NCBI GenBank assembly: GCA_009837395.1 | Contig: VXTP01000006.1 | Span: forward strand, 62,001-126,000 | Source of the DNA: Gemmatimonadota bacterium | GTDB taxonomy: Bacteria > JAAXHH01 | Length of the DNA stretch: 64,000 nt | Reading direction: 5' to 3' | Shown: positions 1-64,000 of the stretch, one piece after another | Layout of the letters: every line of letters begins with the position of its first letter | Position numbering within the stretch: the first letter of the stretch is position 1 | Notes under the pieces: model-generated | What the model was told of the DNA's origin: nothing | Seen by the model: the letters and a program-made list of their open reading frames with translations, nothing else | Databases searched by the model: none | Translations under genes and position numbers: made by a program

Positions 1-420
1 ATTGGGTTCCGCCGGCGATCCCGCGCCTTCCACGACGACCCAGTCATGGGCATGGCGCAACCGGTTGAACGCCGCCACAACCTCGGGCATCAGTCCGCCC
101 CGGTCTTCCTTGAACCGACCGGCCATGAGCTTGCCACGCACCTCGCCGCCCACGACCAGTTGCGCCACGTTGTCGGCTTCCGGCTTGATCAGGACGGGGT
201 TCATGTCCACGGTGGGATCGATGCCGGATGCGAAGGCCTGCAGGGCCTGCGCCCGTCCGATTTCACCACCGGAGGGACAGGCGGAGGACGCGTTGCTCAT
301 GTTCTGCGGTTTAAAAGGAGCCACTTTCACACCGGAACGCGCAAGTAGCCGGCATAACCCTGCAACAAGCAGCGTTTTGCCGACGCCCGAGGCCGTGCCC
401 TGGATCATTAGAGCGTTCAT
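1..420 (-). CDS. cobQ: Cobyric acid synthase (N-terminal part, cut by window edge)
   Basis: The first 140 codons of a gene that runs off the left edge. The protein starts MNALMIQGTASGVGKTLLVA, a P-loop of the dethiobiotin-synthetase-like amidotransferase family, followed by APFKPQN, GGEIGRAQALQAF and DMNPVLIKPE, which is the conserved N-terminal block of CobQ/CbiP. The family adds amide groups to adenosylcobyrinic acid a,c-diamide in cobalamin synthesis, using ATP and glutamine. The usual N and S residues after QNM are slightly changed (QNMSNASS rather than QNMALNS). The ATG at 420-418 is preceded by AAGGGATCCTG, a good ribosome site. It lies 110 bases beyond the FAD oxidoreductase on the same strand and may be the last gene of that run. 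The glutaminase half lies outside the window. Confidence 0.9.
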   Translation of the reverse strand, partial: MNALMIQGTASGVGKTLLVAGLCRLLARSGVKVAPFKPQNMSNASSACPSGGEIGRAQALQAFASGIDPTVDMNPVLIKPEADNVAQLVVGGEVRGKLMAGRFKEDRGGLMPEVVAAFNRLRHAHDWVVVEGAGSPAEPN

Positions 421-530
421 CAGGATCCCTTGCCGTATGCGCCGCGATCCAGCCATTACGCTGAAACCGCGCGAACCCTTTCCGTACCTGCCTACAGCCA
501 ACGGTCCGCGGGTGGTGTCACACGGGTCTG

Positions 531-1889
531 TCATAATTGCCCGCGCGTCGCATCCCTCATGTCGGCCATATCGGCTTCCGAAAGACCGTCGAAACGATCA
601 AAGGAGAAGGTCTGCGCGTAGTCCGGCAAATCCCCGCCTGTGACGTGGGCCGCAACCAGTTCTCCCGCCGCCTGCGAACCCATCACGCCGTAGCCGGACA
701 GCGCTCCGGCGATGTAAGCGCCTTTGACGGGCAGCGGTCCGATCAGCGGCCGGTTGTCCGGGGTCTTGCAGTAGTAGCCGCCGTCGACCGGCAGTGCATC
801 GGCCCTATCGAAATACGCCCTCATGGCGGGGATCATCCGGGCGAGCCCGCGCAGGACGATCATCGGATAGGCCGGGTCGAATGCGAGCGGAAACACCGCC
901 TCTCTCGGCGAGACGTCATAGGTCCAGATGCCCAGGAATGTCTGTTTCCCATCCCGGAACCGGGGACGGATGTGAAGCCCCGCGGGAAAGGGCTCCGTGA
1001 GGTAGCGGGCGTCTGGATCGGCGGCGTGTCTTCTTCGTTCGTCTTCGCCCCAGACCAGTTCGACCGGATCCGTCCAGATTATCATGGGCGCGTCGGACGG
1101 CAGGACGCCGGCCGTATCCTCCACGATGATCTTGCCGTGCAGTTCCATGAAGATCGGGAAGTCCAGGTCCAGCATCCGGCCGGCCTCCCCGACCAGCGGT
1201 CCCGCGGCAAGGACGAACTTGCCGGTTTCGATCGTTGATTCGGATTCCAGCCTTACGCCCGTGACCCGGTTGTTCTTCGTGTCGACGCTTGTGATCCTGT
1301 CCCTGGCGATCCTGCCGCCCTCAGAGGCGATGCGGTCGAGCATCCACCGGCCGAGGGAGGGGACGTCCATCCAGCCGCAGCGGCGCACGTGCAGCATGGC
1401 GGCCGTATCGTCCGTGAGAAAGGGAAACAGCCTTCCGATCGTCTCCGTATCCAGTACGAGGTCCGCGCCCGTCAGATCCGGTTGGAGTCCCTCCGGCCGC
1501 GATGGCTGGTAGGCCCCACCGTCGTGATGTACGCGCAGGGCGCCTCCACCCAGGCGGGATACCGCTTCCGCCTCTTTTGCAAGCTCGGTGACGTGGCGCC
1601 GGTGGCCGGTCAGAAAGACGTAGCCCCTGCGGTTCATTCCAACCGCGTTCCCGCTTTCCGCCGACACTTCCTCCAGCAGGTCGATGCTCCGGCTGACGAA
1701 CCGGAACATGGTCAGATCGGGCCACCAATTGCGGTAGGCCTCGGTCCCGTAGGCGCTGGTCAGTGAAAGCGGCGGTCTTTCGTCGACGAGCACGACGTTT
1801 CGTACGCCGCGGCGAACGACGAGATGATACGCGGCGGACACACCGGCCACGCCCGCGCCGCAGATGACGATTTCCGCCCTGGTAGACAT
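531..1889 (-). CDS. FAD-dependent oxidoreductase, DAO (glycine/sarcosine oxidase) family
   Basis: A 452-residue flavoprotein. The N-terminus has the dinucleotide motif GAGVAGVSAAYHL at residues 11-23 and an acidic strand end (VVLVDE). Later parts show GKFVLAAGP (second FAD contact) and the C-terminal block CKTPDNRPLIGPLPVKGAYIAG, typical of DAO-fold amine or amino-acid oxidases and dehydrogenases. The substrate cannot be read from sequence; D-amino acids, sarcosine-like N-methyl amines or proline-like compounds are all possible. It is cytoplasmic, with no signal peptide. It follows the amidase on the same strand with a 33-bp tandem repeat between them, and lies in a run with an amino-acid symporter, a D-threonine-aldolase-like enzyme and an aminotransferase, which supports a role in amino-acid or amine breakdown. 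Confidence 0.85.
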   Translation of the reverse strand: MSTRAEIVICGAGVAGVSAAYHLVVRRGVRNVVLVDERPPLSLTSAYGTEAYRNWWPDLTMFRFVSRSIDLLEEVSAESGNAVGMNRRGYVFLTGHRRHVTELAKEAEAVSRLGGGALRVHHDGGAYQPSRPEGLQPDLTGADLVLDTETIGRLFPFLTDDTAAMLHVRRCGWMDVPSLGRWMLDRIASEGGRIARDRITSVDTKNNRVTGVRLESESTIETGKFVLAAGPLVGEAGRMLDLDFPIFMELHGKIIVEDTAGVLPSDAPMIIWTDPVELVWGEDERRRHAADPDARYLTEPFPAGLHIRPRFRDGKQTFLGIWTYDVSPREAVFPLAFDPAYPMIVLRGLARMIPAMRAYFDRADALPVDGGYYCKTPDNRPLIGPLPVKGAYIAGALSGYGVMGSQAAGELVAAHVTGGDLPDYAQTFSFDRFDGLSEADMADMRDATRGQL

Positions 1890-1920
1890 GGATGTGCTCT
1901 TCAGGTAAGGGCGTCAGGCG

Positions 1921-2019
1921 GCGCCAGCGCGCTCATGCCCCGGCAACGGACGGGCGCCAACGGGCTCATGCCCCGGCAACGGACGGGCGCCAACGGGCTC
2001 ATGCCCCGGCAACGGACGG
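1921..2019. repeat. 33-bp tandem repeat x3 spanning the amidase stop codon
   Basis: Three adjoining copies at 1921-1953, 1954-1986 and 1987-2019. Copies 2 and 3 are identical; copy 1 differs at two bases. The stop codon of the amidase (1999-2001) lies inside copy 3, so the last residues of the amidase are encoded by repeat sequence and two more copies lie downstream of the stop. Confidence 0.95.
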
Positions 2020-3420
2020 TCGCTTCTTCCAGGTCCCGGTCGCCTGTTCGAAGGCGTGGGCGAGTTGAAGGACGCCGAGTTCGTCCTCGTGCCGGCCGAC
2101 GATCTGCAGTCCCACGGGCAGGCCCGAAGAAGTGAATCCGCAGGGCACGGAGATGGCGGGCAGCCCGGTGACGGTGACGTAGTAGCACGACTTCATCCAG
2201 TCGATGTAGGTCTCCATCTGCACGCCGTCGATTTCCGTGGGGTAAGGCGTATTCACGTCGAAGGGCGGGACCTGGCTGACGGGGAAGACCATGAAGTCGT
2301 GGTGTTCCATGAACCGGCGGACCCGGTGGTACAGGGTGGTGCGGTCCACCTCCGCGCGGGCGACCTGCGGACCCGTAAGGGCCAAACCGGCTTCGAGGTT
2401 CCAGATAACCGTGTCCTTGATCTGGTCGCGGTGCGTCTCGAGGAGGTCGCCGTATCCCTGGATGAAACTCCACGCCCGCAGCGTCTTGAAAACCTCGTCG
2501 GCCTCGGAGAAATCGGGCTGGCCCGGCTTGACGGTCATGCCGAGATCCTCGAATACGCCGCGCTTCGCCTCGATGGCCGAGACGACTTCGGGATCCACGG
2601 GCAGCCCGCCGAAGTCCATGCTCCAGGCGACGTTTACCCCCTTGAAGTCGCGTTCAAGCGGCATGGCGAAGGGCTGTCCCGGCTCCCGGATGGCCAGCGG
2701 CGCCCGGGGATCGGGTCCGGCGATGGCGCTGAGCATGAGCGCGGCGTCCGCCACCGTCCGGGCCATGGGACCCTGGACGCTGAGCCTGCCCCAGGCGTTG
2801 ACGGACGGCCACCGCGGCACGCGTCCCGGTGCGGACCGCAGCCCCACCACGTTGCAGAAGTTGGCCGGGTTGCGCAGCGAACCGCCCATGTCGCTCCCGT
2901 CGGCGATGGGCAGCATGCCGCAGGCCAGCGCCACGGCGGCGCCACCGCTGCTTCCGCCGCAGGTCCGGGTCGTGTCGTAGGGATTCAGCGTCGCGCCGAA
3001 AACCGGGTTGAAGGTCTGGGAACCCGCGCCGAATTCCGGCACGTTGGTCTTGCCGAAGGAGATCGCCCCTGCCTTTTTCAACCGCTCCACGATCAGCTCG
3101 TCCTGGCCCGGGACGAAATCGCGAAAGATCGGCGAACCGTAAGTCGTCCGCACGCCTTTGGTCAGCACCAGGTCCTTGTGGGCGATGGGCAGGCCGAAGA
3201 GGGGTCCCCGCGCTTCGTTTCGCGCGATGGCCTCGTCGGCCTTACGGGCGCCGTCCAGCGCCTGGTCGGGATGGTAGGTGACGATGGCGTTCACGGCAGG
3301 ATTCACCCGATCGACCTGGGCCAGGTGGGCCTCCATGACCTCCGTCACGCACAAGTCCTTGCGGCGGATCATGCGGACCAGATCGGTCGCCGGGGTGAAG
3401 CACAGTTCGGACGGGGACAT
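1999..3420 (-). CDS. Amidase, amidase-signature family
   Basis: A 473-residue amidase. The catalytic Ser-cisSer-Lys triad is visible: the Lys in LPIAHKDLV (about residue 82), the cis-Ser in the glycine-rich GGSSGGAAVAL, and the nucleophile region DMGGSLRNPA. The family hydrolyses carboxamides and includes GatA, urea amidolyase and 6-aminohexanoate hydrolases. No gatB or gatC lies beside it, so a free amidase acting on small amides is more likely than the tRNA amidotransferase subunit. The start ATG follows GAAAGGCGCGCG and lies 10 bases after the HisC-like gene, so the two are probably co-transcribed. The 3' end lies inside a 33-bp tandem repeat, which supplies the final residues. Confidence 0.88.
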   Translation of the reverse strand: MSPSELCFTPATDLVRMIRRKDLCVTEVMEAHLAQVDRVNPAVNAIVTYHPDQALDGARKADEAIARNEARGPLFGLPIAHKDLVLTKGVRTTYGSPIFRDFVPGQDELIVERLKKAGAISFGKTNVPEFGAGSQTFNPVFGATLNPYDTTRTCGGSSGGAAVALACGMLPIADGSDMGGSLRNPANFCNVVGLRSAPGRVPRWPSVNAWGRLSVQGPMARTVADAALMLSAIAGPDPRAPLAIREPGQPFAMPLERDFKGVNVAWSMDFGGLPVDPEVVSAIEAKRGVFEDLGMTVKPGQPDFSEADEVFKTLRAWSFIQGYGDLLETHRDQIKDTVIWNLEAGLALTGPQVARAEVDRTTLYHRVRRFMEHHDFMVFPVSQVPPFDVNTPYPTEIDGVQMETYIDWMKSCYYVTVTGLPAISVPCGFTSSGLPVGLQIVGRHEDELGVLQLAHAFEQATGTWKKRPSVAGA

Positions 3421-3430
3421 CGCGCGCCTT

Positions 3431-4510
3431 TCAGCTAAGGATCTCTCGCAGGGCCCGGACGAAAATCCGGCTCTCTTCCTCGTTTCCGTAGGAGACCCGG
3501 ATCATGCCCTTTATTCCCCAGGTAGCCTCCGCGTCCTTGACGTAGACACCACGCTCGGCCAGGGAGGCGGTCACGGCGGCGGCGTCTCCCACGGCGATCA
3601 GGACGAAGGCCGCCTCGCTGTGGATATACTCGAGTCCGAGTTCTTCACAGGCCCCGTAGTAGATCGCCTTGGACGCGCTCGCCGCGTTCCGGGTGCGTAT
3701 TACGTGATCCGGGTCATCGAGGGCGGCGATGGCCGCGGTCAGGACCATGGCGCTGGGCGATCCACCGTGAAACGCGCGGACATGCTTCATCGTTCGAGGC
3801 TGGGCTACGCCATAACCGAAGCGAAATCCCGCAAGGCCGTAACCCTTCGAAAAGGTGCGGACCACCAGGACGTTATCGAATTCCCGTGCGAGCCCGGCGC
3901 CATCGGCGCAGGCCTGATCCTCCGATAGGTCCGCGTAGGCTTCGTCCACCAGGACCATCACCCGTTCCGGCAGGCCGGCGACGAAGCGTGCCAGCGCGTC
4001 GTGGGTGACGATGGTACCCGTGGGATTGTTCGGATTGGTGATGACGGCCACGCGGGTCCGCTCGTTGACGGCCGCGGACATGGCATCCAGGTCGTAGACG
4101 AAATCGGCCGTCAGAGGCGTCCGCACGGCACGGGCCCCCGATTCTTCCGCGAACCGGGACATCAACCCGAAGGATGGATGGGGTTCAATGAGTTCGTCTC
4201 CCGGTACAAGAAAAGCACGGGCCACGGCGTGCATCAGATGTTCGGAGCCGTCGCCCACACGGATCCAGGCGCCGTCCGAATCAGCCCCGGGTAGGGCGAG
4301 CTTCTCATCGTGGGGTACGCCGTGCAGTTCGGCCAGTTTGCGGAAGAGGGCGATCTGGTCGGGGTCCTCGTACCGGTTGATCCGGGCGCACCGCGCCTTG
4401 ACGGCTTCGATGACGGACGGGGAAGGCCCGATAGGGTTCTCGTTCCGGCTCAGGCGGATGATGCCGGGAGGAAGACCGATGCTTCGATAGGCTTCGTTGT
4501 CCGTGCTCAT
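3431..4510 (-). CDS. HisC-like class I/II PLP aminotransferase
   Basis: A 359-residue fold-type I aminotransferase of the histidinol-phosphate aminotransferase group. It has the N-terminal RLSRNENPIGPSP block, TNPNNPTG for the PLP phosphate and pyridine contacts, VDEAYADL, and the Schiff-base lysine in RTFSKGYGLAGFRFGYG. Length is normal for HisC. In histidine synthesis the enzyme converts imidazole-acetol phosphate to histidinol phosphate. hisB sits three genes upstream in the same run, but the genes between them (transporter, aldolase-like enzyme) are catabolic in character, so a role with another amino acid is equally possible. Unlike its two relatives at 57.6-60.1 kb it has no Tat signal, so it is cytoplasmic. 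There is no strong ribosome site before the ATG. Confidence 0.8.
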   Translation of the reverse strand: MSTDNEAYRSIGLPPGIIRLSRNENPIGPSPSVIEAVKARCARINRYEDPDQIALFRKLAELHGVPHDEKLALPGADSDGAWIRVGDGSEHLMHAVARAFLVPGDELIEPHPSFGLMSRFAEESGARAVRTPLTADFVYDLDAMSAAVNERTRVAVITNPNNPTGTIVTHDALARFVAGLPERVMVLVDEAYADLSEDQACADGAGLAREFDNVLVVRTFSKGYGLAGFRFGYGVAQPRTMKHVRAFHGGSPSAMVLTAAIAALDDPDHVIRTRNAASASKAIYYGACEELGLEYIHSEAAFVLIAVGDAAAVTASLAERGVYVKDAEATWGIKGMIRVSYGNEEESRIFVRALREILS

Positions 4511-4545
4511 AGCGGCATTACACCGTCAATACCACGATTTCGATC

Positions 4546-6090
4546 TCATTTCCAGTTCTTCGAAACACGTCGAACCTGGAACACGCCCACCAGGATCAGC
4601 GCCACGATGATTCCGCGCGTTATCAGCAGATAGGGGATGTCCACCGGGTCGACGTTGCGCAGCAGGAGAATGTCGAAACCGGCCTGATAGGTCCACACGA
4701 CCAGCAGGATCGCCAGCGAGGCCGGCGTGACGTACTTGATCATGTAGTAGAATATCCGCGGTATCCGGATGGCCGCGCCTTCGTTGATCTCCTCCCAGGC
4801 CTTGTCCATGCCGAAGATCCAGGCGAAGATGATGATCTCGAAGAAGGAGAAGACCACCAGGCCCACGGTCCCGATCCAGAAATCCAGCTCGTTGATGACG
4901 CCGTGCTCGATATTGAAGACGATGAAGTTGCCGAAGAGGAACAGGCAGGAGATGACGAATATCGCGGCCTTCTTGCGCGGCCACCCCATTTCATCCTGCA
5001 GGAAGGCCATGGGCGGCTGCGTCAGGGCCACCGTCGAGGTAATCCCCGCGAAAAACAGCAGGCCGAACCACAGCGTGCCGATGAACTGGCCCAGGGGCAG
5101 CTGCTGGAAGATCAGGGGCATGGACTGGAACCCAAGGTCGTACGCGCCGCCCGTCGCGATCGCCTCGGTGGCGGTGACGCCGAAGAAGGCCACGGCGACC
5201 GGGATCGCGATGGAGCTGCCGAGTACCACCTCGGCGAAGCCGTTGCTCATGGAAGTGGTCAGGCCGGTGAGGGCGACGTCCTGGCGGGCGCGGACGTAAC
5301 TCGCGTAGCACTGCATGCTGCCGATGCCGATGCCGAGGGAGAAGAAGATCTGTCCCGCGGCCGCGAGCCACACGCCGCCTTCGGTAAGACGGCTGAGGTC
5401 CGGGTTCCAGATCCAGGCGAAACCGGCCATGACGCTGCGATCGGGAAAGGCCGGGTCGGGGGTCCCGAGCGTCAGGACCCGGGCAACCAGCACGATGGCA
5501 AAGATCAACAGCATGGGCATGGCGAACTTGGCCAGGGTCTCGATGCCCCGTACCACGCCCCGGCTCAGCACCCAGAAGACGATGCCCAGGTTGATGAGAA
5601 AGAAGATGTAGGCGGTGGCGACACTGCTGAAGTAGGCACTTTCGGTGACGCCCTGGAAACTGCTCAGGAACGCGCCCATCTCCGCCTGTGAGGAGATACC
5701 GAAGTACTGGCCGGTCAGGGAAAAGAAGCTGTAGGCCAGGGTCCACGACTGCACGTAGGAATAGTACAGGGCGAAGGCGACCGGCGCCGCGATGCCGAGT
5801 ACGCCGATGTACTTGGCGGCCGGGTGTTTCCACAGCCGGTACAGGATGCCCGGCGTGGTGCCGTGGCCGTGTTTCCCGCCGAACCGTCCCACGCTCCATT
5901 CCACCCACATCATGGGGATGCCCACAACCAGGAAGGCAATGAAATAGGGGATCATGAAGGCGCCGCCGCCGTTGGCGGCCGCCTGCACGGGAAACCGCAG
6001 GAAATTACCCAGGCCGATGGCATTGCCCGCCATGGCCATGATCAGCCCCAGGCGGCTCTTCCAGACTTCCCTTACTCCATTAATGGACAT
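4546..6090 (-). CDS. Sodium-dependent transporter, NSS (SNF) family
   Basis: A 514-residue integral membrane protein with about 12 hydrophobic segments. The first segment carries GNAIGLGNFLRFP, the unwound TM1 sodium/substrate site of LeuT-like neurotransmitter:sodium symporters, followed by the conserved VEWSVGRFGG loop. Such bacterial proteins import amino acids or related amines with sodium across the inner membrane. The start ATG follows GGAAGGAGTAACGG, a strong ribosome site that directly abuts a 19-bp tandem repeat. It lies between a D-threonine-aldolase-like gene and an aminotransferase, so it probably supplies their substrate. Exact specificity cannot be told. Confidence 0.9.
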   Translation of the reverse strand: MSINGVREVWKSRLGLIMAMAGNAIGLGNFLRFPVQAAANGGGAFMIPYFIAFLVVGIPMMWVEWSVGRFGGKHGHGTTPGILYRLWKHPAAKYIGVLGIAAPVAFALYYSYVQSWTLAYSFFSLTGQYFGISSQAEMGAFLSSFQGVTESAYFSSVATAYIFFLINLGIVFWVLSRGVVRGIETLAKFAMPMLLIFAIVLVARVLTLGTPDPAFPDRSVMAGFAWIWNPDLSRLTEGGVWLAAAGQIFFSLGIGIGSMQCYASYVRARQDVALTGLTTSMSNGFAEVVLGSSIAIPVAVAFFGVTATEAIATGGAYDLGFQSMPLIFQQLPLGQFIGTLWFGLLFFAGITSTVALTQPPMAFLQDEMGWPRKKAAIFVISCLFLFGNFIVFNIEHGVINELDFWIGTVGLVVFSFFEIIIFAWIFGMDKAWEEINEGAAIRIPRIFYYMIKYVTPASLAILLVVWTYQAGFDILLLRNVDPVDIPYLLITRGIIVALILVGVFQVRRVSKNWK

Positions 6091-6101
6091 CCGTTACTCC
6101 T

Positions 6102-6158
6102 TCCAGACGGACTGTGTTTATCCAGACTTACAGTGTTTGTCCAGACGGACCGTGTTTA
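6102..6158. repeat. 19-bp tandem repeat x3 filling the gap between two genes
   Basis: Units at 6102-6120, 6121-6139 and 6140-6158 (plus-strand unit like TCCAGACGGACTGTGTTTA). The outer units differ at one base; the middle one differs at several. On the coding (minus) strand the first unit supplies the TAA stop of the aldolase-like gene (6156-6158) and the last unit ends directly at the ribosome site of the transporter gene. Confidence 0.93.
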
Positions 6159-7199
6159 CTTGACCCGGCCCCGGCCGGCCACCGGCCAGATGACTTCCAC
6201 CTGGTCGCCCCGGACGCCGTTGAGCTCGTCATGCAGGTTGAGGGCCATCTCCTGGTGCAGGGGGATGACCGACACGCGCTCGCCCACCTTGAACCGGTGT
6301 GCGCAGCGGGACACGTCCACGTGGCCGTGCTCCACGGACATGCCGTAGATCTGCGCCTCGGGATGTTCGATGATATGGCCGTAGGGCGTGGGCGGATAGC
6401 TGGCAAAAGTCTTCATCCCGCCGTCGATGATGATGCGGTCCGGCGTCGGTGCGCTCACCACGGTGCAGATCATGCGGCAGGGGCAGCGTTCGGGGTCGAG
6501 CATGGCGGAAGTGCTGAGACGCTCCATGCCCTCCCAGATGTAGGAACCGCTGCGTGTCTCGGTGCAGCCCATGGCTTTGGAGTTTTCTTCGCCGCCGGTG
6601 CCGCCACCGCTGATGATCTCGACGGGGATGCCCTTCCCGGTGATCCGTTCTATCGTTTCCGCCAGGAAATCCCTGGCCTCGGGATGGCTTGGGAAGATCA
6701 TGACGCCTTTGAAAACGAGGCCACGCAGGTCCGTGATACGTTCGGCCAGGGCCGCCGCCGCTTCGGGCGACTGCACGCCGCAACGTTGCGTGCCTGTATC
6801 CAGCTCGATGATCACGTTGACCCGGCAGCCGTCCTTTTCGGCCTGGTCCGAAATGCCCCGTGCTGTGATCTCGTCATCGACGGCCACGATGATCTTGGTC
6901 CGCTTGGCGACACGCGTCAGGCGTTCCACCTTGCGGGGACCGACGATGTTGTAGGGGATCAGGATGTTCTCGATGCCGGCGGCGGCCATGACTTCGGCCT
7001 CGCCGAGTTTCTGGCAACAGATGCCGATCGCTCCGGCCTTGATCTGCCAGTGGGCGATTTCCGGGATTTTATGGCTCTTGGTATGGCATCGAAGGCCAAT
7101 GTCGAGATTCCGGCAGTGCTGCGCCATGGACGCGATGTTACGCTCCATCAGGTCCAGGTCGGCCACGTAGGCCGGAGTGTCCAGCTCGTCGATGTGCAT
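6156..7199 (-). CDS. D-threonine aldolase / D-serine dehydratase-like PLP enzyme (DSD1 family)
   Basis: A 347-residue protein of the alanine-racemase-like fold III PLP group. The N-terminal DTPAYVADLDLMERNI block and the PLP lysine in CHTKSHKIP are characteristic, as is the C-terminal metal-binding part with EHGHVDV, SRCAHRF and VSVIPLHQE, where a His and Cys hold the divalent metal in D-threonine aldolase and D-serine dehydratase. The family cleaves D-threonine, D-beta-hydroxy amino acids or 3-hydroxy-D-aspartate to glycine plus an aldehyde, or dehydrates D-serine. It lies 24 bases after hisB and is followed by a sodium amino-acid symporter, so it likely acts on an imported D- or hydroxy-amino acid. 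Its stop codon is part of a 19-bp tandem repeat. Confidence 0.83.
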   Translation of the reverse strand: MHIDELDTPAYVADLDLMERNIASMAQHCRNLDIGLRCHTKSHKIPEIAHWQIKAGAIGICCQKLGEAEVMAAAGIENILIPYNIVGPRKVERLTRVAKRTKIIVAVDDEITARGISDQAEKDGCRVNVIIELDTGTQRCGVQSPEAAAALAERITDLRGLVFKGVMIFPSHPEARDFLAETIERITGKGIPVEIISGGGTGGEENSKAMGCTETRSGSYIWEGMERLSTSAMLDPERCPCRMICTVVSAPTPDRIIIDGGMKTFASYPPTPYGHIIEHPEAQIYGMSVEHGHVDVSRCAHRFKVGERVSVIPLHQEMALNLHDELNGVRGDQVEVIWPVAGRGRVK

Positions 7200-7223
7200 G
7201 GTTACCCGCGTATGCTATGGCGG

Positions 7224-7811
7224 CTAGAGGCTGCCCTTGGTGGACGGCACGCCGGATACCCGTTCGTCCATGGCCACGGCCTGGCGCAGCGCCCTGGCCG
7301 CCGCCTTGAAGACCGCCTCGACCTGGTGATGGGCGTTCACGCCGGAGAGCAGGGCGACGTGCAGGGTGACGCGCCCGTGATGCACAAGGGCTCCGAAGAA
7401 CTCCCGCACCATTTCCGTGCTGAAATCGCCGACCGAGGAGCGCGAGAAGTCAGCGTCGAATTCCAGGTGGGCGCGGCCGCTTACGTCGAAGACGGCCCGC
7501 GCCAGCGCTTCGTCCAGGGGTGCGTAGGCGTGGCCGAATCGCGTAATGCCCGATCCGTCGCCGATCGCCCGGGCGACGGCCTGGCCCAGGCAGATTCCCA
7601 CATCTTCCACCGTGTGATGATCGTCAATGTGTAAATCGCCGGTGCAGGCAAGGTCGAGGTCGAACCCGCCGTGCTTGACGAAGCTGCCCAGCATGTGGTC
7701 GAAAAACCCTATGCCGGTTTCTCCGGAGAGTCTTCCTTCACCCTCGAGGGTTAGGGTCAGTTCGATGCGGGTTTCCAGGGTTTCGCGCGTAACCGTGGCA
7801 GTGCGGGGCAC
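7224..7811 (-). CDS. hisB: Imidazoleglycerol-phosphate dehydratase
   Basis: A 195-residue stand-alone HisB, the sixth-step enzyme of histidine synthesis. Manganese-binding motifs are plain: GIGFFDHMLGSFVKHG, DLHIDDHHTVEDVGI and, near the end, GVNAHHQVEAVFKAAARAL. Length is normal for the monofunctional form without the phosphatase domain. It uses a GTG start (7811-7809) preceded by TGAGGAATAC. No other clear his genes adjoin except a HisC-like gene three positions downstream, so the pathway appears dispersed here. The last residues (PSTKGSL) match the usual C-terminus of the family. Confidence 0.96.
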   Translation of the reverse strand: MPRTATVTRETLETRIELTLTLEGEGRLSGETGIGFFDHMLGSFVKHGGFDLDLACTGDLHIDDHHTVEDVGICLGQAVARAIGDGSGITRFGHAYAPLDEALARAVFDVSGRAHLEFDADFSRSSVGDFSTEMVREFFGALVHHGRVTLHVALLSGVNAHHQVEAVFKAAARALRQAVAMDERVSGVPSTKGSL

Positions 7812-7916
7812 GTATTCCTCAATGCAATGGCGAATGGCGTATGGCGAATGTCGTTCAAGCGATTGGCGTCAGGTTCGACCTGTTACAGTAGACGCGGTGA
7901 TCGGGATTGTCAAGAG

Positions 7917-7988
7917 GTTCCGGCCTGCGTACCCCCGTGCATCCAGCCATACGTTCCGGCCTGCGTACCGCCGTGCTTCCAGGCCCCG
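7917..7988. repeat. 36-bp imperfect tandem repeat x2
   Basis: Copies at 7917-7952 and 7953-7988, both beginning GTTCCGGCCTGCGTACC; they differ at a handful of positions in the second half. They lie in the 252-base gap between the divergent hisB and the small membrane protein gene; I see no gene in the gap. Confidence 0.85.
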
Positions 7989-8063
7989 GCGAACCTTCAC
8001 CGGGGACCAACAATTGTCTTTTTGAACATATGTGCATCCACCCCGGTGAGAGGTGGGAAACAG

Positions 8064-8528
8064 ATGTCGGTTTTTACGTACGCAACACGGGGACGACCCA
8101 TGAAAAGAGAACACGGACTGTCGAGCATATCGCGGTTTCTTCAGCGCAACCCGGCCTGGTCCCAAGTGGTATGCGTCGTAGGCGTCGCCTTGCTGATCAT
8201 CCTCGGTCCTATCCTGCTCTACGGACTGCTGTTCCAATCCGGTCCGGACTCGGCGCGTATGCTGTCCAACGTACCCTGGTGGCCGGTCGTCCTCCTCGTG
8301 GCCCTCGTCGCATTGCTCAGCCTGCTGCACGGGACCACGGGCGTAAGCGTACAGAAGCAGCCCGACAAGCGGAAAGTCGCCGGCGCCGCTCCCGATCCAT
8401 CCAGCCCGCCCGGGCAGAACGGTCCGCCCGGGCAGAACGGACAGAACGAGCAAAACGGCGATCCTCTTCGGTGCACAATACAGGAACGGTCGCTGAACGG
8501 CACGAACCGCGTGGAAACGAACCGGTAA
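8064..8528 (+). CDS. Small two-helix membrane protein with Gly-Pro-rich collagen-like tail
   Basis: A 154-residue protein that I do not recognise. Start chosen at ATG 8064, which follows GAGAGGTGGGAAACAG; a later ATG at 8100 is possible. Residues about 35-57 (VVCVVGVALLIILGPILLYG) and 72-90 form two hydrophobic helices separated by a short loop, which suggests an inner-membrane hairpin with both ends on the same side. The C-terminal part is low in complexity with PPGQNG twice, then QNEQNG, a short run of Gly-X-Y-like triplets. At DNA level this is an 18-bp tandem repeat at about 8406-8457. It stands alone between hisB and a convergent methyltransferase gene. Function unknown; coding status is supported by the two clean membrane segments. 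Confidence 0.6.
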   Translation: MSVFTYATRGRPMKREHGLSSISRFLQRNPAWSQVVCVVGVALLIILGPILLYGLLFQSGPDSARMLSNVPWWPVVLLVALVALLSLLHGTTGVSVQKQPDKRKVAGAAPDPSSPPGQNGPPGQNGQNEQNGDPLRCTIQERSLNGTNRVETNR

Positions 8529-8550
8529 TTCCTGCCAGGTACGACCCGAA

Positions 8551-9120
8551 CTAACCCCAGTACCAGCGTGCGGCGATGGCAGCCACCACTACGGCTGTGG
8601 ACTGAAAGGTGCGTCTTTCGCTGCGCAGGGCGGCGCCGAAATCATAGGGCGCCGGTTTCCCCGCGGAGTATTCGGTGAATCGAGGCAGAAAACGGGGTAC
8701 GGCCGCGAGGTATGCTTCGTATTGTGCGCCGAAGGTTTTCTTCAGGCTTTCCTCCTCCAGCGATACGATGAGGCCGTACTGTATTCCGAAGGCGGCCACG
8801 AAGATCCCGATCATGTACGGCATCCAGGCCCAGGCCATGACGCACAGGCCGAGACTCAGCACGAAATTGCCGACATACAGTGGATTGCGTACCCGCCCAT
8901 AGGGTCCGTTGGTGATGAGCGATGGGGCTCCGACGTGGCGAGTACGGGTGGCAGAGCCCGCGTAACCGACCGCCCACAGGCGGATGGATTCCCCAATCAG
9001 CACCAGCAGCCCCCCGGTAATGAAGGTCATCGGGCCGGGTTCGGCCATGATCAGGACCGCGGCCAGGAGCGGGATGGGCGTATAGCTTCGGGCCGCGAAG
9101 ACGGCGGCGCGTATGTCCAT
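8551..9120 (-). CDS. Isoprenylcysteine-carboxyl-methyltransferase-like membrane methyltransferase
   Basis: A 189-residue membrane protein of the ICMT/PEMT (phospholipid methyltransferase) family. The diagnostic SAM-binding block is NGPYGRVRNPLYVGNF (about residues 92-107), followed by two hydrophobic helices and the EEESLKKTFGAQYEAY segment common to the family. Bacterial members methylate small-molecule or lipid acceptors; most have no assigned substrate. It starts 11 bases after the stop of the Gfo/Idh/MocA gene, so the two form an operon. No signal peptide; four hydrophobic segments are visible. Confidence 0.82.
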   Translation of the reverse strand: MDIRAAVFAARSYTPIPLLAAVLIMAEPGPMTFITGGLLVLIGESIRLWAVGYAGSATRTRHVGAPSLITNGPYGRVRNPLYVGNFVLSLGLCVMAWAWMPYMIGIFVAAFGIQYGLIVSLEEESLKKTFGAQYEAYLAAVPRFLPRFTEYSAGKPAPYDFGAALRSERRTFQSTAVVVAAIAARWYWG

Positions 9121-9131
9121 GCTTGTCGCCT

Positions 9132-10109
9132 CTACCGGCTGTTGGTTTCAATTTGTTCGATGACCGCCAGGGAGACGCGCAGGGCTTCCCGGCCGTCGAA
9201 GCCGGTCACCGGCGTCGGCGCATCGCCGCGCACGGCCGCGACGAAGGAGGCGAGTTCGGATTCGAGCGGTTCGCTCCGGTCCTTCGAGGTCTTCTGCCGC
9301 GTGATATGGCGGACCCGTCCATCGCCGGTGTTAATCGGGATCTTCAATCCCCGTGCTCCGGCCCGTCCGGGATCGTCGATCAACCGGTAAATCTCGCTTT
9401 CACCCGCCAGGAAGTCCATCGAAACGTAATGATCGCGCTGAAAGATCCGCAGCTTGCGCATTTTCTTCAGCGAGATGCGGCTGGCCGTGACGTTGGCCAC
9501 GCATCCATCGGCGAACCGCAGTCGGGCGTTGGCGATGTCCACCTGGTCGGAAATCACGGCGACGCCCGTGGCGTCCACCGACGCCAGGTCCGATCGGACG
9601 AGTCGCAGGATGAGATCGATGTCGTGGATCATGAGGTCGTGGACGACGGATACGTCCGTTCCCCTGGGGTCGAAGGAGGCCAGGCGATGCGCTTCGATGA
9701 ACCCGGGGGTAATGTCCATGCCATCGAGGGCCCGGAAGGCGCCGTTGAACCGTTCGATGTGCCCGACTTGAAGCACGAGGCTCCGGGACTCCGACAGATC
9801 GATCAGCCGGTCGGCTTCCGCCACGGTCGCGGTGATCGGTTTCTCCACGAAGGTGTGCAAGCCCTGAGCAAGGGTGAACGACGCCACCTCGCAATGCGCG
9901 GTAGTGGGCACGACCACGGTGGCCGCGTCCGCTTCTTCCGCGACGCGTGACAGGCTGTCGAGCGCCGTCGTGCCGTAGCGGCGGGCAACCTCTTCAGCCC
10001 TTTCGTCGCGTACGTCGTACACACCGGAAAGCCGCACGCCGCCCATGCCCGAAAGCACCCGGGCGTGGGCTTCACCGAGTCGTCCAACGCCGATTACGGC
10101 CATTCGCAA
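9132..10109 (-). CDS. Gfo/Idh/MocA family NAD(P)-dependent oxidoreductase
   Basis: A 325-residue sugar-dehydrogenase-like protein. The Rossmann motif VIGVGRLGEAHARVL is at the N-terminus, then the conserved FVEKPIT (Lys of the EKP motif) and QVGHIERFNGAFRAL. The central HDLMIHDIDLIL holds the catalytic His/Asp typical of the family. The protein closely resembles the GnnA-type dehydrogenase that oxidises UDP-GlcNAc at C3 for 3-amino lipid A sugars, because of the VGHxERFN block, but no lpxA or gnnB adjoins it here, so this is only a possibility. It is followed after 11 bases by the membrane methyltransferase gene. A second ATG two codons in (10103) is an alternative start. Confidence 0.85.
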   Translation of the reverse strand: MRMAVIGVGRLGEAHARVLSGMGGVRLSGVYDVRDERAEEVARRYGTTALDSLSRVAEEADAATVVVPTTAHCEVASFTLAQGLHTFVEKPITATVAEADRLIDLSESRSLVLQVGHIERFNGAFRALDGMDITPGFIEAHRLASFDPRGTDVSVVHDLMIHDIDLILRLVRSDLASVDATGVAVISDQVDIANARLRFADGCVANVTASRISLKKMRKLRIFQRDHYVSMDFLAGESEIYRLIDDPGRAGARGLKIPINTGDGRVRHITRQKTSKDRSEPLESELASFVAAVRGDAPTPVTGFDGREALRVSLAVIEQIETNSR

Positions 10110-10395
10110 GGCGTCCAGGTGCAGAGACTCCCTTTCATCCTGCCTGTTGAAACAAGGTTGATCCGATGCCTGCCATCGGAAAAGCCGGCAAGGTATTCAC
10201 GGCAGCGGTTGGGTCCGGCCGGGAAACACCGGCCGGGAGACGGTTCAAAATGTAGATGCGGGCACGGCGAACGGTCAACCTCTTTGGCTCCGGCATACCG
10301 GGTTTGCACCACTTCTTTAAGTTGACAGTCTCCCGGAATGCGTGTTGATTTCAGTCACGTAAAACGACCCGTGAATCCCACTTGAGACGACCTCC
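10110..10395. other. Intergenic region between divergent genes
   Basis: 286 bases between the divergent dehydrogenase gene and lnt. It must hold promoters for both. A TTGACA hexamer is present near 10321 but no good matching -10 box is seen at the right distance. No RNA gene or repeat stands out. Confidence 0.4.
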
Positions 10396-11994
10396 ATGGT
10401 CCTGCTGCAGCGCCTCCACGTCACAACGCCGATCGCCGGGATCGGGCTCGCCCTCTGTTCCGCCCTGTTCATCTACCTGAGCATACCCAAGTTTGACTGG
10501 TGGCTCCTGGCCTGGGTCGCGTTCGTACCGGTCATGGTCGCGTTGCACGACGCCGGACGAAACGGCACCTTGACCCGAGTGGCTTTGATCTCCCTGGTTT
10601 TCGCCTTCGTTTCGGGCGTAGCCAAGGTGTACTGGATCCGGGAAACCGTCATGAACTACGGCGGCCTGAACCTGGCGCTCGGCCTGGTCAGCATGGCGGG
10701 CGTGGCCTTCGTCGTCGCCCTGTACGCCTTCATTTTCGGTCTGTATGCGGCGCGGGCCGACTGGAAGTCCCCCCTTTTCCCGTTGTTCGCGGCCGCGCTG
10801 TGGACGGCGCTGGAATACATTCAGACCTATGTTTTCACGGGGTTTCCCTGGGAACTGCTGGGTTACTCGCAGTACCTGGTCCTTCCCGTCATACAGATTT
10901 CGAATGTCACGGGCGTATACGGCGTGAGCTTCCTGGTCATGCTGCTGAACGCGACGCTGGCCATGGTCTTCATCGCCCTTCGCGAGCGCACCGCCTGGCG
11001 CGCGCCGGTGATTGCGATGGTACTGTCCTGGCTGGCCCTGATCGGCGCGACGGGATACGGCTGGTGGTCGATTTCGCAGGCTCGCGCCCTGGAGCGGATG
11101 ACTCCTCCGGTTAAGGTGGCGGTCGTCCAGGGCAGCAAGGAACAGGGCATAAAATGGTCTGAGGAAGAGCTCCAGCGGACCGTGGACGTCTACCGGGATC
11201 TGACACGGTCGATACTGCCCCAGGACCCTGAATTCATTGTGTTTCCCGAGACGGCGATGACCTTCTGGCTGGAAAGCCCGGCGTATGAGGTTTACAACGA
11301 ACAGGTGCACGCGCTGACCGAAGAGGCGGGGGTTCCGCTCCTGACCGGCGCGCTGGGTTACCGTTCCGGCGAAGACGACGTCTACAACAGCGCCTTTCTG
11401 TTGCTGCCCGACCGGGGGATCGTGAGATCCTACAGCAAGATGCACCTGGTTCCCTTCGGCGAATACCTGCCGTTCCCGAGTCTGTTCTCCTTTCTTTCCG
11501 GGCTGACCGGCGCGATCGGCGACCTCACGCCCGGGGAAGAGCTGACCGTGATGCCGCTCACCGGGCAGGATATGCGTATCGGCACGGTCATCTGCTACGA
11601 ATCCATCTTCCCGGACCTGGTCCGCAGGTTCCCGATGAACGGCGCCAACGTGCTCGTGGTCATGACCAACGACGCCTGGTTCGGGACCACATCGGCCCCC
11701 GCCCAGCATTTCTCCATGGCGGTGCTGCGCGCCGTAGAAAACGGTACGCCCATCATCCGCGCGGCGAACACGGGGATATCGGGGTTCATCTCCGCCACCG
11801 GCGCCGTCCATGGCGCCACCCCCATGATGGTCGCCACGACCACCGTCGAGCACGTGCATCCGAACCGGGGCGGGCTTACGTTCTATACCCGTTACGGCGA
11901 CGTGTTCGCCCTCCTTTGCTGCTTGCTGGCCGTCGTCGCGGCGGCCCTGGCGGGCAGCAGGACCGTTATCCACCTCAGAAGCAAATCCAGATAA
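10396..11994 (+). CDS. lnt: Apolipoprotein N-acyltransferase
   Basis: A 532-residue inner-membrane enzyme that adds the third acyl chain to the N-terminal cysteine of lipoproteins. The N-terminal 200 residues hold about six to seven hydrophobic helices; the rest is the periplasmic nitrilase-like domain with the Glu-Lys-Cys triad: Glu in VFPETAMTFW, Lys in YSKMHLVPFGEYLPF and the nucleophile Cys in GTVICYESIFPDLVRR. The following VMTNDAWFGTTSAPAQH and RAANTGISGFI blocks are standard. One further hydrophobic helix closes the protein. Its presence agrees with the several predicted lipoproteins in the window and shows a diderm cell envelope. Confidence 0.96.
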   Translation: MVLLQRLHVTTPIAGIGLALCSALFIYLSIPKFDWWLLAWVAFVPVMVALHDAGRNGTLTRVALISLVFAFVSGVAKVYWIRETVMNYGGLNLALGLVSMAGVAFVVALYAFIFGLYAARADWKSPLFPLFAAALWTALEYIQTYVFTGFPWELLGYSQYLVLPVIQISNVTGVYGVSFLVMLLNATLAMVFIALRERTAWRAPVIAMVLSWLALIGATGYGWWSISQARALERMTPPVKVAVVQGSKEQGIKWSEEELQRTVDVYRDLTRSILPQDPEFIVFPETAMTFWLESPAYEVYNEQVHALTEEAGVPLLTGALGYRSGEDDVYNSAFLLLPDRGIVRSYSKMHLVPFGEYLPFPSLFSFLSGLTGAIGDLTPGEELTVMPLTGQDMRIGTVICYESIFPDLVRRFPMNGANVLVVMTNDAWFGTTSAPAQHFSMAVLRAVENGTPIIRAANTGISGFISATGAVHGATPMMVATTTVEHVHPNRGGLTFYTRYGDVFALLCCLLAVVAAALAGSRTVIHLRSKSR

Positions 11995-12032
11995 TTGGGC
12001 TGTCCGGACCGGCCAGACTACCGGGCCGCAAA

Positions 12033-12917
12033 TCACCCCCGCGGGTGGTACCGGGTGTACACGTCCTTGAGGTATTCGCGGTCCACGTGCGTGTAGATCT
12101 GCGTCGTGGCGATGTCCACGTGGCCCAGCATTTCCTGGACGGCGCGTAGATCGGCGCCCCCTTCCAAGAGATGGGTGGCGAAGGAATGACGCAGGGTATG
12201 GGGACTGACTTTCTTTTCGAGGCCGGCCAGTTCCACGTAGGTGTCCATGATCTTCCACAGGCCCATGCGGGACAGCCGGCCACCGCGGGCGTTCAGGAAG
12301 AGCAACTCGCCGCTCTTCGATGAAGCCAGGGCGGGCCGAACCTTGTGCAGGTAGTTTCGGATGACGTTGATCGCCTGGCGGCCCACGGGGACCAGGCGCT
12401 CTTTGCCGCCCTTCCCGAAGATGCGCGCCAATCCGGTCTCGAAGAGGAGATCGGGCCGCCTGAAATCCAGCAGCTCGGACGCCCGCAGGCCTGTGGCGTA
12501 CATGAACTCGAGGATCGCCCGGTCGCGCAATCCCAGCGACGTCGTATGATCGGGCTGTTCGAGCAACGTCCCGATCTCTTCCCGGCTCAGGACGACCGGG
12601 AGGCGGCGGGGCTGCTTGGGGACGCGGACGTGCTCGGTGGGATCGGTGGTGGCCAGTCCCTCGCCGATGAGGAACCGGTGGAAGATCCGTACCGCCGATA
12701 CGTGCCGCGCGATGCTCGAAGGCGCGAGCCCGCGGCGGCGCAGGTACGCGATGAATCCCTGGACGTCCTGGCGCGTGGCGTCCGAAAAGGCAGCGATCCC
12801 CCGCCGGTCGAGGTGGTTCTTGTAGGAGGTCAGGTCGCGGCGGTACGCCTCGTGGCTGTTCGGCGACAGCCCCCGTTCGATGAGCAGGTGGGTGAAGAAA
12901 TCGTTCAGTTCATTCAT
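12033..12917 (-). CDS. xerD: Site-specific tyrosine recombinase XerD
   Basis: A 294-residue tyrosine recombinase. The N-terminal SAM-like DNA-binding domain (residues 1-90) is followed by the catalytic domain with Arg in ATGLRASELL, the conserved Lys in GKGGKERLVPVG, HTLRHSFATHLLEGG (His and Arg), LGHVDIATTQIYTHV (His and the Tyr nucleophile). Length and motif spacing match chromosomal XerD, which with XerC resolves chromosome dimers at dif, rather than an integrase of a mobile element; no attachment site, excisionase or phage gene is nearby. It is convergent with lnt. The start ATG follows GAAGGACCGGCGCGCGTC. Confidence 0.9.
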   Translation of the reverse strand: MNELNDFFTHLLIERGLSPNSHEAYRRDLTSYKNHLDRRGIAAFSDATRQDVQGFIAYLRRRGLAPSSIARHVSAVRIFHRFLIGEGLATTDPTEHVRVPKQPRRLPVVLSREEIGTLLEQPDHTTSLGLRDRAILEFMYATGLRASELLDFRRPDLLFETGLARIFGKGGKERLVPVGRQAINVIRNYLHKVRPALASSKSGELLFLNARGGRLSRMGLWKIMDTYVELAGLEKKVSPHTLRHSFATHLLEGGADLRAVQEMLGHVDIATTQIYTHVDREYLKDVYTRYHPRG

Positions 12918-13001
12918 GACGCGCGCCGGTCCTTCCCAGGGTAAGGTCGGGAACGAGGCATCTCACTTGCGCGGTCATACAAATCCTGCCGGCCCGTGCC
13001 A

Positions 13002-13059
13002 CTACGCGGCGGCGCACTCCGTCCTCGCGCTTACGCGGCAGCGCATTCCGCCCGTGCCC
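13002..13059. repeat. 29-bp imperfect tandem repeat x2 on the uxuA stop codon
   Basis: Copies at 13002-13030 and 13031-13059, beginning CTACGCGGCGGCGCACTCCG and TTACGCGGCAGCGCATTCCG, about three quarters identical. On the minus strand each copy ends in an in-place stop triplet: the TAA at 13031-13033 ends uxuA and a TAG follows 29 bases on. Confidence 0.85.
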
Positions 13060-14041
13060 GGTCGGCATGGGCTTTCATGTAAGCGATGGAGTAGGCGTAG
13101 CCGATCCGGCCGTCTCCAGCCATCTCGGGGATGTGGTCGGGGATCATGACCCCGTAGAAGCCGGTTTCCTCCAGGACCCGTGTGGCCTGGTACATATCGA
13201 AGTAGCCGTTGTCTATGAAGGTCTCCACGAAATGGGGCAGGGGCTGGTCCACGTTCCGGTAGTGGACCTTGAAGACCTTGCCCTGCTCGCCGAAATGGCG
13301 CAGCGCGTCCTCCACGCCCTTGCCCATCAGCGATCCGCCCTCGAGCCAGCAGCCGATGCAGAAGCAGAGCCCCACGTTCGGGCTGTCGGCGATTTCCATG
13401 GCCCGGTAGTATCCGTCGAAACTGCTGAAGATGCAGCGGGGGATGCCGCCGAGCTCCGGCTGGGGAGGATCGTCGGGATGGATGCCGATCCGGACGCCCG
13501 CTTCCTCGGCGACCGGCGCGACTTCCCCGATGAAATGGGCGAAATTATCCCAGATTTCGTCTTCGCTGTATACCCGGCCGTGGGTCAGCGGCATACTGAA
13601 CAACCGGCCGCCCCAGTGGCCATCCTCGGCTTTCGCCAGGTCGAATCCCCGGGCCGGCGCGCCGCCGCGGGTCGTCTCCCGCTCCGTGCTCCAGATCCCG
13701 TTACCCATGTGGGCGTACGTCGTATAGGGAATGCCGGCCCTGCCGAGGTCGCGTATGTACCGCTTGTACTGTTCCACCTTCGCGTCCCGGTTCGGCAGAT
13801 TGAGCACGATGGCGTCCTGGTTGTGCACGTCGCTGTTTCCGAAACCGTAGATCTTGATGCCGGCTTCCTCGTAGATCTCCCGGCGGCTCATGAAATAGTC
13901 ATAATTGGCGTGTTCACCGTCCGTCCAGAGACAGACGTATTCGATGCCCAGTTGTTGAGCGAATTCCAGGTCTTCCCGGGTCGGCTCGGGAGACATCTGT
14001 CCCGCGATTTTGAGACCGGGTGCTATTTCCATGAGCGCCAT
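13031..14041 (-). CDS. uxuA: Mannonate dehydratase, UxuA family
   Basis: A 336-residue TIM-barrel protein. It carries GIHPDDPPQPELGGIPRC, which is the metal-binding signature of mannonate dehydratase, plus CFCIGCW (metal Cys/His region) and FKVHYRNVDQPLPHF, matching UxuA. UxuA removes water from D-mannonate to give 2-keto-3-deoxygluconate during hexuronate breakdown. At 336 residues it is shorter than E. coli UxuA (394), as in many environmental homologues, whose true substrate is often not tested. The start ATG follows TAGGAGCCTGCC. It is divergent from the TonB-dependent receptor gene, which suggests the two could be linked in sugar-acid use. Confidence 0.85.
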   Translation of the reverse strand: MALMEIAPGLKIAGQMSPEPTREDLEFAQQLGIEYVCLWTDGEHANYDYFMSRREIYEEAGIKIYGFGNSDVHNQDAIVLNLPNRDAKVEQYKRYIRDLGRAGIPYTTYAHMGNGIWSTERETTRGGAPARGFDLAKAEDGHWGGRLFSMPLTHGRVYSEDEIWDNFAHFIGEVAPVAEEAGVRIGIHPDDPPQPELGGIPRCIFSSFDGYYRAMEIADSPNVGLCFCIGCWLEGGSLMGKGVEDALRHFGEQGKVFKVHYRNVDQPLPHFVETFIDNGYFDMYQATRVLEETGFYGVMIPDHIPEMAGDGRIGYAYSIAYMKAHADRARAECAAA

Positions 14042-14131
14042 GGCAGGCTCCTAGATGAAAGTTTCCGTTTCGTATTGGGACTTGTGGGGTATTATATTCG
14101 ACGTTCCGGAGATTGTGAAACGATTTATCAA

Positions 14132-14142
14132 AAAGGAGGTGG
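14132..14142 (+). promoter_or_regulatory. Strong ribosome binding site of the Oar-like receptor gene
   Basis: AAAGGAGGTGG lies 6 bases before the ATG at 14149, a near-perfect anti-Shine-Dalgarno match that fixes the start of the receptor. Confidence 0.85.
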
Positions 14143-14148
14143 CAGTCC

Positions 14149-17100
14149 ATGGGCATATTGAGACGGACGGTCCTGATCCTGGTTCTGTTCCAACCGGTAC
14201 TGAACCTTGTCCTGATCCAGCCAACACCGGGTTTTGCACAGGGCATAACGACCGCGGCCCTCTACGGCAGGATCCTGGACGACACCGGCGCACCGCTTCC
14301 CGATGCCACCGTGGTCGCCCTGCATGAACCCACGGGCGTCTCCTCCGGCGTCTTTTCCCGTGCCGACGGAAGGTACAACATCGCGGGCTTGAGGACCGGC
14401 GGCCCGTACGAGATCCGGGTCAGCTACATCGGCTACCGCACCGCCGTCCGGCAGGACATTTTGCTGACCATGGGCCAGAGCCTGCGTGCTGATTTTCGGC
14501 TGGACAGGGAAATCATCGAGGCGGGGGAAATCACCGTAACGGCCCACCGGGACGAGGTGCTCAATGCGTCGAATACCGGCACCGAGACCCACGTTTCGGC
14601 GATCGAAATCGCCCGGCTGCCCTCGATCGCGCGGAGCATACAGGACTACACGCGGCTGGCGCCCGAGGCGGCGTCGAAGGCGGGCGGGCAGAGCATCGCG
14701 GGCAAGAACAACCGCCTGAACAACTTCCAGGTGGACGGCGCGGTGCTGAACGACGCCTTCGGGTTGACGGGCGAGGGGTTGCCCACGGGCCAGGTGGACG
14801 CCCAGCCGATCAGCCTGGACGCCATCGAGGAATTCCAGGTGCAGGTGGCGCCCTTTGACGTGCGCTCCGGCGGTTTCGCGGGAGGACTCATCAACGCGGT
14901 GACGCGTAGCGGAACGAACCGCTTCCGGGGATCTCTGTACTGGTTCGGCCGGAACGAATCCCTGGTGGGCGACCTGGACGGGGACGAATTCGGGGATTTC
15001 ACCGACTACCAGCTCGGTTTCCGGCTCGGCGGTCCGGTGGCCAGGAACCGGGCGTTCTTCTTCGTCAACGGAGAGCTGCGGCGCCGTTCGAGTCCGTCGA
15101 GCGCGGGCCCTGCAGACTCGGGCCAGCCCATCCGCTTCGGGGCGGGCTCGGCCGATCTGCAGCGGATCGTGGACATCGCCCGCGAGAATTACGGTTACGA
15201 CGCCGGCGGATTCGACCCTTTCTCACAGGATACGCGGAACGAGAAGATCTTTGCCCGGCTGGACGTCAACCTGTCGCCCGGGCACCGGCTCACCCTGCGC
15301 CACAACCTGGTGAACGGCGACCTGGACGACGGGCTGAGCCGGGGACGCACCCTCTTCACGCTGACCAGCAACCAGTTCAAGCGCGACAACGTCACCCAGT
15401 CGTCGGTCGTGCAGCTCAACAGCACCTTCTCCGGCAGCCTGGCCAATGAAGCGCGCATATCCTACAGTCGCGTGCGGGACAAGCGGTCGCCGCTGTCCGC
15501 TTCCTTTCCCCAGGTCCGGATCGATCTCGAGGAACCGGGCGGCGCGTTCCTCGGCGAGGTCCGGCTCGGCGTGGAACGGTTCTCCCAGGCCAACACCCTG
15601 GACCAGGACACCTTCGAGTTCACCAACGACCTCCACCTGTTCAGGGCGGATCACACCATAACGATCGGCACCCACAACGAGTTCGTCTCCTTCGACAACC
15701 TGTTCATACAGGACTACTACGGGGCCTACGAGTTCGACAGTATCGAGGCTTTCGAGCAAGGCACGCCTGCCCGTTACCTCCTGAGCCGTTCCAGCGTGCC
15801 TGGCGTCGAACAGCCACGCGCCGCCTGGGACTACGTGCAGCTGGGTTTCTACGCCCAGGACGCCTGGAGGGTCAGTCCGCGGCTCAGCCTGAACTTCGGA
15901 CTGCGGGCCGACGTGCCGATCCTGCCGGTCGAGCCGCTGGCCAACGACCGTTTCGCCCGCCAGTTCGCCGGCCACCGGACGGACCGGACCCCGGGCGGCC
16001 AGGTGCTCTGGTCTCCCCGTTTCGGGTTCAATATCGACGCCGGAGGAGACCGCGGGACGCAGATCCGCGGTGGCGCCGGCGTCTTCGCGGGGTTGCCGCC
16101 GGCCGTCTGGCTCTCCAATGCCTACAGCAACACCGGGGTGGACTTCACCCGCATCGATCTCGCGACCTTCCGCGACCAGGACGTGCCCGCGTTCGTGGCC
16201 GACCCCTTCGCGCAACCGCTGCCGCTGGACGGCAGTCTCTCTGCGCCTCAGACCACGGAGGTCAACGTCATCGATCCGGCGTTCCGGCTGCCCCGGGTCT
16301 TCCGCACCAACCTCGCCCTCGACCGCAGGCTGCCCCTGGACCTGGTCGGTACCGTGGAAGTCCTGCTGGCCCGGAACCTCGACGACGTACGGTTCCGCAA
16401 CCTCAATATCGGGAATGGCGGCATGCCGACGGGAGAGACTCCGGACGGACGGCCCGACTACGGCGGCAGGAAGGTCAGCGGGGATTTCACCAACGTCATC
16501 CTCCTGGAGAACACGGACAGGGGCCGCCAGTTCAACCTGACGCTGCGGCTGCGCAAAGGACAGAACACGTCTTTCCTGCCCGGACTCTTCGGCAGCCTCG
16601 CCTACGTGTTCCAGGACGCGGAGGACATCAACAGCGGGCGGTCGAGCCGCGCCATCTCAAACTGGCAGTACAACGAGACCGACGACCCCAACGGCGAGAC
16701 GACCGCCACGTCCGATTTCGAAGTCCGGCACCGGGTCCTGGCCAGCGGGTCGTGGAAGTTCGAGATCGGCCAGGGGCTTGCCACGACGGTCTCCGTCTTC
16801 TACGAAGGCAGCGCGGGAGATCCGTACAGTTACATGTATGCCGACGACGTGAACGGCGACGGCATCCGGGGCAACGACCTCGCCTACGTCCCGGCGAGCA
16901 GGAGTGACGTGAGCGCGGAGGTCACCGACGGCGAGTGGCGGGCGATCGACGCCTTCATCGATTCCGACCCCATTCTGCGCGCGGCCCGAGGCGGCATCGT
17001 CCGGCGCAACGCGAGCCGTTCGCCGTGGCGGAACCGGCTGGACCTGCGCCTGATCCAGCAATTACCCTCCGTACGGAACCAGCACTTCGAGCTGACGCTG

Positions 17101-17337
17101 GACGTATTGAACCTGACCAACCTGATCAACAGCGACTGGGGCCAGAGCCGCTACGTGCGGTTCGACGCCGCCGGCCTGTTCAATTTCGACGGGTACGACG
17201 AAGAGGGCAGGCCGGACCTGGACCTCCGGGTCCGGGACGCCAATGAAGACGGAAGGGTCGACCGCGAGGACGTGTTCCAGACCACCAACCTCTCGTCCCG
17301 CTGGCAGGTGCAGGCCGGGGTGCGGTATACGTTTTAA
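14149..17337 (+). CDS. TonB-dependent receptor, Oar-like, with carboxypeptidase regulatory-like domain
   Basis: A 1062-residue outer-membrane protein. A signal peptide (residues 1-31, cut after GFA before QG) is followed by a carboxypeptidase-regulatory-like beta domain (about 35-115: LYGRILDDTGAPLPDATV, RYNIAGLRTGGPYEIRVSYIGY), then a plug domain (about 125-265) with ITVTAHRDEV, NNFQVDGAVLNDAFGL and FDVRSGGFAGGLINAVTRSGTN. The remainder is a large 22-strand-type barrel ending in RYTF, the usual C-terminal aromatic sorting signal. The layout matches Oar/OmpA-related receptors of Myxococcota, Acidobacteriota and FCB bacteria, which take up or export large or lipophilic ligands. No SusD partner adjoins it. 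The barrel contains EF-hand-like acidic loops (DVNGDGIRGND, DANEDGRVDRED), so calcium may bind there. Ligand unknown. Confidence 0.9.
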   Translation: MGILRRTVLILVLFQPVLNLVLIQPTPGFAQGITTAALYGRILDDTGAPLPDATVVALHEPTGVSSGVFSRADGRYNIAGLRTGGPYEIRVSYIGYRTAVRQDILLTMGQSLRADFRLDREIIEAGEITVTAHRDEVLNASNTGTETHVSAIEIARLPSIARSIQDYTRLAPEAASKAGGQSIAGKNNRLNNFQVDGAVLNDAFGLTGEGLPTGQVDAQPISLDAIEEFQVQVAPFDVRSGGFAGGLINAVTRSGTNRFRGSLYWFGRNESLVGDLDGDEFGDFTDYQLGFRLGGPVARNRAFFFVNGELRRRSSPSSAGPADSGQPIRFGAGSADLQRIVDIARENYGYDAGGFDPFSQDTRNEKIFARLDVNLSPGHRLTLRHNLVNGDLDDGLSRGRTLFTLTSNQFKRDNVTQSSVVQLNSTFSGSLANEARISYSRVRDKRSPLSASFPQVRIDLEEPGGAFLGEVRLGVERFSQANTLDQDTFEFTNDLHLFRADHTITIGTHNEFVSFDNLFIQDYYGAYEFDSIEAFEQGTPARYLLSRSSVPGVEQPRAAWDYVQLGFYAQDAWRVSPRLSLNFGLRADVPILPVEPLANDRFARQFAGHRTDRTPGGQVLWSPRFGFNIDAGGDRGTQIRGGAGVFAGLPPAVWLSNAYSNTGVDFTRIDLATFRDQDVPAFVADPFAQPLPLDGSLSAPQTTEVNVIDPAFRLPRVFRTNLALDRRLPLDLVGTVEVLLARNLDDVRFRNLNIGNGGMPTGETPDGRPDYGGRKVSGDFTNVILLENTDRGRQFNLTLRLRKGQNTSFLPGLFGSLAYVFQDAEDINSGRSSRAISNWQYNETDDPNGETTATSDFEVRHRVLASGSWKFEIGQGLATTVSVFYEGSAGDPYSYMYADDVNGDGIRGNDLAYVPASRSDVSAEVTDGEWRAIDAFIDSDPILRAARGGIVRRNASRSPWRNRLDLRLIQQLPSVRNQHFELTLDVLNLTNLINSDWGQSRYVRFDAAGLFNFDGYDEEGRPDLDLRVRDANEDGRVDREDVFQTTNLSSRWQVQAGVRYTF

Positions 17338-17501
17338 TGGAGTTGACGGACCACCGGGTCCGGTTATATTAGTTCGGCCATTTCTGGACCAGAACGTTTC
17401 TCAGCGTAGGCAGTATTAATGAACGCGGTTTATAAAAACGCGATACTTATGTACGCCATTTCAAATGAGATTGCGCATTCAACCGCAGACGGGAGGACGA
17501 C

Positions 17502-18347
17502 GTGAAACTGGCATTTTACAATGACTACACCCTGGGCGTCATCGAGAACGACACGATCATTGACGTTTCCTTCGCCGTGGAGGATGCCGGGGCGTCCAGT
17601 CCCCAGGCTCAGATCGAAGCGGTCATCAGCGGCTGGGACACTTATGGCGCTCGCATCGCCGAGGCCGCGCAGGGACAGGCCGGAACGCCCCTCTCCTCGG
17701 TCAGCCTTAGAGCGCCGTTACCTCGACCGGGCCAATTGCTCTGCCTCGCGGGGAACTATATTGAACCCGATCACCCCACGAAGGAAACCTTCAACGCCTT
17801 CCTGAAATCCAACACGTCCGTCATGGGACAGGACGCAATAGTCGAACTGCCTGACACCGACGCCTCGGTCTTCCACTTCGAGCCCGAACTCGCCATCGTC
17901 ATCGGCAAGCGGGCCAGCAAGCTCAGCGCGGACGAGGCCCTGGACCACATCTTCGGCTACACCCAGTTCATAGACGTCTCGGCCCGCGGCCTGCCCGGCG
18001 GCTTCTTCCTCGGCAAGAGCTGGCACACCTTCGGTCCGATGGGCCCGGCACTGGTCACAGCAGACGAGGTGGGCGACGCCAACGACCTGCCCGCGAAGAT
18101 GTGGATCAACGAAAACCTCAAGCACGACTTCTCCACCGGCGAGATGGCCCGGCACATCCCCGAACTCCTGGCCGAAGTGACCGCCGTAGTCACCCTCGAG
18201 CCCGGCGACGTCGTTTCAACGGGCACGCACCACTATGCCCTCAGCCCTGTCCAGGACGGCGACAGCCTGCGCCTGAGTATCGACAAGCTGGGCCCCGCGC
18301 TGACCATTACCTGCGCGGATGACAAGAAGAGGACGTGGGAGCGGTAG
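17502..18347 (+). CDS. Fumarylacetoacetate hydrolase family protein
   Basis: A 281-residue FAH-superfamily enzyme. It has the core LCLAGNYIEP..., EPELAIVIGKRASKLSADEAL with the metal-binding Glu residues, GYTQFIDVSARGLP, GKSWHTFGPMGPALVTADEV, and the C-terminal LEPGDVVSTGTHHY. Members hydrolyse or decarboxylate 2-oxo acids, for example 2-keto-3-deoxy acids, acylpyruvates or 5-oxopent-3-ene tricarboxylates, with Mg or Mn. In many environmental bacteria they serve sugar-acid or aromatic breakdown. GTG start preceded by GGGAGGACGAC. It stands alone 164 bases after the receptor gene. Substrate cannot be read from the sequence. Confidence 0.87.
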   Translation: MKLAFYNDYTLGVIENDTIIDVSFAVEDAGASSPQAQIEAVISGWDTYGARIAEAAQGQAGTPLSSVSLRAPLPRPGQLLCLAGNYIEPDHPTKETFNAFLKSNTSVMGQDAIVELPDTDASVFHFEPELAIVIGKRASKLSADEALDHIFGYTQFIDVSARGLPGGFFLGKSWHTFGPMGPALVTADEVGDANDLPAKMWINENLKHDFSTGEMARHIPELLAEVTAVVTLEPGDVVSTGTHHYALSPVQDGDSLRLSIDKLGPALTITCADDKKRTWER

Positions 18348-18383
18348 GGTTGGTAAGATGGTTCCGCGCAGGCACTTCCACGC

Positions 18384-20702
18384 TCAACGATAGTAACGCC
18401 AATCGTAACCGAGGCCGACCTGCAGTTCAAACTTGACGGCGGCCCGGTCGATGTCACTGTCCCGGTGGAGGAAGAGGTTCGCGTCGAGCGTGGCGGCAAG
18501 ATCGTCCAGCAGGCGGAATCGAAGGTGGTTGTAGTGTTGTAAGGACATGGTCTGGCGCTGCCCGGTGCCCCAGAAAACCCGGGCTTGCGACGACAGCGAA
18601 TTGCCAGGTAGAAGAGATGTCTGGAACTCGGGCGCCACTTCGACGCCTACTACGTTTATCGCGGTGATCCGGTCTCTTTCCAGGGCCAGTCCGATCCGTA
18701 CGTTCGCCTGTGAACCCAGTTCCGTCCGAAGGCCTCCCTTGAACCGAAATACGACGGGGTGTTTCTGTCCTTCGTCACCCGTCCATACCGTGTTGACGTC
18801 CAGTCCGACGAACTGGGACAGTTGCGCGTACGGCAGCGAGTAGAGCAACTCGCCGTCGATCCGGTCCACGGCCTCCCGTTGGCTTCCGTTATTGTTCAGC
18901 CTGCCGTAGCCTGTCCTCAACTGGGCCGAAATCGATCCCACCGGGGTGTACCGGGTTGACTGGTGCGCAACGCGGACGAGCCAGGCCAGTGATTCCTCGC
19001 CGCTCAGGAACGGATCGCGGCTGTACTCTTCGGCAGGCCCTTCCAGCGTGGTCTGCGACAGGGAGCCGTTGAACCGCGTGCTGCCTTCCATTACACTCCG
19101 TGGCCCGCGCCGGATGCCCTCCCACCGATCAAGCGTATCGTTACCCCGTACATGGGCCGTCACCAATTCCCTCAGTCCAATGCGTGTACCGGAATCGCGC
19201 GACAATCGGAAATCTCTGGCCTCCCGAACCAGGGCCGGATCCGCCAGGATCATCGGGATGGCCACCACGTACGTCCTGTCCTGATTCAGCGGCTGACCGT
19301 CAACCGCGCCGGATTTCGCATCGTACCCCGCAAAGACCACGTCGTGTTCTCGCGGCAGCCTGCCGGCCCATGCCCGCAACTGACGTCCCGACACGGAAAC
19401 GCGGACGAGCACGTCGTTATCACGGACCAGGCGGGTCACCGTACGCAATCGGACCTCTCCGTCCAGCCGTATGGGCCTCAAGGCGTGCCGGTCGATCGCG
19501 GCGACGTCGGCCGCCAGTCTCGTGCGCGCCAGGTCGGCGATCCAGGATCCGGTATCCTCGATGGGTTCCCGGGTCTGGCCAATCCGGATGTCGTAAACTT
19601 CGCGCACGGTTTCCCTGAGTCCGGCGACGACAGCCGATACTGTGGAATCCAGCGGCGCGGGCGAACCGGCGGGTACCAGGACAGGGCTAAGATCGGCAAC
19701 GACCGTCTTGCCGCCTTCCCGGCGGAAGGTGATTTCGAGCCTGCCCAGATGGGTCCCCCGTCCCGGCGTGGTGACCAGGTATCTGCCATCGACGAACCGG
19801 ACCACATGCTCCGCCGGTCGCGGCTCGGGACCGGAAGACGTGCCTCCCGCGATGAACAGCTGTACCTGGGGAAAGGACAGCGCGAGATTCCTTGCCTCGT
19901 CCATGCTCATGTTGACCAGCACGATGCGTACGTCCGCTCGGCCCGCGGGACCGGACAGTAGCGATTCGAGCGTCTCGCGCGGATCCTGGATATCCAGAGC
20001 CGCGGGGCCCACAGTTGAAAGGTCGTCAACCATCCGGGACGAGGCAAGCCCCATGACGGCGATCTGCAGTCCGCTTCTTTCGGTCAGTAAGAACGGAGCG
20101 ATGGTGTCATGGACCGGGGCGCTGGACCGATCGGCCGTGTCGTCATTCCCATCGACCGCGTCGCCAATCTCCAGGTTGGCACCCAACAGTGGGAAATCCG
20201 CCTGGCCAGCGCGGGACGCGAGCGTTTCGGGTCCGTAGGTGAATTCGTGTCCGCCCACTGCCATGGCATCGTATCCAGCCATGTCCATGAGTTGAAACAA
20301 CGTGCGGCAGTCATCCACGTCGCAGGCGGGCGTCGCGCCCATTGCGTTCCCGCCGTCCAGGACGAGGACCGAATCCTCGCCGGAGCCGTCATAAGCCTGG
20401 ATCATCGACACGAGTTCGGCCAGGCCGCCTCGGTCCGCCATGCCTACTTGATCTAGATTCCCTGCCTGGTCCGCGTCGTCGAATCCTTCCTCGGAGTAGA
20501 TATCGCCCTGCAGATCGTTGGTGTGGAAAATGGTTAGCCGGTGCTCGGTAACCTGGGCGTTGGTCGGGGCGGCGGCCACGGCATCGGATTGGGCGTCGAC
20601 CTGGGTGTCAATCTGGGCGCTGGCTGTTAGCGGGGTATGAGCGGCTCCTGCGGCCATGCCCCACCATGCAGCCGCGGCGGCCATCAATACGGTCTTGGTC
20701 AT
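18384..20702 (-). CDS. Secreted 5'-nucleotidase-like protein with eroded metal site and C-terminal beta-rich domain
   Basis: A 772-residue exported protein with three parts: a signal peptide (residues 1-29), a calcineurin-like metallophosphatase domain of the UshA type (about 55-345), the 5'-nucleotidase C-terminal domain (about 355-530), and an extra beta-rich region (about 535-772) that ends in an aromatic-rich tail and looks like a small outer-membrane barrel. The fold is clear (HTND at 60-63, HEF at 152-154) but metal ligands are lost: the usual HTNDxHG is HTNDLQG, the GGD aspartate is Asn (DGGN, 116-119), GNHE is GGHE, no histidine remains in the LSHxG position (VLVNMSMDEA, about 261-270), and GHTH is GGTSSG (286-291). 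It is therefore likely a non-hydrolytic binding protein. Convergent with the FAH-family gene; no strong ribosome site. Confidence 0.8.
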   Translation of the reverse strand: MTKTVLMAAAAAWWGMAAGAAHTPLTASAQIDTQVDAQSDAVAAAPTNAQVTEHRLTIFHTNDLQGDIYSEEGFDDADQAGNLDQVGMADRGGLAELVSMIQAYDGSGEDSVLVLDGGNAMGATPACDVDDCRTLFQLMDMAGYDAMAVGGHEFTYGPETLASRAGQADFPLLGANLEIGDAVDGNDDTADRSSAPVHDTIAPFLLTERSGLQIAVMGLASSRMVDDLSTVGPAALDIQDPRETLESLLSGPAGRADVRIVLVNMSMDEARNLALSFPQVQLFIAGGTSSGPEPRPAEHVVRFVDGRYLVTTPGRGTHLGRLEITFRREGGKTVVADLSPVLVPAGSPAPLDSTVSAVVAGLRETVREVYDIRIGQTREPIEDTGSWIADLARTRLAADVAAIDRHALRPIRLDGEVRLRTVTRLVRDNDVLVRVSVSGRQLRAWAGRLPREHDVVFAGYDAKSGAVDGQPLNQDRTYVVAIPMILADPALVREARDFRLSRDSGTRIGLRELVTAHVRGNDTLDRWEGIRRGPRSVMEGSTRFNGSLSQTTLEGPAEEYSRDPFLSGEESLAWLVRVAHQSTRYTPVGSISAQLRTGYGRLNNNGSQREAVDRIDGELLYSLPYAQLSQFVGLDVNTVWTGDEGQKHPVVFRFKGGLRTELGSQANVRIGLALERDRITAINVVGVEVAPEFQTSLLPGNSLSSQARVFWGTGQRQTMSLQHYNHLRFRLLDDLAATLDANLFLHRDSDIDRAAVKFELQVGLGYDWRYYR

Positions 20703-20756
20703 CGGTGAACTATCTTAAGGTCCTTCCATGAGTTCAGCCACGGCGGCGACTTCGGA

Positions 20757-20807
20757 GTCAACGGCGTAATCTCGTCGACGGCGTAATCTCGTCGACAGCG
20801 TAATATA
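20757..20807. repeat. 17-bp tandem repeat x3
   Basis: Units at 20757-20773, 20774-20790 and 20791-20807 with the consensus GTCGACGGCGTAATCTC. The third unit is degenerate at its end. It lies 55 bases upstream of the nucleotidase-like start. Confidence 0.88.
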
Positions 20808-20829
20808 AAGTTCGCAGGCAGCAATGCAA
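20802..20829 (-). promoter_or_regulatory. Possible promoter of the nucleotidase-like gene
   Basis: On the minus strand TTGCAT (20829-20824) is followed after 16 bases by TATATT (20807-20802). The -10 box is good, the -35 box weak. The -10 box overlaps the last unit of the 17-bp repeat, so copy number of the repeat alters the leader length. Confidence 0.3.
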
Positions 20830-20941
20830 CGTAGAGATTATGGTTTCGGTGGCTTCCATCAGTTGCTGGATTTCTGATCTGATAATGACCAACTGAGATA
20901 TCTGTGATTGTGTAACAAACTACCAATTAACTACTAACAAA

Positions 20942-20954
20942 TACTAATTTAGTA
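20942..20954. other. 13-base palindrome in AT-rich region
   Basis: TACTAATTTAGTA is a perfect 6+1+6 inverted repeat, preceded by related ACTAAC/ACTAAT words. It could be an operator; no gene start lies directly next to it. Confidence 0.35.
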
Positions 20955-21211
20955 ATAACGAAAAGGATACCGAACGCCGAATTAGAAAAACCAGACATAT
21001 GCGCAGTTAACGGGGATCGGGTTTATACTGTTCGAGTTTGATGCGGATCCAACAGGGATGAGTTAACAGCGATGGGTCTATTCAAGTTCAGGTATATCCG
21101 GTCACGGAGGTGTGGAAGGTATACAGATTGGAACGGGACGACAACGTCATGTCGACAAACCGGCCTAAAACAACTCCGGGCCCCTGCTTAGGCGGACACA
21201 GTTCGGTCACC

Positions 21212-21487
21212 CTACTTCTTCTCTGTAAGGCGGCCGGACAGGTACTTGTGGATGACGCTGGACAGCAGCGTCTGATAGGGTATCCCCTCTTCCCTGGCCC
21301 GCGCGTGGGCGAGATTGAAGTCGCGCTCGGTCACCCTGAGATTCACGCGTCTGGTCTTATTGAATGTATTGCGAGCCGCCTGCCGGGCTAATTCGGCCTC
21401 ACGTTCTGCATCAGGGGCGGAGCGTAATTCACCCCGCTCGAATCGATCGCGCACGTCACGTTCTTCAGTACTCAGTTCATCGTTCAC
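21212..21487 (-). CDS. CopG/BrnA-type ribbon-helix-helix antitoxin
   Basis: A 91-residue antitoxin. The N-terminal half is charged and helical (toxin-binding type); the C-terminal half holds RRVNLRVTERDFNLAHARA followed by EEGIPYQTLLSSVIHKYLSG, the characteristic block of CopG-family antitoxins that pair with BrnT-like toxins. It would neutralise the toxin and bind the operon promoter as a dimer. Its ATG overlaps the toxin stop codon by four bases (ATGA), so the toxin is made first and the antitoxin is translationally coupled, the reverse of many type II systems but normal for BrnT/BrnA. Confidence 0.85.
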   Translation of the reverse strand: MNDELSTEERDVRDRFERGELRSAPDAEREAELARQAARNTFNKTRRVNLRVTERDFNLAHARAREEGIPYQTLLSSVIHKYLSGRLTEKK

Positions 21488-21771
21488 GAGATCCCCCTCC
21501 TTCTGTAGTCTCTCGTTGCCTTCCAGCAGGGAATGATCGTCTTTAGAAAGCGCGTACCGTCGGCTTGCGTTACGAATGGTACGAGGTGAATGTACTCATC
21601 GATATCAACGGCGTAGATCGACTGCCCGGGGTATGAATCCTGGTTCGGGTGTTCAAGCACGTCAACCAGGCTGCCTTGCTCGATGGCAGAAACAACACGC
21701 TCAAATGAGATTCCACGCTGCTCGATGAGCTGCCGGTTCTTCTCAATACTCCAGTCGAAGCCTATGTCCAT
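21484..21771 (-). CDS. BrnT-like toxin of a type II toxin-antitoxin system
   Basis: A 95-residue toxin. The motifs FDWSIEKNRQLIEQRGISFE, VLEHPNQDSYPGQSIYAV and FLKTIIPCWKATRDYRRRG match the small BrnT-like (RelE-fold ribonuclease) family that is regularly encoded just before an IPYQTLLSS-type antitoxin. Start set at the ATG at 21771 (protein MDIGFDW), since the 20 extra residues of the longer reading frame do not fit the family. Likely target is mRNA, by analogy with BrnT. The pair lies downstream of the LRR lipoprotein gene and has its own AT-rich upstream region. Confidence 0.83.
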   Translation of the reverse strand: MDIGFDWSIEKNRQLIEQRGISFERVVSAIEQGSLVDVLEHPNQDSYPGQSIYAVDIDEYIHLVPFVTQADGTRFLKTIIPCWKATRDYRRRGIS

Positions 21772-21796
21772 ATACCAAATATCATACAATGTGTGT

Positions 21797-21828
21797 AATA
21801 TATCGACACTATGTATGCATATTGTCAA
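21797..21828 (-). promoter_or_regulatory. Possible promoter/operator of the toxin-antitoxin operon
   Basis: TTGACA on the minus strand (21828-21823) is followed by an AT-rich stretch with TATATT 20 bases on (or GATATA at 18). The spacing is long, but the segment also has a GTGT...ACAC inverted repeat, as expected for autoregulation by the RHH antitoxin. Confidence 0.4.
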
Positions 21829-21851
21829 CACACCGGTACGTGTTCATTTCC

Positions 21852-24800
21852 TTAGTTTCCCGCCTCGCAGAAACTGAACTCCTTGTTATCTATCCCATCC
21901 AGCCAGGTCTGGAACGCGTCGGTCCGCGGTACGCATAGTCCGGTGCCGTCCAGCCTCAGGTCATCGAGGTTGGTCAGGCCGGTGAGTGCACTGGGGAGAG
22001 CTCCGGACATCGCCTCGTTGTTCTGGAGGTAAAGTCCCTTCAAGGCCGTCAGGTTGCCAAGGGATGCGGGTATGCCGCCGCTCAGTTGGTTGTTTTCGAG
22101 CCACATCCACTCGAGGTTTTCGAGGTCGCCGAGCGACGTGGGGATACTCCCGGACAGTGCATTGTCATTCAGACTCAACCCGACCAGGTTCTCGAGTCGG
22201 CCCAGCGAAGAAGGAATGCTGCCGCTGATTTGGTTTCGGTGGAGATACAGGTCGCGCAGGCCAGTCAGATTCCCGATCACTGCCGGAATACTCCCGGTAA
22301 GTTCATTATAGGCAAGGTATAGGTTCTGGAGTTTCGACAGGTCTGCCAGTAAAGACGGTACATCGCCACTCAAGCCCTGGGTGCGTAAGTTGAGGCTGTT
22401 GACGCGGCCCTCACCGTCTACGCCGACTCCGGACCATTCGTTTATCGGCCGGCTACTCAGCCAGTTGGATTGAAATCTCCAGTTAGGCCCGTCCAGGGCG
22501 TTGTAAAAGGCCACCAGGGTTTCACGGTCATTCCGCGAGAGCTGGCAGGCTTTAACCGAACGGCTGCTCAGGCCGTCCAGCCATGACTGAAACTGGGCGT
22601 CCTGTGGCGCACAGAGGTCTGTGCCGTCTGCATTCAGTACCTTGAGACTGGTATTGGTTAATGATTGCGGCAACGGACCGCTAAGGCCCGAGTTGTACCC
22701 CAAAAGCAACGTTTCAAGGTTCGAGAGGTTGCCGATAGTCGAGGGTAGACCGCCGTTCAGGTCGTTGTATGCCAGATTCAGTGTTTTCAAGGCGGATAAA
22801 TCCCCCAGCGACGACGGAACGCCGCCCGTCAGATCGTTTCTGCTCAGGTTCAGTTCCTCGAGACTGGACATGTCCCCAATGGACGAGGGGATACTGCCCG
22901 AGAAACTGTTGTCTTGCAGATCCAGCCGGGTCAGTTCGGAAAGTTCACCCAGACTGGTCGGTATCCCGCCGTCAAGATCATTTCTGCTCAGGACCAGTAT
23001 CTGGAGGTTCGACAGGCGGCCGAACGATGACGGTATGCCGCCACTCAGATCATTTCCGTAAAGGTACATCCACTTAAGGTTCGTCAGGTTGCCCAGTGAA
23101 ACGGGTATCGAACCGGTCAGGTCGTTGTCACCGAGACTCAACAACTGGAGGCGGGACAGGTCGCCGATCGCAGGAGGCATGCTGCCGCTGAGGTAGTTGT
23201 TCTCCAGCTCCAGTCTCTCCAGGCTGGCAAGCCTGCCGAGTGAAGCCGGGATGTTGCCGTCCAAATCATTAATGTAAAGGTTCAGTTCAGTGACCCGTCC
23301 GGCTGAATTGGTGGTGACACCCTCCCAATCTGATAGAGGAAGGTCGCTCAGCCAGTTGTTGTTGTACTTCCAGTTCGGGCCATCTGTCGCGTTGTACAGC
23401 GCAACCAGCACCTCCCGGTCACCCGGGTCGCCCGGATTGTCAGAAGGGGTCTCACAGTCGGACACTTGCCTATCGGTAATACGCTGCAACCACGACCGAA
23501 TGGCCGGGTCCGCCGGTGCGCAGACCATGGTATCCTGTAGCCACAAAACGGTCAGATCGAGGTCTACAAGGCTGCCGGGCAGTGAACCGGCCAGATTGGG
23601 ATTGTCGTGCAGGCGCAACTCATTCAGGTTTTCGAGCGCGCCCAGTTCACCGGGAATGCCACCCGTCAAGTTGTTGTCGCCCAGATTGAGTCTTTCCAGT
23701 TGGGACAGTCCGCCCAGGGCCGGGGGAATCATACCGTTCAGTCCATTTCCGGGCAGTTCGATGGCGACGACCCCTCCGGTGGTGTCGACCGAGACGCCGT
23801 ACCATTGGTCCATCGGCTTCGCGCTCAACCAGTTATCGTTGTTCGTCCAGTGCTGTCCTCCCACGTCATAGTATAGCCTTTCCAGGGCGATCAGCTCGGG
23901 TCCTGCCTTGCAGTCCAGTACGTATATGCTGTGAAACGAAAGACGCCATTCCCGGAACGCAAGGTCCCTGGGAAGACAGACCTGCGTACCGAAGAGTTGC
24001 AGGTATTCCATGTCCCGTTCGAGAAACGTCCGGGGCAAGAGCCCCCGCATACCGGCGTTGTCCTTGAGATCCAACGAGATCAGGTTTTTCAAACTGCCCA
24101 GTTCCTCGGGCACTTCTCCGGTAAGCAAGTTTCCTTCTGCCCATATTTCGATCAAACTGGCCAATCCGCCTACTTCTGAAGGGATCTCACCGACCAGTCT
24201 GTTCTGGCTCAGATAGATCCTTTCCAGCTTGTCGAGTTGTCCAATGGACGGCGGCATGGGACCGCTGAGCAAGTTGTTGCCAAGATGAAGGTAAACAAGG
24301 TTCGCGAGCTTGCCGAACGTGGTTGGAATCTCGCCTGTCAGTCGGTTGAAATGGAGATCCATGGTATCGAGCTTAGTCAGATCGCCCAGCGAAGCCGGGA
24401 TGGAGCCCGACAACTGGTTTACCTGCAGCAGCAGGCGGCGCATCTCCTGTAGATTGCCCAGTTCCGAGGGAATCTCACCACTCAGTTCGTTATCCACCAG
24501 TCCCAGCACCTCGAGATGGGTGAGGTTTCCAAGGATCGCCGGGAGTGGGCCCTTCAGCCCGTTGTCATTGAGCCAGATCGACACGACGTTCCCCGTCGAA
24601 TCGACTTCAATCCCGTGCCATTTCTCCAGGGGTTCGTCGGTCAGCCAGTTGGTATTGTCTGTCCAGTTCGGACCGTCCGTAGCGTGGTAAAAGTCGATGA
24701 GCAGCTCACGGTCCGCATTGGTCTCGCTGACCGAGACGGAGACACTCGACGCGACCATGCCGAATGTACCGGTTACACGCGTTGTTCCGGACATTTGGGC

Positions 24801-25886
24801 CGTCACCACGCCCTGGTCGTTCACCGAGGCCACGGCCGGATCCTCGCTGGTCCAGGTCGGTTGGGCGCCGGTGATTTCCACGTCGTTGGCATCGCGTACC
24901 GACGCGGTGAGTTCGACCATTTCTCCGATCGAAGTCAGTCGTACGACGTTCGGTGTAATCAAAATGCGGTCCGCCGCCTGTGCGACCGTCACCATCACGC
25001 TGGCCGACAGTTCCTCCCAGGTTGCCGTTACAAGTGTTTGTCCATTCATTTGCGCCGTCACCACGCCCTGGGCATCCACCGTGGCCACGGATTTATCCTT
25101 GCTGGCCCAGGTGAGATCCGGGTTCGGGATTTCCTGGTCGCGGGGGTCAAGGACCCGGGCGGAGAGTTGCGCTGTCTCGCCGATGGACGTCAAGTTCACG
25201 GACTCCGGGGTGACGACGATGCGGTTCGTTGGGGTTTCAAAATCGACGGTCACCGTAACGCTGGCCGACAGGTCTCCCGAGGATACCGTGATCCGCGTTT
25301 CACCCTCCGTGTGCGCTGTTACCACACCCTGATCGTCTACCGAGGCCACCAGCGGATGTTCGCTGCGCCAGCTCTGCGGTGCGTCGGTTATCTCGCCGCC
25401 GTCGGCGTCCAGGACAACCGCCACGAACTTCAGCGTTTCCTCCTCCGCCGTTAATCGGGCCGATACCGGCGTCACGACGATCCGGCTCGGCGTGCGCGCC
25501 ACCGTTACCGTGATGCTGGTCCGTAACCCGCCTGCGGCTGCGGTGATCTGCGTCGTGCCTGTGGAACGGGCAACGACCACGCCGTCACTGCTCACGGACG
25601 CCACCGCGGCGTTGCTGCTGCTCCAGGTGATGCCGATACCGGTCAGCGTGTTCCCGTTCGCGTCATACAGGGTGGCGTTCAATCTCAAAACCTGGCCGGT
25701 GCCGGTGAGCAGTCCGGACGGTGGTGTAATTACAATGCGGACGGGCACGGGATCGGCGGGTCTGGTCGGTTTGGACTCCTCGCCGCAACCTGTCGAGAGG
25801 AGCAAAGGAACGAGGAGAAGGATGGGGACGAGGAGTAGGCGCGGCAGGTGTTTCATCGGGTGGTTCGCAGTAGTCGAAGTGGTCAT
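21852..25886 (-). CDS. Giant lipoprotein with four Ig-like (BIG2) domains and four leucine-rich-repeat modules
   Basis: A 1344-residue surface lipoprotein. A hydrophobic signal ends in LLLSTGC (lipid-modified Cys34). Four BIG2 Ig-like domains follow (about 48-129, 134-215, 221-301, 306-386), then four leucine-rich modules (about 392-659, 663-811, 823-1114, 1119-1344). Each module opens with a plant receptor-kinase-like cap (DRETLVAFYNALDGPNW, NWLS, W-x-GV) and continues with 24-residue repeats of the L-x-x-NxLSGxIPxxLGxL type; it closes with a cap holding LC-x-P and a terminal Cys, probably a disulfide. It has no enzymatic domain, so a ligand-binding or adhesive role is likely. The start is 4 bases after the PhyH stop, suggesting coupling; an inner ATG at 25856 gives a shorter, classic lipoprotein signal. 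Confidence 0.9.
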   Translation of the reverse strand: MTTSTTANHPMKHLPRLLLVPILLLVPLLLSTGCGEESKPTRPADPVPVRIVITPPSGLLTGTGQVLRLNATLYDANGNTLTGIGITWSSSNAAVASVSSDGVVVARSTGTTQITAAAGGLRTSITVTVARTPSRIVVTPVSARLTAEEETLKFVAVVLDADGGEITDAPQSWRSEHPLVASVDDQGVVTAHTEGETRITVSSGDLSASVTVTVDFETPTNRIVVTPESVNLTSIGETAQLSARVLDPRDQEIPNPDLTWASKDKSVATVDAQGVVTAQMNGQTLVTATWEELSASVMVTVAQAADRILITPNVVRLTSIGEMVELTASVRDANDVEITGAQPTWTSEDPAVASVNDQGVVTAQMSGTTRVTGTFGMVASSVSVSVSETNADRELLIDFYHATDGPNWTDNTNWLTDEPLEKWHGIEVDSTGNVVSIWLNDNGLKGPLPAILGNLTHLEVLGLVDNELSGEIPSELGNLQEMRRLLLQVNQLSGSIPASLGDLTKLDTMDLHFNRLTGEIPTTFGKLANLVYLHLGNNLLSGPMPPSIGQLDKLERIYLSQNRLVGEIPSEVGGLASLIEIWAEGNLLTGEVPEELGSLKNLISLDLKDNAGMRGLLPRTFLERDMEYLQLFGTQVCLPRDLAFREWRLSFHSIYVLDCKAGPELIALERLYYDVGGQHWTNNDNWLSAKPMDQWYGVSVDTTGGVVAIELPGNGLNGMIPPALGGLSQLERLNLGDNNLTGGIPGELGALENLNELRLHDNPNLAGSLPGSLVDLDLTVLWLQDTMVCAPADPAIRSWLQRITDRQVSDCETPSDNPGDPGDREVLVALYNATDGPNWKYNNNWLSDLPLSDWEGVTTNSAGRVTELNLYINDLDGNIPASLGRLASLERLELENNYLSGSMPPAIGDLSRLQLLSLGDNDLTGSIPVSLGNLTNLKWMYLYGNDLSGGIPSSFGRLSNLQILVLSRNDLDGGIPTSLGELSELTRLDLQDNSFSGSIPSSIGDMSSLEELNLSRNDLTGGVPSSLGDLSALKTLNLAYNDLNGGLPSTIGNLSNLETLLLGYNSGLSGPLPQSLTNTSLKVLNADGTDLCAPQDAQFQSWLDGLSSRSVKACQLSRNDRETLVAFYNALDGPNWRFQSNWLSSRPINEWSGVGVDGEGRVNSLNLRTQGLSGDVPSLLADLSKLQNLYLAYNELTGSIPAVIGNLTGLRDLYLHRNQISGSIPSSLGRLENLVGLSLNDNALSGSIPTSLGDLENLEWMWLENNQLSGGIPASLGNLTALKGLYLQNNEAMSGALPSALTGLTNLDDLRLDGTGLCVPRTDAFQTWLDGIDNKEFSFCEAGN

Positions 25887-25890
25887 AGCC

Positions 25891-26667
25891 CTACGCCGGC
25901 ATCACGATATGCCTGCAGAGCCGCTGGCCCCGCGCGGACAGCCGGTCGTAGTGCTCCCGCGGCAGAGACTTCTCCTCGACGGCCCGGTGCCAGGGCGCAT
26001 GGTAGCCCACGCTCGTCATGGGCCGCTTCATGCTCGAGTTGTTCGCCGTGCCCCCGTGCCAGCAGCGCACGTCGCGGATGACGGCTGTATTCGCCGGTGC
26101 GCAGAGATGGTTCGTGCGCATCCATTCCGGTTCGTCTTCGAGCGAAGGGATCGGCGCGCGGGAACGCTGGGTGCCGGGAATGAACCGGATGGCGCCGTTC
26201 TCCACGGTGAAGTCCACCATGGTGAAGTTGATGACGATAAAAGGTGCAGGGACATCGTGGTGGGTTACCCGGCCCAGCGGATCGTTGAAGAGGTCGGCGT
26301 TCCGGTCGGAGTGCAGGTGCTGGATCTTCGCGCCGGGCAGGGAGTAGTCGCCGCCCGCACCCGTGCAGGTATAGTCGTCGCTCCCCCAGATCGCGTCTAT
26401 GATCGGCAAGATCGTGGGCAGGTCGATCAGGATGCACCATTCCCAGTTGCGCAACTGGCTGCCGAAGGAGTGGCGCGCGAAGCCCCGGTTCATTTTGTCG
26501 CGCCCGAACTCGGCTTCCTGCTCCGCCATCACGCGCTCGGCGCCCGACCGGATGACGGCGAATTGCTCTTCGTCCAGGGGATTCGCCACGCAGACGAAGC
26601 CGTCCCGGTGGAAAACCGCGGCGGCGCGCTCGATCTCGCTCGCTTCAAGTATGTCGACTTTTAACAT
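25891..26667 (-). CDS. Phytanoyl-CoA dioxygenase (PhyH) family protein
   Basis: A 258-residue Fe(II)/2-oxoglutarate oxygenase. The facial triad is complete: His119 and Asp121 in HLHSDRN and His204 in CWHGGTANN, with Arg215 (SSMKRP) for 2-oxoglutarate. VFHRDGFVCV near the start is the usual PhyH opening. The longer frame begins 43 residues earlier inside the enolase-superfamily gene; I chose the ATG at 26667, 10 bases after that gene's stop and after GGCGGAACC. Bacterial PhyH proteins hydroxylate diverse small molecules; substrate unknown. It is the third gene of an operon (PhyH, enolase-superfamily, this PhyH) and leads into the LRR lipoprotein gene. Confidence 0.85.
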   Translation of the reverse strand: MLKVDILEASEIERAAAVFHRDGFVCVANPLDEEQFAVIRSGAERVMAEQEAEFGRDKMNRGFARHSFGSQLRNWEWCILIDLPTILPIIDAIWGSDDYTCTGAGGDYSLPGAKIQHLHSDRNADLFNDPLGRVTHHDVPAPFIVINFTMVDFTVENGAIRFIPGTQRSRAPIPSLEDEPEWMRTNHLCAPANTAVIRDVRCWHGGTANNSSMKRPMTSVGYHAPWHRAVEEKSLPREHYDRLSARGQRLCRHIVMPA

Positions 26668-26677
26668 GGTTCCGCCA

Positions 26678-27964
26678 TTAATACGCCTTGCTGATTCGAT
26701 AACCCGGGTGTCCCGGGTCGAAGAGGTCAGGCCGCAGGCGGGTACCCAGGCCGGGTCCCTCCGGTGGCCGCGCAAAACCGTGATCGACGACGACATTCGG
26801 GTCGATGAGAAGATCGTAGAAAGTCCTTATGTGGGCCCGGACGGACTCCTGGATGACGACGTTGGGCACGGCCGTGGCGACGTGGATGCCGGCAAACAGC
26901 GTAAGCGGACCGGTACAGTCGTGCATGGCCGCCGGGATGTTGTAACCCTGGGCCATCTCGGCCAGCCGCCGCGTCTCGCTGATGCCGCCCACCCAGGTGG
27001 GATCGACCATGAGGTAGTCGGCGGCGTTTTTCTCCAGCACGTGGCGGTAGTCCTCCCGGCTGATGTACATCTCGCTGACCGCCAGGGGCACGCCCGCCTT
27101 GTCGCGGAAGTCCCTTAGCGTGTCCACGTTGTCGAGGCGCATGACGTCCTCGAGCCACATCGGGTTCAGGTCGCGCACGGCCTCGGCGATGCGCAGCGCG
27201 GCGGGAAGCTGGAAGAATCCGTGTCCGTCCAGGAGGATCTCGATCCGGTCGCCCACGCGCTTGCGCACCTCTTCCAGGGGCTTGACACATTCCCGGACGG
27301 TGGACATGGGCAGATAGCTTGAGCCGTGGGCCCGGTAGGCGCGGTCGAAGGTCCAGAACTTCATGCCCGTGTAGCCTTCCGCCACCAGTTCCTCCGCCAG
27401 GTCGCCCGCGGCGTGGTGGGCAGCCCAGTTGTCTTCCAGGGGACCGGGTTTGCCGATGTCGCCGTGGCCAGGCCAGCCCTGCTCAGACGGCGCACCCGGC
27501 GGGCGCCGTCCGTAGGTGGGACCGCCGCAGCTGTTGTAGACCCTCACGGCCTCGCGGGCCTTTCCGCCCAGCAGTTGCCAGACGGGAAGTCCGCACGCCT
27601 GTCCCAGAAGGTCCCAGAGGGCCAGGTCGACAGCGCTGAGGGCCCGCATCTCGGCGCCCCGCGAGCCAAACGCGCTGAACCGTTCGTAGAAGAATCGCCA
27701 GTGGTGCTCGATGGACAGGGGGTCGCTGCCGAGCAGCCGGCGGGCTAGCCAGTCATGGATGACGGCGGCCACCGCCTGGGGGACGTAGTAGGACTCGCCG
27801 TGGCCGACAGCGCCCGCGTCGGTGTGGATCCGCAACAGGATCAACCCCGGCATGATGTCGTCGGGGATGAGGGATTCCACGGCCGTGATCTTCAGGTCGG
27901 AACTTCGCGGGACGGCGGCGGGGTGAGGCGGGACGGCGTCCAGACCTCCGGGGATTTCGGTCAT
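26678..27964 (-). CDS. Enolase-superfamily (mandelate racemase / sugar-acid dehydratase) enzyme
   Basis: A 428-residue member of the MR/MLE group. Metal-binding residues are in ILLDGHG, MWLEDVM and AVSEMYIS; the general-acid/base His is in PAAMHDCTGPLTLF, and a Lys in GMKFW stands where the KxK motif usually lies. The N-terminal capping domain (residues 20-140) holds the HGESYYVPQAV loop. Such enzymes dehydrate acid sugars (galactonate, gluconate, rhamnonate and so on) with Mg; this one is closest by eye to D-galactonate/rhamnonate-type dehydratases, but its specificity is not certain. Start after GAGGATGTGTAA, 13 bases past the upstream PhyH stop; operon with two PhyH genes. Confidence 0.88.
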   Translation of the reverse strand: MTEIPGGLDAVPPHPAAVPRSSDLKITAVESLIPDDIMPGLILLRIHTDAGAVGHGESYYVPQAVAAVIHDWLARRLLGSDPLSIEHHWRFFYERFSAFGSRGAEMRALSAVDLALWDLLGQACGLPVWQLLGGKAREAVRVYNSCGGPTYGRRPPGAPSEQGWPGHGDIGKPGPLEDNWAAHHAAGDLAEELVAEGYTGMKFWTFDRAYRAHGSSYLPMSTVRECVKPLEEVRKRVGDRIEILLDGHGFFQLPAALRIAEAVRDLNPMWLEDVMRLDNVDTLRDFRDKAGVPLAVSEMYISREDYRHVLEKNAADYLMVDPTWVGGISETRRLAEMAQGYNIPAAMHDCTGPLTLFAGIHVATAVPNVVIQESVRAHIRTFYDLLIDPNVVVDHGFARPPEGPGLGTRLRPDLFDPGHPGYRISKAY

Positions 27965-27977
27965 TTACACATCCTCG

Positions 27978-28874
27978 TTACACCGACCGGTTGTCCAGGG
28001 AATACGCGCGATTTCCATCGCCGCCCAATTGCCAGGTGCCGCGAAACAGGGATTGCCGCTTGGGAGGCATCTTGTCGATGACATTGTGGTCGAGATTGAG
28101 CCGGTGCCACTGCGCCCAGATCGAGTTGTAGCAGTTGAACACGGCGCATCGCCGGTTGTCCGGATTGGTCCAGTCGTTCGCCGCGTGGATGAGGCTCTCG
28201 GTGAAGACCAGCATGGACCCCGGCGGACAACTGTAGTCCTCCATGGCGGCGTAGAGGCTCTCCTCCCAGGGAGATTCGCTGATGTTCGGACGGTACCGGT
28301 CCGGGCCGCCGTAGTTGAAATGGGCCTTGTGCGAGCCGCTCAGGAAGGAGGTGCCGCCATATCCTGCCTTGACCTCCTCCAGCTCCCAGACCACCCGGGT
28401 GAGTCCCGCGAAGATCTTGCCACCCTGTACCTGGTAGCGCATGGCGTTCGCCTGTTGCGGAGGACGCACGACATGGGGCAGCCCGGTGCCCTTGACGGTC
28501 GATTCCCAGCCGGGTTCCCGCACCATGAGGAAGGAGTTTTCACAGCGGAATCCGTAGTGGTCGTCCCCCACGAAGGGCGGCTCGGTCAGGATCTCATTCA
28601 GGATGCCCACCACGGCCGGGTGATCGAGCAGGTTGGCCAGCTTGCCCTGGAAACCCCTTTTAAAACCGCTGTTCTTGCCCTTGTTGTCCGGCTCAACCGC
28701 GGCGTACACCTCGGCCTTCATTTCCTCGATCTCGGTCTCCGTCAGCACGGACGGCACGAGGATCCAGCCCTTCAGGTCGAAGAAGAACTTCTGCTCATCG
28801 GTCATGGGGATGGAGGTGGGTGCTGCGGAGTTTTCGACCGCTGATTCAGATGGATTATCCTGTTCGGATGACAT
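27978..28874 (-). CDS. PhyH-family protein with altered iron-binding motif
   Basis: A 298-residue protein of the phytanoyl-CoA dioxygenase family, recognisable by the WELEEVKAGYGGTSFLSGSHK block and the FTESLIHAANDW segment, where the distal His and neighbouring residues of the jelly-roll core lie. In the position of the metal-binding HxD there is PHVV (LPHVVRPP), so the aspartate ligand is absent. I recall similar HGG-like motifs in related environmental PhyH proteins, and carboxylate-free sites in 2OG halogenases. Start chosen at 28874, which follows GGAGGCGAA; the longer frame adds 19 residues. It is the first gene of the operon with the enolase-superfamily enzyme. Confidence 0.8.
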   Translation of the reverse strand: MSSEQDNPSESAVENSAAPTSIPMTDEQKFFFDLKGWILVPSVLTETEIEEMKAEVYAAVEPDNKGKNSGFKRGFQGKLANLLDHPAVVGILNEILTEPPFVGDDHYGFRCENSFLMVREPGWESTVKGTGLPHVVRPPQQANAMRYQVQGGKIFAGLTRVVWELEEVKAGYGGTSFLSGSHKAHFNYGGPDRYRPNISESPWEESLYAAMEDYSCPPGSMLVFTESLIHAANDWTNPDNRRCAVFNCYNSIWAQWHRLNLDHNVIDKMPPKRQSLFRGTWQLGGDGNRAYSLDNRSV

Positions 28875-28894
28875 TTCGCCTCCGATCGTTCTGT

Positions 28895-29065
28895 TTATTG
28901 TAGAGAAGTCCACAGTTGCAGCGATGTACACTCAGCGATGTAGCCGAAGTCCCTGTCGGTCGACAGCATGACCAGATCACGACTTATGCAAAGACGGGCA
29001 AAAAGCGCGTCTATGGTCCCGACCTGTATGCCCCGGCGACCGGACACTTGTATCCAAGCACTTAG
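28895..29065 (-). pseudogene. VapC toxin remnant (PIN-domain C-terminus only)
   Basis: Directly after the VapB stop, in the same frame and without a start codon, the sequence reads SGRRGIQVGTIDALFARLCI, then SRDLVMLSTDRDFGYIAEC and a TAA at 28895-28897. This is the C-terminal third of a PIN-domain VapC ribonuclease, with the conserved DA and the STDRDF block. The N-terminal two thirds, with the first catalytic Asp, are missing. It is too short for a working toxin and is best explained by an internal deletion. Confidence 0.72.
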
Positions 29066-29296
29066 TCAACGTCGCATCCGCTCACGCTTGTAGTCGTACG
29101 CTTCATCCCAATCGAGTTTGCCAAACAGATCGAGCAGTCGTTCCTGCTCTCGCCGTGCGATAAACTCCCTTAAGGCCCTGTTGACGGTTGCTCCCATGGT
29201 TTTCTCACCACCGACTTGAAGCGCTTTGTCAAGCAGTTCGAGGTCAACTGAAACGTATATTGCCACTGTGTGTGTTATCCTCCGTACATAAATCAC
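29066..29296 (-). CDS. vapB: VapB-type antitoxin, orphan
   Basis: A 76-residue antitoxin. It resembles the VapB antitoxins: a first beta strand (VAIYVSVDLELLDKAL) with a ribbon-helix-helix motif, then TVNRALREFIARREQERLL and a charged tail with WDEAYDYKRERMRR. Its usual partner VapC is only a C-terminal fragment directly downstream. The protein may start inside the frame. It probably has no toxin to neutralise here and may now act on another VapC, or be decaying. Confidence 0.78.
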   Translation of the reverse strand: MIYVRRITHTVAIYVSVDLELLDKALQVGGEKTMGATVNRALREFIARREQERLLDLFGKLDWDEAYDYKRERMRR

Positions 29297-29352
29297 ACAT
29301 ACCTTTATTCAATGAAGATCCCGTACCTGGTTTATTCGATCCAGGGCCTTAC

Positions 29353-30465
29353 TCATCGGCGCTCATCAACGGCACGCACCTCATCGGACCAGTCCCGCCA
29401 GATGTCCATGTTGGTAGGGTCCGTCATGAGCGAGTCCGGCAGGGATTCCGGCGTTTTGAGGAAGCCGTAGATGGTCGCCTGGCGGATGACATCGGTCGAC
29501 CTATTCTGTCCGGCGATGTGCAGGATCTTGGTGTGCCAAAGGACTGCCGTGCCGGATGGACCGTGGCAATCGACGGGTCGGGTATCCCGCTTGATGCGCT
29601 GGATGACGGGATCGTTGTAGCCGGGTTTGCGTCCCGCCAGGTGTTCGTCCATATGCTTTGCGCCTTCGAGAAAGGCCTGCCACTGTGCGCGCCAGATCCG
29701 GCTGTGGCTTCCCGGCCAAACCGTGAAGCCGCCGGAATCGGGCGGCAGGTCGTCGAGATAGGCGGTCACCTGAAACCGGACGCGGCCGTAGCAAGCGCCG
29801 TCCGTGTGGGCGCCGCGGTAATCCGGGCCGGGAGACGGGCTGCCTGGCAGTGTGCAGTACAGGCCACGCGTCCCTTGCCCGGTCGACCATACCGGCCCCG
29901 TCCTGGGCAGGCGCAGCGCTTCTTCCGTAGTGAATGATCCCTTCTCGGGCCATTTCCCGGTCTCTTCGACCCCGTGGGTGGCCAGCCCGCCCACCACGTC
30001 GTCGGACATGAAGCACGGTCCGGTCGTCATGCCGGACTCATCCGCTCCGGCGGGCCAGACTACTGTGCCCTTTCCCAGCAATTGCTCGGCCACCTGCCAC
30101 AAGGCCCGGGGGGCCAGGTCGAGCATGAAGGGCTCTGCGCCGTTACGGACATAGAAGCGGTGGCCTTCGGTGAAGAAATAAGGATCGCCGCCGATCTCAG
30201 GACGCTTCGCCTTCAGTTGGCCGCTTACTTCATCGTCGAAATGCACCCAGGTTGAGGGATCGTCACGCTTCATGGCAGGATGGTGCGTCTCCACCGCATC
30301 CCACAGCGCTTCCCTGGCCTGGCGGCATAATTCGGGGTCGAGCACGCCGGGCAGAACGAGGAATCCGTCGCGCTTGAATTGGACGATCTGGCCACTGGTG
30401 AGGAGCGGAACCTGCTTCACGCCCTGGTCGGCCGGTGTTGGTTGCATAAGGTTTTTTACCTCCAT
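29353..30465 (-). CDS. Phytanoyl-CoA dioxygenase family protein (complete iron site)
   Basis: A 370-residue PhyH-type oxygenase, longer than its neighbours. The iron motif is HTD (GAHTDGACYGRVRF) with the distal His and Arg in WHTKILHIAGQNRSTDVIRQ. The core strand block GGFTVWPGSHSRIW is normal. It begins 9 bases after the stop of the His/Gly-rich lipoprotein gene and appears to be the last gene of the run DegT aminotransferase, class V aminotransferase, cystathionine synthase-like, creatininase, lipoprotein. It could hydroxylate a small molecule made or broken down by those enzymes. Substrate unknown. Confidence 0.85.
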   Translation of the reverse strand: MEVKNLMQPTPADQGVKQVPLLTSGQIVQFKRDGFLVLPGVLDPELCRQAREALWDAVETHHPAMKRDDPSTWVHFDDEVSGQLKAKRPEIGGDPYFFTEGHRFYVRNGAEPFMLDLAPRALWQVAEQLLGKGTVVWPAGADESGMTTGPCFMSDDVVGGLATHGVEETGKWPEKGSFTTEEALRLPRTGPVWSTGQGTRGLYCTLPGSPSPGPDYRGAHTDGACYGRVRFQVTAYLDDLPPDSGGFTVWPGSHSRIWRAQWQAFLEGAKHMDEHLAGRKPGYNDPVIQRIKRDTRPVDCHGPSGTAVLWHTKILHIAGQNRSTDVIRQATIYGFLKTPESLPDSLMTDPTNMDIWRDWSDEVRAVDERR

Positions 30466-30474
30466 CTACTTCCG

Positions 30475-31272
30475 TCATCCTCCTGAACCATGCTCTCCTC
30501 CACTTTCATCGCCTTCTCCGGCGCTACCGTGTTCACCGCCTCCCTCACCGTCTTCACGGTCTTCACCGCCTCCGTTATGTTCACCATCGCTTTCGCCACT
30601 GCTTCCATGCTCACCACCGGCCTCGCCGCCGTCGCCACCCGTTCCATGTTCATCACCGCCTTCTCCACTGCTTCCATGCTCGCCTTCCCCTACCTCGGCG
30701 TGAGGCGTCCATCCGGTGAACGATTCTTCCGTAGCGGCCAGTGAGACCTCGGTGGTTTCGCCTGGTGCGAGATCGACCGGCGTCGTGGGACCAAGTTCCG
30801 TACCGTTCGAAAGGTGGACTTCGACTCTGACCCCAGACAGCACGCTTACCGTGGTATTCTGCACCGTTCCCACAAACGAATTGCTTTGGGCGTCGTAACG
30901 CAGGATGAGCCGGGCGCCTTTACGGATGACATCATAGGTCTCGTCCAGGGCTAAAGAAAGCCCCGATTCTTCCCCGTCGTCCGACTCGATCTCCAAGTTT
31001 TCTGTCCCGCCGTGCTCTGTACCCGATTCTTCGGACCCGCTGTGGACCTCGCCGTCGCCCCGGTCGCTTGCGCAACCGCCCAGTACACCCAGGCCTATCG
31101 TTGCGGCGAGCCCGACCGTCGCGACCCAGGCGACCAGCGTGAAGGATATTGTACCTACAGTGGGTGCCAGATGCGCTAAGATCCCTGTTCGCACCGTTCG
31201 TTCCGTATGCACCGTTCGCTCCGAACGCTCCATGTTCGCCATACTCGCCGTGCGCGAATCATCCCTAATCAT
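30475..31272 (-). CDS. Lipoprotein with FxLYD-like domain and Gly/Glu/His-rich tail
   Basis: A 265-residue predicted lipoprotein that I do not recognise as a named family. A long N-terminal stretch leads into a hydrophobic segment that ends in LGVLGGC (Cys67, lipobox). Residues about 115-180 look like a small beta domain (RLILRYDAQSNSFVGTV, LSGVRVEVHLSNGTEL, APGETTEVSL), similar to FxLYD domains. The last 75 residues are low in complexity with repeated EHGSSGEG/GEHG units, rich in His, Glu, Gly, and may bind metal. The DNA there is made of imperfect tandem repeats. Two 18-base in-frame copies also encode ERTVHTERTVRT near the N-terminus. The ATG overlaps the creatininase stop and follows GAGGAGAGAACGG. 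Confidence 0.65.
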   Translation of the reverse strand: MIRDDSRTASMANMERSERTVHTERTVRTGILAHLAPTVGTISFTLVAWVATVGLAATIGLGVLGGCASDRGDGEVHSGSEESGTEHGGTENLEIESDDGEESGLSLALDETYDVIRKGARLILRYDAQSNSFVGTVQNTTVSVLSGVRVEVHLSNGTELGPTTPVDLAPGETTEVSLAATEESFTGWTPHAEVGEGEHGSSGEGGDEHGTGGDGGEAGGEHGSSGESDGEHNGGGEDREDGEGGGEHGSAGEGDESGGEHGSGG

Positions 31273-32029
31273 CCGTTCTCTCCTCGATCACATGATCCCG
31301 CAGCATGGACATGGCGCCGTCCGGCCGGAACGTGCGGGGCTCCAGGTCGATCTCCTCTCCGGCGATCATCTTACGGAGCAGCTCGGCCACGCCGTCCACC
31401 GCCACGGGCGCCAGGGCCTCGCCCTTCTCCTTCGTCCCGTACTTCGCGGAACTCTCCATTTCCATGTCGGCTTCATGCACCCGGTGGGGGAACAGGGCCA
31501 TGGCCATGGAGGTTTCGTATTCGTCGGCATGGCCCGGCAGCCGATTTTGATCCATGTACCGGTAGACGACGTCCGCCGGGTAGGTATCCCAGTATGAATT
31601 GAAACGCACGTTGACACCGAGCCGTTCCCGGAACGCGTCTATCCGATTCATCATGGGGACGACGTTGCCGCCATGTCCGTTCAGGATAAGGATATTGGTG
31701 ACGCCGCCCCGCTTGAGGGCGTCGCACACGTCGTAGACGTACTCGGTGAAGATCTCCGCGCGGACGGTCAGCGTGCCCTTGTGTTCCATCCAGTGCTCCG
31801 ACACGCCGATGGCGATGGGCGACGCGACCACGACTTGGGGATAGAGTTTCAGCGCCGCGTTTTCCGCCATGTAGGCGACGCTGGCCGTGTCGTGGATCAT
31901 CTCAAGGTGTTCGAGGTGCTGCTCCGTCGCGGCCGTGGGCACGATGGCCGCCTGGATGGTGCCGCCTTCGATCCCTTCCCTGAACTCCTTGCGCGTCAGG
32001 TCTCCGATAAAAACACGCTTTCTCGCCAT
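31265..32029 (-). CDS. Creatininase family protein
   Basis: A 254-residue metal-dependent amidohydrolase of the creatininase/mycofactocin MftE family. The metal ligands are visible in TAATEQHLEHL, ILNGHGGN (the signature) and HADEYETS. The family hydrolyses cyclic amides such as creatinine, or acts on N-formyl and peptide bonds (ArfB, MftE), and opens dihydro-triazine-like rings. It is preceded by a gap of 54 bases after the cystathionine synthase-like gene and overlaps the lipoprotein gene downstream, showing translational coupling. Its substrate is probably defined by the PLP enzymes upstream. Confidence 0.87.
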   Translation of the reverse strand: MARKRVFIGDLTRKEFREGIEGGTIQAAIVPTAATEQHLEHLEMIHDTASVAYMAENAALKLYPQVVVASPIAIGVSEHWMEHKGTLTVRAEIFTEYVYDVCDALKRGGVTNILILNGHGGNVVPMMNRIDAFRERLGVNVRFNSYWDTYPADVVYRYMDQNRLPGHADEYETSMAMALFPHRVHEADMEMESSAKYGTKEKGEALAPVAVDGVAELLRKMIAGEEIDLEPRTFRPDGAMSMLRDHVIEERTDD

Positions 32030-32083
32030 GATGCGGCTCCTGTTGGCTTTGGCTGCGGTTTACGAATGACCGGGTATCGGAAT

Positions 32084-33142
32084 TCAACTCTCCAGTGCTT
32101 GCTCGAGATCCCGTATGATGTCATCGGTGTCTTCGAGGCCGACGGACATCCTGACGCGCTGGCCCTCGCGGTCTCCGGTGACCAGCGAGCCCACGTCACC
32201 CAGGCTCACCCAGGGCCGGCACAGGCGCACGCGGTCGAGGAACCGATCGATGGTTCCCTCGGCGATCTCGAAGCTTACCATCCCTCCGTAGCCTGTCCAT
32301 TGCGACCGCGCGATCTCGTGACCGGGCGTGGAGGGAAGGCCCGGATAGTACGTCCGCCGTATCCGGGGGTGCGACTCCAGGAAGTCCGCGACGGCACCGG
32401 CATTCTCGACGTGCCGGTCCATGCGGATGGACAGCGTCTTGATCCCCCTGAGCAGGAGGAAGGCGTTTAGCGGGCTGAGTATGCCGCCGTAGGTGTTCCG
32501 CGTGCGCACGATCTCTTCGCCGAGATCGGGGTCACGGGTCGTGATGATCCCCGCCAGGGCGTCCCCGTGACCGCAGAGGTATTTCGTGGCGCTGTGCAGC
32601 ACGACGTCGGCTCCGTGGTCCATCGGCCGGAACAGATGGGGAGAAAGGAACGTGTTGTCGATCACGACCTTCGCGCCGGCCGCGTGGGCCTTGCGGATGA
32701 CCGTGGGCGTGTCGATGATGTCCAGGGTGGGATTGGCGAGCGGCTCGAAATAGACGACGTCGGCGGGTTTCTCGAGAGCCGCGTCGAGCTGACTCGGAAC
32801 GCGCATGTCGATGATCTTGACGTCGAACCCGAGTCGTGGCAGCTCTTCGGCCATGAAGCGCCGCGTCCAGCTGTAGGTCGTCTGGTGGCAGACGATCCTG
32901 GAGCCCGCGCTGATGAGGGTCATCACGGCCTGGGTGACCGACGCCATGCCGCAGGCGGTCGCGATGCTCCGTCCGCCGCCTTCCAGGGTGCACATCTTCT
33001 CCTCGAAAGCCGTGAACGTGGGATTGCTTCCCCTGAGGTAGGCGCCGTCCACCGTGGCCGCCTGGTAGATCGGCGTTGCCGACGTGTTCTCCGCCTCGCC
33101 CGCGTGGATGGAGCGTGTGATGAATCCCTGCTCTTCGCTCAT
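32084..33142 (-). CDS. Cys/Met-metabolism PLP enzyme (cystathionine gamma-synthase/lyase-like)
   Basis: A 352-residue fold-type I PLP enzyme. It has ITRSIHAGEAEN and TPIYQAATVDG at the N-terminus, CGMASVTQAVM, VIDNTFLSPHLFRPMDHGAD, and the Schiff-base Lys in HSATKYLCGHGDALAG, the signature of the trans-sulfuration family. The open frame runs 180 residues further upstream inside the class V aminotransferase gene, but the ATG at 33142 follows AAAGGACAGAGCC and gives a normal family start. It is somewhat shorter than typical (380-400). Possible reactions: gamma-synthase, gamma- or beta-lyase, methionine gamma-lyase. Second to third gene in a PLP-enzyme operon. Confidence 0.87.
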   Translation of the reverse strand: MSEEQGFITRSIHAGEAENTSATPIYQAATVDGAYLRGSNPTFTAFEEKMCTLEGGGRSIATACGMASVTQAVMTLISAGSRIVCHQTTYSWTRRFMAEELPRLGFDVKIIDMRVPSQLDAALEKPADVVYFEPLANPTLDIIDTPTVIRKAHAAGAKVVIDNTFLSPHLFRPMDHGADVVLHSATKYLCGHGDALAGIITTRDPDLGEEIVRTRNTYGGILSPLNAFLLLRGIKTLSIRMDRHVENAGAVADFLESHPRIRRTYYPGLPSTPGHEIARSQWTGYGGMVSFEIAEGTIDRFLDRVRLCRPWVSLGDVGSLVTGDREGQRVRMSVGLEDTDDIIRDLEQALES

Positions 33143-33153
33143 GGCTCTGTCCT

Positions 33154-34341
33154 TTAAAGCCGCCGCTCGATGGCCCGGACCATGCGTTCGATTTCCTCCC
33201 GGCTGTTGTAGAAGTGGGTGGAAATCCGGAACACGGGCACGTCGTTGATGTGAAAGGCCACGGTCTCGATCTTCTCGTCGTCCCACATTTCCTGTCGGAT
33301 CTTTTGAAGATCGGCACCCTCGATGGTAAAAGTGGTGATGAACCCGGACATCTCGGGGTCCCGTGGCGTCAGGAAGCGTACACCCCGGATGCGGCCGAGG
33401 CGTTCCCGCATGTAGTCGACCAGGCCGCGGCAGTAGGTCCGGATATGATCCCAGCCGATCTCCTGCTGGAAGTCGAGGGCCGTGCCCAATCCGATGAAGG
33501 GCGTCTGGTCCCGGGTGCCCATCATGTCGAACCGGCTGGCATTGGGGTTTGGGTGGGCGCTGGATCCCAGGATGAGCGGCTCGACCCGGTCGTGGGCGTC
33601 GTCCGATACGAAGAGCATGCCCGTGCCCTTGGGAGACAGCGTCCACTTGTGGAGGCTGGACGCGTAGAAATGGGGATTCCATGCGTCCAGGTGCAGGGGC
33701 ACCATGCTCACGGCGTGGGCGCCGTCCACGACCACCCAGATGCCGCGGTCCCGTCCGATTTCGGTCAGTTCCTTCACGGGGGTGACCAGTCCCGTGGACC
33801 AGTACACGTGGCCGAAGACCATGGCGGCGGTTTTTTCGTTCAGACCGCTCTTGAACACGTCGATGATCTGCTGCGTATCGGTGATCTCCATGGGTAGATG
33901 CACCCTGCGAACGGTCATGCCGTGCCGCTCGGCCACGTAGTCGAAGCAGGCGTTGACCGCACCATACTCCTGGTCCGTCATCAGGATTTCGCCGCCCACC
34001 TTCCAGGTTACGCCCTGTGCGAAGACGCTGAGCGCCATGGTGGTGTTCTGGACCAGCGCGATACGCTCCGGCCGCGTGCCGACGAACCTCGCCAGCTTTT
34101 CTCGTGATTCTTCGACGATAGGCCAGTACTTCTGCTGGTGCTTCAACGGGTCGCTGTCGAAGGCCCGGATGGCCTCGGTCACGCGGTCCACCACCGGCTT
34201 GGGCGACGGACCGACCGAGCCGCCCTGGAGAAAGGCGATATCGGGTTCCAGGTAAAACTGGTCGCGGCGGATCCCCTTCCAGAATGCTTCGTCCGGAGGG
34301 GGCAGCGTGTCGGTCTGGACCGGGCCAGTTTCTTCGCTCAT
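33154..34341 (-). CDS. Class V aminotransferase (isopenicillin N epimerase / cysteine desulfurase-like)
   Basis: A 395-residue PLP enzyme of the class V group. It shows the FLQGGSVGPSPKPV block near residue 37, VVVDGAHAVSMVPL (the aspartate and His that hold the cofactor ring) and the Schiff-base Lys in ASSLHKWTLSPKG. Relatives include isopenicillin N epimerases, cysteine desulfurases, selenocysteine lyases and ergothioneine EgtE, a C-S lyase. No signal peptide. It starts 80 bases after the DegT-type gene and ends 11 bases before the cystathionine synthase-like gene. Context with the latter suggests a sulfur or amino compound. Confidence 0.85.
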   Translation of the reverse strand: MSEETGPVQTDTLPPPDEAFWKGIRRDQFYLEPDIAFLQGGSVGPSPKPVVDRVTEAIRAFDSDPLKHQQKYWPIVEESREKLARFVGTRPERIALVQNTTMALSVFAQGVTWKVGGEILMTDQEYGAVNACFDYVAERHGMTVRRVHLPMEITDTQQIIDVFKSGLNEKTAAMVFGHVYWSTGLVTPVKELTEIGRDRGIWVVVDGAHAVSMVPLHLDAWNPHFYASSLHKWTLSPKGTGMLFVSDDAHDRVEPLILGSSAHPNPNASRFDMMGTRDQTPFIGLGTALDFQQEIGWDHIRTYCRGLVDYMRERLGRIRGVRFLTPRDPEMSGFITTFTIEGADLQKIRQEMWDDEKIETVAFHINDVPVFRISTHFYNSREEIERMVRAIERRL

Positions 34342-34380
34342 TCGGGTTCTCCCGTGGCTGTTACTGGTGCAAGGGCAACG

Positions 34381-34462
34381 TACAGGACGGCCGCGCGACT
34401 TTGCGGAACGCCCGGATCGTCTTACAGGACAGCCCGCGCGACCTTTCGGAACGCCCGGATCA
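34381..34462. repeat. 42-bp imperfect direct repeat x2 at the end of the DegT-type gene
   Basis: Copies at 34381-34420 and 34423-34462 (TACAGGACRGCCCGCGCGAC...GGAACGCCCGGATCR). The second encodes the last 13 codons of the aminotransferase with its TAA at 34422-34424; the first lies immediately past the stop as an untranslated copy with one base deleted. Confidence 0.9.
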
Positions 34463-35687
34463 CGTCGTCCACGTCTTCATCGGTCAACTGGGCGGGCAGC
34501 GGCAAGATGCGTGCCCGGTCGAGCAGATCGTCGCTGCGCGGCAGCATGCCGGCACGGTATTCCATCGGGCTTTCGGCGTTGAACGGGCAGGTCCAGGGGC
34601 ATCCGGCGGTCGTCACGGGCGCCTTGTTCAGAAGGTTGGACATGTACCGGTACTGGTGAATGCCCCCGTGGGGCTCGCCGGCCGGGATGCCTTCCGCCCG
34701 TATTGCCGCGGTGAAACGGACCGCTGCTTCCGCCGAGTCGTGGATCCAGGAGAAATAGGCGCCGCTGTCGCCTTCGGGATCCGCGATTCGTCGTAGCTGG
34801 ATGCCCGGCGTCTTGCCGAGGGTCTCCCGCAGCCTGACCTGGTGGCGTTGCATGCCCTGCAGGATGGAAGGCAGTTTCTCCAGCTGCACGAGGCCCACCG
34901 CGCCGCGGAGTTCGTCCATGCGGACCCCCATGCCGAAGGTCTCGAACGCCGAGTCCTCTCCTGACGAGACGCCTTCGAGATCCCGTTCGAATCCCGTGTC
35001 GTGGAAGCAAACCGCCCGGCGGAAGACCTCGTCGTCGTCCGTCGTGACCATCCCGCCTTCGCCGGTGGTGAAGTTCTTGTTGTACTGCAGGCTGGTCGCA
35101 CCCGCCGTGCCCATGGATCCCACGGGCCGGCCATCAATGCGCGCGCCCGCTGCCTGGGAGCAGTCCTCGAGCACGGGGATCCCATGCCGGTCCGCCACCT
35201 CCAGGATGGCGGGCATGTCGGCAACTGTTCCGGCCATGTGTACGGCGATGATGACCCGCGTGCGGGGCGTGATGTGGCGTTCGATGTCGCCAGGGTCGAG
35301 GTTCAGCGTCTCGTCGATGTCGGCGAGGACCGGTACGGCGCGCAGATGCACGACCGCGTTGACGTCGGCGATCCACATGAAGGCCGGCATGATGACTTCC
35401 GTGCCCGGACCCGCGTCGAGAGCGGCCAGGGCCACGGAAAGTGCCGTGCTCCCGCTGTGGGTGGCGAGGGCGAAACGCGTGCCCACGTACCGGGCGTAGG
35501 CCGCTTCGAACCGGTCGACCTTGCCGAGGGGCTCGATGCCGTAGTATCGGAAGGGTGAGCGGGCTTCAATGACTTCGATGGCGGCCCGTTTTTCCTCTTC
35601 CCCGTAAACCGCTCCACCGGGTATAAGCGGAGGCCAGTTTTCCGTGCGGACCGGAGTTCCGCCGTCGATTGCCAGGGATTCCGCCAT
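34422..35687 (-). CDS. DegT/DnrJ/EryC1/StrS-type aminotransferase
   Basis: A 421-residue sugar-aminotransferase-like PLP enzyme. It has HSGSTALSVALAAL, EVIMPAFMWIADVNAVVHL, VLEDCSQAAGARIDG and the PLP Lys in SLQYNKNFTTGEGGM, all typical. Members transaminate nucleotide-linked keto sugars or cyclitols in antibiotics and surface sugars. No sugar-nucleotide gene lies near, which leaves the role open. It is the first gene of a minus-strand operon that runs through two more PLP enzymes and a creatininase. The 3' end sits in a 42-bp direct repeat. Confidence 0.88.
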   Translation of the reverse strand: MAESLAIDGGTPVRTENWPPLIPGGAVYGEEEKRAAIEVIEARSPFRYYGIEPLGKVDRFEAAYARYVGTRFALATHSGSTALSVALAALDAGPGTEVIMPAFMWIADVNAVVHLRAVPVLADIDETLNLDPGDIERHITPRTRVIIAVHMAGTVADMPAILEVADRHGIPVLEDCSQAAGARIDGRPVGSMGTAGATSLQYNKNFTTGEGGMVTTDDDEVFRRAVCFHDTGFERDLEGVSSGEDSAFETFGMGVRMDELRGAVGLVQLEKLPSILQGMQRHQVRLRETLGKTPGIQLRRIADPEGDSGAYFSWIHDSAEAAVRFTAAIRAEGIPAGEPHGGIHQYRYMSNLLNKAPVTTAGCPWTCPFNAESPMEYRAGMLPRSDDLLDRARILPLPAQLTDEDVDDVIRAFRKVARAVL

Positions 35688-35850
35688 GGTCGTCCTGATT
35701 CAACGATCGAGCTTACATCGTAAGTATGCGGAATGGTTGGAATGAGATGCAGGACTATAACAAGGCATGCCGCCCGGTTCAAGTACAATTTACCGTCGTT
35801 CGAGGCAGACTGCGAGGGCGGGTAGCGGTCGATTTGGACCGCCCGCCCAC

Positions 35851-35945
35851 CAGTCTTGCTCCTCGACCGGCCCCGCAACGTACAGCCGGCCAGCTCGTCA
35901 ACAGGTCCTGCTCGACACTCGGCCTGCCACGTCCAGCAGGCGATC
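35851..35945. repeat. Degenerate ~46-bp direct repeat around the stop of the phosphatase-hydrolase fusion
   Basis: A copy at 35902-35945 encodes the C-terminal residues of the fusion gene; a second at about 35851-35896 lies past the stop (35898-35900). Shared words include TGCTC, GGCC and ACGT with CAGC; identity is roughly 70-75% and one 3-base insertion is needed. Confidence 0.6.
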
Positions 35946-37376
35946 CTTCCAGGTGACCCGGCCGAGCCAGTCGTCGGGGATGCCGCCAAGACCGTACAGC
36001 GCTCCGGCGAGTTGTCCCGTCACCGCGGCGACCGTGTCGGCGTCGTCGGCCAGGTTGGCCGCGACCAGCACGGCGCCGCGGAAATCGGAGGTGCGTGCCA
36101 CCGACCAGAGAGCGGCTTCCATCGTGCTGGCGACGTAACCGCTCGAGCTGATCTCTTCCCGGGCTTTTCCTCGCCAGCTTCCGGCCAGGATCCGGGAGAT
36201 CTCCGCCGCCCCGTCGAAGGATCTCGGCGCGAGAAGGTCCGCTTTCGCCTTTCCGGATATGGCATCCGCCAGCAGGGCCGCGAAGCCCCGGCAGGCATCC
36301 ACCGCGGTTTCGGCTCCGTGCGTCGTCCGGGACTGTTCCGCCGCCGCTGCGTCGAGCAGTGCGCGGTCGTCCCAGTAGCGCAGGGCGACGGGCGAAAGCC
36401 GCATCAGCGAGCCGTTTCCCGCGGAGTGCGGGTCAGTGGAGCCGGCGAGCGGATCGCCGGTTCGCTCATATCGGGTGAGGGCCGCGCGTGTGGTATTCCC
36501 GATGTCGAAGCAATGGCCGGTACAGGAGTATTCCCCTTTTCTCATCCAGCGGACGAACCGGTCCATCAGGTCCCGGACGTCGAGCATCCCGCAATCGGCA
36601 AGGCTTTCGGCCAGGGCCAGCGCCATCGTGGTGTCGTCGGTCCACTCGCCGGCGGCCAGACCGAAGGGACCGCCGCCGACCATGTCTTCCATGCGTTGCT
36701 GTGCGTCGCGGCGCTCGAACTCGAGCGTCGTGCCGACCGCATCCCCCACCGCGAGACCCAGGAAGGCGCCGACCGCACGGTCCCGGATGCTCTCCTCGGT
36801 CGTCGAGGGCAGCACCGGTACCACCGTCTCGCACTGTTGCACGTGGCGCTCCTGGTCGCGCGTTTCCAGGGCATTCGGCGAACGGGCCTCTCGTACGCGG
36901 TCTATCGCATCGTCCGGACGTTCGCCGAACTCCACGAGCAAACGCGCTGCGACGGTCCCCGCACGGCCCAGGCCGCCTTTACAGTGAACGAGCACGTCGA
37001 AGCCGAGCCGCAGGCGGTCCCGGATGGCCGCTCCCGCATGTACCCAGGCCTTTTCGAATTCCGGTCCGGGCGGCTGCCCGTCCGGTATGGGCAGGTGCCA
37101 CCACTCCATGTGCCGGTCCGCGACCGCCCCGGAGAGGTTCTGCACTTCCAGGTCCCGGATTTCTTCCCTGGTGATCAGGCTGACGACCGCTGTAGCGCCC
37201 CACCTGCTGATCCGGTCGAGGTCCGGGTCAAGGTCACGTTCCCAGTTCCCCGCGAGGCCCCAGGGGTACTTCTTGCCGGGGCACAGGGTGACGCCGATGC
37301 GGCCGTAGCCGTCCTTTGGACGTACCGAGTCGACGCGAATGGGGTGGGTCTCGCTTGTTTTTATTGTATTGGACAT
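35898..37376 (-). CDS. Dual-specificity phosphatase fused to ADP-ribosylglycohydrolase
   Basis: A 492-residue protein with two catalytic domains. The N-terminal part (residues about 25-170) is a CDKN3-like protein tyrosine phosphatase with the P-loop HCKGGLGRAG (Cys132, Arg138) and a likely general acid Asp99 (PIPDG). The C-terminal part (about 195-490) is an ADP-ribosylglycohydrolase (DraG/ARH) with GLAVGDAVG, EWTDDTTMALAL, NGSLMRLSP and DDADTVAAVTGQLAGALYG, so its two Mg-binding motifs are complete. Both active sites look intact. Together they suggest removal of phosphate and ADP-ribose from one target. No signal peptide. Gene stands alone, transcribed away from tRNA-Ala; repeats flank both ends. 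Confidence 0.9.
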   Translation of the reverse strand: MSNTIKTSETHPIRVDSVRPKDGYGRIGVTLCPGKKYPWGLAGNWERDLDPDLDRISRWGATAVVSLITREEIRDLEVQNLSGAVADRHMEWWHLPIPDGQPPGPEFEKAWVHAGAAIRDRLRLGFDVLVHCKGGLGRAGTVAARLLVEFGERPDDAIDRVREARSPNALETRDQERHVQQCETVVPVLPSTTEESIRDRAVGAFLGLAVGDAVGTTLEFERRDAQQRMEDMVGGGPFGLAAGEWTDDTTMALALAESLADCGMLDVRDLMDRFVRWMRKGEYSCTGHCFDIGNTTRAALTRYERTGDPLAGSTDPHSAGNGSLMRLSPVALRYWDDRALLDAAAAEQSRTTHGAETAVDACRGFAALLADAISGKAKADLLAPRSFDGAAEISRILAGSWRGKAREEISSSGYVASTMEAALWSVARTSDFRGAVLVAANLADDADTVAAVTGQLAGALYGLGGIPDDWLGRVTWKDRLLDVAGRVSSRTC

Positions 37377-37677
37377 GCACCGCTTTCCTTTCGGTAATCA
37401 TCGTGAAGGCGACCGTTTTCCGTCTCCCCGTCGCCTGGACGTCCCGACGATAACCCGGCGTACCTTCGACCGCAAGAAATATCCGTGTTTCTAGAGCTGT
37501 TTGCAAACGTATCCATCCACGGCAGCGGCTAAGCGTCGTGGCGGTACCTCGCGGCCCGCACACGGCACCCACGCTCCGGCGGCATCTGGGCCCACACGGT
37601 GCACCTGCGCCCCGGCGCCATCCGCGCAACGTTTCCCTTGACAGCCGCCTTCACCGTTCCTATTTTGTGCGGCGTCA
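37377..37677. other. Intergenic region between fusion gene and tRNA-Ala
   Basis: About 300 bases, divergent. It has an imperfect tandem repeat at 37540-37630 (units starting GGCGGTACCTC, GGCGGCATCTG, GGCGCCATCCG; about 36-38 bases) and, next to the tRNA, TTGACA at 37638-37643 followed by TATTTT 18 bases on, a plausible tRNA promoter. No coding frame looks real. Confidence 0.6.
37638..37667 (+). promoter_or_regulatory. Promoter of tRNA-Ala
   Basis: TTGACA (37638-37643), an 18-base spacer and TATTTT (37662-37667) lie 10 bases before the tRNA, a strong housekeeping-type promoter match. Confidence 0.6.
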
Positions 37678-37750
37678 GGGGCTGTAGCTCAGCTGGGAGA
37701 GCGCATGAATGGCATTCATGAGGTCAGCGGTTCGATCCCGCTCAGCTCCA
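37678..37750 (+). tRNA. tRNA-Ala (anticodon GGC)
   Basis: A 73-base cloverleaf. The acceptor stem pairs GGGGCTG with CAGCTCC (one G-U pair), the D arm is GCTCAGCTGGGAGAGC, the anticodon arm CATGA-ATGGCAT-TCATG gives anticodon GGC, and the T arm AGCGG-TTCGATC-CCGCT is standard. Reads GCC/GCU alanine codons. The CCA end is not encoded (CTA follows the discriminator A). Confidence 0.95.
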
Positions 37751-37893
37751 CTACCTGCTGGTGGCGACCTCATCCTTAAGTGGCGGTCCCTGGTGGATTG
37801 ACCGAGGTCCCGGCCGGTTTGGTCAGCTTGGCCAGCGCATCGATTTGTAGTGATCCATCATAAACAGTCGGTTACTCGTATACAGCGCGCACT

Positions 37894-39765
37894 ATGCTCA
37901 GCACCATCTGCACAGTTAATCGCAGTATACCGACCAGCCGTTTACGCATCCTGAGCCGGCTGACGATCTTCCTGTCTTTACTGTGTGCGTCTCCCGCATG
38001 GCTCCATGCGGCCCCCGTTCCAGTCTATGATACACCAACCGACGCTGCTACCATTTCAGCGTCGGTTTTTCTTTATGTCCCGTTCCATTTCCCGGATACG
38101 AGCGCGACCACGGCCACCGCCGCGGCGACTACCCCGGCCAACACCAACACCCCGCCCACGCCCACGGCCACTGAAGGCAATCAGGGGATCGTCGCGGAAA
38201 CGGCGAAGGGGGACGAGGGGCTCGCATCCGGTTCCGCCGTCCCGGACGCGGTTTCTGTATCGGAGACCTATCTCGAAGAACAGTCCGGCACCGCCGGTTT
38301 TTCCCTGCTCGCACCCTACCTGGATGAATTCGACCGCGTCGAGGCCCCCGAACCTCCGTGGCCCGATTTCGGCCGTTTCGACGTTCCCATCAGCTACAAC
38401 GACCGGGTGAAAACGGCGATCCACGTCCTGCGGGGCGACGCTTCCGGTGTTTTCGCCGGATGGCTGGGCCGGACCAACCGCTACCGGGCCATGATCCAGT
38501 CGATACTCTCCAGGTCCGGATTGCCCGGCGACCTGGTCTACGTCGCCATGGTCGAAAGCGGCTTCGATCCCCGGGCGCGCTCCCGGGAAGGCGGGGCGGG
38601 CCTGTGGCAACTTTCTCCGGCGGACGCGGAACGCTACGGACTGACCCGGAACGATGAGATCGACGAGCGTTACGACCCGGAGAAGTCCACCCGGGCGGCG
38701 GCGGCGAGGTTCAAGGACCTCTACCTGGAGCTGGGCAGTTGGGATCTCGTAATGGCGGCCCATCATGCCGGGTCCGAACCCGTGCAGCGTGCGGGGAGCC
38801 TGAGTCTCTGGAACATGAGGCTGCCCGGCCGATCGATCCCCTTCGTCGCCTTCGTCATGGCATCGGCCATTATCTCCAAGTCGCCCGAAGTATACGGATT
38901 CGAACCCCTGGGCGGTCTTCCGGTGATACACGAGTCCGTCCCGGTGCAGCGTGCGATGGTACTGGAAGAAGTGGCCGAGGGCATGAAAGTCCAGGTCGAG
39001 AAGCTGCGTGAACTGAATCCGGAACTGCGGCGCTGGAAGGCCGTGCCGGGATTCGATCTCAACGTGCCGCTGGGCACCAAGCGTGCCTACGCCACGTGGG
39101 CCGGTATCGAACCGCCCGGACCCGATCCTTCCGAGATGACTTTTTACCGGGTCCGGCGAGGAGACACGCTGGGGCGGATTTCCCGCCGGTTCGGCGTGCG
39201 CACCGGGGAAATCATCGCCGAGAACAACATTCGCCGCCCGAACCGGTTGCGGATCGGCCAGGTGCTTGCCATACCGCTTTTCGGCTCATCGATCCGTTCG
39301 TCGAATCAATCCATTGCCAACCGGAGGCCCCGGGACGTGCCTCCGCCCGATCCCGCGACCCATCAGGCCATCTCCTACCGGATCAGGCGTGGCGACACGC
39401 TGGCGCGCATCAGCAGGAGATACGGCGTCTCCATGGCCAACCTGCAGGACTGGAACAAGCTGAACAACCCGGGAGACATCATCGCGGGCCGCAGCCTGAC
39501 CATCTACGTTCCGCGTCCGAGCGGCACCGCGAGCGGTGGTGCGACGCCGACCGGAACGCCCGGGACGGGAGGATCTACCCGTGGCGAGGGTGGAGCGACG
39601 GCATCCGACGCCATCATCTACACCGTAAAGCCGGGCGACACCCTCTGGGATATCGCACGGGCCCACAACGTGACGGTGAGCGCCTTGCGCAGGACGAACG
39701 GATTGGGCACGCGCGCCGCCATACATCCCGGAGACCGGCTCCGCATCAACCCTTCCGACTCTTAA
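37894..39765 (+). CDS. MltD-like lytic transglycosylase with three LysM domains
   Basis: A 623-residue exported murein enzyme. A signal peptide (about 1-40, cut after LHA) is followed by a Thr/Ala/Pro-rich linker, then a transglycosylase domain (about 165-330) with the catalytic Glu in YVAMVESGFDPRARS, GAGLWQLSPADAERYGL, DERYDPEKSTRAAAARFKDL and WDLVMAAHHAGSEP. Three LysM modules follow (about 417-465, 495-545, 572-620), each with the RRGDTL/KPGDTL opening, which anchor the enzyme to peptidoglycan. The usual AYNAG is AHHAG. It cuts glycan strands with 1,6-anhydro ends. It lies downstream of tRNA-Ala and upstream of sppA, on the same strand. Confidence 0.9.
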   Translation: MLSTICTVNRSIPTSRLRILSRLTIFLSLLCASPAWLHAAPVPVYDTPTDAATISASVFLYVPFHFPDTSATTATAAATTPANTNTPPTPTATEGNQGIVAETAKGDEGLASGSAVPDAVSVSETYLEEQSGTAGFSLLAPYLDEFDRVEAPEPPWPDFGRFDVPISYNDRVKTAIHVLRGDASGVFAGWLGRTNRYRAMIQSILSRSGLPGDLVYVAMVESGFDPRARSREGGAGLWQLSPADAERYGLTRNDEIDERYDPEKSTRAAAARFKDLYLELGSWDLVMAAHHAGSEPVQRAGSLSLWNMRLPGRSIPFVAFVMASAIISKSPEVYGFEPLGGLPVIHESVPVQRAMVLEEVAEGMKVQVEKLRELNPELRRWKAVPGFDLNVPLGTKRAYATWAGIEPPGPDPSEMTFYRVRRGDTLGRISRRFGVRTGEIIAENNIRRPNRLRIGQVLAIPLFGSSIRSSNQSIANRRPRDVPPPDPATHQAISYRIRRGDTLARISRRYGVSMANLQDWNKLNNPGDIIAGRSLTIYVPRPSGTASGGATPTGTPGTGGSTRGEGGATASDAIIYTVKPGDTLWDIARAHNVTVSALRRTNGLGTRAAIHPGDRLRINPSDS

Positions 39766-39771
39766 AAGTCA

Positions 39772-39800
39772 TTGACATTCTTAAACTAACGTGATATTTT
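39772..39800 (+). promoter_or_regulatory. Strong sigma70-type promoter upstream of sppA
   Basis: TTGACA (39772-39777), a 17-base spacer and TATTTT (39795-39800). The match is close to consensus. It lies 81 bases before the sppA start and just after the transglycosylase stop. Confidence 0.7.
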
Positions 39801-39880
39801 GGTCACGGATATTCAGGTCCGAAAGACGGTCCGGTATCGAACCCGAATTCAAACGTGACGCGGGATAGCGGAGCGTTGCC

Positions 39881-40759
39881 ATGGCGCGAAAATCTGACTG
39901 GATTATCGGTGGCCTGCTCGGTGGCGGGGTACTGGTTATCGTTATCGTCATGTTGCTGCTTATTGCCGGTCCCATGCTGAGCAGCGACAGTTCCCTTTCC
40001 AGCATGGGCGGCGGCCGGGTTGCGCTGGTCGAAGTCCGGGGTGCGATTACCCGGGGCGATGACACGGTCAGGCAGATCGTCAAGCACCGCGAGGACGATT
40101 CCGTGCGGGCCATCGTGCTCCGCATCGACAGTCCCGGCGGCGCCGTAGCCCCCACGCAGGAGATCTTCGACGAACTGCGCAAGACCCGGGAAGCGGGCAA
40201 GGTCATCGTGGCGTCCATGGGCAGCGTGGCGGCATCGGGCGGGTACTACATCGCCTGCGCGGCCGATTCCATCGTGGCCAATCCCGGTACCATCACCGGA
40301 AGCATCGGCGTGATCACCGTCGCACCGAGCGCGGAGGATCTGCTCGAGAGGATAGGCATCGACTGGCAGGTCGTCAAAAGCGGCCGGCACAAGGACATAG
40401 GCTCACCGAGCCGCAGCATGACCGACGAGGAAATGGGGATCGTGCAGTCCGTCGTCGACGACGTATACGACCAGTTTGTCGGCGCGGTAGCCAGCTACCG
40501 GCCGCTTTCCCTCGAAGAAGTGGTCGAACGGGCGGACGGACGGATTTACACCGGAAACCAGGCGCTTCCCCTGGGTCTCGTGGACCGCCTGGGGACCTAC
40601 CAGGACGCGATCGCCCTGGCCGGCAGGATGACCGGCCTTTCGGAAAAGCCCAACGTAGTCCGTCAGCGGCCGAAGACGTTTTTCGAGATGCTGATGGATA
40701 ACATGGAGACGATGACAGGTCTGTATTCACCGGGCGTCGTCGAATACCGGTATCGATAA
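39881..40759 (+). CDS. sppA: Signal peptide peptidase SppA (36K type)
   Basis: A 292-residue membrane-anchored serine protease. One N-terminal membrane helix (about 9-31) anchors it; the catalytic Ser is in MGSVAASGGYYIACAAD and the Lys in SGRHKDIGSPSR, with RIDSPGGAVAPTQEI as the substrate-groove block. It removes cleaved signal peptides and degrades misfolded membrane proteins. Length matches the short SppA form found in most bacteria, which works as an oligomer. A strong promoter lies upstream, and HU follows 31 bases after its end. Confidence 0.93.
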   Translation: MARKSDWIIGGLLGGGVLVIVIVMLLLIAGPMLSSDSSLSSMGGGRVALVEVRGAITRGDDTVRQIVKHREDDSVRAIVLRIDSPGGAVAPTQEIFDELRKTREAGKVIVASMGSVAASGGYYIACAADSIVANPGTITGSIGVITVAPSAEDLLERIGIDWQVVKSGRHKDIGSPSRSMTDEEMGIVQSVVDDVYDQFVGAVASYRPLSLEEVVERADGRIYTGNQALPLGLVDRLGTYQDAIALAGRMTGLSEKPNVVRQRPKTFFEMLMDNMETMTGLYSPGVVEYRYR

Positions 40760-40790
40760 TGCGGCAACATCTACGATCAAGGAGATTGGT

Positions 40791-41072
40791 ATGACTAAGG
40801 CCGATATCGTGGCTCGCATCGCACAATCCACCGGGATGACCAAGGTGGACACCGCGGAAGTGCTGAACGCGTTGCTGGATTCGATCTCATCCGCGCTGGG
40901 AAGGGGCGAGAAGATCGAACTGCGTGGATTCGGCATTTTCAAGGTGAAGGAAAGAAAGGCGCGCGTCGCCCGCAATCCGAAAACCGGTACGGGGATCCGG
41001 ATTCCACCGTGTGTGGTGCCGGTTTTCAAACCGTCAGACCATCTGAAAAACCGAGTACAGAAGGAAAACTAA
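40791..41072 (+). CDS. HU/IHF family DNA-binding protein
   Basis: A 93-residue histone-like protein. KADIVARIAQSTGMTK, ELRGFGIFKVKERKARVARNP and the DNA-arm block RNPKTGTGIRIPP are diagnostic. Length (about 90) fits HU or IHF; the C-terminal KPSDHLKNRVQ is the family end. The dimer bends DNA in the nucleoid. It lies 31 bases after sppA and 16 bases before the small AURKAIP1/COX24 gene, which suggests co-transcription. Confidence 0.95.
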   Translation: MTKADIVARIAQSTGMTKVDTAEVLNALLDSISSALGRGEKIELRGFGIFKVKERKARVARNPKTGTGIRIPPCVVPVFKPSDHLKNRVQKEN

Positions 41073-41088
41073 CCCAAGGGAGACAGAC

Positions 41089-41178
41089 GTGCCGAGTGGT
41101 AAGAAACGCAAGCGGTCGAAGATCGCTACCCATAAGCGCAAGAAGCGCTTGCGGGCCGACAGGCATAAGAAGAAGTAA
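41089..41178 (+). CDS. 29-residue AURKAIP1/COX24-domain protein (small ribosomal protein)
   Basis: A GTG-started 29-residue frame reading PSGKKRKRSK, IATHKRKKRL, RADRHKKK. It matches the bacterial AURKAIP1/COX24-domain mini-proteins (MPSGKKRKRHKIATHKRKKR type), homologous to mitochondrial mS38 and to the mycobacterial bS22-type ribosomal protein. The start is preceded by AAGGGAGACAGAC, a strong ribosome site. It is extremely basic, as expected for an rRNA-binding protein. It lies 16 bases after the HU gene. Too short for most gene finders. Confidence 0.85.
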   Translation: MPSGKKRKRSKIATHKRKKRLRADRHKKK

Positions 41179-41284
41179 GATCGGCGGTCAACCGGCGGCC
41201 AGACGGCTGCCTTCGAGCCTTTGAAAGCAGCGGGTGTCCTGCTCGGGACGCCCCGCCGGTCCTGCGCCGTCCTGCCCCGAAGTC
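41179..41284. other. Short gap between convergent genes with GTCCTGC repeats
   Basis: About 106 bases between the COX24-domain gene and the convergent binding-protein gene. Near the stop of the latter it carries three or four imperfect copies of a short GTCCTGCXCC word (41236-41287). No clear terminator hairpin with a T-run. Confidence 0.5.
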
Positions 41285-42964
41285 CTACCTCGCACCGGAA
41301 AAACCCTCGCCGATATAGAGATCCGTGAAGATCACGGTCTTGCCGCCGAATCGGTTGGTTTTGAGTCCCCTGAGCCACGGCTTGAAGAGGTGGTTCGCCA
41401 TGGGATGGAAGACGAAGGCGGCCCCCGCCTCCTCGACCAGAATGCGTTCGGCCCGGCGGATGATTTCCGTCCGCCGTTCAGGATCCAGCTCCTGGTCCGC
41501 CGCGTCCAGCAACGCCTCGAATTCCGTGTGTTCGAAATCGTGGCGGCTGCGCCCGCGCGTTCCGGGGCGCCAGATCATGTCCAGCATGTTCTTGGGATCC
41601 CGGTAGTCCCCGAAGAAAGGTACCATCCCCAGGTCGATGTTCCAGTTGAACATGTAGTTGGTGAATACCGGGTAATCGGCGCTGCGGAACGTAATGCCGA
41701 TGCCCAGGTGTTCCCGCAGCATGCCCTGGATCACCTCGGCGACCATCCGGATATCGGGTCTCGGCTGCCGCAGCCACATCTCCATCACCGGGAATCCGCG
41801 GCCTCCCGGATAACCCGCCTCCGCCAGCAACTTCCGCGCCTCTTCGGGATCGAAATCCTGGTAGGCTTTGTAGTCGTCATGGGCATCAAAGGTGACCGGC
41901 AGCATGGAATAGGCGGGAACGGCGGCGCCGTGAAGGACTACGCGGCAGATCGTTTCCCGGTCGATGGCCCAGGCGATGGCGCGACGGACCCGGGCGTCGT
42001 CAAAAGGCGGATTCCGTGTATTGAAGAAGATGTACCATGTGCCGTCGGTCGGGTTGGAAACGAGTTCCGAGCTCAGTTCGGGATCGCGCTGCACACGGAT
42101 CAACTCGTTGGCCTGTACCTCGGCGAATCCCACCTCGTCGTTTTCGTAGGGGAGCAGGTTGGCCGTGGACGGATGGCGGAATACGCGGTGAATCTTCTCC
42201 ACGTATCCCTTGATGGGGCCGTCGTAATAGGGATTGAGCTCGAAGTTCATGTGGCTGCCGTGCTTCCATTCCGTCAGCATATAGCTCGAATTGGTCACGC
42301 AGTTCCCTTCCTCGGTCCACCGGGGTCCGTGCTTCTCCACCTGCCACCGGGGCACCGGCATGGAGGTGGGGACGGAGAGAATGAGTCCCAGGTACGGCGC
42401 CGGGTGGGTGGTTTCGAAGGTCAGCGTATGGTCGTCGATGGCCCTGACGCCCAGTATTTCCGGATCGGCGTTCGGGGTCTGGCTGTAGGTCGTCGCACCC
42501 ACGATGTCGCTGTAGAACGCGGCGTATGGATTGGCCGTTTCGTAGGATAGGGACCTGCGGAAGGTATAGACGAAGTCGTGGGCGGTGACGGGCCGGCCGT
42601 CGCTCCACCGCCCTGATTTGCGCAGATAGAAGGTCCAGGTCTTGCCGTCGGGGGAGACCTCCCAGCGATCGGCCGCCGCCGGGATGAGATCACCGTTTTC
42701 GTCCTTGGAGACCAGGGTCTCGAAGAGGAACTCGTTCCACTGCCCCACGTAGAGGTTGACACTGACGTCCAGGCTCCGGGGCTCGTCCCGCATGAACCGG
42801 TAGGTCTGGAACTCCAGCGGCGCCGCATCGGGCGGCATCCGCTTGCCGATGGCGTTGAAGACGGGGTCGGTGTCCTGAGGGGTAAGCGGGATGGCTTCGG
42901 CCAGAAGCATGCCCGCGCATACCAGCAGGGAGGCTGTCAGGATGGCCCGCGGTTTCGATTTCAT
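41285..42964 (-). CDS. ABC transporter substrate-binding protein, oligopeptide type (SBP_bac_5)
   Basis: A 559-residue periplasmic binding protein. Start at 42964 gives a clean signal peptide (MKSKPRAILTASLLVC then AGMLLAEA); no lipobox. The mature part shows the OppA/DppA-family cluster: EPRSLDVSVNLYVGQWNEFL, AAADRWEVSPDGKTWTFYLR, WSDGRPVTAHDFVYTFRR and FDDARVRRAIAWAIDRETI. It would deliver peptides or other ligands to an inner-membrane permease, but no permease or ATPase genes lie in this window, so it may use a shared transporter. The start overlaps the 3' end of the PdxA2 gene by four bases, so the two are coupled. Confidence 0.9.
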   Translation of the reverse strand: MKSKPRAILTASLLVCAGMLLAEAIPLTPQDTDPVFNAIGKRMPPDAAPLEFQTYRFMRDEPRSLDVSVNLYVGQWNEFLFETLVSKDENGDLIPAAADRWEVSPDGKTWTFYLRKSGRWSDGRPVTAHDFVYTFRRSLSYETANPYAAFYSDIVGATTYSQTPNADPEILGVRAIDDHTLTFETTHPAPYLGLILSVPTSMPVPRWQVEKHGPRWTEEGNCVTNSSYMLTEWKHGSHMNFELNPYYDGPIKGYVEKIHRVFRHPSTANLLPYENDEVGFAEVQANELIRVQRDPELSSELVSNPTDGTWYIFFNTRNPPFDDARVRRAIAWAIDRETICRVVLHGAAVPAYSMLPVTFDAHDDYKAYQDFDPEEARKLLAEAGYPGGRGFPVMEMWLRQPRPDIRMVAEVIQGMLREHLGIGITFRSADYPVFTNYMFNWNIDLGMVPFFGDYRDPKNMLDMIWRPGTRGRSRHDFEHTEFEALLDAADQELDPERRTEIIRRAERILVEEAGAAFVFHPMANHLFKPWLRGLKTNRFGGKTVIFTDLYIGEGFSGAR

Positions 42965-44058
42965 GACGTGGACTGTGCTCTTTTTCCGTTTCCGATGGAC
43001 CACTGTTCGCCCACAAGCGACACGGCCATCCGAAGCGCCTCGCCCAGGTTGCCCTCGTCGGCAATGCCCTTGCCGGCGATATCGAAGGCCGTGCCGTGAT
43101 CCACGGAGGTTCGGATGATCGGCAGGCCGAGGGTCACGTTCACGGTGCGGTCGAAGGCGATGGCCTTGACCGGGATGTGTCCCTGGTCGTGATACATGCC
43201 GATGATCCCGTCGAAGTCGCCCTTCCGGGCCCGCATGAACACGGTGTCCGGCGGCAGGGGACCCGTGATCCGCCAGCCCCGGGTAGCGGCATGCTCACGC
43301 GCTTTTTCGATAGCGGGTGCGATGATGCGGATCTCCTCGTCCCCGAAGAGACCGCCCTCGCCCGCGTGGGGATTCAGTCCGCACACGGCGATCCGCGGCG
43401 CCGCCACGCCCATTCCGGCGAGCGCGTTGCCGACCAGGTCCAGGGTGATGAGTATTTCATCTTCGGACAGGCGGTCGATGGCGTCTCGCAGGGAGACGTG
43501 GGTCGTCGCGTGGGAGACCAGGATCCCGTCGAAGGCCAGCGCGAGCCGGAATCGCTTCGTTCCCGTGATTTCGGCCAGCAGTTCGGTGTGGCCGGGGTAG
43601 GCATATCCGGCCAGGCCCATGGCTTCCTTGTTTAGCGGCGCGGTGACCATGGCGGCGATGTCGCCGTCCATCGCCATTCGGGCGGTCCGCTTGACGGATT
43701 CCACGGCGAGGCGCCCGGCTTCGGCCTGCACGCGGCCCGGAAACAGGCTATCGATTTTCAATTCCGTATCCTGCGCATTCATGACATCAATCGCGCCGTG
43801 ACGGTACAGGCCGGCCGCGGGATGTTCGATCGAATGGATATCGAGGCATGGGACGGTCCGGCCGCCATGGGCATCGTCATCATCGGAACCGCCGGTTCGG
43901 GCCAGCGGCAGCGCCCGGCGGATGACTTCGTCATGCCCGATGACCAGCGGCCTGCACAGTTCGTAGACCCATTCCTGCGACAGGATCTTCACGATGATCT
44001 CCGGCCCCACGCCGTTCGGATCGCCTAGGGTAATGCCGATGACCGGACGTTCATCCAT
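42961..44058 (-). CDS. pdxA2: PdxA2-type 4-phospho-D-threonate/4-phospho-D-erythronate dehydrogenase (PdxA family)
   Basis: A 365-residue PdxA-family dehydrogenase (start 44058, after AAAGGAATCGGT). GITLGDPNGVGPEI at the N-terminus, the metal-binding His residues in YPGHTELLAEITG, PHAGEGGLFGDEEIRIIAPA, and MYHDQGHIPVKAIAFDRTVNVTLGLP with TSVDHGTAFDIAGKGIA are all conserved. Classic PdxA acts in pyridoxal phosphate synthesis, but this copy directly follows a DUF1537 kinase. That gene pair is the known signature for catabolism of D-threonate or D-erythronate, where PdxA2 oxidises and decarboxylates the 4-phosphate to dihydroxyacetone phosphate. PdxA itself cannot be excluded. Overlaps the kinase by 8 bases and the SBP gene by 4. 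Confidence 0.85.
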   Translation of the reverse strand: MDERPVIGITLGDPNGVGPEIIVKILSQEWVYELCRPLVIGHDEVIRRALPLARTGGSDDDDAHGGRTVPCLDIHSIEHPAAGLYRHGAIDVMNAQDTELKIDSLFPGRVQAEAGRLAVESVKRTARMAMDGDIAAMVTAPLNKEAMGLAGYAYPGHTELLAEITGTKRFRLALAFDGILVSHATTHVSLRDAIDRLSEDEILITLDLVGNALAGMGVAAPRIAVCGLNPHAGEGGLFGDEEIRIIAPAIEKAREHAATRGWRITGPLPPDTVFMRARKGDFDGIIGMYHDQGHIPVKAIAFDRTVNVTLGLPIIRTSVDHGTAFDIAGKGIADEGNLGEALRMAVSLVGEQWSIGNGKRAQSTS

Positions 44059-45574
44059 ACCGATTCCTTTGCGTTTTGCCAGGCGCACGTATGCGAACTG
44101 GTCCGGTGGTGCCAACCAGGGTGTCCCCGATCTCGGTGTCCCCGGTCCCGGTGTCCCCGGCCTTGGTGTCCCCGGTCCCGGTGTCCCCGGCCTTGGTGCC
44201 GACAGCGCGCGGGGAAAGGCGTTCCACGGACTTCACCAGCGTATGACAGTCGCCGAAGGATCCGGGCTTGATGACCAACCCCATGCCGTCATAGGGGCCG
44301 CCCGCAACGGCAGCCCGGCCAATTCCAGTGTCGATTTCCTCGCGTATCCATGCGCCATCGGCATGCAATTCCTGAAAGACGCTTCCGGCGGTCTCCCCGC
44401 CTGTGAGCACGAGACCACCCGGTTTCGCCTTCGTAAACAACCTGCGGGCGACTTGTCCCAGGTTATCGATGACCACCAACGCGGGATCGCGGCCGGCGGC
44501 TTTCTCGGTCAGATGACCGATCCAAGCCCGTCGATCCGAACGGTCCGTACGGTCCGGCTGCAGGGGGGTCACGACCGCGTGCCGCCCGTTCCCCATGGCC
44601 TCCGCGACGGTTGTAGTCAGTCGATTCACCTCGCCCACACGCTTCCGCTCATCCACGATCGACAGGGGATCAAAAGGGCAGATGGCTGTCGAGTCCATGC
44701 CGCCTAACTGCTCGACCTGCCGGGAGGTCGTTTCGTGCAGACTGCAGGCGAAGACGAGCACGGGACCGACCTGCAGTGGCGGCGCGTGTGCGGCGACTCG
44801 CGGCTTGCTGGATGATGGCCACAGTGTCCGGGATAAGGGGTCCTGAGGCTTCCACGTAAGCGCCAACCTTTCCGCGAGGGCGCGGGCCATGCCGCCGGAA
44901 CCGCAGAGCAGCGTAGAAGCCGCCACGGACGCTTCGCGATCCTCGAAAACCGCGTCCAGCAGCCCATCCCATCTCATTGGGTCCGCCATATCCACCACCA
45001 CTGTAGTTCCCGGCTCAGCCTTGATATCGTCAAGCGCCCCTCTGATTGCTGCCGCACCGCCACGTACGGTTTTCAAATCGATGTGAGCCCTCGTCCTGCC
45101 GGAACCATTGTCCAGGAGGTCCGGGATGAAGGCATGTTGCGGCGAAATGTCGGGACCCGCCATGTCCGCCCCGTTGATGGGCAGGCCGCCAAGCAGTTGA
45201 TAGCCGCCCACCGTGATACGTCCCATTTCAGGAAAAGCCGGAGCGCATACCACCAGGCCGATGTCCATCAGGCCGCTGACGAGGTCGATTTCGAAGCCTG
45301 CATGTCCCCTGAGCGTCGAGTCGATCTTCTTGTAAATCAACGCGCCCGACCGGGCCCGTATCGCCTCGCAGGCTGCCCCTACGCGATCGGCGGCTACCTG
45401 CTCGCTGCAGGAACGGGTGTCCGTGTTCAGCACGACCAGGTCTGCCGCATCGAATCGATCCAGCCGGTCCGGACCGGTCGGCACGGCCACGGCGAAGCCC
45501 CTTTTCGCGAAGGGAACCGCCACGTCGTGAGCGCCGGCGAGATCGTCGGCGAGCATATACATGGGCGTAGTCAT
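44051..45574 (-). CDS. Four-carbon acid sugar kinase (DUF1537, DtnK/OtnK family) with pentapeptide-repeat tail
   Basis: A 507-residue kinase. The N-terminal ADDLAGAHDVAVPFAKRG block, KKIDSTLRGHAGFEIDLV and the C-terminal VLTGGETAGSVFQEL and GLVIKPGSFGDCHTLV match the DUF1537 family, which phosphorylates D-threonate, D-erythronate, L-threonate and relatives. The preceding-gene threonine-synthase-like enzyme ends 10 bases upstream of the chosen ATG (45574), and PdxA2 overlaps the 3' end. Beyond the family domain the tail holds five in-frame five-residue repeats (KAGDT, GTGDT, KAGDT, GTGDT, EIGDT), which are unlikely to matter for catalysis. Confidence 0.86.
   Translation of the reverse strand: MTTPMYMLADDLAGAHDVAVPFAKRGFAVAVPTGPDRLDRFDAADLVVLNTDTRSCSEQVAADRVGAACEAIRARSGALIYKKIDSTLRGHAGFEIDLVSGLMDIGLVVCAPAFPEMGRITVGGYQLLGGLPINGADMAGPDISPQHAFIPDLLDNGSGRTRAHIDLKTVRGGAAAIRGALDDIKAEPGTTVVVDMADPMRWDGLLDAVFEDREASVAASTLLCGSGGMARALAERLALTWKPQDPLSRTLWPSSSKPRVAAHAPPLQVGPVLVFACSLHETTSRQVEQLGGMDSTAICPFDPLSIVDERKRVGEVNRLTTTVAEAMGNGRHAVVTPLQPDRTDRSDRRAWIGHLTEKAAGRDPALVVIDNLGQVARRLFTKAKPGGLVLTGGETAGSVFQELHADGAWIREEIDTGIGRAAVAGGPYDGMGLVIKPGSFGDCHTLVKSVERLSPRAVGTKAGDTGTGDTKAGDTGTGDTEIGDTLVGTTGPVRIRAPGKTQRNRYG
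44120..44194. repeat. 15-bp tandem repeat x5 in the kinase C-terminus
   Basis: Five adjoining units of GGTGTCCCCGGYCYY at 44120-44134, 44135-44149, 44150-44164, 44165-44179 and 44180-44194. Units alternate (second and fourth identical; third and fifth identical), so the array probably grew by doubling a 30-bp block. It is in frame and stays coding. Confidence 0.95.
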
Positions 45575-45584
45575 GGTGGTGCTT

Positions 45585-46865
45585 TCAGGTCGCATCGCCG
45601 GCGAGACCGGCCCGCGCTATGATCTCTTCCCAGGCAGGCTCGACCGGCGCGTCGCGGTCTGCCAGCTCGGCCATGACCTCCGGCCACTTGGCGCCCGATC
45701 CGGTGACCAGGCACACGACGGTTTCATCCGAAGCGAGCCGACCCGCCCGGGCGGCCTTGATCGCCCCGGCGACGGACGCCGCCGATGACGGTTCGACCAG
45801 GTAGCCGCTCCGCGCGAGCAGGCGTACCGCCTCGATGATCTCGTCCTCGGTGACGTCGGTCGCGTCGCCGCCGGAATCGTAGATGGCCCCCAGTGCCAGG
45901 GGTCCCCCGGTGTCGTCGCGGATGGACAGCGCGATGGAACAAGGATCGGGGTGGACGATCACGTCGCCGCGTCCCTGTTGGAACGACTGCACGTAAGGAT
46001 TGCATCCCGCCGGCTGCACACCATGCATGACCGGATGCCGATCGACGAGGTCCAGCGCGCGCAGCTCGTTGAATCCCTTCCACGGACCGAACAGCGCGTC
46101 GCCCGCGGCGATGGGGCAGAACATCCGATCGGGGATCCGGCCGCCGAGCTGCACGAAGATCTCGAAGGCGATGGTCTTGTAGCCCTCGATGCCGAAGGGC
46201 GTGCCCGTGGGCATGGGCGTCATGGTCGTCGAAGGATAGAAGCCATGGTCCCGGATCAGCGTGTCCAGGTACTGAAAGCGGTCTTCCAGCACGAAGGCGT
46301 GGCCGCCGTACAGGGCGATCATGTCCCGCTGCAGCATGGAGGATTCGGGATGGCAGAGGATGATGCAGGAGTCCATCTCCGCGGCGGCGCAATAGGCCGC
46401 GGCCGAGGCGCCGTGATTGCCCGTGGTACTGGCCGTGACCCGGTTGTAGCCCAGGGATCGCGCCATGGAGACCGAGGACGCGTGGAACCGGTCCTTGAAG
46501 GCCCAGGTGGGATTGGTCGTCTCGTTCTTGATGTACAGGTTCGACAAACCGGTAGCCTCACACACCGCCCGGGGCCGCACGAGGGCCGTGTTCCCCTCGC
46601 CCAGCGAGATCTGAGACGCCGGATCCCGCAGCGGCAGCAGGGCGTCGAATCGCCAGATGCCGTGACCGGACCGGCCCCAGTCCTCCACATTCAGTTGGGA
46701 GGCGATCGCCGGGTAGTCGTAGGTCACGGTCAGCGCGGCCGCGCCGCCCCCTGCCTCGTCAGCGCCGCCCCCTTCCCCGTCCATGCAGGCGGGACAGCCG
46801 AAGAACATCGGCGCCAGGGGATATTGGGCATTGCACCGGGTACAGGTGAGGCCGAGAACGGACAT
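45585..46865 (-). CDS. Threonine-synthase-like PLP enzyme with N-terminal zinc ribbon
   Basis: A 426-residue fold-type II PLP enzyme. The N-terminus has a zinc-ribbon pair (CTRCNAQY and CPAC at about 7-35) with a Gly-rich insert. The core has LGEGNTALVRP, the PLP Lys in WAFKDRFHASSV, STTGNHGASAAAY and the C-terminal VTGSGAKWPEV. This matches threonine synthase (ThrC) and close relatives that act on other amino acids. Start chosen at 46865; the longer frame adds 21 residues with poor match. It precedes the DUF1537 kinase by 10 bases in an operon. Substrate could be O-phosphohomoserine or a catabolic hydroxy-amino acid; context with the kinase makes a catabolic role attractive. Confidence 0.82.
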   Translation of the reverse strand: MSVLGLTCTRCNAQYPLAPMFFGCPACMDGEGGGADEAGGGAAALTVTYDYPAIASQLNVEDWGRSGHGIWRFDALLPLRDPASQISLGEGNTALVRPRAVCEATGLSNLYIKNETTNPTWAFKDRFHASSVSMARSLGYNRVTASTTGNHGASAAAYCAAAEMDSCIILCHPESSMLQRDMIALYGGHAFVLEDRFQYLDTLIRDHGFYPSTTMTPMPTGTPFGIEGYKTIAFEIFVQLGGRIPDRMFCPIAAGDALFGPWKGFNELRALDLVDRHPVMHGVQPAGCNPYVQSFQQGRGDVIVHPDPCSIALSIRDDTGGPLALGAIYDSGGDATDVTEDEIIEAVRLLARSGYLVEPSSAASVAGAIKAARAGRLASDETVVCLVTGSGAKWPEVMAELADRDAPVEPAWEEIIARAGLAGDAT

Positions 46866-47157
46866 GGTTATCTTTCGGAAGTTGAACCGGAATATACCGG
46901 CTTTTTCGTCGATGGAAGGGTATGGCAATTCGTGTGCGGATGTCAGGATCGCTACCCGGAAATATACCTTTGGGACCGGGGGGTGTAAAGGACTACAGGG
47001 TGCGTCGCATCATACGTCTCAGTGGTCGTCTCCCACGCCTATTGCCCGACGTGACCCGGTTATTCTTGACACGGAAGACGGCACAACGATATGATCCGTA
47101 AGCCGAACGCATGACGCGGAAATCCTGGACAGACTCAAACCCACAGGAAGCGACACC
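46866..47157. other. Intergenic region between divergent genes
   Basis: About 290 bases between the threonine-synthase-like gene and the DHDPS-family gene. It holds the promoter of the latter (47066-47095). No other gene or repeat is evident. Confidence 0.5.
47066..47095 (+). promoter_or_regulatory. Strong sigma70-type promoter of the DHDPS-family gene
   Basis: TTGACA (47066-47071), an 18-base spacer and TATGAT (47090-47095) lie 63 bases before the ATG. Both boxes are near consensus. Confidence 0.7.
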
Positions 47158-48096
47158 ATGTCAACCCGACTGCTGCCCCGTGGCCTCTGGCCGGTGATGC
47201 TCAACGCATTTCACGAGGACGGGACCATCGACTGGCACGGCGTGGACGCCCTGAGCGACTGGTATATCGAGAGAGGATCGGCGGGTCTCTTTGCCTGCTG
47301 CGGCTCCAGCGAGATGTTTCACCTGGATGACGTGGAGCGCCTGGCCGTAGCGCAACGCGTCGTAAGCCGGGCTGCCGGCGAGGTACCCGTAGTCGCCACC
47401 GGCACTTTCGGCGGTCCTATTGAGCACCAGGCCAGGTTTGTCAGGCATTTGGCCGATATGGGCGTGGACGCGGTGGTCGTCATCGTTTGCCTGATGGCCG
47501 AAAGGAGCGAGGGCGAGGATGTGCTGAAGCAGAACATGGAACGACTGCTCGAGTTGACCGATCCCGTTCCCCTGGGTCTCTACGAATGCCCTACGCCCTA
47601 TCACCGGAAACTGTCGCCCGGGCTGTTCGGGCATCTCGGCGCTACCGGAAGGTTCCTCTACCACAAGGATACGGTCTGCGACATCGATCTGCTTCACCGG
47701 AAGATCGACGCCGTGCGAGACACGCCGCTGGGGGTCTACAACGCCCACTTCGAAACCGGCCTCGCGGGGCTTCGCTACGGGGCCGCCGGGATTTCTCCTG
47801 TTGCCGGCAACGTATTCCCCGAACTGTTTGCCTGGTTGTGTACCGAGTATGACGAACAGCCGGAAACGGCGGAGGAGGTGCAGCGGATGATGACGTCCCT
47901 GGCGCCGGTCGTCAACAACAAGTACCTCGTCACCTGCAAACGGTACCTGCAGCGTATCGGACTGCCCATCACGACGCGTTGCCGTTCAACGGACGCCAGG
48001 CTGACCGCCTTCGACGAGGGGCTGATCGATGGAATGCAGATGTCGGTCGAGCGATTCGGCGAAGCCCTGGGAATCAGCCGGACGGTACCGGCCTGA
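47158..48096 (+). CDS. Dihydrodipicolinate synthase/N-acetylneuraminate lyase family aldolase
   Basis: A 312-residue TIM-barrel aldolase. LPRGLWPVMLNAFHEDGTID opens the barrel; SAGLFACCGSSEMFHL corresponds to the GTTGE substrate loop; the catalytic Tyr is in GLYECPTPYH and the Schiff-base Lys in RFLYHKDTVCD. Family members cleave or condense pyruvate with aldehydes: DapA, NanA, KdgD and 2-keto-3-deoxy acid aldolases. The GSSE instead of GTTGE and YHKD instead of GIKD suggest a less usual substrate rather than lysine synthesis. It is convergent with the sulfatase gene, only 3 bases apart, and divergent from the threonine-synthase-like gene. Confidence 0.85.
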   Translation: MSTRLLPRGLWPVMLNAFHEDGTIDWHGVDALSDWYIERGSAGLFACCGSSEMFHLDDVERLAVAQRVVSRAAGEVPVVATGTFGGPIEHQARFVRHLADMGVDAVVVIVCLMAERSEGEDVLKQNMERLLELTDPVPLGLYECPTPYHRKLSPGLFGHLGATGRFLYHKDTVCDIDLLHRKIDAVRDTPLGVYNAHFETGLAGLRYGAAGISPVAGNVFPELFAWLCTEYDEQPETAEEVQRMMTSLAPVVNNKYLVTCKRYLQRIGLPITTRCRSTDARLTAFDEGLIDGMQMSVERFGEALGISRTVPA

Positions 48097-48099
48097 TCA

Positions 48100-49896
48100 T
48101 CATACCGCCTCGTCCAGCCGCTCGATGTCCACGTAGTACGCCCCCTGTATATCGCCTTCCTCATCGATGAAAGAAGCATGCAGGAGCGTCGTTCCCGTGC
48201 TGCAGACCGCGAGGGTGAACTCGGCGGTCTTATCGCCGGACTCCAGGGGTTCGCTCCGTTCCTCGTCGAAGAGCGACAGGCGCGCTAAGGCCGGCCGGAT
48301 CGCCTCGGAGCGGGCATCCTCCGGGGCGTAGATGAGGGTCTTTGCCTCCTCGGGCGGGATGATTCCGTCGATGGCCAGGTCGCGTTCGGCGGGCCAGCGG
48401 CGCAGGGAGAACCTGTAACGGCCGGGCCGCGCAATTTCGACGGCCCAGGTACCGGTGCTTTCCTTGGCCTGGGTGATGTGGGTCTGGTGCCAGGCCACGT
48501 CCCCCAGCACGTCCATGGCGCAGAGGCGCGCGGGATTCTCGGCCGGATCGCCGAGCGTGATGGGACAATATGTTTCGAGTCCGGGTGAAATCTCGTCCCA
48601 CCAGGCGTCATGGGCGCCGCGCAGCCGTTTCACCTCGCCCGGATGGTCGGCGGCTACATCCTGGCGCTGTCCCGGATCGGCCTCGATGTCGTACAGTTCT
48701 TTGCCCCGCACCAGCCGCCAGCGGCGTGTCATCACGGCATTGGTCCATTTCTCCGGCGGCACGGTATCCTGGCGATACTGAAGGAAATGGACCCGGTCGA
48801 CGGGCAGACGCTCCTGGCCGCCATGCAGCAGCGGTGCAATGCTTTGTCCATCGAAGTCTACGTCCGGAGCATCGAGACCGCAAAGGTCGATGAAGGTCGG
48901 CAACACGTCGATATGAAGACTCATTTCGTCGACGTCCCGTCCGCCTTCACGGCCGCCCCCAAGACCGCCGCCGGGCCAGCGGAGGAAGAAGGGCACGCGG
49001 TGACCGCCGTCATAGTAGGACCCCTTCTTGCCCCGCATCCCCGCGTTGTATCCCCGCACCGCGTACTGGTTCTCGTCTAGTTCGCTTCCACCGGAACTCC
49101 CGTTGTCGGTCATGAAGACCAGGATGGTGTTTTCCTCCAGGTCCCGTTCGGCGAGCGTCCTTCTCAGGCGGCCAAAGTTCTCGTTGATGTTCGCGATCAT
49201 ACCGCAGAATTCAGGCTCCGGCACGTCCGGGTTGCCGCGGTAGGGCCGGGCGAATTCCTCGGACACGAGATAGGGGGTGTGCGGGGCGTTGGTGGAGAGA
49301 TAGACGAAGAACGGCGCATTTGATCCGGCCTCACCGCCCCCGGACTGAACGCCCCCGGACTGGCCGCCCGCGCACCCCTCGATGAACCGGATCGCCTCGT
49401 TGAACCAGACGTCCGTGCAATATCCCGCGTGCTCCACGGGCGCGCCGTTGTGGAAATAGGTGTCGTCGAAGTAGTTGTTTCCCCAGAAATCGGGGGTCTG
49501 TCCCACACCACCGCCCTTGTGGGCCACCACGTGCTGGAATCCGCGGTCCTGGGGCCGGTAGGGGTAGTTGTCGCCCAGGTGCCACTTGCCGAACATGGCG
49601 GTGCGGTAGCCGGCCGCGCCGAAGACGTCCGCCATGGTCGTCTCCGACTTACGCAGGATGGACCGGCCCCAGCAGGTCGCCCAGGCGCCGTTGCGCACGG
49701 GCCGCCGGCCGGTCATCAGGGCGCCGCGCGTCGGCGTGCACAGGGGCGACACGTGGAAGTCGGTCAGGCGGACCGCGTCATCGTGAAAGGCGTCGATACG
49801 GGGTGTCTTCAACCACGGATGCCCGGTGCATCCCAGGTCGCCGTAGCCCTGGTCGTCCGTGATGACCAGGATGACATTGGGTCTTTTGTCGGTCAT
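48100..49896 (-). CDS. Sulfatase (arylsulfatase A type)
   Basis: A 598-residue sulfatase. The N-terminal NVILVITDDQGYGDLGCTG holds the Ca-binding Asp residues, the sulfatase signature CTPTRGALMTGR carries the Cys that is changed to formylglycine, and FGKWHLGD and FMTDNGSSGGSEL supply further active-site residues. A Gly-rich insert (CAGGQSGGVQSGGGEAG) at about residue 184-202 is made of 15-bp in-frame repeats. The C-terminal 130 residues form an extra beta-rich part. No signal peptide is clear, so it may be cytoplasmic. It likely desulfates a sulfated sugar or small ester. Start follows AAGGAGTAGAAGACAGG. Confidence 0.9.
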   Translation of the reverse strand: MTDKRPNVILVITDDQGYGDLGCTGHPWLKTPRIDAFHDDAVRLTDFHVSPLCTPTRGALMTGRRPVRNGAWATCWGRSILRKSETTMADVFGAAGYRTAMFGKWHLGDNYPYRPQDRGFQHVVAHKGGGVGQTPDFWGNNYFDDTYFHNGAPVEHAGYCTDVWFNEAIRFIEGCAGGQSGGVQSGGGEAGSNAPFFVYLSTNAPHTPYLVSEEFARPYRGNPDVPEPEFCGMIANINENFGRLRRTLAERDLEENTILVFMTDNGSSGGSELDENQYAVRGYNAGMRGKKGSYYDGGHRVPFFLRWPGGGLGGGREGGRDVDEMSLHIDVLPTFIDLCGLDAPDVDFDGQSIAPLLHGGQERLPVDRVHFLQYRQDTVPPEKWTNAVMTRRWRLVRGKELYDIEADPGQRQDVAADHPGEVKRLRGAHDAWWDEISPGLETYCPITLGDPAENPARLCAMDVLGDVAWHQTHITQAKESTGTWAVEIARPGRYRFSLRRWPAERDLAIDGIIPPEEAKTLIYAPEDARSEAIRPALARLSLFDEERSEPLESGDKTAEFTLAVCSTGTTLLHASFIDEEGDIQGAYYVDIERLDEAV

Positions 49897-50020
49897 CCTG
49901 TCTTCTACTCCTTAGCGTTACGAAAGCGTTGTGATACAACCGATCTGATCACTAATATAACAGGGCTCTCTGATCATTGTTATTTAACTATACCTGCGTC
50001 ATTAGGCTAAGGAATAACAC

Positions 50021-50758
50021 GTGGTTGCCAATGTCGCCCATCGTGGTGCGTCGGGAAACTACCCCGAAAACACGTTACGCGCGTTTCAGATGGCGCTGGA
50101 AATCGGCGTGGATGAGATAGAGCTCGATCTCCGTTCTACCCGGGACGGGCATCTCGTCGTCATGCACGACGACACCGTAGACCGAACAACCGACGGTACG
50201 GGCGCCATTGGCGAGCTCACGCTTGCCGAGATCAGGGCGCTCGACGCCGGAAGGGTGTTTGGCGATAGGTTTCGAGGCGAACGCGTGCCGACCTGGGAGG
50301 AAGCGCTGGATCTCGTTCAGGGTAAAGTGAGGCTCAATGTACACCTTAAAGAGGGTGGAAACCCGGATGGCGAATTCGAACGTAAGGTAGCGAAGGCGCT
50401 GCGCGCGTTCCGAATGATGGGCGATTCCATACTGGCCTGCAATGATGAGAGCGTGGGGATATTTGCCGAGGTCGACCCGCGAATAGCTTGCCGGATCTTT
50501 CCAAACAACCGCTCCCCCGAGGACTACATTCGGTCATCAGCGGAAATGGGGCTTCGGACGATGCAGCCTGGACGGGACATGACCACGCCGGAGTTCGTTC
50601 AGATGGCGCACGAATCAGGACTGGGTGTACATGTATTCTACGCGGATACCCCCGAAGACATGCGGAAGTTTACCTGGATGGGCGTGGATGGGATCCTGAC
50701 AAACTATCCGGAACGGATGAAAGCGGTGATCGCGGAAACGTGTAGCGGGAACGTGTAG
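50021..50758 (+). CDS. Glycerophosphodiester phosphodiesterase family protein
   Basis: A 245-residue GDPD-fold enzyme. The catalytic residues are in AHRGASGNYPENT, IELDLRSTRDGHLVVMHDD and TVDRTTDGTG; the C-terminal VDGILTNYPERM completes the barrel. The family hydrolyses glycerophosphodiesters to glycerol 3-phosphate plus an alcohol, or related phosphodiesters. GTG start after AAGGAATAACAC. No signal peptide, so cytoplasmic. The last codons come from a 13-bp duplication that produced the stop codon in use. Confidence 0.88.
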   Translation: MVANVAHRGASGNYPENTLRAFQMALEIGVDEIELDLRSTRDGHLVVMHDDTVDRTTDGTGAIGELTLAEIRALDAGRVFGDRFRGERVPTWEEALDLVQGKVRLNVHLKEGGNPDGEFERKVAKALRAFRMMGDSILACNDESVGIFAEVDPRIACRIFPNNRSPEDYIRSSAEMGLRTMQPGRDMTTPEFVQMAHESGLGVHVFYADTPEDMRKFTWMGVDGILTNYPERMKAVIAETCSGNV

Positions 50759-50766
50759 CGGGAACG
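50738..50766. repeat. 13-bp tandem duplication that forms the GDPD stop codon
   Basis: ACGTGTAGCGGGA at 50738-50750 is repeated at 50751-50763, with a further ACG. Thirteen is not a multiple of three: the second copy is read in another frame and supplies the TAG at 50756-50758. Confidence 0.92.
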
Positions 50767-50779
50767 ATCGGCGTCCGTG

Positions 50780-51946
50780 CTAATGCAGAAACAGCCGCAA
50801 CCCCGTGTGGGCCATGACCATGCCGTATTCGTCGGCCGCCTCCGTTACCCCTTTATCCGCCGTAGAGCCACCCGTCTGCGCCACGTAGCACACGTTGCTT
50901 CGGGCCGCTCGGTCGATGTTGTCGCGGAAGGGAATGAAGGCGTCGGATGAGAGGCAGATCCCCTTGAAACGGGAAACATAATCCCGCCGTTCTTCCGGCG
51001 GGATCGGCACGGGGCTTTCTTCGAGATCGCCCAGCATGCGGGCCTCTTCCGTGTCGGAAAGCTGATCCCACAGGAGGTACTGGTCGACGATGTTCGTCTT
51101 CTCGGTGCGCTTGAGCCCTTCGCGGAACGGGAGGTCCAGTGTCCGGGGATGCTGTTGAAGGAACCACTTGTCGGCCTTGTCGCAGGCCAGCCGGGTGCAG
51201 TGGATGCGGGATTGCTGGCCCGCGCCCATGCCGATCACCTGGCCGTCATAGGCCACGCAGACGGAATTGGACTGGGTGTACTTGAGGGCGATCGTCGCCA
51301 CGATGAGGGTATCAAGCGCGGAATCCGGTAGGTCCCGGTTGTCCGTGACGATGTTGGAAAAGGTCTGCCGCGTGATGGCCGCGTCGTTGCGGGGCTGTTC
51401 CAGTTGCAGGCCGAAAAGCGTTCTTGGCTCCACTGCGGGCGGCTCGAAATCCGGATCGATTTCCAATACGAGGTATCCGCCACCCTTCTTCGCGCGCAGG
51501 ACTTCCAGCGCGTCCGGTTCGTATCCCGGCGCGATGATCAGGTCCGACACTTCCCGTCTGAGCACGTTGGCCAGGGATCGGTCCACCACCTCGCTCACGG
51601 CCGCCGCGTCCCCGAAGGAACACATGCGGTCGCCGCCGCGGGCACGGATGTAAGCGGCTGCTCCGGGTGAATACGCCTTTGCTGCCAGGAACTGCGAGGC
51701 CAGGTACGTATCTCCGAGATCCGCGGCGATCGCCGCGCCGGCAGGACTGGCGTGCTTGAAGGACGCCGCCCCGGCTACCCCGGTAGCCTGTTTCAATTCC
51801 CGTGCCAGTTGCCATGCGCCCATGGCGTCGATGATATTGACGTAACCTGGCATTCCGTTGAGCACGCGCAGCGGTGATTCTGGCGGCAAGGTCACCCTGG
51901 CGGGATGTTGATGGGGATTGAGTCCGTATTTAAGTGACAGATCCAT
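50780..51946 (-). CDS. Stand-alone AICAR transformylase (PurH C-terminal domain type)
   Basis: A 388-residue protein that equals only the AICAR transformylase part of PurH. LKYGLNPHQHPARV, SFKHASPAGAAIA (the catalytic Lys-His pair), IVATIALKYTQSNSVCVAYDGQVIGMGAGQQSR and SSDAFIPFRDNIDRAARSNV are all conserved. The enzyme transfers a formyl group from 10-formyl-THF to AICAR, the ninth step of purine synthesis. The N-terminal IMP cyclohydrolase half found in PurH is absent, so it must be separate elsewhere in the genome. Start chosen at 51946 (MDLSLKYGLNPHQ), the point where the family match begins. Confidence 0.86.
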   Translation of the reverse strand: MDLSLKYGLNPHQHPARVTLPPESPLRVLNGMPGYVNIIDAMGAWQLARELKQATGVAGAASFKHASPAGAAIAADLGDTYLASQFLAAKAYSPGAAAYIRARGGDRMCSFGDAAAVSEVVDRSLANVLRREVSDLIIAPGYEPDALEVLRAKKGGGYLVLEIDPDFEPPAVEPRTLFGLQLEQPRNDAAITRQTFSNIVTDNRDLPDSALDTLIVATIALKYTQSNSVCVAYDGQVIGMGAGQQSRIHCTRLACDKADKWFLQQHPRTLDLPFREGLKRTEKTNIVDQYLLWDQLSDTEEARMLGDLEESPVPIPPEERRDYVSRFKGICLSSDAFIPFRDNIDRAARSNVCYVAQTGGSTADKGVTEAADEYGMVMAHTGLRLFLH

Positions 51947-52181
51947 GGGCCGGTTGTCTTGTGTCCTGGTTTCAGTCAGGGTAGACCGGGCAGGTACTGA
52001 AGCACATTCCCTGCATATTCCCGCCGAAATCGGCAAAAAAGAACATAGTTTCCACTTGCGCGGACAATATAACCGCCTTTGCGCTGGCGGGCAAACGCTC
52101 AGGGGTAATCCCTTGTTTCATCTGCAGTGTGAGAATGGAGTTGAAAATCGAAAGGCAGGTGTTCAATTTTCAAGGATTTCT

Positions 52182-53630
52182 TCAATAAGCACTCTTCCGG
52201 GTCGTCAGTGGACACCAGCGAGCGGCGAGCATAGCGTCAAGAAAGCCTTCCCGGTCCGTGCCGGCGGTCATGCGAGCCGCGGCCGCCAGGGCGTAGTAGC
52301 GGACGTAGCGCCCCTCGTCTTCCGCCGAGCGCGAGACCAGGTCATCGACCAGGTCCGCGTCCTGAATCGGGTGTCTGGCCAGGGTGAAAGCGATGTTTCG
52401 CCGGACGCGCTCGTCCTCATCCCCGAGCGCGTCTCGAAGCGCAGGGGCGTCTTCGTCACCGAAATCCCCCAGGACCGCCAACGCTTCGGACGCGTTTCGG
52501 CGTACCCACGCGTCCTCGTCGCCAACCGCACGCAACAGCGCCGGCAGCGCGCCTGAAGCAGGCAGCCCGATGTCGCCCAGTACGTCCGCGGCGGTAGCCC
52601 GTACCCACCAGGCATCGTCTTCGAGCAGGGCCTCCAGGTGCTTGACCGCTGGACGTCCCACGGCCGACAGCGCATAGGCGGCGGGCAGTTCCGACGGATT
52701 GCCTCCCGCGGGATTCGCCGGGTTCCTGGGTATGCTCGCCAGGGCCTGCTCTTCACTGGTCGCGCACAGTCGTTCCACAAGCGGCTTCACCGCTTCCGCA
52801 CCCTTCCTGCCGAACGTGTACGCGGCCTGCAGCCGTACCCGCTCGTCCGCATCGTCAAGGGCCGCCAGGCAGCGATCGATGGACACCCCCTTGGCTTCAA
52901 CCTCGCCGCTATCCCCTCCCGCCAACCAGTTCCATACGGCCTCGGAAACAGCGGGAAGCTCGTCGTCCGGCTGAGGCTTCCAGCCGCGGTTTCCACTTTC
53001 CCATGTGGGTCCGGCCGGCTCGCGCGAACGGGTGAACTGGAACTTGAGCATGTACCGGTTCTTTTCGCTGACGTTCGGCATGGCACGGTGCCAGGAGTCG
53101 AAGTTCACGATGGAAACCGTCCCGGCGGGGCCGCACAGTCCCAGTGCGGATTCTGTGGTTTTGGACGCCTCACAATCGGAGATCCTGTTGTGGTGCTGCA
53201 CGCCAGGCAGGATGCCAGTTGGGCCCATGTCCGCACTCACGTCCTGGGGATAGTAGAAGGCCATCACCCACCGGCAGCGGGCATGCCTCACGTTATGGTC
53301 GAATATGTAATCGTCCTTGTGCCACTGCTGGCCGGAACTGCCCGGCTTGTTCAGGTGGCAGTACCGGTGGGGATGCATGAGGTAACCGGGTCCGAGCAGA
53401 CTGGTCAGCGCTCCTCGCACGGCGGGCTGGTCGAAGACCCGCCGGATCTCGGGTATCCGCGGCAGGATGTTGTTGCCGGGATTGCCTTCCTCCTCGAGCA
53501 CGGCCTCGATCTTGCGATACAGATCCTGGTGAAACTCCGCGGGCAGCCCGGCGTTTACCTGCACGTATCCATCCGTGATGAACCGGCGGATGTGGTCGTC
53601 CCGCAGGAGATGGGGATTCTGGGTTGGCAT
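52182..53630 (-). CDS. PhyH dioxygenase fused to HEAT repeats
   Basis: A 482-residue fusion. The first 240 residues form a PhyH oxygenase with the iron site His104-Asp106 (QWHKDDYIFDH) and His181 (NFDSWHRAMPN), with Arg192 (KNRYMLKFQF) near for 2-oxoglutarate. The last 230 residues are an all-helical HEAT/PBS-lyase-like array of about seven short units, for example DDAWWVRATAADVLGDIGLP, GDEDAWVRRNASEALAVLG and GDEDERVRRNIAFTLARH. Such repeats usually bind protein partners. No signal peptide. It is divergent from leuS. Most PhyH proteins are single-domain. Confidence 0.85.
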   Translation of the reverse strand: MPTQNPHLLRDDHIRRFITDGYVQVNAGLPAEFHQDLYRKIEAVLEEEGNPGNNILPRIPEIRRVFDQPAVRGALTSLLGPGYLMHPHRYCHLNKPGSSGQQWHKDDYIFDHNVRHARCRWVMAFYYPQDVSADMGPTGILPGVQHHNRISDCEASKTTESALGLCGPAGTVSIVNFDSWHRAMPNVSEKNRYMLKFQFTRSREPAGPTWESGNRGWKPQPDDELPAVSEAVWNWLAGGDSGEVEAKGVSIDRCLAALDDADERVRLQAAYTFGRKGAEAVKPLVERLCATSEEQALASIPRNPANPAGGNPSELPAAYALSAVGRPAVKHLEALLEDDAWWVRATAADVLGDIGLPASGALPALLRAVGDEDAWVRRNASEALAVLGDFGDEDAPALRDALGDEDERVRRNIAFTLARHPIQDADLVDDLVSRSAEDEGRYVRYYALAAAARMTAGTDREGFLDAMLAARWCPLTTRKSAY

Positions 53631-53713
53631 GACGGACCCTCTCTAATGGATTCGGACTGGAATTCCAATTTGCAGAACCTGAAGACAGGCCGTCCTCTAA
53701 TGTAAAGTCGTAA

Positions 53714-53732
53714 CTTGATTTCTACAATCAAG
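53714..53732. promoter_or_regulatory. Perfect inverted repeat upstream of leuS
   Basis: CTTGATT-TCTAC-AATCAAG is a 7+5+7 perfect inverted repeat, 103 bases before the leuS start and between the divergent PhyH-HEAT and leuS genes. It may be an operator; the stem is too short for a terminator. Confidence 0.4.
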
Positions 53733-53834
53733 ATAGGTAAATTACCGGGGCAAAACACGAGCGCACAGGAAACCGGCAGCCTCTGGACAGCAGGGGCCGG
53801 GGACAATGTTCGAGAAATGTTAACCGGAGAAGCA

Positions 53835-56276
<2,442 letters not shown>

Positions 56277-56289
56277 GGCCGCTTCGTCC

Positions 56290-57312
56290 ATGTCCACGCC
56301 GCGCATATCCGTCCTGATGCCGGTTTACAACGCCGCCGGCACACTTCCCGAAACCCTGCAGAGCATCGCCGCGCAAACGCTGGGCGACTTCGAGGTCATC
56401 GCCGTCGATGACGGTTCGGACGACGACAGCGGGAAGATCCTGGAGGCATGGGGCCGCGGGGACCGGAGAATACAGCAGGTCCGGGCCGGCCGCGTCGGCC
56501 TGGTCGAGGCGCTGAACCTCGGACTGTCGCGGTGCCGGGGCGAATGGGTCGCCCGCATGGACGCCGACGACCGGATGCGCCCGGACCGTCTCGCCCGGCA
56601 GGCGGCGCTGCTGGACGCCCGGCCGGATATCAGCGTAGCCGGGTCGCTCGTGGAGATCTTCGCCGAAGGCGCGGTGGGCGAAGGCATGAAGGTTTACCAG
56701 GCCTGGCTCAACAGCCTCGTCGAACCCGGGGACATCGCCCGTGAGATCTTCATAGAGAGTCCGATCGCCCATCCATCGGCCATGGTGCGGCGGGACGAAC
56801 TTTTCGAACTCGGCGGATACCGCGATGCCGGATGGCCGGAAGACTACGACCTCTGGCTCCGCTACCACGCCGCGGGACGGCGGTTCGCCAAGGTGCCGGA
56901 GGTCCTGCTGTACTGGCGGGAGCACGGAGACCGGTTGACACGCACGGACCCCCGGTACTCGGTGGAGAACTTCCTCCGCGTCAAGGCGCACTTCCTGGTC
57001 AACGGCCCGCTGCAGGACCGGGACGGGCTGATCGTCTGGGGCGCGGGCCAGACCGGCCGCCGGTTGACCCGGCATATCGTACGCATGGGGCGTCCGATTG
57101 ATGCCTTCGTGGACATATCTCCACGGAAGATCGGCAGCCGAATGCGCGAAGCCCCGGTAATCGGTCCCAATGAGCTGTCCTCGACGTGGAACCGTTACCG
57201 TCGTCCGATGCTCATCGCCGCCGTGTCCTCGCGGGGTGCACGGAAGTTGATCCGCGAGGCCCTCAAGGACACAGGCCTTACCGAAGTGGAAGACTACCTG
57301 TGCGCGGCCTGA
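56290..57312 (+). CDS. Family 2 glycosyltransferase with C-terminal Rossmann-like domain
   Basis: A 340-residue protein. The GT-A domain (about 1-225) opens with ISVLMPVYNAAGTLPETLQS, has VDDGSDDDS, the metal site in ARMDADDRM, and the acceptor region WPEDYDLWLRY. After it comes a short second domain (about 245-340) with LIVWGAGQTGRRLTRHI and PIDAFVDISPRK, a nucleotide-binding-like fold found in some NAD-like or PglD-type sugar modifiers. This addition may bind a nucleotide or the carrier lipid. It starts 13 bases after leuS, so it may be co-transcribed. No membrane segment is seen. Likely acts in surface polysaccharide synthesis. Confidence 0.83.
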   Translation: MSTPRISVLMPVYNAAGTLPETLQSIAAQTLGDFEVIAVDDGSDDDSGKILEAWGRGDRRIQQVRAGRVGLVEALNLGLSRCRGEWVARMDADDRMRPDRLARQAALLDARPDISVAGSLVEIFAEGAVGEGMKVYQAWLNSLVEPGDIAREIFIESPIAHPSAMVRRDELFELGGYRDAGWPEDYDLWLRYHAAGRRFAKVPEVLLYWREHGDRLTRTDPRYSVENFLRVKAHFLVNGPLQDRDGLIVWGAGQTGRRLTRHIVRMGRPIDAFVDISPRKIGSRMREAPVIGPNELSSTWNRYRRPMLIAAVSSRGARKLIREALKDTGLTEVEDYLCAA

Positions 57313-57610
57313 AAGCGAAACGGTTGGGCGGACCGGATTGACCGGCCTGACTGGTCCGACCGGCCCGACCGGCCCGACCCACCCACCGACACGATTCTGA
57401 ATACCGGGCGCTCCGAAGTTGTATAACTTTAACAATACCTTTGTCATTTCATGCGTTGCGTATTAGATTGACCGATCATCGGATACGGATTTCAGGGATC
57501 GTAACTGATGAGGCTGCGCCTCCACAGGGCGTCACGCACGCATTTTGCCAGGTTGAAAACAAAGGCCTGCAGAGCAATTCTTAGCAGAACTTTCCTTCAA
57601 GGAGTTTATC
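57313..57610. other. Intergenic region with GACCGGCC repeats
   Basis: About 298 bases. From 57326 to 57385 it is filled with short imperfect copies of a GACCGGCCT/C word (9-10 bases), directly downstream of the glycosyltransferase stop. The rest becomes AT-rich (TTGTATAACTTTAACAATACC near 57419) and probably holds the promoter of the Tat aminotransferases. No gene is evident. Confidence 0.6.
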
Positions 57611-58825
57611 ATGGTAGACAGGGCGGACAGGATTGCGGAAGCTCCTTCCGGTTTTTCGAGGCGAGGCTTTCTAAGAGGTATGATGGTGGGCGCAGGCGCA
57701 TTATCGCTGAGCAGTTACGAGGCCGTGGCGCAGATGATCTCCGGACCCAACGCGCGACCCGTGCGCGGGTGGGGCGTGCCCGAAGGTCTCGTGCGCCTGA
57801 GTGGAAACGAAATGCCGATCGGCCCATCGCCCCGCGCGGTTGAAGCGGTCCTGGAGAATGTGTATTCCTTCAACCGTTACAACCGGAACAGGGACATCTA
57901 CGCCAGGATCGCCGAGCGGCACGGGCTGCCCGTGGTGGAGTGGGCGCCCAATTCCTTCACGCCGCCCGGTGCCTGGGTCACCCTTGGCTGCGGATCTTCG
58001 GAGGTGCTGTACGCCGTCGCTTCCGCCTATCTCCGGGACGGGGCTGAAATGGTCGAGGCCACGCCAGGCTACGCCGGCGTATTTCGTGTCGCGGAACCCA
58101 ATGGTGGCACGGTGAAGTGGGTCCCCCTGACCACCGGCTTCCAGCAGGACCTCGATGCGATGAAGGCCGCCATATCCGAAAAGACCAGGGTGGTGGTCAT
58201 CACGAACCCGGGCAACCCGACCGGCGTGCTCGTCCCCTCGGATGCCGTAAAGAAGTTCGTCCAGGAGGTCCCGTCCGACGTGATCGTCTTCGTGGACGAG
58301 GCCTACATCGAGTTCTCGAAGAACCCCGAAGACCGGATTGGCGCTGCACCGCTGATCCTGGACCATGAAAACGTGATCGTGGCCCGTACGTTCTCGAAGA
58401 TCATGGGCATGGCGGGACTCGGCGTCGGCTACGGCCTGGCGCGCCCCGAAGTCATCGAGAAGCTGAACCAGAACAAGGGCGGACGGCCCAGCATGCTTTC
58501 GACCAACGCCGCGGCGGCCGGCATGGAGGACCATGACTACCAGGACCGCGCGCGGAAGGTGACCTGGGAAGGCCAGGAGTATTTCGCCAGCAATTTCGAC
58601 GAAATGGGCATCGAGTACGTACCCAGCCAGTCCAGTTTCATGCTGATCAACGTGCATAAGGATGCCGATGAAGTCGTCCGCAAGCTGAGGGAAGAATACA
58701 ACGTGATGGTCGGCAACGGCAAGCGCCGCTGGGAAATGGATACCTGGCTGCGGGTCACCTCCGGCCTGATGGAAGAGAACGAGGCCTTCATGGCAGCGCT
58801 GAGGAAGGTGCTGGTAAGCAGTTGA
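57611..58825 (+). CDS. Tat-exported HisC-like PLP aminotransferase (first of pair)
   Basis: A 404-residue protein. The N-terminus is a twin-arginine signal (FSRRGFLRG, Arg17-Arg18, a hydrophobic stretch, and an AVA cleavage site after residue 40), so the protein should be folded with its cofactor and exported to the periplasm. The mature part is a complete HisC-like aminotransferase: RLSGNEMPIGPSP (NExPxGxSP), TNPGNPTG, VDEAYIEF (Asp229) and the PLP Lys263 in ARTFSKIMGMAGL, then KRRWEMDTWLRVT. No catalytic loss is seen. The ATG follows AAGGAGTTTATC (line 57598-57609). About 44 bases separate it from the similar gene that follows. Substrate unknown; histidine synthesis makes no sense outside the cytoplasm. 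Confidence 0.85.
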   Translation: MVDRADRIAEAPSGFSRRGFLRGMMVGAGALSLSSYEAVAQMISGPNARPVRGWGVPEGLVRLSGNEMPIGPSPRAVEAVLENVYSFNRYNRNRDIYARIAERHGLPVVEWAPNSFTPPGAWVTLGCGSSEVLYAVASAYLRDGAEMVEATPGYAGVFRVAEPNGGTVKWVPLTTGFQQDLDAMKAAISEKTRVVVITNPGNPTGVLVPSDAVKKFVQEVPSDVIVFVDEAYIEFSKNPEDRIGAAPLILDHENVIVARTFSKIMGMAGLGVGYGLARPEVIEKLNQNKGGRPSMLSTNAAAAGMEDHDYQDRARKVTWEGQEYFASNFDEMGIEYVPSQSSFMLINVHKDADEVVRKLREEYNVMVGNGKRRWEMDTWLRVTSGLMEENEAFMAALRKVLVSS

Positions 58826-58869
58826 TCGTACGTACGATCGATTCGAGCACCTGATCAAAGGACGGTGTT

Positions 58870-60084
58870 ATGTCGAACATGTTAAAGGCGATGAACCTGG
58901 CGGCTCCCGGGTTCACGAGGCGCAAGTTCCTCAAGGGGCTTGCGGTGGGCGCCGGGGTGGCTTCGCTGGGCAGTTACGAAGCCGCGGCGCAGATGGTGGC
59001 GGGACCCCGCGCAAGGCCCGTGCGGGGCTGGGGCGTACCCGAAGGATTAATCCGGCTGAGCAGCAACGAGAACCCGATCGGTCCGTCGCCCCGCGCCGTC
59101 GAGGCGATCATGCAGTACGTCTACAAGTTCAACCGGTATTACCGGGGCCGCGGACTCTACGGCCAGATCGCGGAACGCCACGGGCTGCCGGTCGTCATAC
59201 CCTCGAACAACAACGAAGACCGGGCCGAGCCCTGGGTGACCCTCGGGTGCGGGTCATCGGAAGTGCTCTTCGCCATCGCCTCGGCCTACCTGCGCGACGG
59301 CGGCCAGATGATCGAGGCCGCGCCCGGATACGGAGGCGTGGTCCGTACGGCCCGGAGTTACGGCGCCCGGGCGCGCCTTGTCCGCACGACGCCGGATTTC
59401 CACCAGGATCTCGATGCCATGAAGGCAGCCATCACCGAGGACACGCGCGTCGTCGTCATCACGTCTCCGGGTAATCCGACGGGCATCATCGCGCCCTTCG
59501 ACGACCTCAAGAAGTTCGTCAGCGACATCCCTTCCGACGTCATGGTATTCGTCGACGAGGCCTATATCGAGTTCGCCCGGAACCCGCAGGACCGCATCGG
59601 CGCCGCACCGCTCATCCTGGATCACGAGAACGTCATCGTAACCCGTACCTTCTCGAAGATCATGGGTATGGCGGGCCTGCGCATCGGATACGGCCTAGCC
59701 CGGCCCCATGTCATCGAGAAGCTCGAAGACAACAAGGGCGGGCGGGTCAGTTCGCTCTCCGTGGTCGCCGCGGAGGCCTGCATAGAGGATCAGGACTACC
59801 AGGACCGTGCGAGAGCGGCGGCCTGGGCCGGGCATGACTATCTCACCGGCCAGTTCGAGGAGATGGGACTCGAGTACGTGCCCAGCCAGTCCAGCTTCAT
59901 GCTGGTGAACGTGCGCACGGACGCCGACGAGGTCACCCGGAAGTTGTTCGAAGAGTACAACGTGCTCGTGGGCAACGGCAAGCGCCGCTGGCGGATGAAC
60001 AACTGGCTACGCGTCACCGCGGGCCTGCAGGCAGAGAACGAGGCCTTCATCGCCGCGTTGAAGAAGGTCCTGGTCAGCAGTTGA
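58870..60084 (+). CDS. Tat-exported HisC-like PLP aminotransferase (second of pair)
   Basis: A 404-residue relative of the gene before it, roughly two thirds identical, of exactly equal length. It keeps a Tat signal (FTRRKFLKG, Arg17-Arg18, with an AAA site after residue 40) and the aminotransferase active site: RLSSNENPIGPSP, TSPGNPTG, VDEAYIEF and Lys263 in TRTFSKIMGMAGLRIGYG. The substrate-binding region differs (residues 108-120, PSNNNEDRAE versus WAPNSFTPPG), which suggests a different substrate rather than a spare copy. Both end in KKVLVSS/RKVLVSS. Probably co-transcribed with the first. Confidence 0.85.
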   Translation: MSNMLKAMNLAAPGFTRRKFLKGLAVGAGVASLGSYEAAAQMVAGPRARPVRGWGVPEGLIRLSSNENPIGPSPRAVEAIMQYVYKFNRYYRGRGLYGQIAERHGLPVVIPSNNNEDRAEPWVTLGCGSSEVLFAIASAYLRDGGQMIEAAPGYGGVVRTARSYGARARLVRTTPDFHQDLDAMKAAITEDTRVVVITSPGNPTGIIAPFDDLKKFVSDIPSDVMVFVDEAYIEFARNPQDRIGAAPLILDHENVIVTRTFSKIMGMAGLRIGYGLARPHVIEKLEDNKGGRVSSLSVVAAEACIEDQDYQDRARAAAWAGHDYLTGQFEEMGLEYVPSQSSFMLVNVRTDADEVTRKLFEEYNVLVGNGKRRWRMNNWLRVTAGLQAENEAFIAALKKVLVSS

Positions 60085-60127
60085 CGGTGCTGACCGGCCT
60101 ACGCAACATATCCATCCTGTGAAGTAA

Positions 60128-60185
60128 CGGTTTCCGAGGCCGGGCGATCAAACCCGGGATAACCCCAGGCCCGGTCCGGAAACCG
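60128..60185. terminator. Long inverted repeat between convergent genes
   Basis: CGGTTTCCGAGGCCGGGC (60128-60145) pairs with GCCCGGTCCGGAAACCG (60169-60185): nine and six base pairs with one bulge, and a 23-base loop. It lies between the second Tat aminotransferase and the convergent oxidoreductase gene. No T-run follows, so it may stop transcripts from both sides or protect their ends. Confidence 0.5.
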
Positions 60186-60309
60186 ATCAACCCAGCCCCC
60201 TCCCCTCCGGAAATCGCGACGCAGATCAGCGCGAAAAACGACCATTGGTTTCTAGCTTCCGTGATTGCATCTTAGTTGGCTGTCCGGCCTGGATGGGCTT
60301 TAGCGGGCC

Positions 60310-63300
60310 TTAACGGGTGCGGACAGGGCGCGATGCCGCGCCTTGAAGGAGGGTGTTGAGCATCTCGGAGGCCTTCTTCTTCACCCTGAGCACCGAGCGG
60401 TGCTTGACCTGCTCGTACCCGCGGATCTCGTCGGGCAGTCCCAACAGTTCCGATACTTCGGGGTAGTTTTCCGGGGTGAGTATGGCAAGGGCCTGGTCCA
60501 GCAGGGATTCGTACCAGGTTACGAGCGCACGTTCCTCCCGCCGGGCCGCGGTGTAACCGAAGGGGTCGAAGGGCGTTCCCCGAAGGAATCTGCAATGGGC
60601 CATGATCCGCAGAATGGGCCTGAACCAGGGTCCCAGCCGCAGCTTGCGATCGAGTCCCCATGCCCGCAGCAGCGGCGGATGCAGATGGTAGGATACCCGG
60701 ACCGGTCCATCGAACCGTTCCGCTACGCCCGGTTCGGACGGATCGGTCAGCAGCCGGGCCACCTCGTACTCGTCCTTGTAGGCCATGAGCTTGTGCAACA
60801 TGAAAGCCGCGTGCGTGGTGAGCAGGTATCCGCGGTCCGGTCCGCCGGTACGCTCATCCCTTTCGTAAACCCCTACGATCCGGTCGACGAACCGCTCTGC
60901 GAGCCTGGCGTCCTGAAAGGCGATCAGCTCGCCCACGCGGATGACCCAGCTCCTGCGGAACGACTCCTGGCGGACGGGAATCCTTCCGATCAGCGTCTCG
61001 AAGGCCTGCGCCCGCTTACGGCCGAGTAACAACGCATAGCGGCGGACCAGTTCATCCGAATCCGGCTCGGGTTCCTCCACGGCCCCGTCCAACCGCGCCC
61101 GGTCGTGCACGGCCATGCGGCCCCATCGGAAGGCCTGGATGTTCAGGTCGACGGCCTGGCCGTTCAACCGGACGGCGCGCTCGATACTCCCGGCCTGCAG
61201 GGGGATGTGCCCGGCCTGGTAGGCGACGCCGAGGAGAAACACGTTGGCCACGATGTGGTTCCCGAAGAGCTTCATCGCGTAGTCCTGCGCATCGATGAAG
61301 ACATTGTCCACCGACCGGGTGTGTGCTTCGATGAGCGTTTCCATGGCCGGGACGTCGGCGCCGGGTACCTGGGGATCGTACACCATCTGCGCGGTCGGGA
61401 CGCCGGACCGGCTCACCACGGCTACGGTCCGCTGCGCGGAGGCGGCCTGGAGGTTCAGGGGGTTCACCGCGCCTGCGATATCCGCCGCCAGGTAGAGATC
61501 GCACCGCCCGGCGGGTATATAGCTGGAAGGGGGGACCTCGCCTTCCCCCAGGACGATGGGCGATTCCACGGGACCGCCCTTCTGCGCCAGCCCCGTGCGG
61601 TTCATCTCGCTCACCTTCTTCCCGTCGAAAAGCGCCGCGACAGCCAGCAGGTGGGCCACGGTCACGACGCCCGTGCCGCCGATCCCGATGAGGTGTATCG
61701 CGTATTCTCCGTCTATCGTCGCTTGGGCGGCGGGTGCTGCAAGGTCCGATTCATCCAGAGTCGGGCACACCGGATTCAATGGCTTGCTGTCTCCGACCGG
61801 TTCGACGGAGATGAAGGAAGGGCAGTCTCCCTTCAGGCAGGACAAGTCCTGGTTGCAGGCCGACTGGAGTATGGCGGTCTTGGGTCCGAACTCCGTTTCC
61901 CTGGGTTCGAGCGCGAGGCACATGGACTGCTGACCACAGTCGCCGCATCCTTCGCACACCCGTTCGTGAATGTAGACGTACCGTTCGGGGGCGAGATGCT
62001 GGCGCTTGCGGCGACGTCGGTGTTCCGTGGCGCATTCCTGGTCGTAGATCAGCACCTTCACGCCGGGTTTTCGCGACAGGCTCTCCTGGGCGGATTCGAG
62101 CCGGTCCCGCGGTTCGAGCAGCAGGTGCTGGCCCGGTTTCAACGCGGCCCGGGCGCGTTTGAGCGATACCTGCTGCGGAAACTTGCTGACGACCGTCACA
62201 TCCTGCACGCCCAGGCCGAGCAGAATCAGCGCGAAGTCGTCCAGCGTGGGCTGCCCGGTGATGTCCTGGCCGCCGGTCATGGCCACCACGTGGTTCCAGA
62301 GTACTTTATAGGTGATGTTAGCGCCGTGGGAAATGGAGCTGAATATGGTGATCAGGCCGCTGTGGAGCACCGTGCCGTCGCCGATGTTCTGGAACAGGTG
62401 CCGGTTCTCATTGAACGGAAACATGCCGTTGTAGATAGCGCCGCCCAGACCCATGGTGGGTATCCAACGCACGCCCCGGCCGTCCGCCTCGATGTAGGCA
62501 TCCAGCGACGAGCAGCCGATTTCGCCGCCCGCGACTTCGCCCTCCGGCGCACGGGCCGATACGCTGTGGGGACATCCTGGACAGTAGTGGGCGGTGCGCC
62601 GGGCGAAGGAACCCGGATCTCGCTCAGCGATGGCGCTTAACTCCTCCAAGCGGTCGTAAATGGGCGCCGACGGGAAGATCTCCTGCAGCATCGGTCCGAG
62701 TCGCAGGGTGAGCAGGTCTGGATTCAGCTCTCCATAGGCTGGAATGAGCGGGCGGTCATCCGGACCCCGCTTTCCGTAGACGTGTGCTACGCCGGTGCCC
62801 AGGAGCGCGTGGGCTACCGCTTCTTCCACGAAGGGACCCTTTTCCTCCACGACCACCACGGTCTTCAGGCGCGCTGCGAACTCCCGGATCGTCCGTGGAT
62901 TGACCGGATAGATCACGCCCAGCTTCAGGATCGGCACCCGGTCCTCCAGGTTCAGCAATCGAAGCGCCTGGACGATGTCGGCGTAGCTTTTTCCCGTGGC
63001 CACGATACCGAGGGAACCGTCCGATTTCGGGTTCTTGACCGTGTCGATTCCGTTCACCCGGGCGTACTCGGCGGCGATCCCCAGGCGCACCGTGGTCAGT
63101 TCTTCTTCGAAGGGGATGGACTGGGTGGAGATGACCACCCGGTGAAAGCGTTTTTCGTAGGGCCGTCCAGGCGGCAGCGTCACGCTGGGTAGTTCGAGGT
63201 TTACGTCTACCGTTTCGGCGCCGTCGCAGATGGGCGTGACGAGTTTCATCCCGCAGAGGACCCCGGCGTACCTGCTGAGCGCGAGCGCGTGGTGCCCATA

Positions 63301-63882
63301 GGTGATGACCTCGGAAACCGTCGAAGGGTAGAAGACGGGAATGCGCGCGTCGCGAAGGGCCTGCTCGCTGCTGGCGGGGTATCCGGAACTCTTCGCCATG
63401 TGGTCGTCCCCGCAGAACAGGACGCCGCCGCTGTCCTTTCCCGTTCCCGCGATGTTGGCGAGGCTGAATTCGTCCAGGGCCCATTTCACGCCGTGGGCCT
63501 TTCCGTACCAGAATCCGTCCACGTTTCCTTCGTACTGACTGCCGTGCACCGCCGCCGCCGCCGTCTTCTCGTTGACTGCCGCCTGGTGAACGAAAGGCGC
63601 CGCTTCACTGAGCAGGGCGGCCTGATGCCGGAGTTCGAGGTCGAGGCCGCCGAGGGGCGAGCCTTCGTAACCGGCCATGAAGCTGCGTCGCACCGTGCCG
63701 CCGGAAAGGGCGTCACGCCGCTGCTTGTCCAGCAGGAAGCGGACGATGGCATGTATTCCAGTAAGAAAGACCGGACCGCTGTCTTTGAGGTATCGGTCCT
63801 GCAGCGAGGGCGCTGGAATGGCGTCGGTGGTCAAGGCCGGACCTGCCTGGTCGCGAGGCGTTTGAAATCGGGTGTCTTGCAC
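60310..63882 (-). CDS. Indolepyruvate:ferredoxin oxidoreductase, fused single chain
   Basis: An 1190-residue single-chain 2-oxoacid:ferredoxin oxidoreductase. The N-terminal part (about 1-420) is the pyrimidine/TPP-binding half with AGYEGSPLGGLDLEL. The middle holds the CPGCPHS cluster and the TPP-binding GCSSLDAYIEADG and MGLGGAIYNGMFPF. A Cys-rich part (CEGCGDCGQQSMCLAL, then CNQDLSCLKGDCPSF) binds a [4Fe-4S]-type cluster. The gamma-type part begins at IHLIGIGGTGVVTVAHLLA with MNRTGLAQKGGPVESPIVLG. A C-terminal helical domain of about 240 residues completes it. The enzyme takes aryl or branched 2-oxo acids to acyl-CoA plus reduced ferredoxin. Convergent with the Tat aminotransferases. Confidence 0.92.
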   Translation of the reverse strand: MQDTRFQTPRDQAGPALTTDAIPAPSLQDRYLKDSGPVFLTGIHAIVRFLLDKQRRDALSGGTVRRSFMAGYEGSPLGGLDLELRHQAALLSEAAPFVHQAAVNEKTAAAAVHGSQYEGNVDGFWYGKAHGVKWALDEFSLANIAGTGKDSGGVLFCGDDHMAKSSGYPASSEQALRDARIPVFYPSTVSEVITYGHHALALSRYAGVLCGMKLVTPICDGAETVDVNLELPSVTLPPGRPYEKRFHRVVISTQSIPFEEELTTVRLGIAAEYARVNGIDTVKNPKSDGSLGIVATGKSYADIVQALRLLNLEDRVPILKLGVIYPVNPRTIREFAARLKTVVVVEEKGPFVEEAVAHALLGTGVAHVYGKRGPDDRPLIPAYGELNPDLLTLRLGPMLQEIFPSAPIYDRLEELSAIAERDPGSFARRTAHYCPGCPHSVSARAPEGEVAGGEIGCSSLDAYIEADGRGVRWIPTMGLGGAIYNGMFPFNENRHLFQNIGDGTVLHSGLITIFSSISHGANITYKVLWNHVVAMTGGQDITGQPTLDDFALILLGLGVQDVTVVSKFPQQVSLKRARAALKPGQHLLLEPRDRLESAQESLSRKPGVKVLIYDQECATEHRRRRKRQHLAPERYVYIHERVCEGCGDCGQQSMCLALEPRETEFGPKTAILQSACNQDLSCLKGDCPSFISVEPVGDSKPLNPVCPTLDESDLAAPAAQATIDGEYAIHLIGIGGTGVVTVAHLLAVAALFDGKKVSEMNRTGLAQKGGPVESPIVLGEGEVPPSSYIPAGRCDLYLAADIAGAVNPLNLQAASAQRTVAVVSRSGVPTAQMVYDPQVPGADVPAMETLIEAHTRSVDNVFIDAQDYAMKLFGNHIVANVFLLGVAYQAGHIPLQAGSIERAVRLNGQAVDLNIQAFRWGRMAVHDRARLDGAVEEPEPDSDELVRRYALLLGRKRAQAFETLIGRIPVRQESFRRSWVIRVGELIAFQDARLAERFVDRIVGVYERDERTGGPDRGYLLTTHAAFMLHKLMAYKDEYEVARLLTDPSEPGVAERFDGPVRVSYHLHPPLLRAWGLDRKLRLGPWFRPILRIMAHCRFLRGTPFDPFGYTAARREERALVTWYESLLDQALAILTPENYPEVSELLGLPDEIRGYEQVKHRSVLRVKKKASEMLNTLLQGAASRPVRTR

Positions 63883-64000
63883 TTCAGGATCATGGCTTCA
63901 GTATACTCGGTGGGGTGGTTCGTGTCAACCGACGCGGGGGGGCGCCACGCCCGTGACGCCGGTGGCCGCCGCGCCCGCGGAACGTGGTGAAACGGATTGC
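63883..64000. repeat. Short tandem repeat at the window edge
   Basis: The 118 bases upstream of the oxidoreductase gene hold a 24-bp duplication at 63931-63954 and 63955-63978 (GACGCSGGKGGSCGCCRCGCCCG). No gene is visible in the remaining sequence. Confidence 0.75.

Follow-up and report, generated by a model that had tools for sequence, protein, structure and literature searches.

Within the window, a 64,000-nucleotide stretch of contig VXTP01000006.1 from a Gemmatimonadota bacterium, two tandem genes (here copy 1, P0001, and copy 2, P0002) probably encode periplasmic transaminases that depend on pyridoxal phosphate (PLP) and are exported by the twin-arginine (Tat) pathway. According to this interpretation, copy 2 is a canonical enzyme, copy 1 a paralogue that has been retained and specialised, and both belong to a lineage-specific expansion. 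What is new is how large this expansion is and, in one of the two tandem genes, a loss of the PLP-phosphate arginine that is both conserved and selected. The features of the region are summarized in Table 1.

Table 1. Features of the tandem pair and of a related gene, in positions of the window.
Feature	Position	Strand	Description
Copy 1 (P0001)	57611..58825	+	Tat-signal HisC-like aminotransferase without the PLP-phosphate Arg, 404 aa
Copy 2 (P0002)	58870..60084	+	Tat-signal HisC-like aminotransferase, PLP site complete, 404 aa
Shine-Dalgarno AAGGAG, copy 1	57599..57604	+	6 nt 5' of ATG; seen in the sequence
Shine-Dalgarno AAAGGA, copy 2	58857..58862	+	7 nt 5' of ATG; seen in the sequence
Tat signal peptide, copy 1	57611..57730	+	Residues 1–40; RR at 57659–57664; predicted cleavage AVA/Q
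Tat signal peptide, copy 2	58870..58989	+	Residues 1–40; RR at 58918–58923; predicted cleavage AAA/Q
Codon 68, copy 1	57812..57814	+	ATG (Met); Asn in all 34 Arg-type relatives
Codon 263, copy 1	58397..58399	+	Catalytic Lys, Schiff base with PLP
Codon 271, copy 1	58421..58423	+	GGC (Gly) replacing the PLP-phosphate Arg; GGC in 12 of 12 genus genomes
Codon 263, copy 2	59656..59658	+	Catalytic Lys
Codon 271, copy 2	59680..59682	+	CGC, PLP-phosphate Arg
HisC-like paralogue	3434..4510	-	Signal-less; related, outside the pair

The two proteins are 70% identical across residues 11–404, and their open reading frames are separated by 44 bp. Both are fold-type I aminotransferases: they match Pfam PF00155 (Aminotran_1_2) with E-values of 3e-45 and 2e-50 (155 and 172 bits against a gathering score of 19.7), and both carry K263, D229, Y232, and N202. 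For both copies, the best NCBIfam matches were NF006580 (PRK09105) and HisC (TIGR01141), followed by PRK03321, PRK05166, and PtaA, all of which scored under their curated cut-offs; NF006580 aligns from residue 14–15 and thus through the twin-arginine region. An AlphaFold model of copy 1 based on a 40-sequence alignment reached a pLDDT of 86 and a pTM of 0.84, with residues 1–47 disordered, whereas a single-sequence run reached a pLDDT of only 44. The solved structures nearest to the model are HisC-like enzymes, with a TMt of 0.88 for 3ly1.

Given these matches, the pair might be read as histidinol-phosphate aminotransferases (HisC) whose N-terminal extension is spurious, and TIGR01141 is indeed among the best profiles for both, with 220.1 and 224.1 bits. 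We consider this highly improbable. Both scores lie under the cut-off of 276.55 bits, while L024, a gene on another contig of the genome, passes it with 319 bits, so that the genome has another gene to serve histidine synthesis; moreover, histidine biosynthesis, including HisC, is cytoplasmic, and the Tat motif of the pair is conserved. Judged by these profile scores, neither copy is a histidinol-phosphate transaminase, and the true HisC is encoded elsewhere.

The Tat export of both proteins, folded and loaded with PLP, is well supported by their sequences. The signals start with GFSRRGFLRG in copy 1 and GFTRRKFLKG in copy 2, sharing the pattern F-S/T-RR-x-FL, and in each the RR motif is followed by a 14-residue glycine-rich uncharged stretch and then an AxA site. 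A TATFIND-like rule was passed by two of the 40 genes called in the window, and these were copies 1 and 2, in agreement with an earlier sequence-only reading that had assigned both proteins a Tat signal with an AxA cleavage site. That reading had also named tat genes in the genome and conserved signals in homologues as checks, and both were found. The same genome has tatC (a TatC match of 212 bits) and two tatA-like genes (matches to TatA/B/E). In an alignment of 40 members, with rows mostly 34–61% identical to copy 1, the signal is invariant at Arg17, Arg18, and Phe20 and varies at most of its other positions, which is the pattern left by selection on a Tat signal. The idea that the Tat route carries the cofactor is strengthened by the conserved signal, the tat genes, and a precedent, since PtaA and PvdN have been shown experimentally to be exported by Tat with PLP bound (PMC6206403). 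When its active-site lysine is mutated, PvdN stalls at or in the membrane (PMC6206403); weak PLP binding could therefore hinder Tat export, and copy 1 may hold PLP poorly.

The pair is one locus among many. Of the HisC-like proteins in the window's genome, nine carry Tat signals and at least four do not, and each of the 16 phylum genomes compared (16 of 16) contains 5–15 close family members, counted at E ≤ 1e-90, with nearly all matches reaching the signal. The named relatives of the window are records labelled Candidatus Latescibacterota or Gemmatimonadetes MAGs, and the lineage is known here from metagenome-assembled genomes only; a study of sponge Latescibacterota mentions neither aminotransferases nor Tat. 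Outside the lineage, the family is mostly single-copy. In the rest of the domain, 23 genomes gave only two matches that extended into the signal region, and the match in G024 had no obvious signal. In another phylum, five of 119 sampled genomes had a match into the signal region, and the three inspected all had RR motifs. The sequence-only reading had regarded the tandem pair itself as unusual, a view that does not survive the nine Tat-signal paralogues and the aminotransferases PtaA, PvdN, and PA2531 that are already known.

Several family members with other features were also encountered. In members from another phylum (L128:1-1801 and L133, in G021 and G039), RRRFL is followed by a cysteine (PACT, PGCS), which suggests that they are Tat-exported lipoproteins. 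At L098:661-1809 in G013, the catalytic lysine aligns with an arginine and a Tat motif was not found; this is possibly a dead copy. Near the signal-less paralogue in the window lie genes named by eye as amidase-like (1999–3420), sodium symporter (4546–6090), D-threonine-aldolase-like (6156–7199), and HisB-like (7224–7811), and the group is possibly an amino-acid catabolic cluster.

The two copies differ at position 271, eight residues past the catalytic Lys263, which is Gly in copy 1 and Arg in copy 2. In the other relatives it is Arg in 33 of 34 and Lys in one of 34, and in the copy-1 types it is always Gly or Ala (Gly, Gly, and Ala in the copy-1 orthologues of three further genera). This position presumably corresponds to Arg240 of Mycobacterium tuberculosis HisC, judging from the spacing and from Arg222 of Escherichia coli HisC and Arg266 of AspAT. 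Arg240 is reported to contact the PLP phosphate, and the residue that matches position 271 in the M. tuberculosis aromatic aminotransferase (mArAT), Arg225 at Lys217 plus eight, is listed as strictly conserved throughout subfamily I-beta, with members from archaea to mammals (PMC4703992). The arginine that marks the PLP region of the subfamily I-beta set is thus present in copy 2 (Arg271) and absent from copy 1 (Gly271). At position 68, the Asn of an NEN motif in 34 of 34 relatives is Met in copy 1. Since codon 271 is GGC in all 12 genus genomes and the orthologues have Gly, Gly, and Ala, a sequencing error is excluded. Copy 1 keeps Lys263, Asp229, Tyr232, Asn202, Ser262, Tyr90, and Arg381. 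A complete PLP active site, which had been claimed for both proteins, is therefore found in copy 2, whereas copy 1 departs from it at Gly271 and Met68; the accompanying claim, that the differences lie in the substrate region and leave the catalytic core untouched, is contradicted by R271G and N68M. A search for a basic residue that could compensate for R271 gave none confined to copy 1; Arg292 is shared with copy 2. R271 has also been lost or replaced in a second related clade without a Tat signal (L102:547-1662, Leu; L111:16885-18015 and L111:10576-11808, Met and Gly), and it is Lys in L110. An apparent Sec-type signal was seen in L111:10576-11808.

The loss of a conserved cofactor residue might indicate that copy 1 is a decaying pseudogene, but this is scarcely credible. 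Within the genus, 12 members have its reading frame intact, as do G012, G013, and G015, its remaining catalytic residues are all kept, and its pairwise dN/dS is 0.069 (12 genomes), a selection pattern that refutes decay. With 0.060 for copy 2 (nine genomes), these values indicate that both copies are functional and under strong purifying selection.

The tandem arrangement is present in 12 of 12 genomes of the genus, where copy 1 is located after genes for a leucyl-tRNA synthetase and a glycosyltransferase. In G013, the location is the same, but the copy-1 type occurs alone. In the window, the space that separates the glycosyltransferase gene from copy 1 has a short CCGGCCTGACC-like low-complexity stretch at 57330–57400. 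Near a PhyH gene in G015, an Arg-less member adjoins an Arg-bearing one; in G012, an Arg-less member lies beside metH, with no close Arg-bearing sister, and in the window's genome an Arg-bearing relative also sits beside metH. In a large tree, copy 2 was nested within the Arg-less clade with support of 100/97. In a smaller tree, however, support for its placement was 84/76 and an AU test did not reject an all-Arg-less clade (p = 0.275), so a single loss of the arginine fits as well as a loss followed by a regain. Gene conversion between the copies was considered and set aside, the nucleotide identity being without a long converted tract.

The neighborhoods did not name a substrate. Those of the other paralogues (MR/MLE enolases, HpcH/HpaI aldolases, a GMC oxidoreductase, PhyH, a peptide ABC transporter, MetH, and an FtsX-like protein) differ and have no common theme, and no conserved neighbor indicating a substrate was found among them. 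The earlier suggestion of peptidoglycan-derived or D-amino-acid substrates likewise found no support in the neighborhood of the pair. Convergent to the pair lies a gene on the reverse strand (60310–63882) for a 1190-aa protein resembling 2-oxoacid:ferredoxin oxidoreductases (POR domain, DUF6537). It is kept in the genus and not in genus g3, and we do not argue for a functional link to the pair, since in G013 a histidine kinase gene is next to the copy-1 orthologue. A non-phosphorylated amino acid, peptide, or natural-product amine is a likelier substrate than histidinol phosphate. Arg292, which is common to both copies and the copy-1 types and absent from the other paralogues, falls, by sequence alignment, in a loop next to the active site of HisC-like enzymes; our guess from this residue is a substrate with an acidic group.

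In the mechanism that we propose, both proteins would acquire their fold and their PLP in the cytoplasm, cross the inner membrane folded via Tat, and transaminate amines outside it by a ping-pong PLP/PMP cycle, as HisC-like enzymes of fold type I, subfamily I-beta. The two genes are presumably co-expressed. Copy 2 would act as an ordinary canonical transaminase. Because of R271G and N68M, copy 1 probably handles its cofactor or its substrate differently: it would hold PLP less firmly, or hold a different state, and could work alone on another substrate or paired with copy 2. In a sharper form of this explanation, the copies would be two independent, fully active homodimeric transaminases with different substrates, in which the loss of the arginine merely loosens PLP and is tolerated as other phosphate contacts remain. 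We take this form seriously while leaning somewhat against it. The remaining active-site residues of copy 1 are intact, and the replacements in L102, L111, and L110 indicate that R271 is not strictly necessary for such genes to be retained; however, R271 is near-universal in the family, and the joint change of two otherwise invariant positions (68 and 271) points to a deeper functional change.

The active sites of fold-type I enzymes lie at the dimer interface, and the paired paralogues LCB1 and LCB2 of serine palmitoyltransferase provide an analogy for an obligate hetero-oligomer, in which copy 2 would contribute a complete PLP site, with copy 1 as a modified or regulatory subunit. The tandem order in all 12 genus genomes favors joint use, G015 also has an Arg-bearing member beside an Arg-less one, and purifying selection is equally strong on both copies. 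Nevertheless, such an obligate assembly is unlikely, since the Arg-less copy is solitary at the G013 locus, G012 is without a close Arg-bearing sister, and copy 1, unlike typical dead partners, retains the catalytic lysine. Distinctly unlikely is a bolder version, a periplasmic hetero-oligomeric PLP enzyme in which the cofactor site of the Arg-less subunit is repurposed, in a lineage running a large, so far undescribed set of extracytoplasmic amine-modifying reactions; such a site might, for example, hold exchangeable PLP/PMP or support a non-transaminase reaction.

The preferred reading, a canonical copy 2 beside a specialised copy 1, matters because only a small number of periplasmic PLP enzymes has been studied, and the supply and retention of PLP outside the cytoplasm are open questions; the published account merely assumes its regeneration there. 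With as many as 15 such enzymes per genome, and with a conserved pair whose members differ at the PLP-phosphate arginine, the lineage offers a natural test of the demands of Tat on PLP proteins, as well as of the purpose of extracytoplasmic transamination.

Among known systems, HisC shares the fold and most active-site residues with the pair, which differs in scoring under the TIGR01141 cut-off and in having Gly368 where the compared HisC proteins have Arg. The alignment there is uncertain: at E. coli Arg322, the arginine that binds the substrate phosphate, ungapped spacing leads to Gly368 in both copies, and a HMMER alignment against 4r2n leads to Arg372. NF006580/PRK09105, described as “pyridoxal phosphate-dependent aminotransferase,” is the best or second-best NCBIfam match of both copies, but they score 216–223 bits against its 444-bit cut-off. 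The closest solved structure by both sequence and fold is 3ly1, a putative HisC-like protein from Pectobacterium (Erwinia) carotovora, which is 27% identical to copy 1 and, in contrast to it, keeps the Arg. A Proteus mirabilis homologue (L091:2995-4149, on a 4-Mb record labelled plasmid) has the RR signal MNRRSFLTSS and 3ly1 as its closest structure; this closeness suggests that 3ly1 might itself be a member of a Tat-exported family.

PvdN, an unusual PLP enzyme, falls into another aminotransferase class. Its likeness to the pair is that of an aminotransferase with a Tat signal proven to work in Pseudomonas aeruginosa (PMC6206403), as is that of PA2531 of the same species, whose Tat signal also works (PMC6085387). 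With the profile of PtaA (periplasmic transaminase A, Pseudomonas; NF051461), copies 1 and 2 score 174.0 and 169.4 bits against a cut-off of 500; residues 16–398 of copy 2 align to profile positions 5–357 with the signal in register, and the best stretch in copy 1 begins at residue 58. To our knowledge, PtaA has no comparable expansion of paralogues. Like the pair, PtaA is a HisC-like fold-type I transaminase with a Tat signal that is exported folded with PLP, but its substrate is the periplasmic glutamate residue of pyoverdine (PMC6206403), and copy 1 differs from it in lacking the PLP-phosphate arginine.
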